This document shows, piece after piece, positions 1 through 64,000 of a DNA stretch of 64,000 bases. Numbering within the stretch: the first letter of the stretch is position 1; each line of letters begins with the position of its first letter. Below the pieces are notes generated by a model. That model was not told the origin of the DNA, made no database searches, and saw only the letters and a program-made list of their open reading frames with translations. Made by a program: the position numbers and the translations under genes. Source of the DNA: Candidatus Saccharimonadota bacterium (GTDB lineage: Bacteria; Patescibacteriota; Saccharimonadia; Saccharimonadales; Saccharimonadaceae); NCBI GenBank assembly GCA_028288995.1, contig JAQGHF010000003.1, positions 62,001 through 126,000 on the forward strand, in the 5' to 3' direction.

Positions 1-115
<115 letters not shown>

Positions 116-169
116 TTACTCTCCTATTAGATTATTCAACTAGAATTTGCACGTATTTCTTATCTTATT

Positions 170-196
170 TTAGCACTCTAAGCACTAGATTGCCAA
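170..196. promoter_or_regulatory. CIRCE operator 2 of dnaK
   Basis: TTAGCACTC-N9-GATTGCCAA: the first arm matches the consensus exactly and the second has two mismatches. Its centre is 47 bp from that of operator 1. It lies just downstream of the predicted transcription start, in the 5' UTR, giving the dnaK promoter a tandem operator. Confidence 0.85.
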
Positions 197-204
197 GTAC
201 TCTT

Positions 205-234
205 ATTATAAATAAATTGGCACTCTCATGTCAA
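205..234 (-). promoter_or_regulatory. dnaK promoter
   Basis: Read leftward there is a perfect -35 TTGACA (229-234), an 18-nt spacer and a perfect -10 TATAAT (205-210). The -35 box lies wholly within the 9-nt spacer of the upstream CIRCE element. HrcA binding would therefore directly block RNA polymerase. Confidence 0.9.
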
Positions 235-243
235 GAGTGCCAA
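217..243. promoter_or_regulatory. CIRCE operator 1 of dnaK
   Basis: TTGGCACTC-N9-GAGTGCCAA is a perfect 9-bp inverted repeat with the canonical 9-nt spacer (consensus TTAGCACTC-N9-GAGTGCTAA). It overlaps the dnaK -35 box and is the expected HrcA binding site; hrcA is encoded at 1486-2199. Confidence 0.95.
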
Positions 244-410
244 TATACATTTTTACATTGATTTTTTATAGAGTCAGGACTATTATTACTCTATCTTAAA
301 GGAACAGCGTCGCCAATCGGGCATAAACACCCAAATGAGAGATACACACCCCTAAGAAGCAAATCCGACGAGTGATCGACGGTTTTTCATATTTCAGGAA
401 AGGTTCCAAA

Positions 411-845
411 ATGTCACTCGCTGTCGCAGAGACTCCGACCCTTGTACGACCACCGATTGCAACACCTGAGGAGGTCTTGGCCTTCAGGGAACTTCACGGA
501 CCGGAAGTGGATGCAGCCATCAAGCTGATGCTGCGCAAAATCCACCCCGGCGTGAAGTTTCGTCAAGTCATCACTCCTCTCCGCACTGCAGTTCACGATT
601 CGTGCATCTCACCCGTCCGAGAGGATTTCTCGAAGATTGGGTGCGCGAACAGCGTCCTCATGCGAGCTCTCTTCCGGGAGACGTGCCCGAAGGGGATCGA
701 CATCCAGTTCGACTTCGAGACCAGTGAGTTGTGGATTCCCAACGAGGATGATCCTCGGGATCACCACAAGGAGACCGTCATCCAGATGATCGTCTATTTC
801 TTCATCTCGCAGAAGAAGCCGCGTATTCCCAGGCAGAAGCGTTGA
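411..845 (+). CDS. Orphan hypothetical protein, GC-rich, between grpE and dnaK
   Basis: I do not recognise this 144-residue soluble protein. The ATG at 411 is chosen because AGGAAAGG lies 8 nt upstream; a further in-frame start at 372 lacks such a site. The N-terminus is MSLAVAETPT, followed by PIATPEEVLAFREL and a C-terminal stretch with EDDPRDHHKETVIQMIVYF. Codon choice is visibly more GC-rich (gag, atc, cgc, gtc) than in neighbouring genes. The gene runs against hrcA-grpE-dnaK and splits grpE from dnaK. Strong hairpins follow it at 863-925. Transfer or cassette insertion is inferred; function is unknown. Confidence 0.65.
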   Translation: MSLAVAETPTLVRPPIATPEEVLAFRELHGPEVDAAIKLMLRKIHPGVKFRQVITPLRTAVHDSCISPVREDFSKIGCANSVLMRALFRETCPKGIDIQFDFETSELWIPNEDDPRDHHKETVIQMIVYFFISQKKPRIPRQKR

Positions 846-862
846 ACAAACGCGACTTCCAA

Positions 863-925
863 GCGGACAGGAGCCTTTCCTGTCCGCACCAAACTCCATT
901 TATAAAAATGAAGCTTGGTGCGGAC
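863..925. repeat. Two mutually exclusive hairpins after the orphan gene
   Basis: GCGGACAGGA (863-872) pairs perfectly with TCCTGTCCGC (878-887). The overlapping segment GTCCGCACCAA (882-892) pairs perfectly with TTGGTGCGGAC (915-925), and this second stem can extend inward with two mismatches. Both stems need GTCCGC at 882-887, so only one can form. No U-run follows the first stem. It may be a terminator/attenuator or the palindromic end of an inserted element. Confidence 0.6.
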
Positions 926-932
926 TCAATAA

Positions 933-962
933 AAAAAGCACTCAGTTATATGAGTGCTTTTT
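933..962. terminator. Bidirectional terminator between orphan gene and grpE
   Basis: AAAAAGCACTCA (933-944), loop GTTATA, TGAGTGCTTTTT (951-962): a 12-bp stem with A/T tracts on both sides. It serves the rightward orphan gene and the leftward hrcA-grpE operon. Confidence 0.85.
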
Positions 963-976
963 GATATGCAGTACAA

Positions 977-1483
977 TTACTGTTTCGTTACTTTGACCAT
1001 CGCATGACGAATCACGTGACCATTCAGCATGTAACCAGCTTGCAGTTCCTCAGCAACAACATCATGCTCACCTGTTGCGTCTTCGTCGAATTGAATTGCC
1101 TCGTGCAGTTCTGGATCAAACGCCGTACCTGGCTTTGCATCAATGCGTGTCAGGTTTAAACTGTCGAGTGATTTCTCTAAATGCTTCACTAGTCCAGCAA
1201 CGCTTTGTACCCAACTGTTATCTTTCAGGTCTTCAGGCGTGTACGCAATTGCGCGTTCGATATTATCAATGACAGGAAGAAGTTTTAGGATTGCACTCGC
1301 TTGTCCTGATTCACGAGCAGCAACTTTTTCTGCATCAACTCGTTTACGATAGTTCTCAAAGTCTGCCCGAGTCCGCTGTAAGTCAAGCGTTAACTCAACA
1401 ATCTCTTGATCGCGGGTGTCTTCGTTTATCCTTTCTTCTGGGGCTTCGGGTGCTTCTTTTTTTGGTTTCTTCGCATCTGCCAT
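977..1483 (-). CDS. grpE: GrpE, nucleotide exchange factor for DnaK
   Basis: This 168-residue cytoplasmic protein has an acidic Lys/Glu-rich N-terminal tail (residues 1-30), a long helix with LQRTRADFENYRKRV, and a C-terminal beta domain containing FDPELHEAI and the closing GYMLNGHVIRHAMVKV, which are GrpE hallmarks. GrpE dimers release ADP from DnaK. The start lies 2 nt after the hrcA stop and uses GAGGAG inside the end of hrcA as ribosome site, so the two genes form a CIRCE-controlled operon ending at the 933-962 terminator. Confidence 0.95.
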   Translation of the reverse strand: MADAKKPKKEAPEAPEERINEDTRDQEIVELTLDLQRTRADFENYRKRVDAEKVAARESGQASAILKLLPVIDNIERAIAYTPEDLKDNSWVQSVAGLVKHLEKSLDSLNLTRIDAKPGTAFDPELHEAIQFDEDATGEHDVVAEELQAGYMLNGHVIRHAMVKVTKQ

Positions 1484-1485
1484 AA

Positions 1486-2199
1486 CTATAAAATCTCCTC
1501 TAACATTGCGCCGGTGTGACGGACAAGGCGCATTACTTTTTCATAACTTTGACGAGTTGGACCGATAACACCAATGTAACTGCTGTCACTATACGGTGAT
1601 CGGAAGCGACTAATGATAAGTGTCGCACCACTCGATTTACCAATTGGATTCTCAGAACCAATATACACGTTGAGCGGCTCATTTAGCTTCGCTTCACGAA
1701 GCCATGGTTCCAGATCATCGAGTAACCTTGCGACGCTTTGTGCGTGGTTACCTTGCAAGAACTCAGGTTGTGAAAACAGGTTTCCAATACCAGCCATGTA
1801 CAGCTCATCACCAATTGTTGCAATGCCCATATTCTGAGTTAGTTCAACCAGGCTATCAACCGCACTTCGAATTGCACGATCTGCTCGGTCTGAATGATTG
1901 TGCACTCGAGCCTCGATTGCTCTCTCGCTGCGATCTGGGAGCATTGGCTGTAATTCATTAGCGTGCGCATCATTTAATGTGTTGACGTAAAAACGGTAAC
2001 CAGCATCAGTTGGAATACGACCGGCGCTGGTGTGCGGCTGTTCAATCATGCCCATCTCTTCAAGACGTACCATCTCACTACGAATCGTCGCACTAGACAC
2101 ACCAAAAAGCTTGGCAAGCATCACGCTTCCCACTGGTGCTGCAATCTCGGCATGTTGTTCGATGATCGCAGCTAAGATCTGCCTTTGGCGTTCAGTCAT
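1486..2199 (-). CDS. hrcA: HrcA, heat-inducible transcription repressor (short form)
   Basis: The N-terminal winged helix (MTERQRQILAAIIEQH, then FGVSSATIRSEMVRLEEMGMI) is followed by the HrcA signature HTSAGRIPTDAGYRFYV, and the C-terminus has GVIGPTRQSYEKVMRLV. At 237 residues it is clearly shorter than the usual 330-350 of the family, mostly in the dimerisation domain. It represses its own operon and dnaK through the three CIRCE sites seen here. A TAAAAT box ends 6 nt before the ATG without a ribosome site, so a leaderless mRNA is inferred. Confidence 0.93.
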   Translation of the reverse strand: MTERQRQILAAIIEQHAEIAAPVGSVMLAKLFGVSSATIRSEMVRLEEMGMIEQPHTSAGRIPTDAGYRFYVNTLNDAHANELQPMLPDRSERAIEARVHNHSDRADRAIRSAVDSLVELTQNMGIATIGDELYMAGIGNLFSQPEFLQGNHAQSVARLLDDLEPWLREAKLNEPLNVYIGSENPIGKSSGATLIISRFRSPYSDSSYIGVIGPTRQSYEKVMRLVRHTGAMLEEIL

Positions 2200-2205
2200 G
2201 TCCCT

Positions 2206-2235
2206 ATTTTACAGTGTGTTGGCACTCAGTGTCAA
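2206..2235 (-). promoter_or_regulatory. hrcA-grpE promoter, leaderless type
   Basis: Read leftward: -35 TTGACA (2230-2235), 18-nt spacer, -10 TAAAAT (2206-2211), then 6 nt to the hrcA ATG. As at dnaK, the perfect -35 lies inside the spacer of the CIRCE element. Confidence 0.85.
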
Positions 2236-2245
2236 TGAGTGCTAA
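2219..2245. promoter_or_regulatory. CIRCE operator of hrcA-grpE
   Basis: TTGGCACTC-N9-GAGTGCTAA with one mismatch between arms, covering the hrcA -35 box. It begins 4 nt beyond the end of the upstream kinase-like gene. Confidence 0.93.
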
Positions 2246-2248
2246 ATA

Positions 2249-2995
2249 CTAGCGAATATCTTCGAGTTGTCCGATGTAGTTGCTGATCGCTCGGCTAAGG
2301 TCGCGCATCGCGCTATTGGCTTGTTCGCGCTCTCCAACCGACGGACCTGTTTTACTTTTAGAATATTCAATAATTTTCGCTGCAGTATCGTGACTGACGT
2401 TGTTTGTAATAGGAATAAAATCGGGTTGATTACGTGCATAATCAAGTTCTTTCTGAGCTGAACGAAAGCGGCGTAAAATTTCATCGTGGTCACCCATGAC
2501 ACCACCTTGTCGTTTCATTAAACGAGCAAACCAGACCTCAAAGTTTGGTGGCATCACAAAATAGACCGACAAATTTTCCATGCCGAAAGTCAAAAACTTT
2601 TCGGCGCCTTCATAATTTATGTCGGTCAATGCTGTCTTTGCACGTTCCGAGATTCGACGATACTCTGAGATAAGTGAACCATTGACCCTCCCGTGTACAG
2701 GAGCAACCTCAATATATTCCTTCTGCTCCATCTTTTGAATTGCTTGTTCCACTGTCAAAAAATAGTACTCACGACCATCTTGTTCCATAATTCCATTATT
2801 TTCGCGTGGTGCGCGGGTTGTACTGGTAACGACACGTATAAATTCATCTGATTCTTTCAGAATATCACCGATGACAGTGTCTTTACCTGCACCGGTAATA
2901 CCTATGAGCATAACGGTTTCAACAGGACGTAGTTCATCAATAACCGCTGCAGATTCCTGATATTGTTTTATGCGTTGCTCTAGTGAATCATCCAT
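2249..2995 (-). CDS. Guanylate kinase-like P-loop protein
   Basis: At 248 residues it is longer than the roughly 200 of typical Gmk. A helical N-terminal extension precedes the P-loop GITGAGKDT (about residues 32-40). STTRAPRENNG fits the guanylate-binding loop, and GREYYFLTVEQ and the Gmk-like lid/core follow. Canonical Gmk phosphorylates GMP to GDP. The P-loop ends KDT rather than the usual KST, and a C-terminal tail of about 40 residues is extra. The fold assignment is confident but substrate specificity is not. Confidence 0.75.
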   Translation of the reverse strand: MDDSLEQRIKQYQESAAVIDELRPVETVMLIGITGAGKDTVIGDILKESDEFIRVVTSTTRAPRENNGIMEQDGREYYFLTVEQAIQKMEQKEYIEVAPVHGRVNGSLISEYRRISERAKTALTDINYEGAEKFLTFGMENLSVYFVMPPNFEVWFARLMKRQGGVMGDHDEILRRFRSAQKELDYARNQPDFIPITNNVSHDTAAKIIEYSKSKTGPSVGEREQANSAMRDLSRAISNYIGQLEDIR

Positions 2996-3019
2996 AGTTT
3001 GCTCATTATAGCAGAGATA

Positions 3020-4798
3020 TTAGTCTCGCTTTAGCATGACCATAAATGCTTCAGATGGGATATCGACTTTACCAAAGCGCTTCATACGCTTCTTACCTTT
3101 TGCCTGTTTTGCGAGTACTTTCTTTTTACGAGAAACGTCACCGCCATAAAGACCAGTCGTCACATCTTTACGGTACGCGCTGAGGTCTTCACGAGCGATA
3201 AACTTTCCACCAATTCCAGCCTGTAAGGCAACTTGGAAGTTCTGGCGTGGAATCACATCCTTTAGTTTTTTCGTTACTTCACGACCAAGACTTTGTGATT
3301 CAGAGCGGTGTGCCATAATACTGAGCGCATCCACCATTGCACCGGCAACATAGAAATCAATGCGCACAAGGTCTTCAACGCGGTAATTATCAAGTTCATA
3401 ATTAAATGAACCGTAGCCACTCGTAATTGATTTAAGCTGATCGTAAAAGTCAGTCAAAAGATTTGCAAGCGGTGCTTCAAAACTAATAAGCGCTCGCTCA
3501 TCAATATAACTAAGGTTAGTCTGTAACCCACGTTTTTGAATGATGAGCTGAATAACACCACCAATATAATTCGCTGGTACAATAATTTCGCCCTTAATCC
3601 ATGGTTCACGGATTTCTTTAATACGAGTCACATCGGGCAGGTTGCTCGCGCTTTTAATATCAAGATCTTCGCCAGAATTGAGCTTAACGTGATAATCGGT
3701 CGAGGGATTAGTGATCACAAGATCAAGGTTATATTCACGCTCTAATCGTTCGCGAATAATATCCAGGTGGAGCAAGCCAAGGAATCCAATGCGTACACCG
3801 AATCCAAGGACAGGCGAAGTCTCTGGTTCGAACTGTAGTGCTGAATCACTGAGGCTGAGTTTTTCAACAGCGTCCTTAAGTGCTTGATAGTCATCATTGC
3901 TGACTGGGAAGAATCCTGCATAGACAAAAGGCTTCACGAGCTTGTAGCCTGGCAACATTTCTGATGCTTGACGACGACGAATTGTGACCGTATCACCCAC
4001 GCGGGCATCACGGGTTGTGCGAAGGTTCGTCACGATATAGCCAATTTCTCCACTCTTGAGAATAGGACTGGGACTCATTGCTGGATTCAAAGACCCAACC
4101 TCTAAGGCAATACCATTCGCACCCGTTGCCATCATGTCGATAAGATCAGCTTTCTTGATCTCGCCATCAACCACACGAACATACAAAATAACGCCGCGAT
4201 AATCATCAAAATAACTGTCAAAAATAAGTGCACGAGTGGGTGCCTCGATATTACCGCGTGGTGCAGAGACTTTCTCAACAACGGCATCAAGCACGTCAGT
4301 CACACCTTCACCTGTCTTGGCACTAATCTTAATAATATCGTCTTCTGTACATCCAAGAAGATTAATAATTTCTGCACTAACACGTGGTATATCAGCAGCT
4401 GGCAAATCAATCTTGTTAAGCACAGGAATGATCTTTAAATCAGCAGCAAGTGCTAAATACACATTCGCTAGAGTCTGAGCTTGAATACCCTGACTGGCAT
4501 CAACAACAAGAATCGCTCCTTCACATGCTTGGAGGCTACGCGATACTTCATAGCTAAAGTCGACATGACCGGGTGTATCAATCAGGTTTAGTTCATGCTC
4601 TTTATAAGCCATACGAACTGGAGCAAGTTTAATAGTAATCCCCTTTTCTCGTTCAAGATCCATACTATCAAGCAGCTGTGATTTCATATCACGTTTCTGA
4701 ACAGTCCCCGTCAGTTCGAGCATGCGATCTGCGAGAGTGGATTTGCCATGATCAATGTGCGCAATAATACAAAAATTACGAATGTGTGCTTGATTCAT
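3020..4798 (-). CDS. lepA: LepA (EF4), ribosome-associated GTPase
   Basis: This 592-residue translational GTPase is of usual length. It has G1 AHIDHGKST near residue 14, G3 DTPGHVDF, G4 NKIDLP, domain II, and the LepA-specific C-terminal domain containing YGSFNYELDNYR and the lysine-rich AKGKKRMKRFGKV. EF4 acts on stalled or mistranslocated ribosomes. Its start lies inside the 3' end of murJ (23-nt overlap), suggesting cotranscription and coupling. Confidence 0.97.
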   Translation of the reverse strand: MNQAHIRNFCIIAHIDHGKSTLADRMLELTGTVQKRDMKSQLLDSMDLEREKGITIKLAPVRMAYKEHELNLIDTPGHVDFSYEVSRSLQACEGAILVVDASQGIQAQTLANVYLALAADLKIIPVLNKIDLPAADIPRVSAEIINLLGCTEDDIIKISAKTGEGVTDVLDAVVEKVSAPRGNIEAPTRALIFDSYFDDYRGVILYVRVVDGEIKKADLIDMMATGANGIALEVGSLNPAMSPSPILKSGEIGYIVTNLRTTRDARVGDTVTIRRRQASEMLPGYKLVKPFVYAGFFPVSNDDYQALKDAVEKLSLSDSALQFEPETSPVLGFGVRIGFLGLLHLDIIRERLEREYNLDLVITNPSTDYHVKLNSGEDLDIKSASNLPDVTRIKEIREPWIKGEIIVPANYIGGVIQLIIQKRGLQTNLSYIDERALISFEAPLANLLTDFYDQLKSITSGYGSFNYELDNYRVEDLVRIDFYVAGAMVDALSIMAHRSESQSLGREVTKKLKDVIPRQNFQVALQAGIGGKFIAREDLSAYRKDVTTGLYGGDVSRKKKVLAKQAKGKKRMKRFGKVDIPSEAFMVMLKRD

Positions 4799-6425
4799 CT
4801 TTTACTTCCGGACGTTTAAACAGAATTTTCTCGATACGTGATATAACAGGGTTTACTTCTTTTAGCTTAAATAGGTAACTGAAGAAAAAGTAGACCGTAA
4901 AGCTAATGAGTGTAATAAGAATAAACTTTGGTGCTGAGTCAAAGAAGCGTTGGTCGGTTGAGGAAAGTGGTAGTAGCGCAACTGATGCATAGGTAACCAA
5001 AGCAGTGAAACCGGCTGCGCTCGCCATACGTCCAATAGCGTGAATAAATGGTGTATCAAATAACCCTTTAATGCGCTTAGACATTAATGTGAACAGGATG
5101 GATACTTCGACAATTGATACGATCACAGCAGCCCATGCAAGCCCCTGGACACCCATGCCGAGACCTACCGTAAACCACACAGCGAGTGTAATGTTTAATG
5201 CAATCGTAAAGAGCGAGATATAGAGCGGTGTCTTCGTATCTTGTTGTGCATAAAAACTTCGCGCTGAAATAAAGTAGACAGATCGGAACAAAATTGAGAT
5301 CGCGAGCACAGCAAGGATACTCGCCATGTACGGGTCACCGCCGTTAACAATAAAGTTAACAATGTAGCCTCGACAAAGAATAGCAATCACAGTTACCGGT
5401 AGCGCAAGCCAGATAATAACACGAAGTACCTGCTGCAATTCACTCTTAAATAAGTCCGGACGTCCCTCTGCTATACGCTCAGTCATTCGTGGAAATGCTG
5501 CCGTACTAATTGCGACACCAATCAAATTGATCGGGACGTATGAAAGTGACGTCACCTGCTGGTAGGCACGCACGCTACCTGCGAGCATACGTGATGCCAA
5601 GTTTGTTTCCACAATGCTATTCACATAATCTATACCTTGGTCGAGTGATCGTGGCGGCAGTAAAAGAAGCACCTGTCGAAACCCTTTATTTTTCCAATAA
5701 ATCTTAAAGGTGTAATTGAATCCCATGCCAAACAGACCAAAGGTACTCACAATAAGCTGCAACATCGCTCCAAGCACGACACCGAGCGCAACCCCCATAA
5801 TCCCGCCGTCAAATACCTGCCAGCCAAATAAGTTAATACCGTTCGTGAAGAAGAGTAATCCGATAATAATACCGACGTTATATAGCGCTGGCGCGAGTGC
5901 AAAGAACGCAAAACGGCCAACCGCCTGTTGCATACTCGTGATAACCGTTGCGACCGCAAACAAGAACGGACTCACCGCAATCACACGCATCATGCTAATG
6001 GCGAGTGAGCGACTCGATTCATCAAGTCCAGGACCAACGACAAATCGAACCAAAGGATCAGCAAAAATAATAATCAATACACTCGTAACAAGTGTTGCAA
6101 GTGCCATCAAGTTAATAATACTGGTTGAAAGTTCCCATGCAGACTTCTTGTTACCGCTTGAAAGACGTTGATTGAAGACTGGAATGAAGCTCACACTGAG
6201 CGCACCCGATACCAAGATAATAAACATGAAGTCTGGAATGGTAAATGCAACTGTGTAGGCATCAGCACCTGTTGGGTAGGTTGTGTAATATAAACTGTTA
6301 AACAGACGGTCACGGAAAATACCCAGCAGGCTCGCGATCAGTGACGAACCTGCAAGCAAAGCTGCCGCTAGTTGCAACGGCAGCTTTTTATTTAATTTAG
6401 AGAGTGTCGTTCGAAAACTGATCAT
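4776..6425 (-). CDS. murJ: MurJ, lipid II flippase (MVF family)
   Basis: A 549-residue polytopic membrane protein with about 13-14 hydrophobic segments. The N-terminal region includes GSSLIASLLGIFRDRLF, matching the conserved MurJ GR-containing start. The central segment has EGRPDLFKSELQQVLR and SARSFYAQQDTKTPLYIS, the typical MVF signature. It flips lipid II across the membrane for peptidoglycan synthesis and fits functionally with murC at 56.7 kb. It lies 15 nt downstream of ftsH on the same strand. Confidence 0.94.
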   Translation of the reverse strand: MISFRTTLSKLNKKLPLQLAAALLAGSSLIASLLGIFRDRLFNSLYYTTYPTGADAYTVAFTIPDFMFIILVSGALSVSFIPVFNQRLSSGNKKSAWELSTSIINLMALATLVTSVLIIIFADPLVRFVVGPGLDESSRSLAISMMRVIAVSPFLFAVATVITSMQQAVGRFAFFALAPALYNVGIIIGLLFFTNGINLFGWQVFDGGIMGVALGVVLGAMLQLIVSTFGLFGMGFNYTFKIYWKNKGFRQVLLLLPPRSLDQGIDYVNSIVETNLASRMLAGSVRAYQQVTSLSYVPINLIGVAISTAAFPRMTERIAEGRPDLFKSELQQVLRVIIWLALPVTVIAILCRGYIVNFIVNGGDPYMASILAVLAISILFRSVYFISARSFYAQQDTKTPLYISLFTIALNITLAVWFTVGLGMGVQGLAWAAVIVSIVEVSILFTLMSKRIKGLFDTPFIHAIGRMASAAGFTALVTYASVALLPLSSTDQRFFDSAPKFILITLISFTVYFFFSYLFKLKEVNPVISRIEKILFKRPEVKDESSTHS

Positions 6426-6440
6426 TCAGTATGGCCTGCG

Positions 6441-8306
6441 TTAGTAAAGCATGGCCTCCTTTGGAAGTTTTGCATCTTTCAGTAGGGTGACGACACCAGG
6501 CTCATCGAGTGTTTCTTCAACAAGCAGCGCATCAGCAAGCTTCTTAAGACTCTTCATATTTGCCTTTAGGACAACCTCGGCACGGTTAGCAGCTTCTTTA
6601 ATGAGCTGTGCAACTTCGATATCAATCTCTTTTGCTGTGTCGTCACTGTACGGACGTTCATGTGTCATGCGGTCAAACATCATACCGCCATTGTCTTCAT
6701 GGAAGACCTGGTCGCGAAGTCTTGAGCCCATTCCCTGTTCTATGACCATATCACGAGCAATTTCAGTTGCCTTGCGAAGGTCTGAACCAGCACCAGTTGT
6801 GATACCGTCACGACCGTTAATAAGCTTTTCAGCAACACGTCCACCAAGTGCACGAGCAAGCACGTCCTTGAATTCGTAGACGCTGGTATACATCGTATCT
6901 TCAGGTGGCAAGAACCATGTTACACCACCGGTACCACCCCGTGGAATAATCGTCACCTTGTGCACTGGATCGCTGTCAGGAAGGACGTGTCCAACAAGTG
7001 CGTGTCCGGCTTCATGATAGGCGGTGAGCTCTTTATCTTTCTGTGTCATGACACGGCTCTTTCGTTCTGGACCAATCGCAACTTTTTCAAATGCTTCAGT
7101 TAGGTCATCGTTGCTGATTTTCTTTGCATTACGGCGCGCAGCAATAATTGCAGACTCGTTTGCAATGTTTGCAAGGTCAGCACCTGATGAACCAGCCGTC
7201 TTTGCTGCAAGTTTATCAAGATTCACTGTCGTATCAGCCGGTTTGTTCTTGAAGTGAACCTTCAAAATTGCTTCACGGTCTTTTCGCTCTGGAAGTGTAA
7301 TATTCGTACGGCGGTCAAAACGACCTGGTCGAAGCAGCGCCGGGTCAAGGACATCCGCACGATTTGTTGCCGCAAGAACAATAACGTTTGTCCCCGTTTC
7401 AAATCCGTCCATCTCCACAAGGATCTGGTTGAGGGTTTGTTCACGTTCGTCGTGACCACCACCCATACCTGAACCACGTTTGCGCCCAACAGCGTCAATT
7501 TCATCAATAAAGATAATCGCAGGCGCGTTCTTTTTTGCTTTTGCAAACAAGTCACGAACACGTGATGCACCAACACCAACGAACATTTCAACGAACTCTG
7601 AACCACTGATACTAAAGAATGGAACGCTTGCTTCACCCGCAACAGCACGTGCAAGCATTGTCTTACCAGTACCTGGATTACCAACAAGCAGCACGCCCTT
7701 CGGAATCTTTGCACCAAGGCTTTCGTATTTCTTTGGGTGTTTCAGGAAGTCAACAACCTCTTCGAGGTCTTGTTTCGCGGCGTCGTTTCCAGCGATATCA
7801 GCAAAGACAACTTTTGTTTTATCTTCACCGTATAGTTTTGCTTTTGATTTACCAAAGCCAAGCGCTTGATTATTCTGTCCTTGCGCCTGACGCATCATAA
7901 ACATGAAGAATGCAGCAATAAGAATCACTGGCACGATAATAATCGCAAGGTTCCAGAGGATACCACCCGTGTCACTTGGTACCTTATTAGTAACGACCAC
8001 ACCGTTCTCAGACTGTGGCTTGAGACCCTGCTGGGCAAGGCTACTTGAACCATCTTTAACAGATTTTTCAGTTGGATGATCGCTATCTTTTGGAGTAATC
8101 GTCAGATTATTGCCTTCAACGACAATAGTCTTGATCTCGCCTTTATTTGCATTCTCAATCACTGTCGAGATTGGAACTTCTTGTAAATTATCGTGTGGTG
8201 TTGCAACGGCAATTGCCACGAGCACTCCAATCACTAAAATCGCCCAAAAGAGCGAGAGTCGGAGTACATTATTTGGTTTCTTTGGAAGAGGGGACTTTAT
8301 GGCCAT
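6441..8306 (-). CDS. ftsH: FtsH, membrane ATP-dependent zinc metalloprotease
   Basis: A 621-residue protein of normal length. An N-terminal transmembrane helix (about 15-37), a short external domain and a second helix near residue 120 precede the AAA module: Walker A GNPGTGKT, Walker B IIFIDEID, and the second region of homology ending RPGRFDR. The protease motif is HEAGH, with the third zinc ligand in the later helix. It degrades membrane and short-lived regulatory proteins. AAGGATGA upstream is the ribosome site. Confidence 0.98.
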
Positions 8307-8357
8307 GATTAATCATCCTTTCGGCATATCTATATAAGTAGTAGTGTTCTCTTTACT

Positions 8358-9191
8358 TTATTTTAACAGTGAGAGGGAAAAATTACGAGTAGTGAAATCG
8401 AATGCGAGCCCCGATCCTGCTTGATACGAGCTCTTTGGACTCGCAGTTTTAATCGCAAGGAGCGCTCGTTCGAGTTGTGGGCGTGTTAACTTGGCAGTTG
8501 TGACGTACCGAAGGCACTCAATCGCAACTTGTGACGGAATGTGCGTAAAAAAATACCGACTATAGTTCGGACCAGACCCGACCAACTCGGCAATACCCTG
8601 ATCAATCCACCGTTTACTCTCTAGCTGCTGACTTCGAAGTGCCAATAATTCTCTCTTCGTATCCGGGTCAAGGTCTCGTGCCAAGCGACGAAGACGATTA
8701 CGCAGGTATTTATCACTTGCATTTGTACTGTCTTCTCGCCAGCTGAGCTTGCGCTGCTCGGCATACTCAATCAGGTCAGCTTTTGTCAAAAGTAGCAACG
8801 GACGCAAAATATCAGAATCAAGGACTGCTAATCCGCGCCAACCAGTCCCTCTGTGAAAATTAATCGCGATTGTTTCAACAACATCATCCGCGTGATGCGC
8901 TGTCATAATACGTCCGTTATACTTTTTTGCGATATCTCGAAGAAACGCATACCGTCGATTTCTTGCTATCTCTTCACTCGTGTTTGGACCCAGTTCTTCC
9001 CTTAGCGTTTCAAATTGAAATCCGTACTCTGCAGCAAGCCCTCCGACGAATGTAGCATCTTCAGCAGAATCATCACGGGTGCCATGATCAAAGTGAGCAA
9101 CAACAATTTCATGATCTGTTGTTTGCGTCAGCATGTGAAGTAATGCTATCGAATCAACACCTCCACTGACCGCAACAATATAGGTTGCCAT
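8358..9191 (-). CDS. tilS: TilS, tRNA(Ile)-lysidine synthetase (short form)
   Basis: The N-terminal PP-loop SGGVDSIALLHML (about residues 9-21) and HFDHGTRDDS with later NFHRGTGWRGL identify TilS, which changes C34 of tRNA-Ile2(CAU) to lysidine so that it reads AUA. At 277 residues it lacks most of the C-terminal domain of the longer bacterial forms. A matching tRNA-Ile2(CAU) is at 49377-49452. It begins immediately after the bcp stop codon, so the two genes probably form one unit. Confidence 0.92.
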   Translation of the reverse strand: MATYIVAVSGGVDSIALLHMLTQTTDHEIVVAHFDHGTRDDSAEDATFVGGLAAEYGFQFETLREELGPNTSEEIARNRRYAFLRDIAKKYNGRIMTAHHADDVVETIAINFHRGTGWRGLAVLDSDILRPLLLLTKADLIEYAEQRKLSWREDSTNASDKYLRNRLRRLARDLDPDTKRELLALRSQQLESKRWIDQGIAELVGSGPNYSRYFFTHIPSQVAIECLRYVTTAKLTRPQLERALLAIKTASPKSSYQAGSGLAFDFTTRNFSLSLLK

Positions 9192-9653
9192 TTACGCGTT
9201 CTTTTGCAGCCTCTTCAACTCATCAATCACTTGCTCACCATGTCCCATTGGTGTGACACGACCATAGACTTTTACTACTTGTCCAGATGGGTCAATAATA
9301 AATGTTTTACGAAGAATACCTTCACGACCAAACATCTTTTTACCCCAAGCACCGTAAGTGGCAATGACCTTGCCCTCAGTATCTGTGAGAAGAGTAAAGT
9401 TTAATGAGTATTTTGCTTTAAACTTTTCGTGACTATTTGCATCATCTTTACTGATACCGATAATCTCGGCACCCATTTCAGCGAGGGTATCACGAGCATC
9501 GCGAAGACTACATGCTTCAGTCGTGCACCCTGGAGTATCGTCTTTGGGATAGAAATAAAGCACAATCCATTTGCCTTTGTATTCTCCTAATGTGTGTGTC
9601 TTTCCTTCGATATCGGGAAGAGTAAAATTCGGTGCCTCATATGGTGGTTTCAT
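9192..9653 (-). CDS. bcp: Thioredoxin-dependent peroxiredoxin (Bcp/PrxQ)
   Basis: A 153-residue thioredoxin-fold peroxidase with the active-site segment YFYPKDDTPGCTTEACSLRD: the peroxidatic Cys is in PGCT, with a second Cys 5 residues later as in PrxQ. KTFIIDPSGQV is the conserved C-terminal strand. It reduces peroxides using thioredoxin. The ATG at 9653 is preferred because TATAAT (9660-9665, reverse) ends 6 nt before it, predicting a leaderless mRNA. Confidence 0.95.
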   Translation of the reverse strand: MKPPYEAPNFTLPDIEGKTHTLGEYKGKWIVLYFYPKDDTPGCTTEACSLRDARDTLAEMGAEIIGISKDDANSHEKFKAKYSLNFTLLTDTEGKVIATYGAWGKKMFGREGILRKTFIIDPSGQVVKVYGRVTPMGHGEQVIDELKRLQKNA

Positions 9654-9708
9654 CACCCTATTATAAACCCTCAGGCGTCTGTCAGGAAAACTTGTATAAT
9701 GAAGTGAA

Positions 9709-10785
9709 GTGTCAAAACCTGAAACTAAAACTCAAAACCGACTTGAAACCCTCGACCAACTTCGAGGCTTTTTCGTTGTTACGATTATTGTCGACCATTT
9801 ATCGCGTTTCCCAAGCCTGTTTGGTATTCTTTCTGGAAAAGCACTTCTCTGGGTAACGGCTGCCGAGGGGTTCGTGAGTATATCAGGTCTATTAGTTGGC
9901 TACGTGAGGGGATACAAAAACCGCAATGAGCCCTTTAAACAAGTTGCTAGTAGGCTACTTCGGCGTGCAGGACTTCTCTACCTATGGTCACTTATTGCAT
10001 CAATCGCCTTCGTTGCAATCATTTGGTATGTTCCGCTTATGGGCGGGTACACAAGTACACCAATGCCAATTGGTGACTGGCGGGAATTCCTCGCTGAGCT
10101 TGTCACTCTTCGCTACACCTACGTATGGGTTCACTTCCTAACGTTATACGCACTATTTCTCGCTGCTTCCCCTATCGCTGTATGGCTGTTCCGCCGCAAC
10201 CTCGCCTGGATGGTCGGTGCGCTCAGTTTTGTCCTACTCGCCATTGGATGGGCGACAAAATTAGAAGCATTACAATGGCAATTCCTTTTCTTTATTCCAA
10301 GTATTGTTGGATTCTATTTACAATCAATCCTCAATTGGTGGCATGCTAAAAAACGATCAACACAGATTGCAATTGCGACAACAACTGTTGCGTTGACAGT
10401 CCTCACTATTGCAACGTCTGTTATCTTCACCTACTACGACCAAGCTTTCGAATCTTTTGCAAACAGTGTCAGTGATGGCATATTCGCAAAAGATTCTATC
10501 AGTCTCGCACGTGCAGCACTGGCGTTCTTATGGTTCACCGGCTATATGTTTATCTTTTATAAATTACGCCACTTTATTACGAAGGCGTTTAATTGGCTCC
10601 TTATTCCTGTTGGTACACATTCCCTGACCGCATATATACTGCATGGTGTTGCTCTATGCGCCATTAGCTTCTTCACTGATGGTGGTGACAGTATTTGGCA
10701 AAATACACTCCTCGGTATTATCGCCATCATGATTACCTGGGGGTTACTGAAAATCCCATTCGTTCGTCGAGTTATTCCCGCCTAA
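9709..10785 (+). CDS. OpgC-like multipass membrane acyltransferase
   Basis: A 358-residue membrane protein with about ten hydrophobic segments. The N-terminus RLETLDQLRGFFVVTIIVDHLSRFP carries the D-x-x-R-G...H pattern of OpgC / acyltransferase-3-like proteins, followed by AAEGFVSISGLLVGY. These enzymes acylate surface glycans or lipids; the substrate is not predictable. The GTG at 9709 is 8 nt after TATAAT (9695-9700), so a leaderless start is inferred. It diverges from bcp, with the two -10 boxes only 29 bp apart. Confidence 0.7.
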   Translation: MSKPETKTQNRLETLDQLRGFFVVTIIVDHLSRFPSLFGILSGKALLWVTAAEGFVSISGLLVGYVRGYKNRNEPFKQVASRLLRRAGLLYLWSLIASIAFVAIIWYVPLMGGYTSTPMPIGDWREFLAELVTLRYTYVWVHFLTLYALFLAASPIAVWLFRRNLAWMVGALSFVLLAIGWATKLEALQWQFLFFIPSIVGFYLQSILNWWHAKKRSTQIAIATTTVALTVLTIATSVIFTYYDQAFESFANSVSDGIFAKDSISLARAALAFLWFTGYMFIFYKLRHFITKAFNWLLIPVGTHSLTAYILHGVALCAISFFTDGGDSIWQNTLLGIIAIMITWGLLKIPFVRRVIPA

Positions 10786-10788
10786 GAC

Positions 10789-12360
10789 TTATTTAGCAGG
10801 GATCTGGTATTCAGCGCCTTTATAAACAGTTTTTCCATCAATGCTACTTGTCACTGAAGTCGTATCAATTTGCTTCCAAGAACTTTCTGGTGGTACGACG
10901 TTTCCGTCAAAGTAACCAATATACCAAACAGTTGGATGCGCTTTCGTAAATGCGCCAAGGTCTTTAATCTTGTGGTCATCACTATACTTCAACATATCTA
11001 ACGATCCAAACTGGTAGTTCGTCTGTGCATCAACAAAGTAGATTGGGTGGTCAACGCTGTTATAGAAAATGGCTTCATAAAACACCCACGGAGTTGCAAC
11101 AATAATCGGTTCACCTGGCGTAGCATGTTGAATTGCCTGTGCAACTAATTGTTTCGTTTTAACATCTGTACGAGAGTTTTTATTGTAGTTGCCGTAGTAA
11201 TACATTTGAGACAAGCCAAAAACGAGCATAGAGACAATCGTAGCGTAGATAATAAGTTGCTTCCAGATCTTTATTTTACTCAGTCCGTACACAAGCGTCA
11301 CGCCGACGAAGAATGCTGATGCGGCCGCTGCAGGGAGTACATACCGCTCAACAAATGAAGCCGCCAGCGGAGGAAGAGAGATAATGAACAGCAAGATGGG
11401 AGGAACGGCAGCCAGACAGAACAACAAAAGATAATTTCGTTTGAACGTTTCATTACCTGATCGATAGGTTCGCACTGCAAGCACCGTGATCAAAACGCCC
11501 ATGATAGCGAGCGCGGCAGATAACCAACCCGTCACGTGATCATGTTCGAGGAAGAACACAAGTGTCCCAAAGTATCCAGTAATCGTATCGACACCGACTG
11601 GCTGAATCCAGAATCCCTCGGATTGAACAACAACAAGTTGAATCGCCATCGCAGGCAACCATGGCAAGAACAACGCGACTGCAACAATATACGCAGTCAA
11701 CCACTTCTTATCAAAGAACTTCTTAGCGAGAACTTTACGACGAGCACCAGTCTTTCGAATCGTAATGTACCGCCACACCCAATGAGAAAGCCATGCAAGC
11801 GCAGTAAAGTAATGCGTCCACATACCAAGTGATACAAGAATGCCATACAATACCCAAAGCTTACGACCTTTAGTTTCGAGCGCTCGTGTTAATACGTAGG
11901 TTGCAGACAATACGATTGCCGCCGCCATTGTGTACATACGAGCTTCCTGACTATAACGAATAAACAGTGGTGACAATGCCAGAATAAAAATGCCAAAGAT
12001 TGCTGCACGGCGACCAAACTGACGACGAGTTAATAAGAACCCAAAGACGGCAGCGATCATACCAAAGAAGACGCTCATCGAGCGAAGCCCAAACTCAGTG
12101 TGTCCAAAAACCGCTGTCCAAATCTTCAGAAGCCAATAAAACAATGGAGGGTGCACGTCGGTAGCTGTGTAGCGTGCAATATCAAGGAAGTTGTAATGAA
12201 TCATGTAGGCACCGAACGCTTCGTCAAACCAGATAGACGGACCAGATATATTCCATAGCGCCAGCCCAGCAAGGAGTGCTAGTGCAATGGCAACAAAAAA
12301 ATAATCCGTTCGCGGACGAGACTGAAAGAAATGGGAAATACGTGTTAGTGTTTTCTTCAT
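10789..12360 (-). CDS. GT39/ArnT-like membrane glycosyltransferase
   Basis: A 523-residue protein with about 11 transmembrane segments. The first loop has the conserved acidic GPSIWFDEAFGAYM and later DVHPPLFYWLLKIW, the signature of lipid-linked sugar transferases of the GT39/GT83 clan (PMT, ArnT). The C-terminal ~100 residues are extracytoplasmic. It probably moves a sugar from a polyprenyl carrier to a surface acceptor. The start at 12360 follows GGGAGG at good spacing. It converges on the OpgC-like gene with a 3-nt gap; both may modify the cell surface. Confidence 0.82.
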   Translation of the reverse strand: MKKTLTRISHFFQSRPRTDYFFVAIALALLAGLALWNISGPSIWFDEAFGAYMIHYNFLDIARYTATDVHPPLFYWLLKIWTAVFGHTEFGLRSMSVFFGMIAAVFGFLLTRRQFGRRAAIFGIFILALSPLFIRYSQEARMYTMAAAIVLSATYVLTRALETKGRKLWVLYGILVSLGMWTHYFTALAWLSHWVWRYITIRKTGARRKVLAKKFFDKKWLTAYIVAVALFLPWLPAMAIQLVVVQSEGFWIQPVGVDTITGYFGTLVFFLEHDHVTGWLSAALAIMGVLITVLAVRTYRSGNETFKRNYLLLFCLAAVPPILLFIISLPPLAASFVERYVLPAAAASAFFVGVTLVYGLSKIKIWKQLIIYATIVSMLVFGLSQMYYYGNYNKNSRTDVKTKQLVAQAIQHATPGEPIIVATPWVFYEAIFYNSVDHPIYFVDAQTNYQFGSLDMLKYSDDHKIKDLGAFTKAHPTVWYIGYFDGNVVPPESSWKQIDTTSVTSSIDGKTVYKGAEYQIPAK

Positions 12361-12476
12361 GAAATGTTTCCCTCCCATAATACCGGACTCTTGAGGTCGA
12401 AGCAACAACACTACCCCCCTCTGTGGGACTAGAAATAGTCTTCGAAATAGCGTATAATCACCCGAGTAAACACCAT

Positions 12477-12552
12477 CGGGGTGTGGCGCAGTTGATAGCG
12501 CGCTCGGTTTGGGACCGAGAGGTCGAAGGTTTGAGCCCTTTCACCCCGACCA
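12477..12552 (+). tRNA. tRNA-Pro(TGG)
   Basis: A 76-nt cloverleaf: acceptor CGGGGTG/CACCCCG, D stem GCGC/GCGC, anticodon stem CTCGG/CCGAG with loop TTTGGGA (anticodon TGG), T stem GAAGG/CCTTT, encoded CCA. A TATAAT box lies upstream near 12452. Confidence 0.95.
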
Positions 12553-12561
12553 AATAAAAAC

Positions 12562-12585
12562 AGCCACTTCTCGTGGCTATTTTTT
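12562..12585. terminator. Bidirectional terminator, tRNA-Pro and histidine kinase
   Basis: AGCCAC (12562-12567), loop TTCTC, GTGGCT (12573-12578), with A-run before and T-run after. It lies 10 nt after tRNA-Pro and overlaps the 3' end of the leftward kinase gene. Confidence 0.8.
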
Positions 12586-13584
12586 AATAGGAAGACTGAT
12601 GCTGAAAGTTGTTTCTTTATTACTCGACGTCGCAGCAATGGACCCTGCATGCAATTCGACAATTTGCTTAGTAATAGCTAAACCTAAGCCATAGCCCTCA
12701 AGCGAATGGTCAGTATTTGTCTGATAAAATCGTTCAAATAAATGTGGGATTTTATGTACAGGAATTGTTGAGCCACCATTCTTAACTTCTATGGTACATA
12801 CATTTTTATCACTCGATGTATCTATGAAAATTGAAGATGATTTTTTTGAAAATTTGATAGCATTATCAACTAAATTACCTACCGCAATGATGAGTAGCTC
12901 TCTGCGCCCACTCACACCTCCTTGTGCTTTATGACTTTGAATTATCGTGATGTTTTTTTGCTTAGCTTGAGCAGAATGGAGGTTTACCACTTCGTCGATA
13001 AGGTCTGTAATTTCAATACTCGCCTTATCTTTCAGGCCATCAATCGTTCCAATACGGGCAAGTAAAAGAAGCTCTTGCACCAGTACCGTCATTCTATGTA
13101 CCTCGCGTGCCGTATTCTTAATTGTCTTTTGGTACTCGTTAATCGAGCGTGGCTGTTTTGCAGCAAGTTCTAACTCTCCGGCCATGACCGCAAGCGGCGT
13201 ACGTAATTCATGAGACGCGTTTGTTATAAATTTCTGTTGCTCTGCCTGACTTTGAATAAGCGGACGAAGTGATCGACGAGAAAGTTGATACGCCAGTGTC
13301 GGAATAAGGATAAGTGCCACACCATTTACAAGCAAAATAATATTACGCATTCGATCAAGTGCGACATCTGCCGCCACGGTTGCAGTGTCATCCGAAAACT
13401 CACCACTTACCTTTGCTTTATTATTTGACTGTTCGACAATTTCATTAATTCTATTCACGTAGCCTTTACCAAGAGCGTTATTTGTCCAAAGATAAATGCC
13501 CCCGCTAAATATCCATATAAATCCAAAGAACACGATCGAATAAATAATCGTTAAACGTATCGTCGTTTTCTTTACTTCATTCAT
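12577..13584 (-). CDS. Sensor histidine kinase
   Basis: A 335-residue membrane kinase with TM helices at about 9-33 and 83-103 flanking a short external sensor domain. It has the H-box SHELRTPLAV (phosphorylatable His), N-box NLVDNAIKF, F-box LFERFYQ and G2 box GYGLGLAI. The G1 region reads KNGGSTIP, with Asn in place of Asp, as seen in a subset of kinases. The start overlaps the response-regulator stop by 4 nt (ATGA), so translation is coupled. The signal sensed is unknown; the divergent secreted peptide gene at 14373 is a plausible target. Confidence 0.93.
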   Translation of the reverse strand: MNEVKKTTIRLTIIYSIVFFGFIWIFSGGIYLWTNNALGKGYVNRINEIVEQSNNKAKVSGEFSDDTATVAADVALDRMRNIILLVNGVALILIPTLAYQLSRRSLRPLIQSQAEQQKFITNASHELRTPLAVMAGELELAAKQPRSINEYQKTIKNTAREVHRMTVLVQELLLLARIGTIDGLKDKASIEITDLIDEVVNLHSAQAKQKNITIIQSHKAQGGVSGRRELLIIAVGNLVDNAIKFSKKSSSIFIDTSSDKNVCTIEVKNGGSTIPVHKIPHLFERFYQTNTDHSLEGYGLGLAITKQIVELHAGSIAATSSNKETTFSISLPIKK

Positions 13585-14252
13585 GATTCGAGCTTATACC
13601 CCAAATTACGAATTGTCTGAATTTGCTGTGGATCACCACCAATCTCTTTGATTTTGTGGCGGAGATATCGAACGTATGTTTCAACGACGTTCGAAAAACC
13701 TTCATAGTTCATATCCCAAACATGCTCCAGCAAATCGTTTTTCGATAAAACTTTATTAGCGTTATACATAAAATACTGCAATAGTGTGTACTCTTTTGCT
13801 GTCAGATTCAAAAGCTTACCGTTACACGTCACTACTTTTGCTGCAGTATCGAGCGTTAACTGCTTCACCTTCAATATGACAGGGTCTGCTTTAGACCCTC
13901 GTCGCAACAATGCCCTGATACGTGCCGATAATTCACTAAAAGAAAAAGGCTTCACTAAGTAGTCATCAGCACCGACGTCTAGTCCATTAATTCGATCGTC
14001 GACTGCATCAAGTGCAGTCAGCATAATGATTGGAATATTGGTATCAACTTCACGTATTCTTTTGCACACTTCCCTTCCGTCTATTTCGGGCAGCATAATA
14101 TCAAGTACAACAAGGTCATAGCTATTAATTTCAAACTTGTCGATAGCAACTTGTCCATCATGGGCAACATCAACGACATACCCGTCCTCAGTCAGAGCAC
14201 GCTGAGTAAGAGATGCGAGATGTTTATGATCTTCAACAAGTAGTATTTGCAT
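13581..14252 (-). CDS. OmpR/PhoB-family response regulator
   Basis: The receiver domain (about residues 1-115) has acidic VEDHK, phospho-acceptor VLDIMLPEIDG and the Lys in VKPFSF. A C-terminal winged helix ends with NVVETYVRYLRHKI and TIRNLGYKL. The ATG at 14252 (MQILLVEDHKH) is chosen over an upstream TTG: a TACAAT box ends 9 nt before it and no ribosome site is present, so a leaderless mRNA is inferred. First gene of a two-gene operon with the kinase. Confidence 0.95.
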   Translation of the reverse strand: MQILLVEDHKHLASLTQRALTEDGYVVDVAHDGQVAIDKFEINSYDLVVLDIMLPEIDGREVCKRIREVDTNIPIIMLTALDAVDDRINGLDVGADDYLVKPFSFSELSARIRALLRRGSKADPVILKVKQLTLDTAAKVVTCNGKLLNLTAKEYTLLQYFMYNANKVLSKNDLLEHVWDMNYEGFSNVVETYVRYLRHKIKEIGGDPQQIQTIRNLGYKLES

Positions 14253-14372
14253 ATAATACAAATTGTACCCCAGTTATCATGAGAACGACATGATAGACCT
14301 CCCATTCCTCTCCCACCTCACTCTCATGGGTAATTTTTTATAGTGAATAGGTAACAACATAAAGGAGAAACC

Positions 14373-14579
14373 ATGAAGAAGAAACTACTTGGCCTACTTG
14401 TCATTCCGTTAGCACTTGGTGCCATTGGACTGACAGTGGTCGGAACAAGTAAGACACACGCTGAGTCACCTCAATCGGTATCAGCAAATCAGGCATCTGA
14501 CGTTGCAGAACCTGGCGATACACCAGACTCGGCATCGCAAGCTACCGATACTACACCCGACGCTGAAACAAATGACTAA
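14373..14579 (+). CDS. Small secreted acidic Ser/Thr-rich peptide
   Basis: A 68-residue product: signal peptide MKKKLLGLLVIPLALGAIG with probable cleavage near THA-ES, then about 35 residues rich in Ser, Ala, Asp, Thr and Pro, with no cysteine. AAAGGAG precedes the ATG. It is transcribed divergently from the two-component operon and closed by its own terminator at 14604-14636. The location suggests control by that regulator; function unknown. Confidence 0.7.
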   Translation: MKKKLLGLLVIPLALGAIGLTVVGTSKTHAESPQSVSANQASDVAEPGDTPDSASQATDTTPDAETND

Positions 14580-14603
14580 TTAGTCGGACTCAAATAAAGA
14601 CTG

Positions 14604-14636
14604 AAGACCGGAAAGATATACGCCGGTCTTTAGTTT
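14604..14636 (+). terminator. Terminator after small secreted peptide gene
   Basis: AAGACCGG (14604-14611), 11-nt loop, CCGGTCTT (14623-14630), followed by TAGTTTTC. Confidence 0.75.
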
Positions 14637-14709
14637 TCTCACGCTCCTCTCATCTAAGTTTTGCGATAATTGTCAGGATATATAATAAGGAAATCGATTA
14701 CCAAAACCA

Positions 14710-15309
14710 ATGCATAACCTACTCGACCCCACCTATCTTATTAAGGCAACCGGATACATTGGCATATTTAGTATTGTGCTGCTTGAGTCAGGTTTCATTT
14801 TTGGCTTCTTCCTCCCAGGTGATAGTCTATTATTTACAGCGGGTCTTCTTGCCTCACAAGGCTACTTAAATATCGGTACGTTGATTGTCATTAGTATTAT
14901 CGGCGCAATCATCGGAAATAGCGTCGGATTCTACACGGGATCAAAGTTAGGACCACGTTTATTCAAGCGGGATAAGTCTGTTGTATTTTCACCAAGGCGA
15001 GTTGAAGAGGCTCATGAATTTTTTGATACACAAGGTCCAAAATCTCTCATACTTGCCCGTTTTATTCCCGCTGTACGTACTTTCGTACCAATCATCGCAG
15101 GTGTCGCAGGCATGAAGTATCGAACGTTCATCATTTTTAATGCAATTGGAGGAACACTATGGGGAGCTCTTCTCCCGCTGCTTGGGTACACACTGGGGCG
15201 TGCCATCCCAAGTATTGATAAATACCTGTTGCCCATCATTTTCTTAATTATTGTTATTTCTGCGCTGCCTGTCGTTATTCAGTATCTAAAGGCTCGAAAG
15301 AAGAAATAA
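14710..15309 (+). CDS. DedA-family membrane protein
   Basis: A 199-residue protein with the DedA/SNARE-associated domain: FGFFLPGDSLLFTAG, GNSVGFYTGSKLGPRLF and RFIPAVRTFVPIIAGVAGM are family signatures, with about five membrane segments. DedA proteins are linked to lipid-carrier flipping and membrane homeostasis; several recycle undecaprenyl phosphate. The stop codon's last A starts the downstream PAP2 gene (TAATG), so the pair may handle undecaprenyl-(pyro)phosphate together. TATAAT lies at 14681-14686. Confidence 0.9.
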   Translation: MHNLLDPTYLIKATGYIGIFSIVLLESGFIFGFFLPGDSLLFTAGLLASQGYLNIGTLIVISIIGAIIGNSVGFYTGSKLGPRLFKRDKSVVFSPRRVEEAHEFFDTQGPKSLILARFIPAVRTFVPIIAGVAGMKYRTFIIFNAIGGTLWGALLPLLGYTLGRAIPSIDKYLLPIIFLIIVISALPVVIQYLKARKKK

Positions 15310-15785
15310 TGCACGAAATAATTATACTTGTCGCCAAATACTTTATTGTCATCCCAATAATTGTTGCTATTGTTGTATTCATTCAGCTGAAAGACAAGAA
15401 AGATAAAAGAAACTTTGCGATTGCTGTCATTGCGGGTGGAATCGCAACAATACTGGCCGCGCGTCTTGCCTCTTCACTTTGGTATGATCCGCGACCATTT
15501 GTTGTCGGTCATTTTACCCCACTTATTTCACACGCAGCAGATAATGGGTTTCCATCAGACCATACACTCTTATCGGCATTCATCGGCTGGACTATACTGC
15601 AGTACTCACGCAAATACGGAATTATCGTACTCATTGCGGCAGCCCTCATTGGTACGGCACGAGTACTAGCAGGTGTCCACCATGTTTCTGATATTATTGG
15701 CAGCTTTGTCATAAGTGGTCTTGTGACACTACTTGTTATATTCGTAATGAACAAAATAAAGTTCACAAAAAAATCTGCCATATAG
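15309..15785 (+). CDS. PAP2-family membrane phosphatase, probable undecaprenyl-pyrophosphatase
   Basis: A 158-residue membrane protein with the three PAP2 motifs: a Lys/Arg segment ending in DPRPF, then PSDHTLLSAF, and RVLAGVHHVSDIIGS with the catalytic His and Asp. This matches BcrC/PgpB-type enzymes that dephosphorylate undecaprenyl pyrophosphate. Coupling to the DedA gene supports a lipid-carrier role. Its last codons form the left arm of the 15768-15796 terminator. Confidence 0.87.
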   Translation: MHEIIILVAKYFIVIPIIVAIVVFIQLKDKKDKRNFAIAVIAGGIATILAARLASSLWYDPRPFVVGHFTPLISHAADNGFPSDHTLLSAFIGWTILQYSRKYGIIVLIAAALIGTARVLAGVHHVSDIIGSFVISGLVTLLVIFVMNKIKFTKKSAI

Positions 15786-15796
15786 GCAGATTTTTT
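15768..15796. terminator. Bidirectional terminator, PAP2 gene and rny
   Basis: AAAAAATCTGCC (15768-15779), loop ATATA, GGCAGATTTTTT (15785-15796). The left arm is coding sequence of the PAP2 gene, and the rny gene converges from the right. Confidence 0.88.
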
Positions 15797-15815
15797 CTAA
15801 AGATTTTTTGAAGTT

Positions 15816-17327
15816 TTATTTCGCGTATTCAATCGCTCGTGTTTCGCGGATCACATTAATCTTGATCGTACCTGGGTACTGCATCGTACTTTCAATCTTA
15901 TTTGCAATATCACGTGCAAGCTTAATTGCACTCAGGTCATCGATTGATTCAGGCGTCACGATCACGCGAACTTCACGTCCAGCGCTAATTGCGTATGACT
16001 TCTGAATGCCCTTGAAGCTGTTAGCAATATTCTCAAGGTCACGCATACGTTCCGCAAAGTTTTCGGCACTAATATTACGTGCGCCTGGTCTTGCTGCAGA
16101 CAATGCGTCACACACACGGACAACTAAAGCTTCTGGTGTGGTTGCTTCGATATCATCATGGTGCGCTTCAATCGCGTGAACGATTTCTTCGCTCATGCCA
16201 TATTTACGCGCAAGCTCTGCACCAACGTGGTGATGTTTGCCTTCGATCTTGTGACTGACTGCCTTGCCCACATCATGCAGCAATGTTGCAATCTTTGTGG
16301 TTCGAACATCGGCACCAATCTCTTCTGCGATCAGACCAGCCATATGTGCCATTTCAGTACTGTGCATCAATACGTTTTGACCATAACTAGTTCGGAACTT
16401 TAGCTCACCAAGGAGTTGGATCATTTCCTTTGGAATACCGACGACGCCAACTTCACGAGCTGCATCTTCACCGGCACGAGTCGCTTCTTTTTCAATTTCT
16501 TTTTCAGCTTTTGCGACTACTTCTTCGATGCGTCCTGGGTGAATACGTCCATCCTTCATCAGCATTTCAAGCGACATACGCGCAACCTGTCGTCGAACTG
16601 GATCGAAGCTTGAAAGAATGATCATACCAGGGGTATCATCAACAAGAATGTCGACGCCGGTTGCACGTTGCAGCGCTTGGATATTACGACCTTCTTTGCC
16701 TATAATACGACCTTTCATTTCATCGTCAGTCAACTTAATAGCCGTGACGGTTCGCTCAGCAGTCACTTCACTGCTCATGCGTTCCATAGCGGTGACAAGA
16801 ATAAGTTGCGCCTGCTCTTCAGCGGTGTCGCGTGCATCATTTTGGAGTTTTGAAACTAACCCAACGAGATCTTGCTTCATGTCTCGTTCTGTCATTTCCA
16901 TCAACTTTTCAGCTGCTTCTTTTTTCTTAAGTCCCGCAATTTTTTCCAGCTTTTCTTGCTGACGTGTACGAATATCACGAATCTCATTTTTAAGTGCCTC
17001 AACGTCATCTTCCTGCGCGCGGAGATTTTCACTTCGCTTATCAAGTTCATCAAGTTTACGATCAAGACTCGTCTCACGTTCAGCCAATCGGCTTTCTGTT
17101 CGATCCCAGCCTTTGCGTCGATCTGTTTCTTCTTTTTTCGCATCTTCGGCAAACTTCATTGCTTCATCTTTTGCTTTGAGGACCACAGTACTCGCCTTTG
17201 TTTTTGCATCAGCTAATAATTGGTCCGCTTTATGCTTTCCGCCCGCGACCTTGGTGCGTGTGTAAACAGTTGTTCCGCCCACGCCAGCAAGAATCCCGAT
17301 AATTGCGGCGATTATTCCTTCTACCAT
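15816..17327 (-). CDS. rny: Ribonuclease Y
   Basis: A 503-residue endoribonuclease. An N-terminal membrane anchor (MVEGIIAAIIGILAG) is followed by a long charged coiled coil to about residue 200, a KH domain with MKGRIIGKEGRNI, and an HD domain with LLHDVGKAVSH. RNase Y starts mRNA decay at the membrane. The ATG at 17327 is preferred over one 10 codons upstream because GAGGAAGG lies at correct spacing. Length is typical. Confidence 0.96.
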   Translation of the reverse strand: MVEGIIAAIIGILAGVGGTTVYTRTKVAGGKHKADQLLADAKTKASTVVLKAKDEAMKFAEDAKKEETDRRKGWDRTESRLAERETSLDRKLDELDKRSENLRAQEDDVEALKNEIRDIRTRQQEKLEKIAGLKKKEAAEKLMEMTERDMKQDLVGLVSKLQNDARDTAEEQAQLILVTAMERMSSEVTAERTVTAIKLTDDEMKGRIIGKEGRNIQALQRATGVDILVDDTPGMIILSSFDPVRRQVARMSLEMLMKDGRIHPGRIEEVVAKAEKEIEKEATRAGEDAAREVGVVGIPKEMIQLLGELKFRTSYGQNVLMHSTEMAHMAGLIAEEIGADVRTTKIATLLHDVGKAVSHKIEGKHHHVGAELARKYGMSEEIVHAIEAHHDDIEATTPEALVVRVCDALSAARPGARNISAENFAERMRDLENIANSFKGIQKSYAISAGREVRVIVTPESIDDLSAIKLARDIANKIESTMQYPGTIKINVIRETRAIEYAK

Positions 17328-17482
17328 ATTGTTTCCTTCCTCAGTGCTGCCCGCCAAGTGTTCATCTTGACTAAAAATGTATCAAAAGCCGCACTGAAAG
17401 TTTTCAAAAAGTTGTTCAGAGTCCAGTTCAGAATGTTTCGGACTCTTTCTATTGTAGCGCCGCGAAAGTACTGAAAGCAAGC

Positions 17483-17869
17483 TTATTTGCGTGGTGTCGT
17501 GATGTGCGCCTCGGCACCATATTCGGGCATCACGAGTTCGTCGTTCTCACCACTACTGAGTCGAGTGAGCCCAACCGCTTGCCAAGTCTGACCAGTCGTT
17601 CCCACAATCGGAACTGACTCGCTATCGGCAAATGTGTTGAGAACAGTCAGTCCAATACGAAGCCCTGTAAAGCTGCCGGGTCCCTTGAATGCAACAATGC
17701 CCGAAATGTCTGCCCAAGTCTTGTCATGCTTAGCAAGATTATCCTGCAAATAGCCCAAAAGACCTTTTGCTAGTGTTCGTCCAGATTCCCATTCGTCGTC
17801 AAAACGCCAGTCACCTTCAACAAAGCTTAATTTGCAGGTAGGGGTTGAAGTATCGAGTAATAAAATCAT
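17483..17869 (-). CDS. tsaB: TsaB, t6A tRNA-modification scaffold (short)
   Basis: A 128-residue protein with the ASKHA start MILLLDTSTPTCKL and the conserved KGPGSFTGLRIGLT. TsaB dimerises with TsaD and recruits TsaE for N6-threonylcarbamoyladenosine formation at A37. Typical TsaB is about 220-240 residues, so roughly the C-terminal half is missing; the retained half carries the TsaD-contacting surface. It overlaps tsaE by 4 nt (ATGA). Confidence 0.88.
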   Translation of the reverse strand: MILLLDTSTPTCKLSFVEGDWRFDDEWESGRTLAKGLLGYLQDNLAKHDKTWADISGIVAFKGPGSFTGLRIGLTVLNTFADSESVPIVGTTGQTWQAVGLTRLSSGENDELVMPEYGAEAHITTPRK

Positions 17870-18318
17870 AAGTTCTCCAGCAATTCTGTGGGACCATTTA
17901 GGTTGAGGTTTCGCGTTGTTTCAGACGGTGCGGTAAACGTAATACGAAGTCGATGCTCGGGTAGCACACCTTCCACAATATCAGCCCATTCAATGACCGT
18001 GATAGACGCTGGGTCTTGCGTCGTTTCGGCAAGTTCATCAGCCATAATTCCCGCATCATTCAATCGGTAAAAGTCGTAGTGAGCAAGCTGCAAATTGTCA
18101 CGGGCATCGTAGATGCGACTTATCGTAAAGCTTGGACTCTGGACGTCTTCATCAATACCCAAACCAAGTGCCAAACCCTTCACAAAGGTCGTTTTTCCCG
18201 CACCAACATCGCCAACAAGCTCAATAACCTCGCCACCCTTTAAAAGACGTCCTAGTCTTTCGCCTAAAACTCGAGTTTCTTGAACGCTTCCGACCTCTAT
18301 TGTTTTTTCTATGCTCAT
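17866..18318 (-). CDS. tsaE: TsaE, ATPase of the t6A complex
   Basis: A 150-residue P-loop protein: LVGDVGAGKTTFVKGLALGLG (Walker A), then SPSFTISRIYD and LAHYDFYRLND, the TsaE signature, and VIEWAD near Walker B. It powers the TsaB-TsaD cycle. The ATG at 18318 (MSIEKTIEV) is supported by TATAAT (18326-18331, reverse) ending 7 nt before it with no ribosome site. Long N-terminal extensions upstream would overlap this promoter and the divergent pilus operon promoter. Confidence 0.93.
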   Translation of the reverse strand: MSIEKTIEVGSVQETRVLGERLGRLLKGGEVIELVGDVGAGKTTFVKGLALGLGIDEDVQSPSFTISRIYDARDNLQLAHYDFYRLNDAGIMADELAETTQDPASITVIEWADIVEGVLPEHRLRITFTAPSETTRNLNLNGPTELLENL

Positions 18319-18388
18319 CCGATACATTATACCACTCACGAACGCTGGTGCTTTTAGGGTCACTGCATTACAATTGAGCGTAAGCATT

Positions 18389-20170
18389 ATGCGCATTTCC
18401 GATAGTATCCTGGAAACGTTGCTTGGGCGGGCAAGTCTTGCAACTCCTGAGCAAATCACGTCCCTGAAAGAAGAGGCGGCTCGTTCGAAACGCACTTTAC
18501 AAGAGACAGTTATCGACCAGCGCGTCACGGACGTGAAAACACTGACGCAGCTATTTGCGGACTACACAAGCATCCCTTATGTTGAACTAGATGCACTAAA
18601 TATTCCACCGGATGTCTTAAAACTTATTCCTGAACGTATTGCGCGTCAGTATAACGCCGTCCTCTTCCAAGTCGACGAGGACGGTGTTCGTCACCTTGCC
18701 ATGGAAGACCCTGATGACGTGCAGGCCGTTAACTTCCTTCAAAAAGAAATCGGACTCAACTCCCGTATCCACATCGCAACTCGCGAAAATATTCTCTCAG
18801 CGCTTGAGGCGTACCGCGGCGACGTGAACAAAGAGCTCAATGAAGTTATCGACGTGCAACGCGAAGATAAGTCTGACATCGAGTTGGTCAGCGAACAGGA
18901 CATTGCCGAAGATTCACCAATCGCACAAACCGTTAACCTCCTCCTTGAATATGCCATTCGTTCTCACGCCTCAGATGTACACATTGAGCCTCGTGAAGAC
19001 TTCGTGCAAATTCGTTATCGGGTTGATGGTATTTTGAAAGAAGTAAACCGCCTTCCTCGTAATGTCCTTGGTGCGCTGATTAGTCGTATCAAAATCTTAG
19101 CGAACCTCAAGATCGACGAGCGTCGCGTTCCACAAGATGGTCGTTTCAAGATCAAGGTTGGTGGAAAACAGTATGCACTTCGTGTTAGCTCACTCCCGAT
19201 TGCCGATGGTGAGAAGGTAGTCATGCGTATTCTTGATGAATCTAATGATGCGGTCAGTCTTGAATCACTCGGGTATTGGGGCAAAGCTCTAAAAGACCTC
19301 CAGCATGAAATGATTGAGCCAAACGGTATTGTTCTTATCACTGGTCCAACCGGTAGTGGTAAGTCAACCAGCCTCTTTAGCATGCTTTCAATCCTCAATC
19401 ACCCAGAAGTGAACATCTCGACTATCGAAGATCCTGTCGAGTACAAAATTCCAGGCGTCAACCAAACGCAGACCAATCAAAAAGCCGGGATGACCTTCTC
19501 GACTGGTCTCCGCGCATTACTTCGTCAAGACCCGAACATCATCATGATCGGTGAGATCCGTGACGGTGAAACGGCGAACCTGGCGATTCAAGCCGCCCTC
19601 ACAGGACACATGGTGTTTAGTACGCTTCACACCAATAACGCCGCGACTTCTCTGCCGCGTCTGCTTGATATGCAGATTGAGCCATTCCTTATTGCTAGCA
19701 CCATTCGTGCTGTTGTTGGACAACGTCTTGTTCGAAGACTGCACCAAGCATCTCGTCAAAGCTTTGTTCCCAGTGCTGAAGAACAAACGCAAATCATCAA
19801 ACTCTTCGGACTTCACGAGGGTCAAGATTTCCGCGTGATTCATGAACTTGAAAAACAAGCGGCAGCTGAAGGACTTGGCGGCGACACACCGCTCAGCACC
19901 AACGAGACCGGTTTCGTCTCACTCTGGCGTGCTAATAAAGATTTCAGCGAAGACGATGCACAAGAAGGCTACAAAGGTCGCATCGGTATCTACGAAGTAC
20001 TGACGAATAGTCCTGAAGTAAAGAAATTCATCATGACCCGTGGAAGTAGCGACCAAATCCAAGCACAAGCTATCTCTGAAGGCATGATGACCATGCAAAT
20101 TGATGGTCTTATCAAGGCACTTCGAGGTGAAACAACTATCGAAGAAGTCCTTAGGGTTAGTCGAGACTAA
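18389..20170 (+). CDS. pilB: PilB/GspE-type type IV pilus extension ATPase
   Basis: A 593-residue protein: N-terminal GspE/MshEN domain (about 1-150), then the secretion ATPase with SHASDVHIEPREDF, Walker A GPTGSGKSTSLFSML, the Asp box ISTIEDPVEY, Walker B IIMIGEIRDGETANLAI and the His box TGHMVFSTLHTNNA. The usual tetracysteine zinc motif between His box and C-terminus is absent. It powers pilus assembly at the inner face of the membrane. The start at 18389 (MRISDSILETLLG) is preferred; TACAAT lies at 18369-18374. Confidence 0.95.
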   Translation: MRISDSILETLLGRASLATPEQITSLKEEAARSKRTLQETVIDQRVTDVKTLTQLFADYTSIPYVELDALNIPPDVLKLIPERIARQYNAVLFQVDEDGVRHLAMEDPDDVQAVNFLQKEIGLNSRIHIATRENILSALEAYRGDVNKELNEVIDVQREDKSDIELVSEQDIAEDSPIAQTVNLLLEYAIRSHASDVHIEPREDFVQIRYRVDGILKEVNRLPRNVLGALISRIKILANLKIDERRVPQDGRFKIKVGGKQYALRVSSLPIADGEKVVMRILDESNDAVSLESLGYWGKALKDLQHEMIEPNGIVLITGPTGSGKSTSLFSMLSILNHPEVNISTIEDPVEYKIPGVNQTQTNQKAGMTFSTGLRALLRQDPNIIMIGEIRDGETANLAIQAALTGHMVFSTLHTNNAATSLPRLLDMQIEPFLIASTIRAVVGQRLVRRLHQASRQSFVPSAEEQTQIIKLFGLHEGQDFRVIHELEKQAAAEGLGGDTPLSTNETGFVSLWRANKDFSEDDAQEGYKGRIGIYEVLTNSPEVKKFIMTRGSSDQIQAQAISEGMMTMQIDGLIKALRGETTIEEVLRVSRD

Positions 20171-20171
20171 T

Positions 20172-21404
20172 ATGCCTAAATTTGCTTATGTTGCTGTCGA
20201 TCTTCAACAAAAACCAGTGAACGGTGAGACAGAACAACCTGACCGCGCAGCCGTTATTGCTGCCCTCACAAAGCAGAATCTTCGACCAGTCAGTATCAAA
20301 GAAATGATTGTTAAAAAGGGTCTTGCCGGCATCGACTTTAATAACCTTTTTAAGGCAACGAAAGTAAAAAATGATCAACTTGTCATCTTTACCCGTCAGC
20401 TCAGCGCCATGGTTGGTGCGGGTGTGCCGCTCCTTCGTTCATTGTCATCGCTTGAGAAGCACGCCGAAGATCCAGTCCTCAAGGTAACGTTAGGACTTAT
20501 CATTAAAGACGTTGAAGGTGGTAATTCTCTTGCTAACGCACTTTCGAAATTTCCTCTTATTTTTAACGACATTTACGTTAACATGGTGCGTGCCGGTGAG
20601 GCAGCTGGAATCCTGGACGACATCCTTAAGCGACTTGCTTACCAACAAGAAAAAAGCTCGGCAATCCGTAAAAAAATTAAAAGCGCCATGGCATACCCAC
20701 TCGTCCTTATGAGTATTACCGTGCTCGCCTTCTTTGGATTGATGTTGTTTGTGATTCCACAAATTGGAAAGATTCTTAACGACCTTGGCGGACCTGATGC
20801 AAAACTTCCAGGTATTACCCTCTTTATGCTTGGTCTCAGCCATATTTTGACGTCATACTGGTTTATTATCATCCCAGTCATCGCTGGTACAGTCTATGGC
20901 ATTATTCGTTATATTCGAACGGCTAAAGGTCGGCGTAATTTTGACCGATTAACCTTAAAGATTCCCGGCGTGAAGGGAATCATCCGAAAATCAGCCGTTG
21001 CACGTTTTGCACGTACCTTCTCAGCCCTCATGGGTGCCGGGGTTGCTGTCTTGGAATGCCTCGACGTCACCTCACGCGCTGTTGGTAATATTATGTTTCA
21101 GGAGGCACTCCAAGAAGCAGCCCGCGAAGTGAAAAACGGTAAGTCCCTCTCATCTGTCATTGAAGCGAATGAACTCTTCCCTGGCATCGTCAGTCAAATG
21201 CTTGCCGTTGGGGAGGAGACCGGACAAACAGATACCGTCCTCGTGAAAGTTGCCGACTTCTATGAAGAGGAAGTTGACCTTGCGATTGAAGGAATTAGCT
21301 CCATCATCGAGCCTGTCATGATCGTTATCATGGGTAGCATGGTTGGTCTTATCGCTGCGAGTGTCATGACCCCTATCGCTCAGCTTTCACAAAACGTCAA
21401 ATAG
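20172..21404 (+). CDS. pilC: PilC/GspF inner-membrane platform protein
   Basis: A 410-residue protein starting MPKFAYVAVD one base after the pilB stop. Two GspF domains are visible (FTRQLSAMVGAGVPLLRSL near residue 75 and FARTFSALMGAGVAVLECL near 280), each followed by membrane helices, and it ends with the typical MVGLIAASVMTPIAQLSQNV. It forms the rotor or platform under the growing pilus and partners PilB. Confidence 0.95.
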   Translation: MPKFAYVAVDLQQKPVNGETEQPDRAAVIAALTKQNLRPVSIKEMIVKKGLAGIDFNNLFKATKVKNDQLVIFTRQLSAMVGAGVPLLRSLSSLEKHAEDPVLKVTLGLIIKDVEGGNSLANALSKFPLIFNDIYVNMVRAGEAAGILDDILKRLAYQQEKSSAIRKKIKSAMAYPLVLMSITVLAFFGLMLFVIPQIGKILNDLGGPDAKLPGITLFMLGLSHILTSYWFIIIPVIAGTVYGIIRYIRTAKGRRNFDRLTLKIPGVKGIIRKSAVARFARTFSALMGAGVAVLECLDVTSRAVGNIMFQEALQEAAREVKNGKSLSSVIEANELFPGIVSQMLAVGEETGQTDTVLVKVADFYEEEVDLAIEGISSIIEPVMIVIMGSMVGLIAASVMTPIAQLSQNVK

Positions 21405-21463
21405 GCGTTCTCACTGGCAACGTGCTCATGGTATAATACAGCATAGTTATCCATGTGGGCATC

Positions 21464-22522
21464 ATGTCAAAATTATTCTACGAAGACAAACCGATTATAG
21501 GACTCGACATCAGTAACACTGGTGTAAAAATCATGTCTGTGGATCCTAAAAAATGGCTTGTCCATGGGTATGGATCAATCGACCTTGAACCATTGAAAGT
21601 AAAAGACTCAATGGAAAATGCAAACAGCACGTATCTTACCGATAACATTAAGGTGCTCCTCGCCGAAAAAGTCATCGGTGATACCTCTAGTAAACGTGTT
21701 GCAATCGCCATTCCAACTGCAAGAAGCTACTCGCGAACATTTACTCTGCCCGCAGCAACAGAAAAGGCATTACATGATGCCGTTATCCTTGAGGCTGACC
21801 AATATATCCCCATCCCTTCCGCTAATCTCTACATCGATTATCAGATCATCGAACGAACAAAAAAAGAAATCACCGTCCTGATGAGCGCAGTCGCAAAAGT
21901 GATCATCGATAACATCCTGACAAGTGTCATAGCCGCTGGTCTCGAACCAATCCTCATTGAACCAAGTATCTGTTCTGTTGGTCGCCTCCTTACAGCGACA
22001 GAACGAGGTGATCTACCAACCGTTATTGTCGATATAGGCCCAGCGACAACTGACATCGCTATTCTTGACCAGGGAACTATTCGTGTCACTGGTGGACTTG
22101 CAATTGGAGGCAATACCTTCACGCTCGATATCGCGAAAAAGTTAAACGTCGAACTTGAAAATGCACATCAGTTAAAGGTCCTCAACGGTTTGAACGCAGG
22201 TCCGCGCCAGCAAAAACTTGTAGGGGCTCTCGAGCCAAGCCTCCAGCGAATCCTCGCAGAAGTAAAAAAGGTCATGCGCTACTACGATGAACGAATTAGT
22301 ACAACTCGTAAGCTCGAACAACTCCTTGTGGTTGGTAGCGGTAGTAACCTCCCTGGCATCGGTGAATATTTTACAAATGCACTCGTCATGCCAGCTCGCG
22401 TTGCCAGTCCGTGGCAAAAACTTGATTTCGAAAAACTGCAAGAACCGCCAAAGCAATTTCGCCCACGATATATCACTGTCGCTGGACTTGCGAGTGTTGA
22501 TCCAGGAGATATTTGGAGATGA
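21464..22522 (+). CDS. pilM: PilM, actin-like cytoplasmic pilus assembly protein
   Basis: An ASKHA-fold protein of about 352 residues with IIGLDISNTGVKIM at the N-terminus (phosphate 1), VIVDIGPATTDIAI (phosphate 2) and LLVVGSGSNLPGI (adenosine motif). PilM binds ATP and the PilN cytoplasmic tail. A TATAAT box lies at 21432-21437; ATG 21464 is preferred over GTG 21455. The stop overlaps pilN (ATGA). Confidence 0.93.
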   Translation: MSKLFYEDKPIIGLDISNTGVKIMSVDPKKWLVHGYGSIDLEPLKVKDSMENANSTYLTDNIKVLLAEKVIGDTSSKRVAIAIPTARSYSRTFTLPAATEKALHDAVILEADQYIPIPSANLYIDYQIIERTKKEITVLMSAVAKVIIDNILTSVIAAGLEPILIEPSICSVGRLLTATERGDLPTVIVDIGPATTDIAILDQGTIRVTGGLAIGGNTFTLDIAKKLNVELENAHQLKVLNGLNAGPRQQKLVGALEPSLQRILAEVKKVMRYYDERISTTRKLEQLLVVGSGSNLPGIGEYFTNALVMPARVASPWQKLDFEKLQEPPKQFRPRYITVAGLASVDPGDIWR

Positions 22523-23076
22523 TTAATTTAATGCCGGATGATGCAAAGAAAGAAATCCATTCAGCACGCTTGAACGTCATTCTTAGCCGTTACATTATCG
22601 TTATTCTCTTCGCTTTTGGCTTCCTTGTGCTCCTCCTCGCAGGATCATACGTTGTACTCACTCAAACAAAGCAGACTGCGCAGCGACTCATTGATGCGAA
22701 CGGCACAAAAGCCGATGTTTATAGTTCAACAAAGGCTCAAGTTGAAGCACTTAGTTCAAGCCTATCTCAAACAAAAACAATTCTTGACCAAGAAGTCTTA
22801 TACTCGAATGTTCTCATGCACATTGCCCAGCAAATGCCTGCTGGAACAGTCCTTAGCGGTATCACATTAAACGCCGCATCATTTACTGGCACACCTGTCA
22901 CACTCAAGGCATACGCAAAGACAACCGATGACGCCGTTGCATTAAGGCAAAAATTCCAGAGCTCACCAATTTTCACAAACGTCAACTTTGATTCAGTCTC
23001 GGATTCGGCTGGTATTAAAGATTATCCTATCGGCGTTTCAATGACACTCACTGTAACAAAGGCGGCAGCACAATGA
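22519..23076 (+). CDS. pilN: PilN-like pilus assembly protein
   Basis: A 185-residue bitopic membrane protein. The short N-terminal peptide MINLMPDDAKKEI is the conserved PilM-binding tail (family consensus INLLP). A transmembrane helix (about 24-46), coiled coil and small periplasmic-type alpha/beta domain follow. It overlaps pilM by 4 nt and pilO by 4 nt, so it is translationally coupled on both sides. Confidence 0.88.
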   Translation: MINLMPDDAKKEIHSARLNVILSRYIIVILFAFGFLVLLLAGSYVVLTQTKQTAQRLIDANGTKADVYSSTKAQVEALSSSLSQTKTILDQEVLYSNVLMHIAQQMPAGTVLSGITLNAASFTGTPVTLKAYAKTTDDAVALRQKFQSSPIFTNVNFDSVSDSAGIKDYPIGVSMTLTVTKAAAQ

Positions 23077-23633
23077 AAAAAGATAACAAAAAGACGCCAG
23101 CGACGACAACACGCAACATCTTAGCAACGACGCTAGTGATCGTTATTATTGGTGCGATCGTGGGATTCTACTTTGGTCTACAGCTCATTAAGGCATACGC
23201 ACTTGAAGTCACGCATACAGTAACCGACTCACACGCGAGTGGTCAAAATATTGAAGAGTTAAGTAAACTTCAACAACAACTCGCTGCCGGTCAGAGTCTT
23301 GTTGCGAAAGCGGACGCACTCTTCTCTACACCTGCAACCTACCAGACACAAGCACTGAAGGACATTTCAAAGTATGCAAGCGATGCAGGTATATCAATCT
23401 CTAGTATTGATTCCGCAAAACCAGCTACGGGTGCAGCAGCAACGCCAGATTACTCAGAGATCATTACAATCCAAAGTCCAGTATCCTACGCAAAATTCCT
23501 GCAATTCCTTGATGCGATCGAGGGAAACCTTCCGAAGATGCAAATCACTGGCATTACCATTGGTCGCCCTACCATTCCTTCAGGAGATTTGATTACGACC
23601 GATACAATAACCGTTATGGTATCAACGAGGTAA
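23073..23633 (+). CDS. pilO: PilO-like pilus assembly protein
   Basis: A 186-residue single-pass protein: Lys-rich N-terminus, TM helix at about 15-37, coiled coil (IEELSKLQQQLAAGQSLV), then an alpha/beta domain ending in SGDLITTDTITVMVSTR. Size, topology and order after pilN match PilO, which pairs with PilN to align the pilus machine. Sequence similarity to PilO is weak, so the call rests largely on position and topology. Confidence 0.78.
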   Translation: MKKDNKKTPATTTRNILATTLVIVIIGAIVGFYFGLQLIKAYALEVTHTVTDSHASGQNIEELSKLQQQLAAGQSLVAKADALFSTPATYQTQALKDISKYASDAGISISSIDSAKPATGAAATPDYSEIITIQSPVSYAKFLQFLDAIEGNLPKMQITGITIGRPTIPSGDLITTDTITVMVSTR

Positions 23634-23635
23634 CT

Positions 23636-23923
23636 ATGAAACACTTTACTCTATCGTCATTATTCAAACCCGTCATTTCACTATTTAGAAGGTATCATAT
23701 AACGATATTTATCGTCTTTGTTGTCGCAGGGCTTGGATATGCTGTTTTTAGTTTCACTAACCTTCTTGGAGAGGCCTCAACGGATACAACGTATACCTCA
23801 CCCATTAGCGCCGGAACAATCGACCAAGCAACACTTGATAGAATCACAGCACTCCACACAAGTGACGGAGCAGCCCCAGCGCTTGCCACGCCTCCAGGGC
23901 GCATCAATCCCTTCTCTGAGTAA
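23636..23923 (+). CDS. Small pilus-operon membrane protein, possible PilP analogue
   Basis: A 95-residue product with one TM helix (about 23-42) and a short external Ala/Thr/Pro-rich tail ending PPGRINPFSE. It starts 2 nt after pilO. In proteobacterial operons this slot holds PilP, whose processed N-terminal region also contains a Pro-Phe motif of the RDPF type; the NPF here may be analogous. That is positional inference only. Confidence 0.65.
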   Translation: MKHFTLSSLFKPVISLFRRYHITIFIVFVVAGLGYAVFSFTNLLGEASTDTTYTSPISAGTIDQATLDRITALHTSDGAAPALATPPGRINPFSE

Positions 23924-23948
23924 CCGGGAAATAGGTTATACTAATATT

Positions 23949-24530
23949 ATGCTAGTGCTTGGTACACGACTCAAAGAAACACCCGTCATGAGCCTGCAAA
24001 CAGGTACTCGATTAGCGATGACCGGCACGCCTCTTATTAACCCTGCAAACTTAAAGATTATTGCGTTTGAACTTGAAGGTCCACTGCTGACAGAGAAGCC
24101 GTCTTTCCTGCGAGTCGCTGATATTCGTGAGCTCAGCGGCGTTGGAATGATTATCGATAGTAGCGATGAGCTGCTTGCACTAGACGATGTCATTAAGATC
24201 AAGGAATTATACGAACTTAGATTTAAACTCATTGGCATGAACGTCATCGATGAACATAAGAAAAAACTAGGTAAAGTCGATAACTACACTGTCGAGACTG
24301 GTAGCTTTGTTATCGAGCAATTAAATGTAAAGCACGGTATACTACGTGGCTTAACTGACACAGGCATCCTTATTCACCGCTCACAAATCACAGAAATAAA
24401 TGATGATGCCATTATTGTTAAAAGCACTGCAAAAAAGATTAGTGCTGAACCGATTATGGAAACGGCTCGACATACATACGTGAATCCTTTTAGGCATCCT
24501 GCCCCACAACCTGAGCAAACGGACGTTTAA
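23949..24530 (+). CDS. PRC-barrel-like protein at end of pilus operon
   Basis: A 193-residue soluble protein. Two beta-barrel-like halves are visible: one around MSLQTGTRLAMTGTPLINP, the second around LIGMNVIDEHKKKLGKVDNYTV, matching PRC-barrel repeats that bind RNA or protein partners. The ATG at 23949 is set by TATACT (23937-23942) ending 6 nt upstream, so it can be expressed apart from the pilus operon as a leaderless mRNA. A role in pilus control is only suggested by position. Confidence 0.7.
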   Translation: MLVLGTRLKETPVMSLQTGTRLAMTGTPLINPANLKIIAFELEGPLLTEKPSFLRVADIRELSGVGMIIDSSDELLALDDVIKIKELYELRFKLIGMNVIDEHKKKLGKVDNYTVETGSFVIEQLNVKHGILRGLTDTGILIHRSQITEINDDAIIVKSTAKKISAEPIMETARHTYVNPFRHPAPQPEQTDV

Positions 24531-24533
24531 AAA

Positions 24534-25184
24534 TTAGATACTTTCTTCGTCGTCATTGTTTTGTAGTGCCGTCTTAATATCATCGTAACTAAATCCTTGG
24601 CGTGCTAAGTACGACATAAACTTCTGCTCATCATCGTAGCGGGGGCGTTTCTTATCAATCACCTTTTGAAGTTCAGTGATGTCATTTCGATCAGTTTCAC
24701 CAAGGAGTCGCTCGATAATGGTTCGCTCGACACCTTTCGCACTTAACTCGGCTGAGAGTTTTCGTTTACTTGAACCTTTTCTTAGATTACGGTTCTCGAT
24801 CCAATAGGCAGCGAACTTCTCATCATCAATATACCCTTTTGTTTGCAACCTATCAAAAACGCGCTCGGTCAAAGCAACCGAAACGCCTTTTTTGATAGTG
24901 CCCTCTTTTGTGCGCGTATCACGCGTCTTGCGGTACAAGTAGTCTTTCAATTCACGCTGACTATGCGGGCGCATAAGACAGTACTCTAATGCCCGCATGT
25001 ACAGCTTGCCAAACTGGCTCTCTTCCTCAAGCGCAACCAGCTCTTCCTCGGTATATTCCTTGCCAATCTTTATTCCGAGATCGACAAGTTGAAATACATC
25101 GAGGCTCAACCGATACTTGCCATCAACCGACACATTGACTCGATCTTTATCTCGCTTTTGTGCAGAGATGGCAGTAATTTTCAT
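24534..25184 (-). CDS. recX: RecX, regulator of RecA
   Basis: A 216-residue helical protein with RecX repeats: EYCLMRPHSQRELKDYLYRK, KGYIDDEKFAAYWIENRN, KLSAELSAKGVERTIIERLL and a final LARQGFSYDDIKTAL. RecX binds the RecA filament and limits its activity. It lies 33 nt downstream of recA on the same strand, the usual recA-recX order, and converges on the PRC-barrel gene. Confidence 0.93.
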   Translation of the reverse strand: MKITAISAQKRDKDRVNVSVDGKYRLSLDVFQLVDLGIKIGKEYTEEELVALEEESQFGKLYMRALEYCLMRPHSQRELKDYLYRKTRDTRTKEGTIKKGVSVALTERVFDRLQTKGYIDDEKFAAYWIENRNLRKGSSKRKLSAELSAKGVERTIIERLLGETDRNDITELQKVIDKKRPRYDDEQKFMSYLARQGFSYDDIKTALQNNDDEESI

Positions 25185-25217
25185 ATAACAACGTTTCCCA
25201 AGATTTGGTTAGCTTGG

Positions 25218-26258
25218 TTAGGCAGCTTCTTCGGCAACCTTAGCGCGTACCTTTGCTTCGATTTCAGCAAGGACTTTAGGGTTAGCAGCAAGGTAGGCCT
25301 TGCTTGCTTCACGACCTTGGCCGATCTTTGCATCTGCGTAGTCAAACCATGCACCACTTTTACCGACGATGTTATGAAGGACAGCAAGGTCAAGCACGTC
25401 GCCTGTCTTTGAAATACCTTCGTTGTACATGATGTCGAACTCAGCAACACGGAAAGGAGGAGCAATCTTATTCTTTACCACCTTCACCTTCGTGCGGTTT
25501 CCGATAATCTCTTCACCATTTTTAATTTGACCAGTACGACGAATATCCAGACGGACTGAAGCGTAGAACTTCAATGCATTACCACCGGTTGTTGTCTCAG
25601 GGTTACCAAACATCACACCAATCTTCATACGAATCTGGTTAATGAAGATAACAGTCGTGTGGCTTTTGCTGATGATACCAGTCAACTTACGAAGCGCTTG
25701 GCTCATCAAACGAGCCTGAAGTCCCATGTGGCTATCGCCCATTTCGCCTTCAATTTCAGCTTGTGGTACAAGTGCTGCAACTGAGTCAACAACAACAAGA
25801 TCAACTGCGTTTGAACGAACAAGTGTCTCTGCAATTTCCAATGCCTGCTCACCATTATCTGGCTGTGACACAAGAAGGTTGTCAGTATCAACACCAAGCT
25901 TACGGGCGTAGGCTGGATCAAGTGCATGCTCTGCATCGATAAAGGCAGCTGTTCCACCTAGTTTTTGGACTTCAGCGATTGCGTGAAGTGTGAGTGTTGT
26001 CTTACCAGAACTCTCTGGACCATAAATCTCAAGGATACGACCCTTTGGATAGCCGCCACCTAGTGCGAGGTCGAGTGACAATGAGCCACTACTGACGAGT
26101 TCAACATCGACTGTTTTTGTATCACCCAGGCGACGAATCGCGCCGTCACCGAATTGCTTGTTAATTTGTTCCTGCGCAAGACCAAGTGCCTTCAGTTTTC
26201 CCTCATTTGCAGTAGGTTTTTCGGGCAGCTCAGTATTCTTGTCTGATTTCTTCGGCAT
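25218..26258 (-). CDS. recA: RecA recombinase
   Basis: A 346-residue protein of canonical length. Walker [11 protein letters not shown], Walker [11 protein letters not shown], loop 1 [19 protein letters not shown] and loop 2 [20 protein letters not shown] are all present. It catalyses homologous strand exchange. GAGAGGGAA precedes the ATG and a TATAAT lies near 26289-26294 on this strand. I saw no clear LexA box between recA and the divergent pilin gene. Confidence 0.98.
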
Positions 26259-26339
26259 ATAGATTCCCTCTCTTTATTCACCATTTATTATACGCGGCGA
26301 AATCTTAATTTGCTATAAACTACGTTATAATCATAAGTA

Positions 26340-26744
26340 ATGAAAACTACGCACACATCTAACGGCGGCTTCACAATTATCGAGCTCATTTTTATCATCG
26401 TCTTGCTCTCAGTAGCAAGCGTGCTGTTCTTTGTCCAAAAAAATAACCTAGAAGTTGCTGGTCGAGACGAAACTCGAAAGACCGCCATCAACGCAATGTA
26501 CTACAGTATTGAAGAAGTGTACTTTAAGACCAACGGATATTACCCCCGAACTATCGATGCAACAGTCCTTCCTTCTGTCGATCCGTCACTTTTCACAGAT
26601 CCTAACGGTGTAAAAATTGGTGAAGCAAACAGTAACTATCGCTATGAGCCATACAACTGTAACGGTGACCAATGCAAGAACTACACGCTACGAACCACAC
26701 TTGAAAACGAAGCCGACTACGTCAAAACAAACCGAAGTAACTAA
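26340..26744 (+). CDS. Type IV prepilin-like protein
   Basis: A 134-residue product. The prepilin peptidase site is GG|FTIIEL after a 10-residue leader, with Glu at +5, followed by the hydrophobic helix IFIIVLLSVASVLFF. The globular domain has two cysteines (YNCNGDQCK), likely a disulfide. It is a candidate pilin for the PilB/C/M/N/O machine at 18.4-23.6 kb. TATAAT (26326-26331) ends 8 nt before the ATG with no ribosome site: leaderless. Confidence 0.88.
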   Translation: MKTTHTSNGGFTIIELIFIIVLLSVASVLFFVQKNNLEVAGRDETRKTAINAMYYSIEEVYFKTNGYYPRTIDATVLPSVDPSLFTDPNGVKIGEANSNYRYEPYNCNGDQCKNYTLRTTLENEADYVKTNRSN

Positions 26745-26750
26745 GTAAGA

Positions 26751-27527
26751 TTACTCTTCGACGGGGCGACCGTTTTTAAACGCTTCAACGGCATTGTTGA
26801 GAGTCGCAATATGCTGCTTAGGATTTGAGGCGTAAGTAAATCGATACGTATTCTCGTCACCTTGCGTACTGAGTCGAATTGTCCCGTAATTAAGTATCTG
26901 CTGAAGTACCCCCTCTTGAAAGTAACTCGCATCTTCAATATTACTAAGGCTAATTGTTTGTTCGTGCTGAGAGAACAAGCTCAATTGAATTTCTTGAATA
27001 ACACTTTCGTTTGTAAGGTAAAATCTATTATGTACGTAGACATAGTAGGAAACAAACATTCCCAGTCCAACAAGGACACAAAATAGTAATACCGGTATCA
27101 CAATAGCGGAAGTGACTGATAGCTGCCCTTGGATTGAAAGTGCACTGACGATTGCAGGATAATTACCAAGAATGGTAAGTGCGATAGCAATCAGGAAAAC
27201 ACCAAGAATGAGTGGAATAATAAGACCGATTGGGTGGCGGCGAAGTGCGAGAATGATATATTCGTTCTCACTCAAATTAAGTGCTGGGTACAAACGAGTC
27301 GCTAGATCATGTCGTTTCTTCATATCCTCGCTCACCTCTTGCTTGATAGGATCCATTGACCTCGCAATATGGACAACTTGCTGGGCTGCAGGTTGCGTTA
27401 AAGTCGTAGGAGTAGAAGATATTGGAGGATGCGCGTACAGCGGTCGACCTTCGGCATCGTAGGCAACAGGCTGATCGTAATCATTTTTAACTTCTGCATC
27501 AACTGGGGCTGAGTTATCAGGCTTCAT
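26751..27527 (-). CDS. Membrane protein with bacterial PH domain (YdbS-like)
   Basis: A 258-residue protein with a disordered Pro/Ala/Thr N-terminus (1-70), then LNLSENEYIILALRRHPIGL, two membrane helices (about 105-125 and 140-165) and a bPH2-type domain with YVHNRFYLTNESVIQEIQ and SLSNIEDASYFQEGVLQQIL. Such proteins sit in the membrane with a PH-like fold on the inside; their function is undefined. It converges on the prepilin gene. Confidence 0.8.
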   Translation of the reverse strand: MKPDNSAPVDAEVKNDYDQPVAYDAEGRPLYAHPPISSTPTTLTQPAAQQVVHIARSMDPIKQEVSEDMKKRHDLATRLYPALNLSENEYIILALRRHPIGLIIPLILGVFLIAIALTILGNYPAIVSALSIQGQLSVTSAIVIPVLLFCVLVGLGMFVSYYVYVHNRFYLTNESVIQEIQLSLFSQHEQTISLSNIEDASYFQEGVLQQILNYGTIRLSTQGDENTYRFTYASNPKQHIATLNNAVEAFKNGRPVEE

Positions 27528-27543
27528 ACAGTTATTATAGCAA

Positions 27544-28563
27544 CTACGCTACAGGTTCCTCAGGTGTTTTACCAATATGTTTGTATGCCTTTAGTGTTGC
27601 ACGACGACCGCGCGGTGTTCGCTCAATAAATCCAATCTGGAGCAGATACGGTTCGTAGAAATCTTCAATTGTGGTTGCTTCGTCACCCGTCAGCGCAGCA
27701 AGTGTATTCAGTCCGACTGGCTCATTCCCATAGTTATCAATCATGTGGGTTAAAAGATTTCGATCACCTGGATCAAGCCCTAGTTCGTCAATCTCAAGCA
27801 ACTCAAGCGCCTTTTTGGTGATGCTTACATCAATGATACCGTCACCGTTCACGTCAGCATAGTCACGAACTCGCTTTAAAAGTCGGTTAGCGATACGCGG
27901 TGTCAAACGTGCACGAGTTGAAAGTGTATTCGCCGATGCCTCATCTATCTCATTACCAAGGATCGATGCAGCACGAAGGATAATCTGACTGATTTCGTTT
28001 GGCTCATAAAACTCAAGACGATAAATATGCCCAAAACGATCACGAAGTGGTGCAGCCAATGCACCAGCACGAGTTGTTGCGCCGATAATGGTAAACTTCG
28101 GCAAATCGAGGCGAACACTTCGTGCTGCTGGACCTTTACCGATCATAATATCGAGCTTGTAATCTTCCATTGCAGAATAAAGGACTTCTTCAACAGATCG
28201 ACCAAGCCGGTGGATTTCATCGATAAACAGAATGTCACCGTCCTGAAGATTTGTCAGAATACTGGCAAGATCGCCTGCTTTTTCAATAGCAGGACCAGAC
28301 GTCACACGGATACTTTTACCCATTTCATTGGCAATAACCGTTGCCATGGTTGTCTTGCCAAGTCCCGGTGGCCCATTCAAAAGAATGTGATCAAGTGGTT
28401 CGTCTCGTTTTTTCGCCGCATCAATCGCAAGTTTCAGATTTTTCTTCAAACGATCCTGTCCAACATAGTCATCAAATGATCGAGGGCGAAGGGTGACTTC
28501 AATGATCTGCTCATCAACATCTTCTTCATGGTCACTGGTATCAACAATACGTTCGATAGCCAT
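27544..28563 (-). CDS. ruvB: RuvB, Holliday-junction branch-migration helicase
   Basis: A 339-residue AAA+ motor: Walker [10 protein letters not shown], Walker [12 protein letters not shown], sensor 1 IIGATTRAG, and the C-terminal winged helix ending FIERTPRGR. It drives branch migration on junctions held by RuvA. Its ATG shares a base with the ruvA stop, so the two are coupled. Confidence 0.98.
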
Positions 28564-29138
28564 TAGTTCTGCTCCTTCAATGCCAATGTGACACGCTGTG
28601 CAGTTGGAAGATCAGCGGGTACAGCCTCAAGTGCAATCATTGCATCATTCAAGCCGTAACCAAGTGCCATAAGTGCCTCAAGTGCTTCATCACCAGCTGG
28701 TGTCGAGATAGAACCACTGGCATGCGCAACATTCACTGCGAGTCCAACCTTGTCCGAAAGATCAACAACGACACGTTCGGCAGTTTTCTTACCAACACCG
28801 CTCGCTTTTGTAATAAATCCGCTGTCGCTACTTGCTATCGCGTTACGAACGATTTCACTACCACCAAGGCTAAGGATCGCAAGCGCAGCTTTTGGACCGA
28901 CACCTTGTACCGTAATCAGCATTTCAAATAATTTCTTTGCGGCAAGTGATGAGAAACCAAACAGTTCCTGCGACTGTTCACGGATGTGATGATAGGTATA
29001 AAACTTTACCGGCTCACCCAAAAGAGTTCGGTCAAAATCACCGGTTGGCACTTGCACTTCATACCCAATGCCGCGTACATCAACGATCACCGAGTTCGCA
29101 AATTTTTCAGCCACTACTCCAGAAACATGCGCAATCAT
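28563..29138 (-). CDS. ruvA: RuvA, Holliday-junction binding protein
   Basis: A 191-residue protein: N-terminal OB domain ([23 protein letters not shown]), two HhH motifs ([11 protein letters not shown] and [13 protein letters not shown]) and the C-terminal RuvB-contact domain ([17 protein letters not shown]). The ATG at 29138 is selected because CATAAT ends 6 nt before it; the 20-codon extension upstream has neither promoter room nor ribosome site. Confidence 0.96.
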
Positions 29139-29226
29139 GTGTCTATTATGACACATCTGAAAGGAACTTGTGTCCTCCCGTAAAAAGTTAATTCTCACAC
29201 AAGATTAGCGGCATATAGTCTGAAGT

Positions 29227-29832
29227 ATGCAAAGCTTTCTTCACGGCGCATTATTACATGATAGTGGCTACTTCCACGTCTGGGTAAGTAGTGTTAATAA
29301 CGTGGTATTTTTTAACGACAATGAGGATAAAGCATTTTTCATGACGTTGATTCAAGACAATCTTTCACCTCGGGAAAAGTTAGAGGAGCTGAAGGTACGT
29401 ACGAGCGGACATTCATCAGAGATTGACCTATTAGCCTACTCACTCACCGAAACTGGTGTTCACCTTCTTGTGCATACAACAAGGAAAACAGCGATTGAAG
29501 AGTTCGGTCAGGTCCTGCTATTTTCTTATCAAATCCATGTACAACAAAGGTCTCTACTTCAGCAACTTCCGTTTGATACCATCTTTATTTTTGATAAACT
29601 CGCTGGCCGTCACGAAGCACTCCATGTTTCAAAAGAAATTCATCTCCTGCATGATGAGTGGCGCTATGATCGCTACTCAAGTATCGGATTTTATCTTGAT
29701 GATCGACGTGGCGACTGGATGCGTCCGTATCGACTCACTTCACTATTTAACGCAAAACCAAAACAGTACCTCCAGTTCATGAAAAGTCAGGAAACTGAAA
29801 GTGATAGGGTGTTTGAATTCATAGAAACTTAG
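29227..29832 (+). CDS. REP-type Y1 transposase homologue with lost catalytic motif
   Basis: A 201-residue protein resembling TnpA_REP: YFHVWVSSVNNVVFF then DNEDKAFFMTLI, LLAYSLTETGVHLLV and YDRYSSIGFYL follow the family's order. The HUH motif, normally NHVH, reads TGVH, so one metal-binding His is lost; the segment equivalent to YIHLNP reads EIHLLH. It is probably a domesticated or non-transposing nucleic-acid-binding protein. TATAGT ends 7 nt before the ATG. Its 3' end overlaps ruvC by 4 nt, convergently. Confidence 0.72.
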   Translation: MQSFLHGALLHDSGYFHVWVSSVNNVVFFNDNEDKAFFMTLIQDNLSPREKLEELKVRTSGHSSEIDLLAYSLTETGVHLLVHTTRKTAIEEFGQVLLFSYQIHVQQRSLLQQLPFDTIFIFDKLAGRHEALHVSKEIHLLHDEWRYDRYSSIGFYLDDRRGDWMRPYRLTSLFNAKPKQYLQFMKSQETESDRVFEFIET

Positions 29833-30308
29833 TCCGCTAATCGACTCATCAGTGAATGCGTTATTGCTGTGGCAAGCGCATCAGCACAATCATCTGGTTT
29901 CGGTATTTCTTTGAGACCAAGTTGAATACGAACCATTTCTTGGACTTGTTTTTTATCTGCCTTACCATAGCCAGTAAGCGACTGTTTGATTTGGGGTGGC
30001 GTATATTCCGAGATAGGAAGCTTCGCTTTTCTTGCAACGAGCATCGATACACCACGAGCTTCAGCAACTGTCATTGCTGTCGTCACGTTGTTCGTAAAGA
30101 AGAGTTTTTCGATCGAGAATTGGTCGGGTTTTGTCTCGGCGATGATCTCGGTCAGCCCATCAAAGATTTCTTCAAGTCGTTCATCATGGGGTGTATGTGG
30201 CGCGGTACGAATCACACCTGCAGTGACCATTTTGAATTTGTTATTAACCACGTCAATAACGCCAAATCCTAAAATACCCGTGCCTGGATCAATCCCAATG
30301 ATTCTCAT
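29829..30308 (-). CDS. ruvC: RuvC, Holliday-junction resolvase
   Basis: A 159-residue RNase H-fold nuclease: RIIGIDPGTGILGFGV (first catalytic Asp), FSIEKLFFTNNVTTAM (Glu), and PDDCADALATAITH (final acidic residues). It cuts junctions processed by RuvAB. TATACT (30317-30322, reverse) ends 8 nt before the ATG: leaderless start inferred. It is separated from ruvBA by the REP-transposase homologue. Confidence 0.96.
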   Translation of the reverse strand: MRIIGIDPGTGILGFGVIDVVNNKFKMVTAGVIRTAPHTPHDERLEEIFDGLTEIIAETKPDQFSIEKLFFTNNVTTAMTVAEARGVSMLVARKAKLPISEYTPPQIKQSLTGYGKADKKQVQEMVRIQLGLKEIPKPDDCADALATAITHSLMSRLAD

Positions 30309-30324
30309 ATACCACTAGTATATG

Positions 30325-31932
30325 TTACTTGCGAAGCCGAGCAAACCGAAGAACGCGCATGTACTGATTATGGAAGAACATTTTCATCTCAACGTGCCAC
30401 TCCCAAACCGCATACCCCAGCGCGAGGAGCAGCACAGCGCCAACAGTCGCCCACACATACCAACTGCCTCCACTTTTCGTCTCGGCGCCCAAGATCCCAT
30501 AATCAGCACTCGGCATTTTTGTAATAGTACGGCAACGATTTGTATCAGGGTTCCGCTCTTGTCCTTCTTTACATGGTGCCGGTGTTGAAGCGGCAACAAT
30601 CTTACGACAACGATTGGTATCCGGATTTCTCTCTTCATCTTCATTACAAGGCGCCACAGTTTTCACATCACTCGCGATATTGCGACAGCGATTTGTCTCT
30701 TCACTACGGTATTGGCCGTCCTTGCACGGTGTCACCGTCCCAACATTCGTACTTATGAGGCGACAACGATTTGTCTCTAGACTACGATATTGATTCGCTG
30801 CACAGGCTTGCAAGGGGGACTCTGGATTAGGTTCAGAGACGCTCGCGTTATCGTCACTTGCGAGATTTGCCTGACCTGGTGTTGGTCGATTCGTATATTG
30901 CCATTCACCGCTAATTGATGCCCAACTTTGACCATCCTTTGGATCGGTATACGCGGAGACTTCGTTAATGACGGCTCCGTCATCGGCAAGTGCAAGTCCG
31001 ACACGACTTGATGAATTAAGGAGTGTAAATGGAATATCTGCATTTGTGAAGCTGGCGTAACTATTCGGTTGGATGATCGATCCCTCGGGAAAATAATACG
31101 TGCCTTCATAGTTTGGACCAATGTATAACTTATAGTTTGTTAGTTTAACCGTTAGGTCATTAGGATTAAAAAGTTCAATAAATTCTTGGCCATCATCACT
31201 TCCGACTGCATTTGGAAGAACCTCACTAAGATAAAGTTGTATGATTTCGCGAGCAACGCACTGACCCGCTTCACTTAGCTCCTTTCCAGGAGGGAGCACT
31301 GTTTGAATACCGTCAATATTTGGACAGACATCAGCAATAGTTGTATCGATTTCTGTTTCATCAACCGGAAGCACACCCGGTACCGTTATCGACCAGTCTG
31401 CGCCCGTGTCAGTATCTTGGTAGACCAGTGGTACTCCAGAGCCGCGTCGCTCAAACTGCATTCCCGCGCTTATCGACGTTGTCCAAGCTTGACGATCAAC
31501 AACAGCGCCTAAGTGATCAAGTAATAAAATCGTATCACTACTACCCGTAATACTACCGCTGCTTTGACTGGTAGGTACATATGTGACCGTTACAGCCCCT
31601 GCAGGAAGCGTAATAGCCAGCGCTGTCGATGCGAGTACCGCATGTCTGTGCGCAGGAAGGTAGATTTCATGTCCAATGCCGGGTGGGCTAAAGCAGGTGA
31701 TAACTGCACCATTTTTATTTGTAAGGCACCACCCAGAAATATCTACCGCTTCGCTAGAGTTATTGTAGAGAACAATAAATTCCTGTGTTGCCGCACCGAC
31801 ACCACCTGCTTGAATCTGCGTCATAAGAACAGTTGCTGAAGTGGCGTATGCCCGAGAAATCATCAGCGGGACATACGCACTCGATAGGAGAACTACCACA
31901 CTCACCACAAATCCGAGAAACACTTTCAGCAT
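30325..31932 (-). CDS. Surface protein with two lamin-tail domains and cysteine repeats
   Basis: A 535-residue exported protein. A signal segment ends near YAT-SA. Two lamin-tail (LTD) domains follow (about 30-140, QEFIVLYNNSSEAVDISGW; and 230-355, QEFIELFNPNDLTVKLTNY). Then come four tandem units of about 26 residues, each with C-x12-C and ending ETNRCR or DTNRCR, which probably form disulfides outside the cell. A C-terminal TM helix (about 495-515) and Arg/Lys-rich tail anchor it. TATACT ends 7 nt before the ATG. LTDs may bind DNA or surfaces; role unknown. Confidence 0.82.
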   Translation of the reverse strand: MLKVFLGFVVSVVVLLSSAYVPLMISRAYATSATVLMTQIQAGGVGAATQEFIVLYNNSSEAVDISGWCLTNKNGAVITCFSPPGIGHEIYLPAHRHAVLASTALAITLPAGAVTVTYVPTSQSSGSITGSSDTILLLDHLGAVVDRQAWTTSISAGMQFERRGSGVPLVYQDTDTGADWSITVPGVLPVDETEIDTTIADVCPNIDGIQTVLPPGKELSEAGQCVAREIIQLYLSEVLPNAVGSDDGQEFIELFNPNDLTVKLTNYKLYIGPNYEGTYYFPEGSIIQPNSYASFTNADIPFTLLNSSSRVGLALADDGAVINEVSAYTDPKDGQSWASISGEWQYTNRPTPGQANLASDDNASVSEPNPESPLQACAANQYRSLETNRCRLISTNVGTVTPCKDGQYRSEETNRCRNIASDVKTVAPCNEDEERNPDTNRCRKIVAASTPAPCKEGQERNPDTNRCRTITKMPSADYGILGAETKSGGSWYVWATVGAVLLLALGYAVWEWHVEMKMFFHNQYMRVLRFARLRK

Positions 31933-31993
31933 GTTTCTCAGTATAGAAAGTGAATATTAACTAGTTATGAGCTTTGCCAAGAAGAAAATAAGG

Positions 31994-32713
31994 TTATACG
32001 TCGACCGTAATATCAGCGTTCGTGTGTACGTTGGTGACATCATCGAGGTCATCAAGCGCGTCCATAAGCCTCAAGACTTTTTCAGCTTTTTCAACCTCAT
32101 CAACAATAACCGAAGCGTTTGGAACATATTGTAACTCAGCTCCAGTCACCGCAAGACCTGCGTCCATAATCGCTGTGCGAACTTTTGCAAGGTCTTTCTG
32201 GTCTGTATAGACAATCATTTCACCATCTTCTTCAACGGCATCTTCCGCACCGGCATCAAGTACGGTAAGGAGCGCATCCTCACCAACGGCAGCGACATTA
32301 ATCACACCTTTACGGGTGAACTGAAACATAACACTTCCAGCATCAGCAATCCGACCACCGTTTTTCGTCAGCGCATTTTTTACCTCAGGGAAGGTACGGT
32401 TCTTGTTGTCAGTCGCAGTCTCGATAATAATGCCAATGCCCCCAGGACCCATCGCCTCGTATGTTGTCTCTTCAAGGACTGCAGCATTCTTGTCAGATAC
32501 TCGATCGATTGCACGTTGAATGTTTGCAACAGGCATATTTGCCTGCTTTGCTTTTTCAATCGCCATCTGTAACGATGCGTTCATTGAAGGATCAGCGCCA
32601 CTGCGAGCTGCAATAGCAATTTGATTACCTAATTTAGTAAAGATAGCGCCACGCTTTGCGTCTTTTGCACCTTTTTCACGTTTAATTGTTGACCATTTGC
32701 TGTGTCCAGACAT
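31994..32713 (-). CDS. yebC: YebC/TACO1-family protein
   Basis: A 239-residue protein with the diagnostic start MSGHSKWSTIKREKGAKDAKRG, then YEAMGPGGIGIIIE and NRTFPEVKNALTKNGG. YebC homologues help ribosomes through proline-rich stretches and some bind DNA. GGAG precedes the ATG and a TATAAT lies near 32750 on this strand. Length is typical. Confidence 0.95.
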   Translation of the reverse strand: MSGHSKWSTIKREKGAKDAKRGAIFTKLGNQIAIAARSGADPSMNASLQMAIEKAKQANMPVANIQRAIDRVSDKNAAVLEETTYEAMGPGGIGIIIETATDNKNRTFPEVKNALTKNGGRIADAGSVMFQFTRKGVINVAAVGEDALLTVLDAGAEDAVEEDGEMIVYTDQKDLAKVRTAIMDAGLAVTGAELQYVPNASVIVDEVEKAEKVLRLMDALDDLDDVTNVHTNADITVDV

Positions 32714-32792
32714 AAAGAATCTCCGTTAATTCTCGGTAAATTTATGTCTATTATACCAGATCTCTAAGGCTATTTAAAGGGGTGGGCTGGGC

Positions 32793-33005
32793 TTATTTGC
32801 CGTAGCTTGAGCTGCCGTAGCCGCTACCCTGAGACTTTGACGCGCCCTCGGAGGTAGAACCGGTTGATCCACGGTCTCCAACGAGCATGCGAACGAGTCC
32901 AGTGACACCAATAATACCAAGGGCGACGGTACCAGCGTACTTTAGGAAATCTTTACGATCCATTTTCTCCTGTAACAACGCGTCGATTTGACTCTTGATT
33001 GCCAT
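32793..33005 (-). CDS. Small membrane protein with Gly/Ser-rich tail
   Basis: A 70-residue product: a charged N-terminus with MDRKDFLKYAGTVALGIIG leading into one hydrophobic helix (about 22-40), then a Ser/Gly/Thr-rich tail ending GSSSYGK. The RKDFLK-helix arrangement resembles a truncated Tat-like leader but lacks the twin arginine. AAGGAAGAGTT precedes the ATG. Confidence 0.68.
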   Translation of the reverse strand: MAIKSQIDALLQEKMDRKDFLKYAGTVALGIIGVTGLVRMLVGDRGSTGSTSEGASKSQGSGYGSSSYGK

Positions 33006-33063
33006 GAACTCTTCCTTTTATTAATGTCCCTAGTTAATCAGAAACGTTTATGAAGCACAAGCC

Positions 33064-34299
33064 TTATAAATAACGGGTGCTCCCAAACGGAATTTTCTGC
33101 TTTACATAGATTCCCGTCCCCAGTGTATCGGCCGAATGGATCGTTCGTTCACCATACTTTTTATTGATACCATCGATAGCTTCCGTTACCTGTCTTTCTT
33201 GAATAATTTGATCATTGAAAAGGCTAATTTGTTGATCTTCGATGGGCTCTAATTCATAACAATGGATCCCTATCTCTTTAAGTTCATCTGGTGCATTGTC
33301 GAATAATTTGTGCGCCAACATGTAAATTGTTTGGTCAGAAGAGAAGGGGAGTTGTAATAGGGTAGAGGAGTGCCAATATCCTCTGGTCCTAGTTTTTGCA
33401 TACACATATATCCCCCGCGCCGATTTGTTTTGTGAGCGCATTCTTGAACCGACCGACTCACACAAATGATGGAGTCGTTTTTCCACTTCATCGTGTGTCA
33501 AACTAAAACTTTCGAGTACATATTGTCGCCCTACCCGTTTTACGTCCGTCTCAACATCATCAACTTCCCAGCCACGCAACCGATCATGCCACCACCTGCC
33601 AATCACGCTTTTAAAGACAATCCGCTGTAACACTACTGGATCAGAATCTAAAAATTCTAGGGGAGTATAAATACCCACACTATTAAGGCGATGCTCGTTA
33701 CGATGCGCAATCCCCGTCAGATCAGTAAGCTTCAAGGTCTCCAGTACCTCACGAATATTCGCAGGTGTGATGATATCCAAGCCATCCGGTTTGTGTAGCC
33801 CCGCTGCCTGCTTTGCCAAGAATCGATTCGTTGCAATCCCAATATTACATCGCATCCACACGCCAATTTCGTCTTTCAGTCGCTGCTTAATTTCATAGCC
33901 AATTTCGACTAGGTCACGACCTTGAATTTCTGCTGTCGTATTGTGAAAATCGATAACTCCTTCATCGATACTTTTCATCGTCACGTGTGCCGAATATTCT
34001 TTCATGATATCGAGGAGGCGATGATAGACATAGCGATATTTCGACGGATCACTTTCAATAACAACAAGCTCAGGACAGAGGATCTTTGCATCCCGTACTT
34101 TCATGCCTACCTTGACGCCCATCACCTTCGCCTCATAACTTGCCGTGACGAGTGCTGTTTTGTCGGTTCGTCGATTTGCGATACCGACTGGCTTGCCGCG
34201 AAGCATCGGTCGAGCCTGTTGCTCAACCGTTGCAAAACAGCTATTCAAATCGATGTGCATGATTAATGGTCGCTCATGATTAAACTCTGGCCTATTCAT
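33064..34299 (-). CDS. dinB: DinB-like Y-family DNA polymerase (Pol IV)
   Basis: A 411-residue protein: palm motif MHIDLNSCFATVEQQARP (first catalytic Asp), YEAKVMGVKVGMKVRDA, SIDEGVIDF (in place of the usual SIDE-x-x-x-D) with catalytic Asp-Glu, and the HhH region with LTDLTGIAHRNEHRLNSVGI. It performs translesion synthesis. The ATG at 34299 overlaps the upstream gene's stop by 8 nt, so coupling is likely. The C-terminal little-finger domain is present. Confidence 0.93.
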   Translation of the reverse strand: MNRPEFNHERPLIMHIDLNSCFATVEQQARPMLRGKPVGIANRRTDKTALVTASYEAKVMGVKVGMKVRDAKILCPELVVIESDPSKYRYVYHRLLDIMKEYSAHVTMKSIDEGVIDFHNTTAEIQGRDLVEIGYEIKQRLKDEIGVWMRCNIGIATNRFLAKQAAGLHKPDGLDIITPANIREVLETLKLTDLTGIAHRNEHRLNSVGIYTPLEFLDSDPVVLQRIVFKSVIGRWWHDRLRGWEVDDVETDVKRVGRQYVLESFSLTHDEVEKRLHHLCESVGSRMRSQNKSARGIYVYAKTRTRGYWHSSTLLQLPFSSDQTIYMLAHKLFDNAPDELKEIGIHCYELEPIEDQQISLFNDQIIQERQVTEAIDGINKKYGERTIHSADTLGTGIYVKQKIPFGSTRYL

Positions 34300-34558
34300 A
34301 GTGATCCGCTTCCATCGTGAGGTGCCAGGTGAGTCGTTCACTATCAAATTCTAATCGATAATCAGCACCCCCATCAGTCACATCAAACATGTGGACTGTT
34401 TTTCTGCCCTGATTCACCGGATGTCGCAGCCCTAATTCTTGAATCTCGACTTCCCGTCCATTCGGCCTCCTAAATTTGAGTGGCCTGCACGGTTGATGAC
34501 CATTACTAAAGACTGCAATTACTTCAACCTGCTCATTCAAAAAAGTTTCGTCATTCAT
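34292..34558 (-). CDS. Small DinB-partner protein, DUF6504-like
   Basis: An 88-residue protein with no membrane segment. The sequence CRPLKFRRPNGREVEIQEL, a central VHMFDVTDGGADYRLEFD and closing LTWHLTMEADHYE fit the pattern of DUF6504-type proteins encoded beside Y-family polymerases in Actinobacteria. The stop overlaps the dinB start, so the pair is one operon. The family match is from memory of the pattern, not a search; a polymerase accessory role is inferred from context. Confidence 0.65.
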   Translation of the reverse strand: MNDETFLNEQVEVIAVFSNGHQPCRPLKFRRPNGREVEIQELGLRHPVNQGRKTVHMFDVTDGGADYRLEFDSERLTWHLTMEADHYE

Positions 34559-34799
34559 CTGAAAAATCCTCTAATACTTATACAGTTTTATAGAGAAACG
34601 ATTTCTAAATTGTATTGCCCGTTCATTCACCCGTTTCATTAGTGAATAGCCGAAGACAATTGAATGACCGCTCGTGAGGGACGCTTAACCTTTACGATCA
34701 GTGAGTATCACGTGGTAATGGTATTATTATACGCCCGTGAGACTAGAAATAACACTGGTAATCTGATAGAATCATCTCTGTACCAGTCACAAAATACAC

Positions 34800-34876
34800 G
34801 GCACCGTAGCTCAGTTGGTTAGAGCGCGAGACTCATAAGCTCGAGGTCACAAGTTCAATTCTTGTCGGTGCTACCA
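34800..34876 (+). tRNA. tRNA-Met(CAT), elongator
   Basis: A 77-nt cloverleaf: acceptor GGCACCG/CGGTGCT (first pair G.U), D stem GCTC/GAGC, anticodon stem CGAGA/GCTCG with loop CTCATAA, T stem ACAAG/CTTGT, encoded CCA. The pair next to the anticodon loop is an A.G mismatch. Overall resemblance is to bacterial elongator Met. It is followed by a terminator and an orphan gene. Confidence 0.92.
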
Positions 34877-34889
34877 TAGACTTCATATT

Positions 34890-34918
34890 AAAAAGACTCC
34901 TCTGAGAGGTCTTTTTTC
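34890..34918 (+). terminator. Terminator after tRNA-Met
   Basis: AAAAGACTCCTC-TGA-GAGGTCTTTTTT forms a stem with a small bulge and ends in a T-run, 14 nt after the tRNA CCA end. Confidence 0.75.
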
Positions 34919-35006
34919 TTATGCTTGCATGCCCTCATTTTTCGTAACATACTAGTTTTATCGTTTTTCACATCCCATCTATCAAAAGAAAGTGAGGTGA
35001 GGGGCG

Positions 35007-35474
35007 ATGCCCTTTACACTTCTTGGCAACGGACCACGACTTAGCACTCCGCTTGAACGGGATGAGCTTTATAAGGTCGTCCTAAACAATGGTCTGGTCA
35101 TCTTTATTGCCAGTGCGTCTATCCCCACGACCGAATACGGAACAACGGGTCGACTCAATTACGTCGACCCTGAGTTTCTCGACCTTGGGAGCACGCTCGC
35201 ACCGAGCGAGCTCAAAGACCTGCGTGATCAGATGACGAGAAGTCGTCCGAGATGGAGCGACAGCTTCATCGACGAGGCGCTCAAATGCCTCGTTCTGGGG
35301 GCCGACTCATTTAAGGTCGGATCGGCGATCCATGGTCGCTGGCACCCACTTCTCGAACCAATTGAGGAGTTTTGTACAGTCACGATGCTCGCCAAACTCC
35401 GACCGATACGATCAATCGAGGAGATCTCACCCGAAGGCGCACGTCATCTACTGAAAGAGTCGCAGACTGTCTAA
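35007..35474 (+). CDS. Orphan hypothetical protein in a tRNA-Met-flanked segment
   Basis: A 155-residue soluble protein I do not recognise. GAGGTGAGG lies just before the ATG. Visible segments include LSTPLERDELYKVVLNNGLV, a Ser/Arg-rich middle (MTRSRPRWSDSFIDEAL) and IRSIEEISPEGARHLLK. Codon choice is GC-rich and differs from its neighbours, as in the 411-845 orphan. It lies between tRNA-Met and a decayed copy of that tRNA's 3' end at 35551, and ends in its own hairpin. Insertion as mobile cargo is inferred. Confidence 0.68.
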   Translation: MPFTLLGNGPRLSTPLERDELYKVVLNNGLVIFIASASIPTTEYGTTGRLNYVDPEFLDLGSTLAPSELKDLRDQMTRSRPRWSDSFIDEALKCLVLGADSFKVGSAIHGRWHPLLEPIEEFCTVTMLAKLRPIRSIEEISPEGARHLLKESQTV

Positions 35475-35503
35475 GCCCTATATCCCATCCGCATTGAGCG
35501 TTT

Positions 35504-35538
35504 AAAGTGCCCTGCGTCGATGAGATGTGGGGCACTTT
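35504..35538 (+). terminator. Hairpin after tRNA-Met-linked orphan gene
   Basis: AAAGTGCCC (35504-35512), 17-nt loop, GGGCACTTT (35530-35538), followed by TGCTTTTTATT. Probable terminator with an unusually large loop. Confidence 0.65.
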
Positions 35539-35550
35539 TGCTTTTTATTA

Positions 35551-35581
35551 GAAGTTCTATTCTTGTATCGTAGTTACTAAT
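35551..35581 (+). repeat. Decayed copy of tRNA-Met 3' end
   Basis: AAGTTCTATTCTTGT (35551-35565) matches the tRNA-Met T arm AAGTTCAATTCTTGT (34851-34865) at 14 of 15 bases. After a 2-nt gap, CGTAGTTACTA corresponds to the acceptor/CCA end CGGTGCTACCA at 7 of 11. No 5' tRNA half is present. The pattern fits a partial tRNA duplication left by site-specific integration. Confidence 0.6.
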
Positions 35582-35675
35582 CTATTGGCTATATTTACTC
35601 TGGATACAATGTCACTCATCTCAATCAGTTCACGCTTGATCTGGTTCCAGAGTATTCTCGGATTGTCTACCAAAG

Positions 35676-35705
35676 AAAGCTCCCCACTCTCTGTGGGGCT
35701 TTTTC
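35676..35705. terminator. Bidirectional terminator before the propeller gene end
   Basis: CCCCAC (35682-35687), loop TCTCT, GTGGGG (35693-35698), with flanking AAAG and CTTTTTCTTT. It closes the leftward propeller gene and any rightward transcript from 35007. Confidence 0.8.
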
Positions 35706-35706
35706 T

Positions 35707-38226
35707 TTATAGCTGATTATTTTTATTTGAAGATAGGCTCGCAGAGCGACGGCGATTCCTCACAAGTAGCCCAAGCGCGACGAGGCTGACTAATACGATC
35801 CCAGTAATGACGACTATCGGAACGAGCCAACTGTCTTTGGCAGGTTGGGTCGTAGCAGCAATAGTGGTAGCTGGGGTCACGCTCGCTGGCGTCGTAATGG
35901 CAGCAAACGATAGATTGGCGATGCCGTTGGTAATGTCGACCAGAGTGGCGGTAATGTCGGGATAGCCGTCATCATTAACGTCGTAACGACCGGTTTCACC
36001 GACCCCTAGGCTGACAGTCTGAGGGGTGGAGCGAAGCGTGAAAGTTACATGGTCAGCGTCGATACTATCAAGAGTGACGGTGTGCTGGGAATGAGCAACA
36101 GTGAAGTAAATTGCCTGCCCGCTCGCCAGCTGCACTACTTCACCCTTACCCGACAAGTAGGCTGGTGCAGACGCGAGGTCGATCCATTGATCTGAGGGAG
36201 TCTGCGGTGGCGCAGCGGGTGCAACGGTGGTTGTTTGAGGTGACGATGCTGCTGGTTTAACAGATGTTGTTGCTGGTTTCGTCGGTGCAATTGCAGGGAC
36301 AGTGGGTTCGCTCGGTGGCGTCCCGACGCTGGCTGGTCCGCCAAGGTAAAAATACTCCACCCAGGTACCAGCGGTTAGCTTGGTGCCATCAGCCGATGAA
36401 GCGACAACAGACCAGCTATGCACGCCAGTGCTGGTCTGTTCGATCCAGGTAGTACCGCTATCACTAGAGGTATAAATATAATTCTGGTTAGCAGTCGCGG
36501 CAAGCTTGGTACCATCAGCAGACGAGGCGACAGATGTCCAGTCACGAGCGCCAACACTCGTCTGTGTAGTCCACGTCACACCGCTGTCAGTCGAAGTATA
36601 AAGGTAGCCACCCCAGTTGCTAGCGGTAATCAGCTTGGTACCATCGGCAGACGAGGCGACAGACATCGAGTTCCCTACAGGAGCACTCGTTTGCGTGATC
36701 CACGTCATGCCGCTGTCGGTAGAGGTGTAGAGGTAGCCATTCGAGACTGCCGCAACTAGCTTGGTGCCGTCGGCAGACGAGGCAACGGATGTCGAGTTCC
36801 CTACAGCAGCACTCGTCTGTGTAGTCCACGTCACACCGCTATCAGCTGATGTGTAGATGTAGCCACCCCAGACAGCCGCAATCAGTTTGGTGCCATCAAC
36901 CGAGGAGGCGACAGATGTCCAGTCACGAGCGCCAGCACCGGTCTGCGCAGTCCAGGTGGCACCACTATCAGCCGAGGTGTAAATATAGTCACCAGATGCA
37001 ACGGCGGTCAGTTTCGTACCGTCGTCAGAGGAAGCGACATACCGCCAGTACCGTACACCGGCATTTGTTTGTTCAGTCCACGTTACACCGCTGTCGGTAG
37101 AGGCGTAAAGACGCCTAGCACTGGTGGCCGCAATCAGCTTCGTACCGTCAGCCGAGGAAGCGACGGAGTACAACCCCACAGGTGCCCATACTTGCTGTTG
37201 CTGGAATAGTGCGCCGCTGTCGGTAGAGGTATAGAGGTAGTCACCATATGCAGCGGCAGCCAGTTTCGTACCGTCGTCAGACGAGGCGACGGAGTACCAA
37301 CTATGCGTACCAGCACCGGTCTGCGCAGTCCAGGTGATACCGCTGTCGAGAGAGGTGTAGAGGAAGCCATGATAATCTGCGGCGATTAGCTTACTGCCAT
37401 CCGCCGAGGAGGCGACGGAGTACCAGTTATGTACACCAGCACCGATCTGCGCAGTCCAGGTGGCACCACTATCAATAGAAGTGTAGAGATAGCCGTGATA
37501 ATTTACGGCGATTACCTTCGTACCGTCGGCAGACGAGGCGATGGAGTACCAGTCACGAGCGCCAGCATTTGTTTGTTCAGTCCAGGTGGCACCACTATCA
37601 GCTGATGTATAGATGTAGCCATTCGAGACAGCAGCAACTAGCTTGGTGCCATCAGCCGAGGAGGCGACATACTGCCAGTACCGTACACCAGCATTTGTTT
37701 GTTCAGTCCAGGTGGCACCGCTATCAGCTGATGTGTAGATGTAGCCATTCGAGACACTGGCAACTAGCTTGGTACCATCAGCAGACGAGGCGATGGAGTA
37801 CCAGTCACGTACACCAGCACTGGTCTGCGCAGTCCAGGTGATGCCGCTGTCGGTAGAGGTATAAAGATAGTCATCCCAGAGACTGGCAACTAGCTTGGTG
37901 CCATCCGCAGACGAGGCGATGTACTGCCAACTATGTGTCCCAGCACCGGTTTGTTCAGTCCACGTCACGCCACTGTCAGTGGAGGTATAGAGAATGCCAT
38001 CACTAGTGGCCGCGACAAGCTTGGTGCCATCCGCCGAGGAGGCAATAGCATTCCAGTTCTGGACATGAGAAGTTATCAAACCATTACGGGTCCACGTGTA
38101 GTCCGCTGGGTTTTCAGCCAAGGCATGGATAAATGGCAAGGTGATAGCAGCGAGCGTAATGACACTCGCCATAATTACGATATGGAACCATCTGAACGAA
38201 CGATTCATGATATTGAGTGTTTTCAC
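35707..38226 (-). CDS. Large surface beta-propeller protein with 14 sialidase-like repeats
   Basis: An 839-residue exported protein. The signal peptide ends near HALA-EN. Fourteen units of about 42 residues follow, each built on ASSADGTKLVA...YTSTDSGVTWT, where S-x-D-x-G-x-T-W is the BNR/Asp-box motif. A Pro/Thr/Ala linker (about 640-690), a small beta domain with DVNDDGYPDITA (calcium-binding-like), a TM helix (about 805-825) and an Arg/Lys tail end the protein. Fourteen units could make two seven-bladed propellers. The repeats are also similar as DNA (126-bp period), so copy number may vary. Confidence 0.85.
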   Translation of the reverse strand: MKTLNIMNRSFRWFHIVIMASVITLAAITLPFIHALAENPADYTWTRNGLITSHVQNWNAIASSADGTKLVAATSDGILYTSTDSGVTWTEQTGAGTHSWQYIASSADGTKLVASLWDDYLYTSTDSGITWTAQTSAGVRDWYSIASSADGTKLVASVSNGYIYTSADSGATWTEQTNAGVRYWQYVASSADGTKLVAAVSNGYIYTSADSGATWTEQTNAGARDWYSIASSADGTKVIAVNYHGYLYTSIDSGATWTAQIGAGVHNWYSVASSADGSKLIAADYHGFLYTSLDSGITWTAQTGAGTHSWYSVASSDDGTKLAAAAYGDYLYTSTDSGALFQQQQVWAPVGLYSVASSADGTKLIAATSARRLYASTDSGVTWTEQTNAGVRYWRYVASSDDGTKLTAVASGDYIYTSADSGATWTAQTGAGARDWTSVASSVDGTKLIAAVWGGYIYTSADSGVTWTTQTSAAVGNSTSVASSADGTKLVAAVSNGYLYTSTDSGMTWITQTSAPVGNSMSVASSADGTKLITASNWGGYLYTSTDSGVTWTTQTSVGARDWTSVASSADGTKLAATANQNYIYTSSDSGTTWIEQTSTGVHSWSVVASSADGTKLTAGTWVEYFYLGGPASVGTPPSEPTVPAIAPTKPATTSVKPAASSPQTTTVAPAAPPQTPSDQWIDLASAPAYLSGKGEVVQLASGQAIYFTVAHSQHTVTLDSIDADHVTFTLRSTPQTVSLGVGETGRYDVNDDGYPDITATLVDITNGIANLSFAAITTPASVTPATTIAATTQPAKDSWLVPIVVITGIVLVSLVALGLLVRNRRRSASLSSNKNNQL

Positions 38227-38367
38227 CGCTGCTACCTTCTTCGTAATGTATTAAATTACCGTGGTTACTAGTTTAAATATACCATAAACAGAATGGCGAC
38301 TTTCGATCACCTCATCATTGCGATGGGTTATTTTATGACAAGAAATAATCAGGTGTATCATAAACAC

Positions 38368-39021
38368 ATGAGTACCCTAAAGAAAATCAACAGCTCCTCT
38401 ACTATCCGCTTAATTGTCGCCCTTGCGGCGGGCATTGTCGCTACAATCATTGGTATAGTCAGTCACCTTGGCACCATTTCGACCCTTATCGGTTGGGAAG
38501 TTGCCGTCATCACCTTCATCGTTTGGATCTGGTTCATTATCTGGCCAATGGGTCACGAACGCACTTCTGACTTCGCGCAGCGTGAAGATCCAGGTAGGGT
38601 AGGGGTCGACATTCTTTTAATCCTTGCCAGTCTTGCCAGTCTTGGCGCAGTTGGCTATGCCCTATTTGAGGCTCACGTGACCAATGATACCGGACGTCAA
38701 CTTTTACTCACCCTCATTAGCCTCTTTAGTGTCGTCGTTTCATGGATACTGGTTCATACCATTTACGCACTACGCTATGCTCGCTTTTACTATTCAAAAG
38801 AAGTCGACGGCACTATCGACTTTAATAAAGATCACAAACCCGCCTACTCTGATTTCATCTATGTTGCCTTCACTGTTGGTATGACCTATCAGATATCAGA
38901 CACAAGTATTATTGGGACAGAATTTAGAAAAACCGTTCTTCGTCACGCAGTCTTGTCGTACGTGTTCGGGACGGTTATCGTTGCGACGACAATCAGTTTG
39001 ATTGCCGGTCTCGGGAAGTAA
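38368..39021 (+). CDS. DUF1345-family membrane protein
   Basis: A 217-residue protein with about five membrane helices. FIVWIWFIIWPMGHERTSDFAQRED, the HTIYALRYARFYY segment and YSDFIYVAFTVGMTYQISDT are features of DUF1345 proteins, of unknown function. The start at 38368 (MSTLKKINSS) is favoured: TATCAT (38356-38361) ends 6 nt before it and there is no ribosome site. Upstream in-frame codons would overlap the promoter. Confidence 0.85.
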   Translation: MSTLKKINSSSTIRLIVALAAGIVATIIGIVSHLGTISTLIGWEVAVITFIVWIWFIIWPMGHERTSDFAQREDPGRVGVDILLILASLASLGAVGYALFEAHVTNDTGRQLLLTLISLFSVVVSWILVHTIYALRYARFYYSKEVDGTIDFNKDHKPAYSDFIYVAFTVGMTYQISDTSIIGTEFRKTVLRHAVLSYVFGTVIVATTISLIAGLGK

Positions 39022-39039
39022 ATAGGGAACAGGGGACAC

Positions 39040-39067
39040 AAAAAATAGGGTAGTGGTATACCCTATT
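39040..39067 (-). terminator. Terminator of the 45-residue protein gene
   Basis: AATAGGGTA and TACCCTATT form a perfect 9-bp stem (39044-39052/39059-39067). Read leftward the hairpin is followed by TTTTTTGTGTCC. It lies 36 nt after the stop of the small gene at 39103-39240. Confidence 0.75.
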
Positions 39068-39102
39068 CATACTTCCCTATCGCCTATTACTTATTCGCCT
39101 AC

Positions 39103-39240
39103 TTATTTTCCAAAAACGATTGCTTCACGAGTAGAGATAAAATTACGGAGCTCATCGTTAGATCGTGGACGATCCCAGCTGGCGATTTCTAAAACTTCGC
39201 TTATTGTAACTGGTTCGATCTGGCTGTTTGTGGTGTCCAT
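39103..39240 (-). CDS. Small soluble protein, 45 residues
   Basis: The reverse strand encodes MDTTNSQIEPVTISEVLEIA, then SWDRPRSNDELRNFIS, ending EAIVFGK. AAGG lies about 14 nt before the ATG. Support for a real gene is the 9-bp hairpin with U6 tail immediately downstream in the same direction and the absence of another gene in the 370-nt gap between the DUF1345 gene and 39392. Family unknown. Confidence 0.55.
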   Translation of the reverse strand: MDTTNSQIEPVTISEVLEIASWDRPRSNDELRNFISTREAIVFGK

Positions 39241-39391
39241 GTTGGTTGGTTTGCCTTTTGTTTGTTTTATTGTTTTATGTACTTATTTAAGCACAAACAT
39301 CTTTAAAAGTCAATGCTCTTATGCTAATAACTTTGACTGAGGTGATACGCTTATGGTATAAATACTGCAGAGGAACTAAAAAAATAAACAT

Positions 39392-40108
39392 ATGGACATC
39401 GCCTCGTCTCTCGCAATCGTCACACTAGCGGCGCTCATTCATGCCAGTTTTCAGCTGAGCGTGAGTGTCTTGACGTTACTCTCTGGACACGCCATTGGCG
39501 CTAGAGCTTCTCAGGCGCGTGTCATGCGGTTAACCTTCGGATTCGTCAGTGGTGTAGGGGTGATGACCCTACTCGCCCTTTCATTTATTTCACTGATCTT
39601 CCTTCATCTTTTCGGACACGATGCACCTGAATTCGTCTGGGCAATCGCCTGTGGGCTCCTTATCGGTGTCGGTCTTGCGGTTTGGTTCTTTTACTACCGC
39701 CGTGAAAAAGGAACTTCCTTATGGATTCCCCGTTCATTTGCCCGCCATTTAAGTGATCGAAGCAAAGCAACCAAAACTGCTGCCGAGGCATTCAGCCTTG
39801 GTCTCACGAGTGTCATGAGCGAGCTATTATTTATAGCCGCACCGATGGTCATTAGCGCGCTCGTCCTTGTCGGACTCCCTGCTCATTGGCAACTGGTTGG
39901 TATCGCAATTTACGCTGTCATCTCCCTACTCACCCTCTTTAGTATCTGGGTCCTCATCGGTAGCGGGCACAAACTCAGTACGATTCAAAAATGGCGTGAA
40001 GACAACAAGGGCTTTTTGCAATTTGCAGCCGGTGGCGCACTAGCCGTCCTGGGATTCTTTGTGTACGTCTGTAAAATCCTTAGTGATGCTTCGGGAACAC
40101 TACTCTAA
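39392..40108 (+). CDS. Polytopic membrane protein, function unknown
   Basis: A 238-residue protein with about six hydrophobic segments (8-30, 45-70, 85-105, 140-165, 170-195, 210-235). It has no motif I recognise, although the layout resembles small LysE/TauE-type exporters. The stop overlaps the ATP-cone gene (TAATG), linking it to that gene and the flavoprotein downstream. The 370-nt gap upstream holds the small reverse gene at 39103-39240. Confidence 0.75.
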   Translation: MDIASSLAIVTLAALIHASFQLSVSVLTLLSGHAIGARASQARVMRLTFGFVSGVGVMTLLALSFISLIFLHLFGHDAPEFVWAIACGLLIGVGLAVWFFYYRREKGTSLWIPRSFARHLSDRSKATKTAAEAFSLGLTSVMSELLFIAAPMVISALVLVGLPAHWQLVGIAIYAVISLLTLFSIWVLIGSGHKLSTIQKWREDNKGFLQFAAGGALAVLGFFVYVCKILSDASGTLL

Positions 40109-40398
40109 TGGCCGACAATGAAACGACCGTCATCATCAAGCGCAAAGGTCAGCGACCTACTGAAGCTTTTAATAGAGATAAACTTCACCAAAGTATTGTT
40201 GCCGCTAGCCTCAGTGCACGTGCGCCAGATGGTCAAGCAGATACGATCGCCCATGCTGTCACAAATTACGTCCTCGAATGGCTTGAATCCCGACCAGAGG
40301 TAACCAGTCACGATATCCGCCTTGTTGCTACCCGACATCTGCGCGCACATCATCCCGACGCCGCATACTTATACGAACAACACCGAAATATACTATAG
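40108..40398 (+). CDS. Stand-alone ATP-cone domain protein
   Basis: A 96-residue protein. VIIKRKGQRPTEAFNRDKLHQSI is the start of an ATP-cone domain as in ribonucleotide reductases and NrdR, and the fold continues to YLYEQHRNIL. ATP-cones bind ATP/dATP as allosteric switches. There is no zinc ribbon, so this is not NrdR. It is coupled to the membrane protein upstream and lies 17 nt before the flavoprotein gene, suggesting nucleotide-sensing control of one of them. Confidence 0.82.
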   Translation: MADNETTVIIKRKGQRPTEAFNRDKLHQSIVAASLSARAPDGQADTIAHAVTNYVLEWLESRPEVTSHDIRLVATRHLRAHHPDAAYLYEQHRNIL

Positions 40399-40415
40399 AA
40401 ATAAGGAGAATAACG

Positions 40416-41792
40416 ATGGCCCAATCCTCACACACATTTGACTACGACCTTATCGTTATCGGCAGCGGCGCTGGCGGTAGTGCTGCAGCGACTATTGCCG
40501 CTCGAGCAGGGAAGCGCGTTGCCATTATTGAATCAGATACATTTGGTGGCGACTCACCTAACTGGAGCGACGTTCCGACAAAAGCGCTCCTTCATGTTGC
40601 CCGTCTGTACGACGAAGCTCGTCACGGTGACAGGTTTGGCCTTCGTACCTCTACGCTTGGCTACAACTACCCCTCAATTCGCGCCTGGAAAGAACTTGCT
40701 GTCCAGCGAACTGGTGCAGCTGGTAACCGTAAATTTTATGAGAGTCACGGCATCTCTGCTTTTAATGCTACCGCGCACTTCTTAACTCCGAATGAAATCA
40801 GTGTGAATCGTCGTCACTTATCTGCAAAGAACTTCCTCATCGCAACTGGATCATCATGGGCGACTCCGAACATCCAAGGTCTTACTGACCTCCCCTTCTT
40901 CACTCCACGTACTATCCTCGAAGCAATTCGTCCACCAAAGAGTTTATTCATTATTGGCGGTGGGAGTCACGGTGTCGAGATTGCCCAACTGATGGCGACG
41001 TTTGGGACGAAGGTCTATATCGCCGAACAAGCCGCTCGCATCCTACCAAAACAGGACAGTGAAGTAGGAGAATTATTGGAAAAAGTTCTCACCGAGCAAA
41101 AAGGTGTCTCAGTCCTCACCCACTCCCGCGTACTATCGGTCAGCAAAGAAGGACTGAGTAAAAAGATTCTCATCTCTCGTGGTGGCGTTGAAAAATATAT
41201 CAAAGCCGATGAAATCCTCGTCGCCGCTGGTCGCACTCCTAACCTTGATCTTGGACTTGAAAATGCCTCTGTTTCGTACACGCCAAAGGGCATCGAAGTA
41301 AATGATTACCTCCAAACAAGTGTCAAGCACATCTTTGCTGCCGGTGATGTCCTTGGATTAGATAGCCACACCCACACCGCTATCCTTCAAAGTCGCATTG
41401 CTGCGCATAATATGTTCGAGAAAGTAAAAGTTGTTCCTAACTACACTGCTACCCCTAGTCTTATTTTCACGACACCAGAAATTGCCCACGTCGGACTATC
41501 CGAAGATGACTGCAAAAAACGTGACTTACCCATTAAAAAAGCAATTGCGCCGCTAAACATTATCGCTCGCTCCAACACCTCTGATTACCGAGACGGATTC
41601 GTGAAACTCATCACTGATAAGAAAGGGGTTGTCCTTGGTGGCACCATTGTCGCTCCTAGTGCCTCAGAAATGATCCACGAGATCGGTCTTGCTGTGAAAC
41701 ATAATCTTACAGCAGCACAACTTGCGGATACACCACACGCCTTCCTAAGCTGGTCAGAGGCGATTCGGGTTGCCGCTAGTAAATTAATCTAA
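40416..41792 (+). CDS. FAD/NAD(P) disulfide-reductase homologue lacking redox cysteines
   Basis: A 458-residue protein with the family architecture: FAD motif VIGSGAGGSAAATIAA (about 15-30), NAD(P) motif FIIGGGSHGVEIAQ (about 186-199), FAD motif HIFAAGDVLG (about 308-317) and a dimerisation domain. The active-site segment, normally GGTCLNRGCIPSK, reads GGDSPNWSDVPTK (residues 44-56): both cysteines are replaced by Ser47 and Asp52. The C-terminal HPT-x-x-E reads FLS-x-x-E, so the catalytic His is also gone. Flavin binding should persist, but disulfide chemistry cannot. AAGGAGAA precedes the ATG. Confidence 0.88.
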   Translation: MAQSSHTFDYDLIVIGSGAGGSAAATIAARAGKRVAIIESDTFGGDSPNWSDVPTKALLHVARLYDEARHGDRFGLRTSTLGYNYPSIRAWKELAVQRTGAAGNRKFYESHGISAFNATAHFLTPNEISVNRRHLSAKNFLIATGSSWATPNIQGLTDLPFFTPRTILEAIRPPKSLFIIGGGSHGVEIAQLMATFGTKVYIAEQAARILPKQDSEVGELLEKVLTEQKGVSVLTHSRVLSVSKEGLSKKILISRGGVEKYIKADEILVAAGRTPNLDLGLENASVSYTPKGIEVNDYLQTSVKHIFAAGDVLGLDSHTHTAILQSRIAAHNMFEKVKVVPNYTATPSLIFTTPEIAHVGLSEDDCKKRDLPIKKAIAPLNIIARSNTSDYRDGFVKLITDKKGVVLGGTIVAPSASEMIHEIGLAVKHNLTAAQLADTPHAFLSWSEAIRVAASKLI

Positions 41793-41998
41793 AGTAAATT
41801 TTCGTCAGATTGACGCTGGATGTCTAAATAAGCTTTTTCAGCGTGTGCACGAGCCTCATCAACTGCAACGGCACGACGGTCATCGAATGAACCAAGTGTT
41901 TGCGGTATATCAGGTGATGTAAAATCACTGACATCCTCCCATTTATCATCCCGATATGGACCAAATTTTCGTACTTCAAAATCGTCTAGCAAACTCAT
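41789..41998 (-). CDS. Small acidic soluble protein
   Basis: A 69-residue product starting MSLLDDFEVRKFGPYRDDKW, with RRAVAVDEARAHAEKAYLDI forming a likely helix. Its 3' end overlaps the flavoprotein gene by 4 nt, convergently. TATATT lies about 10 nt before the ATG and no ribosome site is visible. No family recognised. Confidence 0.6.
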   Translation of the reverse strand: MSLLDDFEVRKFGPYRDDKWEDVSDFTSPDIPQTLGSFDDRRAVAVDEARAHAEKAYLDIQRQSDENLL

Positions 41999-42092
41999 AA
42001 TTATCATCAATATACGCTTATGTTATTTCGTCGTCAATGGACTAAAGGAGCCTTGCTATATCTGTTCTGATCTGTTAATATTAGTTTTGTAT

Positions 42093-42170
42093 CGCGGGGT
42101 GGAGCAGCCCGGTCAGCTCGTGTGGCTCATAACCACAAGGTCGTAGGTTCAAATCCTACCCCCGCAACCA
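42093..42170 (+). tRNA. tRNA-fMet(CAT), initiator
   Basis: A 78-nt tRNA. Acceptor CGCGGGG/CCCCGCA has the initiator-specific unpaired C1.A72. D stem GAGC/GCTC, loop of 10 nt, anticodon stem TGTGG/CCACA with loop CTCATAA, T stem GTAGG/CCTAC, encoded CCA. Only two of the usual three consecutive G-C pairs flank the anticodon loop; the third is T-A. Confidence 0.95.
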
Positions 42171-42182
42171 AGTCATTATAAG

Positions 42183-42204
42183 AAGACTCTTCGGAGTCTT
42201 TTTT
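42183..42204 (+). terminator. Terminator after tRNA-fMet
   Basis: AAGACTC, TTCG tetraloop, GAGTCTT (42183-42200), then a T-run. Confidence 0.88.
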
Positions 42205-42237
42205 GTTTGGCTTATATCTGTAAAGCGGGCTAATCAT

Positions 42238-42258
42238 TGTGGTTCCAAACCTACCTCG
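42238..42258 (+). repeat. Possible decayed T-arm copy of tRNA-fMet
   Basis: TTGTGGTTCCAAACCTACCTC resembles the tRNA-fMet T arm GTAGGTTCAAATCCTACCCC with one inserted base and several changes. The gap from 42205 to 42446 otherwise holds only the gene remnant listed next. Suggestive only. Confidence 0.35.
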
Positions 42259-42313
42259 TTCGTAGTCATAGATAAGACCCTCTGGAAATAGCATGTTTTG
42301 GAACCTTTGTTGA

Positions 42314-42430
42314 GATTCAAGATTAGCACCGTCAGCTGACTATAGCTCTTACTACGACCCCGCAAACGTCAATAATGCCCTCATTCAGAATCTAGATACA
42401 AAAACTGCCGCTGATTCAACAAGCTGCTGA
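42314..42430 (+). pseudogene. Possible 3' remnant of a decayed gene
   Basis: After a TGA at 42311, one frame reads 38 protein-like codons (ADYSSYYDPANVNNALIQNL and onward) to TGA at 42428. No start codon or ribosome site is present. Asn/Tyr/Ala-rich composition resembles exported proteins of the region. It could be chance, but fits debris between tRNA-fMet and the next gene. Confidence 0.3.
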
Positions 42431-42446
42431 AGCGTATAATAGTAAT

Positions 42447-42623
42447 ATGAATAACAATTGCGTCGAGTGTCAAAGGGTTGAAGAAGAATATCGAGAAAAC
42501 CATCCGACTCCAACAGGTGGTCAGATGGTAAGCCCACTTGATTTACTTTGTGCCACGCACAGGCAAGAAGCCATTGACTCAGGTAAATTCTCACCGATGC
42601 AAGTGCCTGCTCCTAAAAACTAA
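42447..42623 (+). CDS. Small putative zinc-binding protein
   Basis: A 58-residue product, MNNNCVECQRVEEEYRENHP..., with C5-x-x-C8 and C35-x-x-H38, a treble-clef or zinc-ribbon-like spacing. TATAAT (42435-42440) ends exactly 6 nt before the ATG, the same leaderless layout as many genes here. It converges on the nuclease gene with a 7-nt gap. Function unknown; it could be part of the same accessory module. Confidence 0.55.
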   Translation: MNNNCVECQRVEEEYRENHPTPTGGQMVSPLDLLCATHRQEAIDSGKFSPMQVPAPKN

Positions 42624-42630
42624 CTATCAC

Positions 42631-44091
42631 TTATAGCACTAGTCTGTTAAATCGCTCACGTAGTAAATTCAGACGTTCACCGACAGGCTTATTTTTGACA
42701 GCGTCTACAAGTGCTACGAGGTCATCATCATCTAAAGCAATAATGTAGCCTCTGCCTTCCTGTGCTGTGTCTCTGCAGCTGGCATCAATCTTGTCTCGGT
42801 CGTTAATCTGCCGTGAAACAGATATGCCCACTTGTCCTTTGCTCGTGCCAAACCTTCCAGACAGCTGGTCAAGTTCAGCGTTACCTATATCAGTAGTGTA
42901 ATTCTTACACTCTATAAAAATATAAGGTGCAGTGTAATGGCTCTTAACCCAACCGAAGAAATCATCAGTCGCTACATTGTAGTAAGTAATGTCTACTCTT
43001 TTTCTGCCATCATTGAGCTTGGTTTGAGGCATAGGGTGAGAAAGCCAAGGATAGAACAGAGCCGTGAAGAGTGCTTGGACTGCTTTTTCAAACTGTGTAG
43101 CATCGTTCCGACCTGATGGAATATCAATCAAATCATTAAGCAGCTTATCCCAATCTGGTGGTGGTGTATCTGCCTCGTCGGCTATTTGTTGGTGGTCGAG
43201 AACTGGTTTCGGATTATCTGCCGTCTCTTGTTTAAATCGTTCCAAGACTTCTAGTCGGTCGGGTGTAAGTGAGCGGTTTTGTTTTTTCTGATTAATCTTG
43301 CCGTCTGCGTCAAGATGCTGCTCTTTGATTGATATTTTCGTAGGTGGCTTATGTTCGCCAGTAGATTTTATAATTCTGACAAAGCCTCTGTCCATCTCCT
43401 CTTCTTGAAGTTTCTCGACCAAGTACTGGTTATAGTAAACTCCTGCGTCGTAACTAATAGACTTCCTTACGATAGCTTTTGGCACAAGAAGAAGTCGCTC
43501 CTCACGGTTATCAATTATAGTGATGGCTTGGGGCATTTCTTTGACTACCCACTTTTTTGCCCGTATGTCCCACAATTTGCGTGTCATACGGGTCTGTAGT
43601 GGTATACCGTACTGATTAGCCATTTCTATCGTGTACTCAAGCAAGGGCTCTCTGATAAGGTTAGTTACAATATCCGAAATTACATCAGAGGCAATACCAT
43701 CTATAAGAAGGGCTGTATCCTCTAGGTCTGTGATGATGCCCGTCCTAACAGCCGAGCTTTCGCTTAAAGCTTCCCACATCTTGTCAGCTAAAATCTCACC
43801 CATTCCATGCCCTCGTGAGCGTTTTTTGGATAAGCCTAGATGCGTCTCGTTTGGCTCGCCCAATTGTTTTAGTAAAGCCTTTGCCTTATCGTGCTCACCA
43901 TTAGTAATAGACTCTAGTACTAAGCTGAAGTAATCATGAACTATGCTTCGACACCTAACTCCCCACTCGGTATCGAGTAAGTTTAAGGCAGTCGGGTCAA
44001 TAAAGAGAGGCACGTCAGTATCAAGCCTGACATCTATAAAGTCAAGGGAAGGCTGTTCTAACCCCAATGAGTAATGCTCGGAAACTCTCAT
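42631..44091 (-). CDS. Large protein with C-terminal PD-(D/E)XK nuclease, possible defence gene
   Basis: A 486-residue protein without signal or TM segments. The N-terminal ~250 residues form a domain I do not recognise by name (LFIDPTALNLLDTEWG, LGLSKKRSRGHGMGEILADK, LLIDGIASDVISDIVTNLI). A charged linker (250-330) precedes a restriction-endonuclease-like domain: E335 in FEKAVQ, D367 in KRVDITYY, E394-x-K396 in FIECKNY and Q409 in ELDQL. Complete catalytic residues suggest an active DNase. A single-gene defence role is inferred from the architecture and its position beside tRNA-fMet. Confidence 0.72.
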   Translation of the reverse strand: MRVSEHYSLGLEQPSLDFIDVRLDTDVPLFIDPTALNLLDTEWGVRCRSIVHDYFSLVLESITNGEHDKAKALLKQLGEPNETHLGLSKKRSRGHGMGEILADKMWEALSESSAVRTGIITDLEDTALLIDGIASDVISDIVTNLIREPLLEYTIEMANQYGIPLQTRMTRKLWDIRAKKWVVKEMPQAITIIDNREERLLLVPKAIVRKSISYDAGVYYNQYLVEKLQEEEMDRGFVRIIKSTGEHKPPTKISIKEQHLDADGKINQKKQNRSLTPDRLEVLERFKQETADNPKPVLDHQQIADEADTPPPDWDKLLNDLIDIPSGRNDATQFEKAVQALFTALFYPWLSHPMPQTKLNDGRKRVDITYYNVATDDFFGWVKSHYTAPYIFIECKNYTTDIGNAELDQLSGRFGTSKGQVGISVSRQINDRDKIDASCRDTAQEGRGYIIALDDDDLVALVDAVKNKPVGERLNLLRERFNRLVL

Positions 44092-44209
44092 CTTATCTGT
44101 AATTCTATCAGCTTAGACAAAGGAATAATATAGCTAGACCATTTTGTAACGATGAACGCCATTCTTTAAGCTTGCTTAATTAAAACCGTAAGACTAAGAT
44201 TACAGAATA

Positions 44210-45112
44210 ATGGCAAGGACGAAATCGACGAAAAGTTTTTTCATGCATCTGCATAAGACGTTTAAAAAACTGTCTGTAGTTCGTCAAGCAGCACTAATAA
44301 TTATCATATTGGCTGTCTTAGGCGTTGCGCCTACATACGCAGCGACCGACGGTTTTTGCACATCCCCAAATGTATCCGCTAAAAGCATTTCGAATGTTTC
44401 AGTCGAAACGATTAACATCAACATTAAGACCGATGCGCTCGATATAGGTCAAACAAAGTCAAAAGTTACTGGCAAAAATGGCATAACCAAAGAGACGTAT
44501 AACGTCGTCACGCACTGTGGTGTAGTTAAATCAAAAACACTCATATCTTCTGATGTTATAATCCCCGTCATAAACGGAGAGACCCTTGTGGGTACAAGAC
44601 ATAATGTCACTGAGTCGAGCAGTGTACCCTTTAATACCGTCACCCAAGACGACCCTAATAGCTATGTTGGAACAAACAGTACTATCACTGAAGGAATAGA
44701 CGGGACAGAGGAAACTATTTATACAGTAGCTCAAAACGAAGGTCAAGCTGAGACAAAGACACAAGTTAGGAGCCAGGTTACGATTCAACCTACTAACAAG
44801 GTCGTATCAATAGGAAGCAAGAAACACGAGTACGTTAACATTCTCACCTATCCTGTTGCTTATTCTGGGCAATATGCAACCTTAACAGCAAACACCTTAC
44901 CAAGCTCAACGTGTAATATAGTAGTGAATTACTATTCAGGTCCAAGTACGGCTGCAGGACTCTATACAAAGACTTCGGATGGAAACGGTAATATCCAATG
45001 GAGCTGGATAGTTGGAACACGTACATCTTCTGGCTCTTGGCCAATTACAGTAACTTGTAGCTCGGGGCTTGATAACACAGCATCTGGCAAATCAATAATC
45101 CAAGTCAACTAA
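44210..45112 (+). CDS. Secreted protein with two G5 domains
   Basis: A 300-residue protein with an N-terminal membrane segment (about 28-46, AALIIIILAVLGVAPTYA) that is probably cleaved. Two G5 domains follow: one around GKNGITKETYNVVTHCGVV and one around GIDGTEETIYTVAQNEG, then a C-terminal Ig-like region with NIVVNYYSGPS. G5 domains bind surface sugars or zinc in Gram-positive adhesins and cell-wall enzymes. The 243-nt gap after it holds tRNA-tail-like motifs, described separately. Confidence 0.78.
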   Translation: MARTKSTKSFFMHLHKTFKKLSVVRQAALIIIILAVLGVAPTYAATDGFCTSPNVSAKSISNVSVETININIKTDALDIGQTKSKVTGKNGITKETYNVVTHCGVVKSKTLISSDVIIPVINGETLVGTRHNVTESSSVPFNTVTQDDPNSYVGTNSTITEGIDGTEETIYTVAQNEGQAETKTQVRSQVTIQPTNKVVSIGSKKHEYVNILTYPVAYSGQYATLTANTLPSSTCNIVVNYYSGPSTAAGLYTKTSDGNGNIQWSWIVGTRTSSGSWPITVTCSSGLDNTASGKSIIQVN

Positions 45113-45180
45113 GCTAACGACAGCAGGTTCTAATAGCGGGAGGGTGAGTATACAACAGGGAATGCTATCCCTATTAATAC

Positions 45181-45243
45181 TTTCCATCGTCTTAGTTCCT
45201 TACGGATAAGGTTCCAGTCTGAATGTACTTGGGCAACAAAAAG
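45181..45243 (+). repeat. 63-bp direct repeat, left copy, with tRNA-tail-like end
   Basis: This segment matches 47892-47954 at 48 of 63 positions without gaps. Both contain GATAAGGTTCCA and ATGTACTTGGGCAAC, resembling a tRNA T arm and 3' end. The copies flank the genes at 45356-47771. Isolated T-arm-like motifs also occur at 45125-45135 and 45306-45317 (AAGGTTCTAATC). Confidence 0.6.
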
Positions 45244-45355
45244 TTTATAACGGAGAGAGATTAACAATGACCCTAATCTCTCTCCGTGTATTTAACACCT
45301 CTAACAAGGTTCTAATCTACTAGGCATATAGTAACTAGATTGCTATGATAATAAT

Positions 45356-45955
45356 ATGCAAAACAAGCGAAGCAAAACCGGCAGTGCATTAGTAGTCATA
45401 ATTGTAGTACTAATAGCCGTTATTTTGATAGCGTTAGGATTCTTATTCTGGCAACATTCCATGAAGGGTGCCACCAATTCAAATAGCGATAACTCTACCA
45501 AAAGCGACAATACTACCAGCCAGCAAACAACTCCACCAGCATCGAAGCCCGCACCTACTTACGTAGATCTAACTGATTGGAATATTAAATTGCAGGTTCC
45601 TAGTGGTCTCGATCAGTCTGATGTTAAATATGGTGAAAACCATATTGCAGAAGCACCTTCTTACTATTCATTTAACACATCCAAAATCATCACCCAAGGA
45701 GGAGAATGTGCTGGTGGATATCCGTTTGGAGATATCGTATCTCTTCAACGAACTACAGATCAACAAACGGCCAGTACTGAAGCTTCAAATGGCGGAGGCA
45801 AAGTTATTAATGCTTCCGCAATAAATAGTTATTACTATTACTACACTACCTCAATCGGATCAACCTCACCCGTTCCCGATTGTGCCACTACGACTTTGGC
45901 TAATAGTGAGCGATCACTCCTTATCAGCTTAGTCGAATCCCTAAGTTCTCTATAG
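45356..45955 (+). CDS. Exported single-pass membrane protein, unknown
   Basis: A 199-residue protein with short Lys/Arg N-terminus, TM helix (about 12-34), a Ser/Thr/Asn/Pro linker (40-70) and an external domain with two cysteines (GGECAGGY and PDCATT) and a tyrosine run (SYYYYYTT). TATGAT (45344-45349) ends 6 nt before the ATG: leaderless. It sits inside the 45181-47954 direct-repeat interval. Confidence 0.65.
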   Translation: MQNKRSKTGSALVVIIVVLIAVILIALGFLFWQHSMKGATNSNSDNSTKSDNTTSQQTTPPASKPAPTYVDLTDWNIKLQVPSGLDQSDVKYGENHIAEAPSYYSFNTSKIITQGGECAGGYPFGDIVSLQRTTDQQTASTEASNGGGKVINASAINSYYYYYTTSIGSTSPVPDCATTTLANSERSLLISLVESLSSL

Positions 45956-46151
45956 TACAAATTTCGCAGCTTTAAACCAGACTATATCCTAATTAAAGTA
46001 AAATGGACCTAAAGGTTATAAATACCTTAAATAAACTTGTTTATTAAGCTAGTTTATTGTTATAGTTCCCTGAGCGTTTCTCTCGCAAAATGCGATTGAG
46101 ATTTACCGAATCCTCGGGCGTTACCGAACACACCTTGAAAGGGTGAGTACT

Positions 46152-47771
46152 TTGAAAAACAACTATCGACTTAAGGCGTTCTTCGCCGCATTAACCATTG
46201 CAGCAGGAGTGGTCTTTGGATCACTTGTACTAACAGCACCAGCTCAGGCCTCATCGGTGGGAGATATGCTTTCTCCATTCGGATCAGGTCAATCTGCCTG
46301 TATATATCAAGGATATAGTAGTGGAACCCACACAGGGTCTTCCCAATACGGTCTAGACCTTGTGACGAGTAACTGCAGCTCAACGGATGCTGCAGGCGTC
46401 ACGGTTTATGCTCCACTTGATGGAACGATATATTACTGGCAGCCATCATACGGCAACCTTTGCATTAACTTCTCTGGAGGAAGCTATACGCTCACCCATA
46501 TCCACGCGTCCACAACAACTGGGTCGGTTACAGCCGGAGATGCATTGGGAACAATTGCAACGGCGGGTCAAGTTAACAATAATGGAGTGGCACATCTACA
46601 CTTTCAGGTGTGGTCGTCCGCTGGCTGTTACAATAGCTCCGTCATTCCATTCGACAGTGCCGACAGTACTCGCATTTGTGGCGCGCCAGACCTCACGGCG
46701 ACTGATTCCGGAAGTTACGACAATGGCGTCTGGAGTGGGACTACATTCACAGGCGATTCTTGCGGAGAACCACCCGCACCACCGCCAAGTGTGAACCACA
46801 TCTTCACAGGTACATCGTCTGACTACATATATGAAAGCTATTGGGGTGTAGGGAATGTGTTTACATCGTACCTGATGTCCACATTAAACAGTCCCGTAAC
46901 CTCGTTGCAACATGTTGTTGGCTCAGACAATGTGAATCACATATATGCGGGTACGTCTAACGGATCTGTGTATGAGAGTTATTGGGGAGCAGGCAACACC
47001 TTAACAACTTACGTGATGTCGACCGTTAGCGGATCTGTGACTGCACTCAGTCATGTGAAGAGTGCAGATGGGGTTAACCACCTCTACATAGGAACATCTA
47101 ACGGCTACATTTACGAGAGTTATTGGGGAGCGGGCAATCCTCTCACGACATACGTGATGGCTACTCTGAACAGCTCAGTTGGAGTGCTGCAGTACGTGCT
47201 TAGCGCAGATGGGGTAAGTCACATCTACGCGGGTACTTCACTCGGCTCTGTGTACGAAAGCTACTGGGGAGCTGGGAATACGTTTACCACCTACGTCATG
47301 AGCACCGACAGTGGAGCCGTTAAGACTTTGTATTACGTCAAATCTTCGGATGACGTGAATCACATCTATAGCGGAACCGCGAGTGGATATATATACGGAA
47401 GTTATTGGGGAGCTGGGAATACGTTTACATCTTACCTGATGTCGACATTGAACAGCTCGGTCAATACTCTTGAATATGTTCATTCATCGGATGGTCTAAA
47501 CCACATCTACGCGGGCACAACAAACGGGTCGGTGTACGAAAGTTATTGGGGCGGAGGCTACTCCCTAACAACGTACGTCATGACTACTGATGCAAGCTCA
47601 GTGACGAGTCTCGACTTCGTACAAACATCGGGTGGTGTAAATCACATCTTCTCTGGAACATCAGGTGGCGTTGTGTACGAAAGTTACTGGGGTGGAGGAA
47701 ATGCGTTTACTTCCTACTCAATGTTCACAGTAAGTGGAGCGGTGAATGACCTACAATATAGCGTTACTTAA
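46152..47771 (+). CDS. Secreted M23-like peptidase domain fused to seven-repeat propeller
   Basis: The start is probably TTG 46152 (MKNNYRLKAFF), since AAAGG lies 9 nt upstream; GTG 46143 is the alternative. The signal peptide ends near AQA-SS. A LytM/M23 domain (about 35-180) retains GLDLV and HLHFQVW, but the first ligand motif H-x-G-x-D reads Q-Y-G-L-D, so a zinc ligand appears lost. A proline linker leads to seven units of about 46 residues (HIYAGTSNGSVYESYWG...TTYVM), matching a seven-bladed lectin-like propeller. Probable wall- or host-glycan-binding protein. Confidence 0.82.
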   Translation: MKNNYRLKAFFAALTIAAGVVFGSLVLTAPAQASSVGDMLSPFGSGQSACIYQGYSSGTHTGSSQYGLDLVTSNCSSTDAAGVTVYAPLDGTIYYWQPSYGNLCINFSGGSYTLTHIHASTTTGSVTAGDALGTIATAGQVNNNGVAHLHFQVWSSAGCYNSSVIPFDSADSTRICGAPDLTATDSGSYDNGVWSGTTFTGDSCGEPPAPPPSVNHIFTGTSSDYIYESYWGVGNVFTSYLMSTLNSPVTSLQHVVGSDNVNHIYAGTSNGSVYESYWGAGNTLTTYVMSTVSGSVTALSHVKSADGVNHLYIGTSNGYIYESYWGAGNPLTTYVMATLNSSVGVLQYVLSADGVSHIYAGTSLGSVYESYWGAGNTFTTYVMSTDSGAVKTLYYVKSSDDVNHIYSGTASGYIYGSYWGAGNTFTSYLMSTLNSSVNTLEYVHSSDGLNHIYAGTTNGSVYESYWGGGYSLTTYVMTTDASSVTSLDFVQTSGGVNHIFSGTSGGVVYESYWGGGNAFTSYSMFTVSGAVNDLQYSVT

Positions 47772-47795
47772 AAGAGGCGCTTAGTCCAAACTAAT

Positions 47796-47825
47796 GGGGT
47801 GTACTGCAAGCCAGCAGTGCACCCC
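47796..47825 (+). terminator. Terminator after the M23/propeller gene
   Basis: GGGGTGTACTGC and GCAGTGCACCCC (47796-47807/47814-47825) form a 12-bp stem with one G.U pair, followed by TCTTC and TTCTT. Confidence 0.75.
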
Positions 47826-47891
47826 TCTTCAATTCTTGTTCCAATCCTATGTGCGTGTGTTAACTAACACATTACTCGCCCCTATAAGAGT

Positions 47892-47954
47892 CTTCCATCG
47901 TAGTATTTCAGAACAGATAAGGTTCCAATGTAGATGTACTTGGGCAACCAAGAT
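47892..47954 (+). repeat. 63-bp direct repeat, right copy, with tRNA-tail-like end
   Basis: Partner of 45181-45243 (48/63 identical). This copy ends TTGGGCAACCA, like a tRNA 3' end with CCA, and is followed 5 nt later by a terminator, as real tRNA genes are here. GTTCCAATCC at 47838-47847 is another T-arm-like motif. Confidence 0.6.
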
Positions 47955-47959
47955 TATTA

Positions 47960-47986
47960 AAAGAACCTCACATGAGGTTCTTTTTT
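47960..47986 (+). terminator. Terminator after the right repeat copy
   Basis: AAGAACCTCA (47961-47970) and TGAGGTTCTT (47973-47982), then a T-run; functional in both directions because of the A-run upstream. Confidence 0.8.
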
Positions 47987-48001
47987 ATTATCGCATCCCT
48001 T

Positions 48002-48181
48002 TTAAGAATCTGCTTTCGGGACCTTTGCACCGGCTTTTCGAGCTTCGCTGAGACCAATGGCAATTGCCTGTTTTCGATTCGTGACTTTCCTGCCACTATT
48101 GCCACTTTTTAGCTTGCCCTCCTCCATCTCGTGAAGCGCCTTATGAACTTTTTTTTGAGATGTATCACTATACTTTGCCAT
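48002..48181 (-). CDS. DUF6496-like small basic protein
   Basis: A 59-residue protein: MAKYSDTSQKKVHKALHEM, then EGKLKSGNSGRKVTNRKQAI and a Lys-rich end. The pattern K-S-G-x-S-G-x-K-V-x-x-R-K-Q-A-I-A-I is typical of DUF6496, small Lys-rich proteins of unknown function, possibly nucleic-acid binding. The start at 48181 follows GAGAGGAG; longer in-frame versions lack such a site. Confidence 0.8.
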   Translation of the reverse strand: MAKYSDTSQKKVHKALHEMEEGKLKSGNSGRKVTNRKQAIAIGLSEARKAGAKVPKADS

Positions 48182-48273
48182 AGCTTCTCCTCTCATTAAG
48201 GTTGTATCTTTAGTATAGAAAACAAACCTGAAGGAAACTTTAAATGATGGACTTTGAACCATCCCACCCACAA

Positions 48274-48303
48274 AAATACCGCCCCAGGGTAAGGCGGTAT
48301 TTT
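48274..48303. terminator. Bidirectional terminator in the 48.2-48.4 kb gap
   Basis: AAAATACCGCC, 9-nt loop, GGCGGTATTTT. It ends the leftward operon 49299-48409 before the DUF6496-like gene. The remainder of 48182-48408 shows no gene. Confidence 0.85.
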
Positions 48304-48408
48304 GATGTGTGATCTGTCTATATCTGAATCTTTAAGGTGCGAGTGTGAGGACCACTGATCATTACTATAGACACACTGCTTGAAGATACGCTGTGGTAAT
48401 TCTTAAAC

Positions 48409-48849
48409 TTAGGAATTATTCAAAAATATTCCAAGAATAACAAACCCTACCCCTGTTACCCCAAATGAGATGTAGCCGATTTTCTTTGCAATTTGCTGTG
48501 ACTTAATCGTCACAATGAATCCGATAATAATAGAAATGGTTGATAAGAGCGGCACAATGAAGAACTGCAAAAGATATAAGAATACCGCATTCATCGTCCC
48601 CTCACCTAAGCCTTGGTTCTGTTGTTTTATGACGCTTAATGTTACCCATAGAATAGTAACAAGAATCGGAAATGGAAGCGCCAGAATAAGTCCAACGACA
48701 GAGAGAATCGTTTGTTCTTTCGGAGCACCGGGAACGCCCGCCTGATCATTGCTATACTGATGATCACTCGTTGATTCGGTCACTTCTGACGTGTACTCGA
48801 TTGGACCTAATGACTCCCTAGAATCTTGCGGATTTTTATCGTCGTTCAT
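48409..48849 (-). CDS. DUF4190-like small membrane protein
   Basis: A 146-residue protein with a hydrophilic N-terminus (1-45, with YSNDQAGVPGAPKEQ), then three hydrophobic helices (about 48-70, 82-108, 120-143) connected by short loops. The GLILALPFPILVTILWV and GFVILGIFLNN segments resemble DUF4190/DUF308-type proteins. Function unknown. It starts directly after the FtsB-like gene. Confidence 0.6.
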   Translation of the reverse strand: MNDDKNPQDSRESLGPIEYTSEVTESTSDHQYSNDQAGVPGAPKEQTILSVVGLILALPFPILVTILWVTLSVIKQQNQGLGEGTMNAVFLYLLQFFIVPLLSTISIIIGFIVTIKSQQIAKKIGYISFGVTGVGFVILGIFLNNS

Positions 48850-49299
48850 CTATTTACCACTCGATATACTTTTACTATACCCACCAAAAAGGAAGTTCAC
48901 CCACTGTTCAAGATTCGAAGTGGCCAGCTGTGCTGTAGGAGTTGTCGTGGTTGCCGCATCCTCTTTTATGGCTGCTGCGCTGTTCGGCGGTAGCACTAAT
49001 GCATGCTCACCAGGTCGTACGAGTCCCAGGGCATCACGAACCGCAAGCTCTTGATACTCAGTCGTCTGGTAGTAATTTTTTTGTAAGGACAAGTTGTCAC
49101 GCTGCAGCTGGGTTAGTTGCAACTGCCGCTTCTTTAAATCAATGTCTTTTTGTAGTCCATAGTTACGTTGCATTGCCCCCAGTGATGCCCATACCCATCC
49201 GGCCGCAATGACAAAAGCCACTAAAATGACGATGTTATTAAGCGTCAAATACTTGTGGCGAATATGATAAATGATTTTTTGTATGTTTATATTACGCAT
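48850..49299 (-). CDS. FtsB/DivIC-family septum formation initiator
   Basis: About 149 residues: short cytoplasmic start, one TM helix (about 22-40), a Leu/Gln/Lys coiled coil (YGLQKDIDLKKRQLQLTQLQ) and the conserved post-coil segment YYQTTEYQELAVRDALGLVRPGEHALVL, the FtsB/DivIC signature. It bridges divisome proteins outside the membrane. An ATG at 49320 is possible but a TATAAT box ends only 2 nt before it, so 49299 is preferred. Confidence 0.82.
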   Translation of the reverse strand: MRNINIQKIIYHIRHKYLTLNNIVILVAFVIAAGWVWASLGAMQRNYGLQKDIDLKKRQLQLTQLQRDNLSLQKNYYQTTEYQELAVRDALGLVRPGEHALVLPPNSAAAIKEDAATTTTPTAQLATSNLEQWVNFLFGGYSKSISSGK

Positions 49300-49376
49300 G
49301 GCGTTTTCGCTATTTCTCATTCATTATAGCGCAGCCCTAGAAACGATGCCATAAAGAAGCTATAATGTCTCCTATT

Positions 49377-49452
49377 GGGGCTGTAGCTCATCGGTCAGAG
49401 CAGGCGGCTCATAACCACTTGGTAGATAGTTCAACTCTATCCAGCCCCACCA
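49377..49452 (+). tRNA. tRNA-Ile2(CAT), lysidine-dependent
   Basis: A 76-nt cloverleaf: acceptor GGGGCTG/CAGCCCC, D stem GCTC/GAGC, anticodon stem GGCGG/CCACT with loop CTCATAA, T stem GATAG/CTATC, encoded CCA. The arm GAGCAGGCG...TTGGT resembles E. coli ileX rather than Met tRNAs, so C34 should become lysidine through TilS (8358-9191). One C.A mismatch is in the anticodon stem. TATAAT is at 49361-49366. It heads the cassette array. Confidence 0.85.
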
Positions 49453-49457
49453 AGTAT

Positions 49458-49742
49458 TTATTTCTTTTTATGCAAATACCTTGCAATCGAGAATACAACG
49501 AACCCTAAAATCAGTAGAAGAATGGCTGCTAGTATGATATCGTCCCCAGACTTGTATGTATAAGTGAGTCCTAGGACTGGAGCATGAATAATAGATACAG
49601 CGCGGAGTGCGTCATTAAGAGGAACTCCGCAAATCACTAAAACAATAGTCGGCACCGCAAACAAAACTGGGACGAAGACTAGCGGCCAATAACGTTTCAT
49701 CCACGCAATGAATACCCTATACGTTGAACTCTCTCGTTTCAT
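49458..49742 (-). CDS. Small two-helix membrane protein, cassette 1
   Basis: A 94-residue protein with two to three hydrophobic segments (about 18-38, 65-85) and a KKK end. Its stop is 6 nt after tRNA-Ile2 and it points toward the tRNA. TATAAT (49751-49756, reverse) ends 8 nt before the ATG, and that box abuts the 31-bp tRNA-tail repeat at 49759. Family unknown. Confidence 0.65.
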   Translation of the reverse strand: MKRESSTYRVFIAWMKRYWPLVFVPVLFAVPTIVLVICGVPLNDALRAVSIIHAPVLGLTYTYKSGDDIILAAILLLILGFVVFSIARYLHKKK

Positions 49743-49758
49743 ATTATTAGATTATAGC

Positions 49759-49789
49759 AGCTCTAACTTCGTTCATAATGCCCCACCAA
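49759..49789 (+). repeat. tRNA-tail repeat A of the Ile2 cassette array
   Basis: First of three 31-bp copies: 28/31 identical to 50181-50211 and 25/31 to 50742-50772. It ends with GCCCCACCAA, identical to the last bases of tRNA-Ile2 plus one. No 5' tRNA half precedes it. Confidence 0.8.
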
Positions 49790-49803
49790 ATGAACCATCG
49801 ATG

Positions 49804-49842
49804 ACAGTCAGAACTATTCTGGCTGTTTTATTTATGCTTGCA
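49804..49842 (+). terminator. Hairpin plus TTATGCTTGCA motif after repeat A
   Basis: ACAGTCAG and CTGGCTGT form a stem (49804-49826, one mismatch) followed by TTTTATT. The 11-mer TTATGCTTGCA (49832-49842) directly follows and recurs after repeat B and after the tRNA-Met terminator. Confidence 0.6.
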
Positions 49843-49885
49843 GCTATTCGGAATCAGTATAGAATTATAGGAAATAGGAGTAATT

Positions 49886-50182
49886 ATGGCGATCACTTAT
49901 GAGAAATTTCCACCAACAGCTGACGATGTACGGCTAGAACCGAGCTTTGTATCTGCGATAACTAATGATTCTGAGGAGGATATGGTTGTATTTACTATTG
50001 CCCAAGAAGATGCATTTCAATTTTCTAAGGAGATAGAACGAAACGAAAACGGAAACATTAACCTAAATGAAGTCAGACGAGGACTTTCTAAAGCGGCCGA
50101 GGCACTCACTGATGGCATTACGAGATCGATGTACATCAAGGGAGTCGATAGCTTTATCGAACGCCAGCTATCACGAGCTTAG
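49886..50182 (+). CDS. Small soluble protein, cassette 2
   Basis: A 98-residue protein beginning MAITYEKFPPTADDVRLEPS, with an acidic NDSEEDMVVFTIAQEDAFQF and a helical C-terminus. AGGAGT lies 5 nt before the ATG. Its stop touches tRNA-tail repeat B. It lies alone between repeats A and B, reading away from the tRNA. No family recognised. Confidence 0.68.
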   Translation: MAITYEKFPPTADDVRLEPSFVSAITNDSEEDMVVFTIAQEDAFQFSKEIERNENGNINLNEVRRGLSKAAEALTDGITRSMYIKGVDSFIERQLSRA

Positions 50183-50211
50183 TTCTGACTTCGTTCATAA
50201 CGCCCCACCAA
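50181..50211 (+). repeat. tRNA-tail repeat B of the Ile2 cassette array
   Basis: Second 31-bp copy, 422 bp after repeat A and 28/31 identical to it and to repeat C. A weak hairpin with T6 follows (50216-50236), then TTATGCTTGCA at 50237-50247, as after repeat A. Confidence 0.82.
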
Positions 50212-50337
50212 CCATAAGCACTTTGCGAAAGTAAGGTGTTTTTTGTTTATGCTTGCAAAATGAGGTCATTAATTCATAATCTTATTTACACATAGTTTCG
50301 TAAGGTTACTCGTATATTACATAGGATTGGAAACGAC

Positions 50338-50643
50338 ATGGAAATTCTTCTGTCCATACTTATTTATGGTTTTCTATACATGGTCGTGGGGGTGATTTGC
50401 TACTTCGTACTGCGCCTCGGCGGTGAGTGGTACCGTGGGGTACTGGACTTCGATCCAGTATCCGGCGTCCTCGAGAAAATCGAAGAGACGGAAGCCCGAC
50501 GAACCCGAATCATTCTCAGGCTCACCGCAGTCGTCGTTGCTCCAGTAGTGTCCGTCATTGCATTCTGCGTGGGCCTGCCTCTTGCAGCCATTAAGGCATG
50601 CTACGTGGGGCTGAGGTTTATCTGGCGCTTCATAGTTACGTAA
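50338..50643 (+). CDS. Small GC-rich membrane protein, cassette 3
   Basis: A 101-residue product with two hydrophobic regions (about 4-27 and 57-90) separated by a charged GEWYRGVLDFDPVSG...EETEARRTR segment. GGATTGG is the likely ribosome site. Codon usage is clearly GC-rich (gtc, ctc, cgg) compared with cassettes 1 and 2, pointing to a different origin. It is bounded by tRNA-tail repeats B and C and followed by a strong hairpin. Confidence 0.65.
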   Translation: MEILLSILIYGFLYMVVGVICYFVLRLGGEWYRGVLDFDPVSGVLEKIEETEARRTRIILRLTAVVVAPVVSVIAFCVGLPLAAIKACYVGLRFIWRFIVT

Positions 50644-50658
50644 TCCTTCCTCCAACCA

Positions 50659-50707
50659 CCCGCTGCAAAGCAATGTCGAGCCTGCTCCATTGCATTAACG
50701 CAGCGGG
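50659..50707 (+). terminator. Nested hairpin after cassette 3 gene
   Basis: CCCGCTGC/GCAGCGGG (50659-50666/50700-50707) encloses GCAATG/CATTGC (50670-50675/50688-50693), followed by TTCTTCATTT. Likely terminator carried with the cassette. Confidence 0.72.
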
Positions 50708-50741
50708 TTCTTCATTTGTCGCACTACCTAAGAGCCAATAA

Positions 50742-50772
50742 AGTTCCGACTTCGCGCATAACGCCCCACCAA
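50742..50772 (+). repeat. tRNA-tail repeat C of the Ile2 cassette array
   Basis: Third 31-bp copy, 561 bp after repeat B (28/31 identical). Its ACGCCC also pairs with GGGCGT at 50784-50789, giving a terminator-like hairpin with a T5 tail facing the end of the 50790 gene. Confidence 0.8.
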
Positions 50773-50789
50773 TCGGGTCCTCACGGGCG

Positions 50790-51704
50790 TTATTTTTGAT
50801 TAAGAATCACGGGACGTAGCTTATTCAGCTTTTCCAGACTCTGATCAACTTGGCCACGAATAGACGATCGCATTCGAGCTTCAGTCAAGCGATCCTTCCA
50901 ATAGGAAAATCGACTATTCTGTTCATCAATAAGGCGTTCATTTAATTTCATGACACCGCTGAGTTGCATAGTATCGAGTAGTTCAAAAATACGATTATCT
51001 AATGCTTCGCCCTTTAAATCATCAATACCAGCATGAATACCAAGTGGATTTTCACCTTTTTCTTCAACGAAAAGATCAATTTCACGGAGTCGTGCTATCG
51101 AGGTAAGTGTTCGGCGAGTCGGCACATCATCCGAAATATCCGCAGATGAGATATTCTGCGATAGTTTCTGATTCATGTTAACTGGGCGATCACTGATTGT
51201 ACGAGTGAATAAACGGCTAAATCCTACTTCCATATGAGCTTGTACAGCATAGTCTTCAAAGTGACGCGCGATTGAACGAAGGGCACGTATCGGATCATCG
51301 GTCTTAGCTTTTCGCTGACGGTATTCAACTTCGTCAAGGTAACGAAGTGTTGGAAACCCGCTTTCAGAACGTCCAACGATCGCTTGCATTGAATTCTTCT
51401 CATCATTATCTCGAGCATAGAAACCAGTTTCTTTATGCAACAACCTTAGCGCAGTTGCGACACCAAGAGTCTCGTCTTTAAGCTCTTCTTTTCCTGATCG
51501 GATTGCCTGCTCGGCGAGTGATTGACGAATCAAACGAATAGTAGGACCTTCTAGCTCACTATCGGGCACACGTACCATTGGGTATTCAGTCCTGTCTGGT
51601 CGTGGCTGTACAGGGTCAACCATAAGTTCAAGCGGCAAAATATCACCATCTTTAGACACGTAGCTACGAGAATCGGTCAAAAGAGGTTCATGGTACTCAG
51701 GCAC
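50790..51704 (-). CDS. Hypothetical soluble helical protein
   Basis: A 304-residue protein, mostly helical and charged, without signal or TM segments. Segments include TIRLIRQSLAEQAIRSG, EVEYRQRKAKTDDPIRALRS and SYWKDRLTEARMRSSIRGQV. It starts with GTG (51704) after AGGA. No family recognised. The next gene upstream (51805) has similar composition and strand, so they may belong together. Confidence 0.65.
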   Translation of the reverse strand: MPEYHEPLLTDSRSYVSKDGDILPLELMVDPVQPRPDRTEYPMVRVPDSELEGPTIRLIRQSLAEQAIRSGKEELKDETLGVATALRLLHKETGFYARDNDEKNSMQAIVGRSESGFPTLRYLDEVEYRQRKAKTDDPIRALRSIARHFEDYAVQAHMEVGFSRLFTRTISDRPVNMNQKLSQNISSADISDDVPTRRTLTSIARLREIDLFVEEKGENPLGIHAGIDDLKGEALDNRIFELLDTMQLSGVMKLNERLIDEQNSRFSYWKDRLTEARMRSSIRGQVDQSLEKLNKLRPVILNQK

Positions 51705-51804
51705 TTCTATATCCTGCCCGCGTGTGGGCTAAAGGTGTGTTTTCGACTGTTATATAACGACATATTTATACAATAGCATAAACAGTATAGAAAGTCAATC
51801 TACG

Positions 51805-52290
51805 CTATAATTCCACTACCTGCGAAGCCGCATGACGCCCAATTGGACGTACCCTGACGCGTCTCCCATGAGCTATACTTTCCAAGTAAATCAAATACTC
51901 CGATAAGTAGCGGAGTGCCATCTTTTTTTCTGCATCGTTCATACCATCAAAGCTTGTGTGCCCGATAAACGTTTCGTCGTCCAACGGATCATAGTACTTG
52001 TCGCCGACCAAACGGGAGTCATTAAATCCTTGGTACATGATATCCATCAAATGTTTTAAGTTGTCGACAAAAAATCGCTTCTTTTCTTCAACTGGTAGTT
52101 GATTCATACTACTCAGAAAATTAACTGGGTCGGGTTTGTCGACAACAAGTTCACCGAGTCCCGAGGTGACCCCATTGCCGTGTATGTCATATTTATTTTG
52201 AAGACGCTCATTTTGAGCTGAGAGAAACGATTGTAGATCGGGTCTACTAGGGAGGGAGTCTTCAGATTGTGGGGGCGTTTTTTCAAACAT
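51805..52290 (-). CDS. Hypothetical soluble protein
   Basis: About 161 residues: MFEKTPPQSEDSLPSRPDLQ at the start, a disordered first quarter, then helices with EEKKRFFVDNLKHLMDIMY and EKKMALRYLSEYLIYLESI. ATG 52290 is preferred; TATTAT (52300-52305, reverse) ends 9 nt before it. Family unknown; it shares strand and a 100-nt gap with the 50790 gene. Confidence 0.62.
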   Translation of the reverse strand: MFEKTPPQSEDSLPSRPDLQSFLSAQNERLQNKYDIHGNGVTSGLGELVVDKPDPVNFLSSMNQLPVEEKKRFFVDNLKHLMDIMYQGFNDSRLVGDKYYDPLDDETFIGHTSFDGMNDAEKKMALRYLSEYLIYLESIAHGRRVRVRPIGRHAASQVVEL

Positions 52291-52332
52291 CTTTATGACA
52301 TAATAGTAACACAAAAACTGATATAAGTCAAT

Positions 52333-53457
52333 CTACTCCCAGCGGAAGACTCGGAAAGCAATAATGTAAATAATAACCAGCCACGCACCAGTTAGACCGA
52401 TTTGCGGAAGAATATCAACGAACTGCTTACCTTCTGTTGCGATCAAACGGATGCCGTCAATGATTGGGGTGAGCGGAAGGAATGCAGAGATGTGCTGGAG
52501 CCAATCTGGCATGAGATAGCGAGGGAAGAATGTTCCTGATAGAAACATCATCGGGAAGACGATGATATTTGATAGAGGCGCTGCCTGCCGCTCGTTCTTT
52601 GCCCAACCACCGAGCGCAAGACCGATACCGAGGATCGTGATCATACCGAGGAGGAGGAAACCGAGTAATTCGAGCCAATTCCCCACCACATCCAGATGGA
52701 AGACAAAAATGGCAACAATGAATAGTGCAGCGAAGCTAATAATACCGATCGCAGCTTGTCCAATCATCGTTGCAAGGAAATACTGCCAGACATGAAGCGG
52801 CGTTGTACTGAGTCGACGAAGGATACCCATCTTTTTCAGTTCCGGGAAGACATTCAATGGACCAAAGATACCCATACCAATCAGCGAGAATCCAAGGAGC
52901 CCTGCAAAGGTGTAGTCGAAGGCGCTGAGGCTATTTTCGTTGAGTTGTGTGCCCTTTACTGTGAACGGTGTCACTGTGGGGACGAGTGAATTGTTAATAG
53001 ATTTGAACTGGGTATTGAGCACTGACGTGAGCGCAGAGGCAGACGCTTGGTTGTTCTGCGTGTAGATAACTTCTGCTTCCCCACTTGGGTAGTTCTGGCC
53101 AGTTTGTACGTCACCGAAGTTCTCTGGGAGCACAATCGTTGCATCGAGTTCAGACCTACCCATCTTATCTTTAGCCTGATCGAGGCTCGTGATGCTGTTA
53201 TTCACTTTGAGAATTTTACTATCCTGTGACTGTTTGACGAAATCTGTCGCAAATTGAGACTTTGAGTGGTTGATGATTGCAACATTAAATGAAACGTTAC
53301 CACCGCCACTGTTAAGGCTTCCAAAGACGAAAAGGAAGATGAGCGGGAAAACGAGCGTAAAGAATAGCGCGAGACGATCACGAAAAAAGCGCTTTGTGTT
53401 GATTCGAACAAATACACCAACAGTAAAGAGTTGTTTACGAAATGACAATTTGTTCAT
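52333..53457 (-). CDS. ABC-2 type transporter permease
   Basis: A 374-residue permease: N-terminal TM helix (about 28-48), a large external domain (50-180), then five helices. GKQFVDILPQIG and the core GILRRLSTTPLHVWQYFLATMIG are ABC-2 features of YadH/YhgE-type drug or polymer exporters. The start overlaps the ATPase stop (TAATG), so the pair is one transporter. Substrate not predictable. Confidence 0.92.
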   Translation of the reverse strand: MNKLSFRKQLFTVGVFVRINTKRFFRDRLALFFTLVFPLIFLFVFGSLNSGGGNVSFNVAIINHSKSQFATDFVKQSQDSKILKVNNSITSLDQAKDKMGRSELDATIVLPENFGDVQTGQNYPSGEAEVIYTQNNQASASALTSVLNTQFKSINNSLVPTVTPFTVKGTQLNENSLSAFDYTFAGLLGFSLIGMGIFGPLNVFPELKKMGILRRLSTTPLHVWQYFLATMIGQAAIGIISFAALFIVAIFVFHLDVVGNWLELLGFLLLGMITILGIGLALGGWAKNERQAAPLSNIIVFPMMFLSGTFFPRYLMPDWLQHISAFLPLTPIIDGIRLIATEGKQFVDILPQIGLTGAWLVIIYIIAFRVFRWE

Positions 53458-54218
53458 TATGATTCTTCCCTTAGTCCTTTTCCTGTCAGATCGATAAAGA
53501 CATCTTCAAGGTTCGCCTGCTCTACTTCTTGAGTTTTCTTAAATCCACGCTTCAGTAGCTGCTTGATAAGATTTTTTGGTGTATCAAGTGCAATGATTTT
53601 GCCATTATCCATCACAGCGATACGATCACAGAGAATTTCTGCTTCATCCATGTAGTGAGTGGTCATAATCACGCTAATTCCTCTATCACGAACCTTTTCG
53701 ATAAGCTCCCATAGGTTACGACGAGCTTGTGGGTCAAGACCAGTAGTTGGTTCATCAAGAAAGAATACCTTTGGACCGTGCACAAGCGCAGTAGTAATGC
53801 TCAGGCGTTGTTTTTGGCCACCTGAAAGACTTTCGACGTACGACTTCGCCTTATCTTGGAGGTCAACATCACGCAGGAATTGCATCGCATCAACTTTTTC
53901 ACCATACGCCGCAGCAAACATCTGTACGACTTCGATAAGCTGTGTTTTGTCTTGGAAGGCTGGTGATTGTGGCTGGACACCAATGAGGTACTTGATTGCC
54001 TGTGGATTTGCTTTTACATCAATGCCGTCAATCACGACACTCCCCGAGTCAATCGGTCGGAGTGTTTCCATCATTTCTAGTGTCGTGGTTTTACCGGCAC
54101 CATTTGGACCAAGAATGCCGAAGATTTCTCCCTTTTTTACCGAAAAGCTGACACCATTCACGGCCTGCTTGTCCCCGTAACGTTTCTTGAGGTCTTTGAC
54201 CTCGATCATATTCTTCAT
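53457..54218 (-). CDS. ABC transporter ATP-binding protein
   Basis: A 253-residue ATPase: Walker A GPNGAGKTTTLEMM, Q-loop in IGVQPQSP, signature LSGGQKQRLSI, Walker B VFFLDEPTTGLDP and switch MTTHYMDEAE. The C-terminal EQANLEDVFIDLTGKGLRE matches drug/polysaccharide exporter ATPases. It drives the overlapping ABC-2 permease. Confidence 0.96.
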   Translation of the reverse strand: MKNMIEVKDLKKRYGDKQAVNGVSFSVKKGEIFGILGPNGAGKTTTLEMMETLRPIDSGSVVIDGIDVKANPQAIKYLIGVQPQSPAFQDKTQLIEVVQMFAAAYGEKVDAMQFLRDVDLQDKAKSYVESLSGGQKQRLSITTALVHGPKVFFLDEPTTGLDPQARRNLWELIEKVRDRGISVIMTTHYMDEAEILCDRIAVMDNGKIIALDTPKNLIKQLLKRGFKKTQEVEQANLEDVFIDLTGKGLREES

Positions 54219-54270
54219 TAGGTTTCATTTTACAACGACGAGACAGATAAAAACAATGACAAACAAAAAA

Positions 54271-54287
54271 GCCCCCGGGGAGGGGGC
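54271..54287 (-). terminator. Terminator of the 68-residue protein gene
   Basis: GCCCCC/GGGGGC stem with 5-nt loop; read leftward it is followed by TTTTTTGTTT. It separates the 54361 gene from the ABC operon. Confidence 0.85.
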
Positions 54288-54360
54288 AGTTTTGAGCACC
54301 TGTTTGTTTGCCTTCAGTATAAGGTCAAACAGCTTATGGTGCAATACTATTTTTTCGGAA

Positions 54361-54567
54361 CTATTTCTTCTTAGAAACAGTAAGGAAACCGTTGCGTGGG
54401 TTTTCTTTTACAATGCGGTCTTCTGGAAGATCGACTGGTTGACCCTTAGCATTCTTCTCTACTTTAGCGAAGAAGTAAATTGTTTGTGGTTTGCCACCAC
54501 GAAGTGTTACTTCAGTGCTGTGCAAGTAATAAGTGACGCCCTTTGAGTTTGTGTGACTGTAAGCCAT
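54361..54567 (-). CDS. Small conserved-looking soluble protein
   Basis: A 68-residue protein, MAYSHTNSKGVTYYLHSTEV, then LRGGKPQTIYFFAKVEKNAK, RNGFLTVSKKK. The alternation of YY, IYFF and basic residues suggests a small beta sheet. AGGAGG precedes the ATG (about 14 nt) and a TTGACA sequence lies upstream near 54635. Its own terminator marks a single-gene unit. Similar short proteins are, as far as I recall, common in this lineage; function unknown. Confidence 0.75.
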   Translation of the reverse strand: MAYSHTNSKGVTYYLHSTEVTLRGGKPQTIYFFAKVEKNAKGQPVDLPEDRIVKENPRNGFLTVSKKK

Positions 54568-54639
54568 GGTAAATCTTATAACCTCCTATTAGTGCTATAC
54601 GAGAGTAAGCGTACAGCGTGACTAGGGTGGCTGTCAACA

Positions 54640-55272
54640 CTAAACACTTCGGTAGTGCTGTCGGAGCATCAATTTGAGCACTCCAAGACTGACTAATCGA
54701 ACAATAATCATGAGCGTAATGACAACACAGGCAACCACTGACCACCCCGCAAAATCGGGTGACCAGACAGGTGAAATATACCCATGAACATAGCTTGCTG
54801 GCTTGGGCGCACTTGTATCAGTTCCTGGGTCAGCTGCCGCAGGGTATTTTGCCAATTCACTAGTGGTACATTGCAAATATGCCGTTGAATAATGACTGAA
54901 TCTTGGTGCACAAACATCCTGAGCTTTCTTGTAAATATTGCCATTAGGATTGCTATCACCATAGACCGTTGTTTGCCACACTTGGTAGTCGCGATTATAA
55001 GAATCTTCGAGATAGACACCTTTTCCGAGGTCGGTGTTCATGTGTGCGGAGACGTACTGTTGTAGATCGTACAATCGTTTGATAGTGCTGTCTTCAATTC
55101 CTGCCTTGTCAGCGGCAATGACCGCCGCCCTTCTTTCGACCATTCCAATGTTATTCAGGCGCAGGAATGTTGCCGCAATAAAGACTGCGAGGATGAGTAA
55201 TACTAAAAGTTGCCACGTTTTGATACGTTGCAGGTCTTTTATTGTTCTTCGGACTCGCCTTTTGTCTGCCAC
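54640..55272 (-). CDS. Two-TM membrane protein with external cysteine domain
   Basis: A 210-residue protein: basic N-terminus, TM helix (about 20-38), external domain (40-175) with cysteines in AQDVCAPRF and YLQCTTS, and a second TM helix (about 176-198). It also has a Pro/Ala stretch DTSAPKPASYVHGY. No family recognised. Confidence 0.68.
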   Translation of the reverse strand: MADKRRVRRTIKDLQRIKTWQLLVLLILAVFIAATFLRLNNIGMVERRAAVIAADKAGIEDSTIKRLYDLQQYVSAHMNTDLGKGVYLEDSYNRDYQVWQTTVYGDSNPNGNIYKKAQDVCAPRFSHYSTAYLQCTTSELAKYPAAADPGTDTSAPKPASYVHGYISPVWSPDFAGWSVVACVVITLMIIVRLVSLGVLKLMLRQHYRSV

Positions 55273-55323
55273 TTTTCTTTAGATTCCCACCTTACTACTT
55301 GCGCTTATTGTACCCTACGACCA

Positions 55324-56541
55324 CTACTTTCGATAGAGAGGGAACTTGGCGGTTGCAATCAATAGCACAACTGCGGCTGCGATGAAGAAAAAGAGGTGTA
55401 TCGATGGTTTATCCCCGATATGAGACGCGAGGAAAAAGAGCAGGAAGCCACCAACTGCAGCACCAAAGTTTGATTGCACTTCGACGATACCTAGATACGT
55501 GACCCTTTGACCTGAAAGATCTGCATTATCAAACAGACCTCTCGTATAAGCCATCGTGTATCCTGTCGTTGCCGCTTCGTTCGCAATGTTGAGTCCAGCC
55601 ACTGCAATGGGAGTTCCAGTAAACGCACGCATAAGGTGCGTCAGTGAGTTACCGACTGATGCGATCCTCAGGAGCTCTTTCCCTCTTTTTTGATCAATGA
55701 GCTTGCCGTATGCATACGATGCGCCCAGCGCTGCGAACAATACGACCGAGAGAAGTATCCCGTTCGCGGCATACACCGCGTTTGTTGAACCGACGCCAAT
55801 GATGAAGACTGCCGTAAACATCGTCCATACCGTACCAGACGTGAAAACATCAAAGCCAATCGCTATCTGCGATGCAATATTAGGACGAACGAGATGCCAT
55901 GGAAAACCTTTAAAGTTAAGTTTTTGGCGCGGACGTTCTTGTTCACCTGTTTGTAGAAGCGGTGCAGCCGCAAAGCTAAATAGCACCGCCGCAATGATGA
56001 GCACTACTTGTGGACCAAAAGCAAAGGCCAAAAAACCCCCGATGAGTGGGCTCAGTCCAGTGGTAACCTTCTCAACGATGTTCATGTATGCGATTTCTTT
56101 GCCAGCATGGAGCACGCTTTTCACCTTAGAAAAGTCGGTACTGTAACTAATGGAATATAGTGCCGCCGACGCTCCCTGTAGTATCACCACCAAGATCAGC
56201 AAATACGGTCCGTAAATTGGAACAAGCGCAAAGATAATCATCGACGGGATATACATCAGATTTGAAAGTAATATGCCATGCTTCGCACCAATATGTGCAG
56301 TGATCGCAGCGGCAGGCAAAGCAATAAAGGACTTAAAGAGGAAGAATATCCCCCAAAATAGTGCGATAAACGAAATACTATAGCCATGTTGATACAAAAA
56401 GATCGACATAAATGACGCGGCGATATTAAGCGCCAACATACGAAGCATGCGGGACGCATAGAGCTCGGAAACCTCACTAAAAGTTGCGTAACGCCAGAAA
56501 TGACGTTGCACGAGAATTCGATGGAGTATTTTTTGAAGCAT
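55324..56541 (-). CDS. MFS-type transporter
   Basis: About 405 residues with roughly 11-12 membrane helices. The start at MLQKILHRILVQRHFW (56541) is chosen; the 41-codon upstream extension is hydrophilic and lacks a start context. ALNIAASFMSIFLYQHGYSISFIAL and PLIGGFLAFAFGPQVVLII resemble MFS cores. Substrate unknown. Confidence 0.8.
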   Translation of the reverse strand: MLQKILHRILVQRHFWRYATFSEVSELYASRMLRMLALNIAASFMSIFLYQHGYSISFIALFWGIFFLFKSFIALPAAAITAHIGAKHGILLSNLMYIPSMIIFALVPIYGPYLLILVVILQGASAALYSISYSTDFSKVKSVLHAGKEIAYMNIVEKVTTGLSPLIGGFLAFAFGPQVVLIIAAVLFSFAAAPLLQTGEQERPRQKLNFKGFPWHLVRPNIASQIAIGFDVFTSGTVWTMFTAVFIIGVGSTNAVYAANGILLSVVLFAALGASYAYGKLIDQKRGKELLRIASVGNSLTHLMRAFTGTPIAVAGLNIANEAATTGYTMAYTRGLFDNADLSGQRVTYLGIVEVQSNFGAAVGGFLLFFLASHIGDKPSIHLFFFIAAAVVLLIATAKFPLYRK

Positions 56542-56656
56542 GTTTCTTTTGGTTTGACTATTCTTTAACTTAAGTTGCCCACTTTTTTCTTTCCCTATTA
56601 CAACACAGTTCTGCTCACAAGAGAAGATATGGGGCAAGTTGATATATACTAAGCAT

Positions 56657-57901
56657 ATGAACATCTACTTCTCGGGACTTGGCGGCGTTGGCATTGGACC
56701 ACTCGTCGAGATCGCCAGAGACGCCGGTCATACGATCATGGGATCGGATCTTAACGAAAGTCTCATCACAGAAGAACTTCGCGAACAAGGTGTTATGGTC
56801 AATATCGGACAAGACGGCAGTTTCCTACGCGCGAGTCACGAGGCGACACCAATTGATTGGTTCGTGTACACGTCTGCCCTTCCCGATGATCACGCAGAAC
56901 TGCTCCTCGCAGGCGAATTAGGCATCAGGACAAGCAAACGTGATGAATTTCTTGCGTACATCCTACAAGAAAAAGATTTAAAACTCATCGCGATTGCTGG
57001 AACGCACGGAAAAACAACAACGACCGGCATGATGGTCTGGTTGATGCGACAACTTGGCATTCCTGAAAGCTACTCTGTCGGGACAACGCTTGCCTTTGGA
57101 CCGAGTGGCAAATTTGATCCAAAAAGTGAGTACTTCATTTACGAATGTGACGAGTACGACCGCAACTTCCTGAACTTTAAGCCCTATCTTTCGCTGATTA
57201 CTTCAATTGATTACGATCACCCGGATACCTACCCTAACGAATCCGACTACACTGATGCATTCCGACAGTTCATCGATCAATCAGCACACACGATCATTTG
57301 GGAAGCAGATGCAGCATACGTCAAAGCTAACGAAGACAATGCGTGGGTTCTTCATGAGACGCTGAGCCTTCCCCTCGCAGGTGAACATAATCGTCGTAAT
57401 GCGACACTCGTCACAAAAGCCGCTGAATACCTTGGTCTCGCGAAAGCTGAAGATGTTGCGATTGCACTCGGCGAGTTCCCTGGAACCGATCGACGATTTG
57501 AGAAAATTGATGATAATCTCTATTCTGACTACGGACACCATCCAAAAGAAATTGCCGCGACGTTACAACTTGCCCGTGAATTATCCGATCACGTCGTTCT
57601 TGTCTATCAACCTCATCAAAACAGACGCCAGACACGTATTCAAGCTATGTACGATGACCAGTTTGAATTGGCTGACGAAACCTATTGGCTACCGACCTAT
57701 CTTTCAAGAGAAGATCCTAATGAACCAATCCTGACACCCGAGGAGCTTATCTCAAACCTTACAAACAAACAAACTGTGCACGTGGCAGAATTTGGTGACG
57801 ACCTTTGGAATACTATTCAAAAAGCACGAAGCGAAGGTAAACTTGTCCTTTGCATGGGTGCTGGCACCATCGATAGCTGGGTACGCGAAAGAAACGCGTA
57901 A
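56657..57901 (+). CDS. murC: MurC-type UDP-N-acetylmuramate--alanine ligase
   Basis: A 414-residue Mur ligase: N-terminal Rossmann domain IYFSGLGGVGIGPLVEIA, ATP motif AGTHGKTTTTGMMV, YECDEYDRNFL, LPLAGEHNRRNA and SDYGHHPKEIAATLQLA. The order fits MurC (L-alanine addition to UDP-MurNAc); the close relative Mpl is a less likely alternative. ATG 56657 is set by TATACT (56645-56650) ending 6 nt before it: leaderless. Confidence 0.88.
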   Translation: MNIYFSGLGGVGIGPLVEIARDAGHTIMGSDLNESLITEELREQGVMVNIGQDGSFLRASHEATPIDWFVYTSALPDDHAELLLAGELGIRTSKRDEFLAYILQEKDLKLIAIAGTHGKTTTTGMMVWLMRQLGIPESYSVGTTLAFGPSGKFDPKSEYFIYECDEYDRNFLNFKPYLSLITSIDYDHPDTYPNESDYTDAFRQFIDQSAHTIIWEADAAYVKANEDNAWVLHETLSLPLAGEHNRRNATLVTKAAEYLGLAKAEDVAIALGEFPGTDRRFEKIDDNLYSDYGHHPKEIAATLQLARELSDHVVLVYQPHQNRRQTRIQAMYDDQFELADETYWLPTYLSREDPNEPILTPEELISNLTNKQTVHVAEFGDDLWNTIQKARSEGKLVLCMGAGTIDSWVRERNA

Positions 57902-57905
57902 TCTT

Positions 57906-58595
57906 TTAACGATTTCCTGGTAACGGCCAAGTAGCGTCGAACTCTTCAAAAAAGAATGGGTCATTGAAGAACCCTCGTGACACAATCTCCTCGACCGCCG
58001 GCGCAAGTGTATAGTCACGAAGCTTGTGTGGTCGTGCCCACATACTATCGTCGGATGTTTCTATATCGTCACGGTTGAACTTAAAAATATGCGCCAAGGT
58101 TGTTGAGAGGATTCCTTCATGTGACTTTACTCGTATATAACAATCACCCGCGTGTCGCATTTCTTGGTTCTCAAGCCCAAGCTTCTCTGTTGCTTCACGT
58201 TTTGCGGCAACCATGACAGATGGGTCATCGATATGGAGTTTTCCATATGGGAGCGTCCAGGCGTTGATATAGGGTTGTTTACTACGACGTTGCAAAAGAA
58301 TGTCACCATCACTGTTTTGAATAAGTAACATCGTAATGATTTTTGGTTGTGTACGAATTGTTTTGTTTTCTGTACTGACCCTGTCGACATAGGAAAGACC
58401 AGTGAGGCTCAGTGCGTACCCACCCTCCACTTTTGTCACCATCCCGTTCTTCACAAGGCTATTTAAGTGATATGTAAAAAGATTCGTATCCGTTTTTGGC
58501 GGTCGCAAGTCACGAAAACGGGCCACTTGCGCGTACATAAGTACGTCAATAATGTATTTCTGAATGTGATGGCTTATAGATACAGACTCAATCAT
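57906..58595 (-). CDS. NUDIX hydrolase fused to N-terminal winged helix
   Basis: A 229-residue protein. Residues 1-75 form a winged-helix-like domain (HHIQKYIIDVLMYAQVARF, NLFTYHLNSLVKNGMVTKVE). Residues 85-215 are a NUDIX domain, with WTLPYGKLHIDD and KREATEKLGL. The box is atypical: one residue longer between G and RE, Asp in place of the first Glu, and EK in place of EE. It may be a regulator or specialised hydrolase. It converges on murC. Confidence 0.8.
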   Translation of the reverse strand: MIESVSISHHIQKYIIDVLMYAQVARFRDLRPPKTDTNLFTYHLNSLVKNGMVTKVEGGYALSLTGLSYVDRVSTENKTIRTQPKIITMLLIQNSDGDILLQRRSKQPYINAWTLPYGKLHIDDPSVMVAAKREATEKLGLENQEMRHAGDCYIRVKSHEGILSTTLAHIFKFNRDDIETSDDSMWARPHKLRDYTLAPAVEEIVSRGFFNDPFFFEEFDATWPLPGNR

Positions 58596-58664
58596 ATTTG
58601 ACTCAAATTAAACTTTCTATTCATTCGAATAATAGCACGTTATGATGACAATGTAATCAGTAAA

Positions 58665-58766
58665 ATGTCAAAAGAGACTACAATCATGTCAGTCAACAAA
58701 TTAAAGAACAGCAGTGAAGTTGAGCAAAGTCCTGAATTTGAAAAAATGGAGATCGAAAAACAATAG
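58665..58766 (+). CDS. Possible 33-residue charged peptide
   Basis: MSKETTIMSVNKLKNSSEVE and onward to KMEIEKQ. It lies in the 230-nt gap between the NUDIX gene and the next reverse gene. TATGAT occurs 18 nt upstream. No ribosome site is visible and the ORF is short, so it may not be expressed. Confidence 0.3.
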   Translation: MSKETTIMSVNKLKNSSEVEQSPEFEKMEIEKQ

Positions 58767-58826
58767 GTTACCGCGGATCCTCATTTCTTTGATTTCCTTA
58801 AACCTCATTTCGAAATGGAGAGGCAA

Positions 58827-59204
58827 TTATTCGGTAGAGGCAGTCGGATCACTAAACTCTAGAACAGCAGGGTTAAGCGGATCGCCGTTAAATGCGTCGA
58901 CCGCTTTTGCCTTTGCCGCCTGACTATCGTAAATAGTCGTAAAGTCATTCACCGTATTTTTATTCACCGGACCAAATGCACTGTAATCGGTTACTAGATT
59001 AGTGCGATCAACCTTATTGCTGACGGATTGATAACCAGGTCGACTGAGATCGAGTTGGGCAGATCCACTCACTTTGTAGATAATGATGCTTACACTCACG
59101 AGGACTAACGCTATCACCAGGGTTCCGATAATAAGAAGCATAAAGCGGTGCTCATCCCAGAAAGATAGTTGTTCTTCAGTTGCTGGTGTTGTTTCGTCGC
59201 TCAT
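58827..59204 (-). CDS. Single-pass membrane protein
   Basis: A 125-residue protein: acidic N-terminus, TM helix (about 20-45, LLIIGTLVIALVLVSVSIII) and an external region rich in Asn/Ser/Asp. It shares one base with the upstream gene's stop (TAATG), so the two are coupled. No family recognised. Confidence 0.68.
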   Translation of the reverse strand: MSDETTPATEEQLSFWDEHRFMLLIIGTLVIALVLVSVSIIIYKVSGSAQLDLSRPGYQSVSNKVDRTNLVTDYSAFGPVNKNTVNDFTTIYDSQAAKAKAVDAFNGDPLNPAVLEFSDPTASTE

Positions 59205-59743
59205 TAGTTCTTCCCTGTCACTCTTTCAAAATTGAGCATAAAATCGTTTACTGCAGATCGATAATCATCAATATATTGATTTAGGTGAGTAACATCGTCA
59301 TGAACGGTTGACCTTTTTGTACGTGCATCTTCGAGGGCATTATGGAAAGTAGTAGGATCTTTCGTACAATCGATTCTTATTGTCGCCGATAGCTGCTGCT
59401 CGTAGGCTTGATAGTCCATTCGAAAGGTTGTCAGTGCAGCCTGATATTCATTAGCAACGGATACGAGTCCCTTATTATCGAGTCCGCTATTACTGAGTCG
59501 ACTATTGAAACTATCCATGAGCTTCGTTCCTACGGATTCGTAAATCTGACCACGGTTCACGCGGAGCAGTGCGTCACTTGCGTGAAGCTGGTTGAGCGAA
59601 CCTTTAATCGAAAGGCAGTTCGCTTGAATACGTGTTATTTGGTCGCTCGAAAGATCAGCGGCATAACTATTTTTTAATACAAAGACAGACAGCAGCGATG
59701 CGGCAATCATAGCGAATAAGACAAGACGGATTCGTATTTTCAT
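59204..59743 (-). CDS. Exported helical protein
   Basis: A 179-residue protein with signal peptide ending near SYA-AD and a largely helical mature domain with two cysteines (IQANCLSIK and RIDCTKDP). TATAAT (59752-59757, reverse) ends 8 nt before the ATG: leaderless. First gene of a two-gene unit with the membrane protein at 58827. Confidence 0.7.
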   Translation of the reverse strand: MKIRIRLVLFAMIAASLLSVFVLKNSYAADLSSDQITRIQANCLSIKGSLNQLHASDALLRVNRGQIYESVGTKLMDSFNSRLSNSGLDNKGLVSVANEYQAALTTFRMDYQAYEQQLSATIRIDCTKDPTTFHNALEDARTKRSTVHDDVTHLNQYIDDYRSAVNDFMLNFERVTGKN

Positions 59744-59769
59744 GTCGTCTTATTATAGCATCCATGTCG

Positions 59770-60570
59770 TTACTTCGTCAGATGCAGACTATCACCAGTT
59801 TGAGCAATAAGCCCTTCAGCAAGCATCGCTTTCAAAGCGACATCAAACCGCTCGTCGGGAGGCATTTCATCGCGCAGCTCCTGCGCAAGGTAATCTTTTT
59901 TCGCAACTGCTTTCAATATAAGTCCACGCACCTCACGCACACTCCCTTGGAGCGGCGCCTGTTTTTTGTAATGACTACTTTTATCTATCCGAGAAGCGCC
60001 CTGCTTTTTTAAGTACGACCCATAATCCATCAGTCCCCAATACCACTCTCTTGGATGTTCTTTATCGATCGTCTGTTCGACCAATTCTTTTAGCTCTTTA
60101 TCTGTTATAAGTGCCTGATCTTCAAAAAAGTGATGAAAATAGACCGTTCTGATATTCGTTTCAATAAATACAACCGGTTGATTAAAGCTATATGCCAGGA
60201 TCGCACCGGCAGTATTTGGACCGATCCCCGAAAGGCTGACTAGTGCATCGTATGTATCAGGGATAGTTCCATCGAAGTCTGCGACAACCCTCTTTGCCGC
60301 TTCGTGTAGATACTTTGCCCGGCGATTGTAGCCAAGCCCACTCCAAACAGTCAGTACTTCGGACAAAGGTGCTTTCGCTAACGTTTCAACTGTCGGAAAA
60401 GTACTCATAAAAAGTTCAAACTTTGGAATTACCCGATCAACCTGGGTTTGTTGCAACATTAATTCACTGACAAGCACGTAGTACGGGTCAGTGTTATCAC
60501 GCCACGGCATATCGCGATACAGTTCGCGCGCTTTTTCCCAGACTTCTTCATTAAACTTCAAAGCGTTCAC
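59770..60570 (-). CDS. MutY-like A/G-specific adenine glycosylase without iron-sulfur cluster
   Basis: A 266-residue HhH-GPD glycosylase: ELMLQQTQVDRVIPKF (catalytic Glu), WSGLGYNRRAKYLHEAA, the HhH SLSGIGPNTAGAILAYSF and FIETNIRTVYFHHFF. The last, DGN in MutY, reads ETN, so the catalytic Asp appears to be Glu. The usual four cluster cysteines are absent (MDYGSYLKKQGASRID). The GTG at 60570 is set by TATAAT (60577-60582, reverse) 6 nt upstream; longer ORFs run into the divergent msrA gene. Confidence 0.8.
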   Translation of the reverse strand: MNALKFNEEVWEKARELYRDMPWRDNTDPYYVLVSELMLQQTQVDRVIPKFELFMSTFPTVETLAKAPLSEVLTVWSGLGYNRRAKYLHEAAKRVVADFDGTIPDTYDALVSLSGIGPNTAGAILAYSFNQPVVFIETNIRTVYFHHFFEDQALITDKELKELVEQTIDKEHPREWYWGLMDYGSYLKKQGASRIDKSSHYKKQAPLQGSVREVRGLILKAVAKKDYLAQELRDEMPPDERFDVALKAMLAEGLIAQTGDSLHLTK

Positions 60571-60576
60571 TGATCT

Positions 60577-60606
60577 ATTATACTGTAACGACCCGAAGCG
60601 TATAAT
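60577..60606. promoter_or_regulatory. Compact divergent promoter pair, MutY-like gene and msrA
   Basis: Reverse TATAAT at 60577-60582 and forward TATAAT at 60601-60606 are separated by only 18 bp, and each ends 6 nt before its start codon. The two -35 regions must lie across the other gene's -10/start region. Confidence 0.8.
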
Positions 60607-60612
60607 AAGGGT

Positions 60613-61140
60613 ATGAAGACATATGTTATCGCAGGTGGATGTTTCTGGTGTTTGGACGCTGTCTATCGCCGTCTCAAAGGCGTGACTGAAATCGTTAGCG
60701 GCTATGCCGGCGGTACAACGGCTAACCCGACGTACGAAGAAGTATCGACTGGTGAAACCGGACACGCTGAAGTAGTGCAGATTACATTTGATGAATCAAT
60801 TATTCCCAGTGATGTGATCCTTGACTTATTCTTCCTTATTCACGACCCGACAACGCTGAATCGCCAAGGTGCAGATGTTGGGACACAATATCGTTCAGCG
60901 ATGTACTACGTTGACGATGCACAAAAACGAACATTTGAAGCAGCTAAAGAACGTGCTCAAGCACATTGGGATGCACCACTCACTACCGAACTCGCCCAGT
61001 TAGACGTTTTCTATCCAGCTGAAGCTTACCACCAAGATTACTTCAATAAGAATCCCGGCAATGGGTACTGCTCTATCGTCATTGCGCCAAAAATTGTGAA
61101 GGCGCGTGCTGCTTACACGAAATGGTTCAAAGAAGCATAG
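60613..61140 (+). CDS. msrA: MsrA, peptide methionine sulfoxide reductase
   Basis: A 175-residue enzyme with active site AGGCFWCLDAVYRRLKG, GYAGGTTANPTYEEVSTGETGHAE and PAEAYHQDYFNKNP, all typical. It repairs S-methionine sulfoxide using the Cys in GCFWC. TATAAT (60601-60606) ends 6 nt before the ATG: leaderless. It is divergent from the DNA repair glycosylase, and both could respond to oxidative damage. Confidence 0.97.
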   Translation: MKTYVIAGGCFWCLDAVYRRLKGVTEIVSGYAGGTTANPTYEEVSTGETGHAEVVQITFDESIIPSDVILDLFFLIHDPTTLNRQGADVGTQYRSAMYYVDDAQKRTFEAAKERAQAHWDAPLTTELAQLDVFYPAEAYHQDYFNKNPGNGYCSIVIAPKIVKARAAYTKWFKEA

Positions 61141-61168
61141 CCGAACCAGTAATAATAAAGGAGGTTTT

Positions 61169-61804
61169 ATGGAACTAACAAAGTATGAACACGCTTGTTT
61201 TACGGTTGAAAAAGACGGCAAGTCTATTATTGTTGACCCGGGGTCATTCACGACCGACCTCACAATTCCCAATAACGTTGTGGCGATTGTTGTGACTCAC
61301 GATCACGGTGATCACTTTAATGAAGAGCTACTCGCCGAGATTATTGCCAAAAATGGGGCGGCGCTTGTGATTGGTCCACAAGCAGTCACTTCACAGTTAA
61401 GCGGGTACGAGACGAGGACTGTCCACGGTGGTGATAGCTTTGCCATTGAAGGCTTTGATCTGGATTTCTACGGTGATAACCACGCAGTCATTCACCCTAG
61501 CATACCAGTTGTGCAGAATGTTGGTGTGCTTATTGAAGATCGCCTTTACTACCCTGGTGACTCATTTACAATTCCGGAAAAATCAGTTGATACTTTAGCT
61601 CTTCCAGTTGCCGCACCTTGGTTAAAAATAGCCGAGACAATTGAGTTTATGAAATCAGTTGGCGCACGATTTACCTTTCCGACACATGATGCGATTCTTT
61701 CGACGGCCGGAAAATACATTGTCGACAACATAGTGAGTGGATTCGCTGAAGCAGTAGGTACTGAATATAAGCGAATTGACGGAGAGACAATCGAGATCGA
61801 ATAA
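61169..61804 (+). CDS. MBL-fold metallohydrolase (UlaG-like)
   Basis: A 211-residue protein: IIVDPGSFTTDL, metal motif VVTHDHGDHFNEELL, VLIEDRLYYPGDSF and a final FPTHDAILS providing later ligands. The start (MELTKYEHA) follows AAAGGAGG, a perfect ribosome site. Substrate unknown. It overlaps the AlkA-like gene by one base (TAATG). Confidence 0.88.
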   Translation: MELTKYEHACFTVEKDGKSIIVDPGSFTTDLTIPNNVVAIVVTHDHGDHFNEELLAEIIAKNGAALVIGPQAVTSQLSGYETRTVHGGDSFAIEGFDLDFYGDNHAVIHPSIPVVQNVGVLIEDRLYYPGDSFTIPEKSVDTLALPVAAPWLKIAETIEFMKSVGARFTFPTHDAILSTAGKYIVDNIVSGFAEAVGTEYKRIDGETIEIE

Positions 61805-62448
61805 TGCCACCCGTTGCAACACCTGAATCGCTGAGAGATGCGGCCAAATACCTTGCAAGGGTTGATGCAGACCTTGCTCCAATTATTGGAATTGCAGGGC
61901 TTCCTTCAATTACTCCAAATAAAAACTACTACCAGGCACTGGTTGGAAGTATCATCTCACAGCAATTGAGCGTGAAAGCAGCCGCAACCATTTTCAAGCG
62001 ATTCCTCGCACTGTTTCCTGGTGATGAGTTCCCTACTCCTGGTCAAATCCTTGAGAAGGATAGTGAGGAACTACGAAGCGTTGGGTTGTCACGACAAAAG
62101 GGTACGTACATTCAAGACTTGGCGGTGAAAGTCCTAGAAGAAACTGTTCGATTTAATCACCTTGATGCACTTTCGAATGAAGACGTCATCTCCGAACTGA
62201 CAACGATTAAAGGTGTTGGTGTCTGGACTGTCCATATGTTCTTGATATTTTGTATGGGTCGACTCGATGTGCTACCGACTGGTGATTTAGGTATTAAAAA
62301 TGGCATGTATAGCCTCTACAATTTAAAAGAAAAACCAACTCCAGAAGAGATGGAAATCATCGCAAAACTTCACAAGTGGCACCCTTATGAGTCAGTTGCA
62401 AGTTGGTATATCTGGCACTCACTTGATAACAAACCGGCGATTAGTTAG
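61804..62448 (+). CDS. AlkA-like DNA-3-methyladenine glycosylase II
   Basis: A 214-residue HhH-GPD protein: YYQALVGSIISQQLSVKAA, LRSVGLSRQKGTYIQDLA, the HhH TIKGVGVWTVHMFLIF and GRLDVLPTGDLGIKNGM with catalytic Asp, and HPYESVASWYIWHSL at the end. It removes alkylated purines. Cotranscribed and coupled with the MBL hydrolase. Confidence 0.93.
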   Translation: MPPVATPESLRDAAKYLARVDADLAPIIGIAGLPSITPNKNYYQALVGSIISQQLSVKAAATIFKRFLALFPGDEFPTPGQILEKDSEELRSVGLSRQKGTYIQDLAVKVLEETVRFNHLDALSNEDVISELTTIKGVGVWTVHMFLIFCMGRLDVLPTGDLGIKNGMYSLYNLKEKPTPEEMEIIAKLHKWHPYESVASWYIWHSLDNKPAIS

Positions 62449-62449
62449 T

Positions 62450-62965
62450 TTATTGTCCTAATAAGCTGTTGATCTGACTCTGAGTGCCCCCTGTAGCGCC
62501 CTGTAGCTGATCAAGTCCAGGAATACTTCCGTTCTGTAATGATGAAGTCAGCTGGAAGATCCCCAAGATAAGTAAGATTCCGTTCACGAGAATAACGACA
62601 GCGAGAATAATCGTAAACCACAAGATCGTTCGGCTTGCGAACTTTTTGTACTCATTAAACTGAAGGGTTACTCTCCCCTCTTTGTCTTTGAATGTACCTG
62701 TCATGATGACGATCATGTCAGTTAACGTCCATAGCCCAAGTCCACCAAGCGTTAAAAGCTTGAGGATTCCCGAGCCATAGAGCCCCATATACATTCGATC
62801 GACGCCGAAAGTTCCCCACATAAAGCTAAAGAAAAACAAAATCAGGAAATGTCGCTGACGCGGAATCTTCTTTGTATGAATTTCAAGTTCTATCTGCGCA
62901 GAGGGTGGAGCGGGTGGTTCTACCGGTGCTGAGACGCCAGGAACAGTCGTTTCTTGTGGTTGCAT
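62450..62965 (-). CDS. TM2-domain membrane protein
   Basis: A 171-residue protein: Pro-rich N-terminus, TM2 domain FFFSFMWGTFGVDRMYMGLYGSGILKLLTLGGLG (two helices joined by a G-x-DR-x-Y loop), a third helix (about 112-136) and a Gln/Gly/Leu tail. TM2 proteins are of unknown function. It converges on the AlkA-like gene. Confidence 0.88.
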   Translation of the reverse strand: MQPQETTVPGVSAPVEPPAPPSAQIELEIHTKKIPRQRHFLILFFFSFMWGTFGVDRMYMGLYGSGILKLLTLGGLGLWTLTDMIVIMTGTFKDKEGRVTLQFNEYKKFASRTILWFTIILAVVILVNGILLILGIFQLTSSLQNGSIPGLDQLQGATGGTQSQINSLLGQ

Positions 62966-63003
62966 ACCGCTTATTGTAACTCGCTATCGAGTCATGAGGC
63001 AAA

Positions 63004-64000
63004 TTAAGGAGTTAAGCGGTTGATGTCGCGTGGGAACAACGATGCTTCTTTGACGTTGTTGAGTCCAATAATCTTTTGGGTAAGACGCTCGAGTCCCATA
63101 CCGAAGCCACCATGTACGGGCAATCCGTATTTAAACGCTTGGAGATAGTACCTAAATCCATCGGTCTCAGGATCGCCACCTGCAATTGTTTTCAGCTGCT
63201 CAACAAGCACGTCGTAGCGATTCTCTCGCATACTAATGGTCGCAATTTCGACGCCGCGGAAGATAAGGTCAGCACGTTCCGCAAACTCAGGATTTTCAGC
63301 AGATTTTCGGTGATAGAACTTCATTTCACTCGCTGGCCACTGGGTGACAAAGACTGCTTCACTGCCGAGGTTTTTCTTGGCGTATTCAGTAATCCATTTT
63401 TCTTCATCAGGACGCATATCTTTTTCGCCACGGCTATCTTGGTTGGTCGCTTTAAAGTAAAGTTCATGAATTTCTTCGAGTGCAAGCTGAGGAATATCGT
63501 CCGCCAGCACAACTGGTTGCGCGTTCCAGCTCTTTAATTCTGGTCCATAGTTTTCCCATACATTTGAGGTGACCGAGTGAAGCAATCCACCGACCATTTT
63601 AAGTAGTTCCGGGAAGTCCACGAAGCCCATCTCGGCATCAATGTGAATGAATTCAGTCATGTGACGAGTGGTGGCAGATGGCTCCGCACGGTAGGTTGGG
63701 TTGATCTCGTACGCACGCTCAAAAACACCGACAAGCATCTGCTTGTAAAACTGCGCACTCTGCGCCAATGTCGCCTCTTTACCAAAGTAATCGAGTGTAA
63801 ATACCTCTGCTCCACCTTCGGTTGCAGCTGGCAGTAACTTCGGTGAGTTAAACTCCGTAAATTCGTTCGCGTGGAAATACTGACGGGCAGCTTCTTTTAC
63901 GCCGGCCTGAATCTTGAAGACGTTTGACTCACGTATGTTGCGAAGTCCAACAACTCGGTTTTCAAACAACGTGTCGAGATTCTCTGATTTGTGATCGAGT
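63004..64000 (-). CDS. aspS: Aspartyl-tRNA synthetase, archaeal-type, C-terminal part
   Basis: The frame is open to the right window edge (LDHKSENLDTLFENRVVGLR), so the N-terminal anticodon-binding OB domain lies outside. Class II motifs are visible: motif 1 EFNSPKLLPAATEGGAEVF, motif 2 YRAEPSATTRHMTEF and motif 3 GGFGMGLERL. The compact layout without the bacterial insertion domain matches the archaeal/eukaryotic type, often non-discriminating and able to charge tRNA-Asn for amidation. Confidence 0.9.
   Translation of the reverse strand, partial: LDHKSENLDTLFENRVVGLRNIRESNVFKIQAGVKEAARQYFHANEFTEFNSPKLLPAATEGGAEVFTLDYFGKEATLAQSAQFYKQMLVGVFERAYEINPTYRAEPSATTRHMTEFIHIDAEMGFVDFPELLKMVGGLLHSVTSNVWENYGPELKSWNAQPVVLADDIPQLALEEIHELYFKATNQDSRGEKDMRPDEEKWITEYAKKNLGSEAVFVTQWPASEMKFYHRKSAENPEFAERADLIFRGVEIATISMRENRYDVLVEQLKTIAGGDPETDGFRYYLQAFKYGLPVHGGFGMGLERLTQKIIGLNNVKEASLFPRDINRLTP

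Follow-up and report, generated by a model that had tools for sequence, protein, structure and literature searches.

The window, by which we mean the whole stretch of 64,000 nucleotides that was analyzed, harbors a gene for tRNA-Ile2 (CAT anticodon; positions 49377-49452, forward strand), identified by both ARAGORN and the Rfam tRNA model (60.4 bits). On the same strand it is followed by three 31-nt repeats, called here sites A (49759-49789), B (50181-50211), and C (50742-50772), the last of which ends the array. An earlier note on this DNA had described the tRNA and the three repeats, and its coordinates proved to be exact; it had also remarked that the repeats end like the tRNA, and all three indeed finish with GCCCCACCAA, as tRNA-Ile2 does. 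Each site comprises a left arm (49760-49780, 50182-50202, and 50743-50763, respectively) and a core, CCCCACCA, that corresponds to the tRNA end (49781-49788, 50203-50210, and 50764-50771). Sites A and B are 90% identical and sites A and C 81%. With up to three mismatches allowed, the repeat pattern was found at these three places only in the genome of 836,540 bases, and the reversed control gave no hit. The tRNA is the anchor of the array, and its 3′ end, ..GCCCCACCA, is presumed to represent attB.

The three intervals hold one small gene each, in agreement with the earlier description. Cassette 1 (336 bp; 49453-49788) extends from the end of the tRNA to the core of site A, and its predicted open reading frame of 94 aa (49458-49742) lies on the reverse strand, against the array direction; the description must be corrected on this point, as genes 2 and 3 have the opposite orientation. 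Cassette 2 (422 bp; 49789-50210) begins with a terminator-like hairpin and a T run (49804-49830) and carries on the forward strand an orphan gene for a 98-residue protein (49886-50182), whose stop codon overlaps site B and for which no relative was detected in the 392 other genomes of the order. Cassette 3 (561 bp; 50211-50771), also on the forward strand, has an imperfect hairpin with a T run at its 5′ end (50219-50244) and codes for a hydrophobic protein of 101 residues (50338-50643). Its codons are GC-rich, as had been noticed, with a GC3 of 0.60 vs. 0.43 ± 0.056 for 408 long open reading frames. Searches of Pfam, NCBIfam, and PHROG yielded no confident protein family for any of the three genes.

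To the left, the array is flanked by a gene for a DivIC-like septum protein (48850-49320, reverse strand; Pfam DivIC at 22.6 bits, under the cut-off of 28.9), which is present in 16 of the 17 genomes of the genus and adjoins tRNA-Ile2 in those examined. To the right, a pair of genes for an ABC permease and its ATPase (52333-54218, reverse strand) occupies the same place in relatives. The gene for a 304-residue protein that comes directly after the array (50790-51704) is itself variable, since among 16 relatives of the genus it was found only in G444, at 33% identity, where it directly follows tRNA-Ile2. No integrase is encoded within the 64-kb window, as had been observed; the single tyrosine recombinase of the genome, which is Xer-like, is encoded elsewhere (C5:322427).

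Repeats found in other genera are alike over their left 22 nt and differ at their ends, which reveals a site made of two parts, namely a left arm of approximately 22 nt (consensus GTTCTRAYTTCGNNNANNAYGC) common to several genera, and a 3′ end of 6-9 nt that equals the end of the upstream tRNA, whatever its identity. The left half had been interpreted as a copy of the tRNA T loop; it is instead a separate arm, conserved between arrays located at different tRNAs, that we take to be the candidate binding sequence of the recombinase. The genome of the window has three arrays, at tRNA-Ile2, tRNA-Arg(TCT), and tRNA-Trp, with site ends matching each of them, and further degenerate sites are present in the Trp array. 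In G132, five sites behind tRNA-Arg(TCT) all end with GCTGTACCR, and the sequence GTACCAAATTTAAGTTATACATA, found directly after that tRNA, recurs after some of the sites. The site ends also follow variation within one tRNA species. Thus, a tRNA-Arg(TCT) ending with ..GGGGTACCA is accompanied by sites ending with ..GTACCA and one ending with ..GGGGCACCA by sites ending with ..GCACCA, and a tRNA-Gln(TTG) ending with ..CCCTAGCCA has a site ending with ..GCTAGCCA, the Gln(TTG) ends being either CCAGCCA or CTAGCCA.

The correspondence between sites and tRNAs was assessed with sites picked by their left 21 nt alone, the 3′ end being unused; each site was then assigned the closest tRNA upstream of it on its own strand. 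In most sites the last bases are those of the assigned tRNA over 6-9 nt; for most Arg tRNAs the match is of 6 nt and consists partly of CCA, a sequence found in almost every tRNA. Over the five bases that precede CCA, 32 curated arrays matched their own tRNA at 3.88 positions on average vs. 2.23 after permutation, and none of 20,000 permutations reached the observed value. The same result (0 of 20,000) was obtained with one array per tRNA type (11 arrays), and again with the unselected nearest-tRNA assignment of 70 sites in 28 arrays, mismatching ones included. Since the tRNA and the sites share the core and the sequences after the core differ, the crossover must lie in the core. In G587 (C16, L218), which does not belong to Saccharibacteria, some tRNA genes seem to be devoid of an encoded CCA, and the site present there ends with GGAACAA rather than with CCA.

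The organization seen in the window recurs in other arrays. Altogether, 28 arrays yielded 89 intervals, 57 of which contain one gene and 30 two or more, a count that is approximate because degenerate sites fall below the thresholds used; some of the multi-gene intervals are perhaps cassettes merged by degenerate sites. The 89 catalogued cassettes have a median length of 728 bp and a median distance of 10 nt between stop codon and site, and 109 genes are oriented along the array direction vs. 44 against it. The families of 100 cargo proteins were mostly seen once. Eight of these proteins are NUDIX hydrolases, and ParE-type toxins, ABC ATPases, and a β-lactamase-fold protein were also identified. 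A tRNA-Tyr-associated array of G336 (L095:8889-10807) contains two near-identical cassettes with genes for ParE-like toxins; each is 645 bp long, and over their whole length they are 89% identical. A cassette common to genera g5 and g23 is 78% identical in DNA and 87% in protein, the similarity beginning 14 nt past the core and ending with the stop codon.

Comparisons between relatives place the insertion point at the very end of the tRNA. At the Ile2 locus the flanks are constant, with DivIC on the left and the ABC transporter pair on the right, and the gap between the tRNA and the ABC genes varies from 464 bp without a cassette (G090) to approximately 2.9 kb in the window and 6.2 kb in G008, a variation in keeping with what the earlier note had expected from an alignment of the locus. 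In alignments with the closest relative, G135, the similarity breaks off precisely after the final base of the tRNA at all three loci (tRNA-Ile2, tRNA-Trp, and tRNA-Arg). None of the cassettes of the window's genome was found in G135 by DNA or protein searches, which does not fit the same genes being kept at fixed positions in all relatives; the sites that G135 itself carries are located at tRNA-Gly and, probably, at tRNA-Trp and tRNA-Asn. All of these comparisons are between species-level genomes, many of which are metagenome assemblies. Site quality does not fall with the distance from the tRNA (p = 0.24), and an insertion order proximal to the tRNA is therefore unsupported. In G101, a tRNA-Ile2 gene (L011:8303-8987) is interrupted at its anticodon by approximately 610 bp of inserted DNA that contain a group I intron (RF00028, 73.6 bits).

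Could the repeats be conserved RNA elements, involved in 3′ processing or termination, vertically inherited and unrelated to insertion? Strong terminator-like hairpins do occur at 28% of cassette 5′ ends vs. 2% of random stretches, which would suit such elements. Against this, the repeats match no Rfam family, their 3′ ends vary with the tRNA that precedes them, and the content of the arrays turns over between relatives. As a sole explanation RNA elements are refuted because the site ends covary with the tRNA, and the probability left to them is close to nil.

The sites are widespread. With at most three mismatches, the arm was detected in 64 of 393 genomes of the order (two hits for the control), and a relaxed arm pattern in 120 of the 393, representing 68 genera, with approximately 10 control hits. 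That different cargo should lie between like sites had been proposed, and in these 120 genomes the site recurs with other cargo. The arm is also present in other classes of Patescibacteria, as seen in a sample of 380 Patescibacteria. A search of GTDB contigs for the exact pattern returned 33 stretches, the named records among them all being from Saccharibacteria or Saccharimonadia and the rest metagenome-assembled genomes, and the exact site was not found in the IMG/VR viral collection. Arrays are located behind tRNA-Ile2, -Arg, -Trp, -Gly, -Tyr, -Gln, and -Asn, and tRNA-His is probably an anchor too, with one site and a 6-nt match. Genera g1, g8, g35, and g36 are rich in sites. The large genus g2, whose genomes are small, mostly of 600-900 kb, has few, and these mostly deviate from the relaxed pattern at one position. 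Among open-licence full texts, none was found to describe arrays of this kind in Saccharibacteria or in any other Patescibacteria.

It is highly probable that the array in the window results from the serial insertion of cassettes at the 3′ end of tRNA-Ile2, and that it is one case of a system found in Saccharibacteria and other Patescibacteria. The earlier note had proposed serial single-gene insertion at a tRNA end, in the manner of integrons, and the comparisons of locus, relatives, and cargo support that proposal. A cassette consists of a 5′ end, often with a terminator, usually a single gene, and the site directly after its stop codon. Once excised as a circle, it would carry the arm, the core, and the 5′ end, and a tyrosine-type recombinase acting in trans might cross the circle with the 3′ end of the tRNA. 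The tRNA would retain its own end and acquire a new downstream sequence, a second copy of the core would arise where the cassette ends, and repeated insertions would generate an array. Cassettes may also pass from one cell to another. After insertion, the cassette terminator might provide the tRNA transcript with a new end.

The system is best read as site-specific recombination at tRNA 3′ ends, integron-like in its working without being an integron, given that there is no IntI, no attC-like pairing, and no linked integrase. As in integrons, cassettes are mostly single-gene (57 of 89 consist of one gene and a site) and oriented in one direction, the site comes right after the stop codon, and the cargo is diverse, with many genes of unknown function. 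Unlike integrons, in which attI with its Pc promoter lies beside intI, the arrays have neither IntI nor an integrase-adjacent attI and start at tRNA genes; the site has a tRNA-end core, and many cassettes possess their own terminator.

The idea that they might nevertheless be true integrons, or CALINs that have lost the integrase, with sites that are divergent attCs recombined by IntI as single-strand hairpins, draws on the single-gene cassettes with the site after the stop codon and on two features of the arm. The arm head TTCTAAC resembles the R″ box of attC, RYYYAAC. Some sites also have an inverted partner of the arm head, GTCAGAAC. In the window this 8-nt copy lies at 49807-49814, on the opposite side of core A, and together with site A it forms the best inverted arm-head pair genome-wide; more generally, inverted arm copies right of the core are found at 10% of 5′ ends vs. 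1.5% of controls and are thus enriched rather than general. The formation of attC-like hairpins was judged by the pairing energies of the left arm with the adjacent or its own 5′ end as compared with others, and cognate pairing proved to be no stronger than non-cognate pairing within an array, whether at the junction (p = 0.73) or in the circle (p = 0.78). In addition, attC has nothing comparable to the tRNA-specific core at the center of these sites. With the integron integrase model TIGR02249, for which the cut-off is 265, the sole tyrosine recombinase encoded in the genome reaches 138 bits, but it passes a XerA-type model. Divergent integrons are therefore very unlikely.

Which enzyme might move the cassettes was approached by a census of recombinases. 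Among 61 array genomes, 44 have one Xer-like tyrosine recombinase, 11 have more, and 6 draft assemblies have none. A dedicated XerC/D-like integrase co-occurring with the arrays had been anticipated; the census found none, nor any dedicated recombinase linked to the arrays. Extra tyrosine recombinases are present in 11 of the 61 array genomes vs. 2 of 19 comparison genomes, a weak contrast because several of the comparison genomes proved to carry divergent sites. Serine recombinases (PF00239) were found in 22 of 23 array genomes checked. These enzymes use a 2-bp crossover, which would leave the 6-9 nt match to the tRNA unexplained, and they were rejected as candidates. Two large serine recombinase genes (open frames of 681 and 797 aa) were observed in G007 (C5:27000-43000, L102) near tRNA-Ser genes, around an Arg(GCG) cassette. 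The host Xer has close to an even chance of being the recombinase, a helper integrase from a passing element one that is only slightly smaller, and some other enzyme a small one; integrase-bearing islands located at the same tRNAs could serve as such helpers.

A version of the favored explanation in which the enzyme is fixed compares the cassettes with dif modules, the host Xer moving them by means of arm-core-arm sites. In Acinetobacter, dif modules are plasmid-borne and flanked by dif-like XerC/XerD sites (PMC6449649). They resemble the present cassettes in being small gene modules bounded by recombination sites, with the recombinase encoded elsewhere in the host genome, whereas the arrays described here are chromosomal and tRNA-anchored, and the genome has a single Xer and no identified dif. 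Xer being the sole tyrosine recombinase in those 44 genomes, including G004 with approximately 11 sites in one array, argues for this version, as does a site of G135 (180669-180721) in which a core resembling a tRNA end is enclosed by two complete arms in inverted orientation, the layout of tyrosine recombinase sites. Conversely, genomes in which no sites were detected likewise encode Xer, and scans with the known dif consensus, for palindromes, and for conservation between two genomes identified no dif in G000 or G135. A difH-like 28-mer at C3:7194 was discarded as a dif candidate, as it falls within metG and has no counterpart in 60 relatives. No conserved element was found beside xer, and nothing arm-like at the replication terminus of G135, taken as the GC-skew maximum, so that the use of Xer is without support from a shared dif motif. 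Modules moved by the host Xer are a serious possibility, at somewhat less than even probability.

Insertion at tRNA genes brings to mind several known elements. Additive flexible genomic islands with tRNA-tail repeats have been described in Ca. Actinomarinales (PMC7771536), in Ca. Methylopumilus (fGI-2; PMC10872708), and in Alteromonas (fGI1; PMC4119200). Like the arrays, they target a tRNA and accumulate adjacent cassettes between direct partial-tRNA repeats. Their content varies between strains, and the arrays share with them insertion at a tRNA 3′ end with a partial repeat at the far boundary and, between relatives, a variable content at a fixed locus. In those islands, however, the repeat is a plain piece of tRNA, such as the last 20 nt of tRNA-Lys, and sizes reach tens of kb, whereas the cassette repeat consists mostly of a lineage-wide, non-tRNA arm and owes just 6-9 nt to the tRNA, a unit usually comprises a single gene with its site at the stop codon, and the same arm is used at several tRNAs per genome. 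Tycheposons, as cited in PMC10872708, are cargo transposons of 4-200 kb that encode a tyrosine recombinase. They are likewise tRNA-seeded islands with partial tRNA copies at their boundaries; unlike them, the cassettes are mostly of approximately 0.3-1.5 kb and contain no recombinase. As tRNA-targeted additive islands are already known, the arrays are filed as a variant of tRNA-targeted cassette islands, and the new points are the two-part site, the one-gene unit, and the service of several tRNAs by one arm.

The arrays might also be remnants of ordinary tRNA-targeted islands, integrase-bearing or satellite and tycheposon-like, inserted in tandem and deleted to one gene each. Integrase-bearing islands do use the same tRNAs; in G105 (C1, approximately 754-766 kb; L089 and L192), a 10.5-kb island at tRNA-Arg(TCT), which encodes a 418-residue integrase and, as judged by eye, a DinB/UmuC-like polymerase and a SRAP-like protein, has pushed the cassette array away. 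The long, multi-gene intervals and the extra tyrosine recombinases of some array genomes point in the same direction. However, in the G105 island the duplicated part of the tRNA exceeds 40 nt and the GTTCTAAC arm is missing from the end, while cassette sites share just 6-9 nt with the tRNA, next to the lineage-wide arm. Deletion would not repeatedly yield a median of 10 nt between stop codon and site in unrelated cassettes, and whole cassettes are duplicated with exact ends. Decayed islands are thus an improbable origin for the arrays.

Insertion of discrete cassettes at tRNA 3′ ends remains the preferred reading, and this lineage seems to collect genes by a route of its own, akin to that of integrons, for which tRNA genes are the docking point. 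More tentatively, and with a probability that we place below even, Patescibacteria might possess their own cassette capture, separate from integrons, with approximately eight tRNA docking species, a fixed arm and an exchangeable core, and the housekeeping Xer as the only recombinase. Saccharibacteria and other Patescibacteria have tiny genomes, many of them living on other cells, and little is known of the way in which they acquire genes. The combination of arm and tRNA end would provide a simple tag by which accessory genes could be retrieved from thousands of genomes, and whether a housekeeping Xer recombinase can drive gene capture at tRNA genes becomes testable. If true, a lineage-wide cassette system would join integrons as the second instance of site-specific recombination capturing single genes, and it would explain the origin of many orphan genes in these bacteria.
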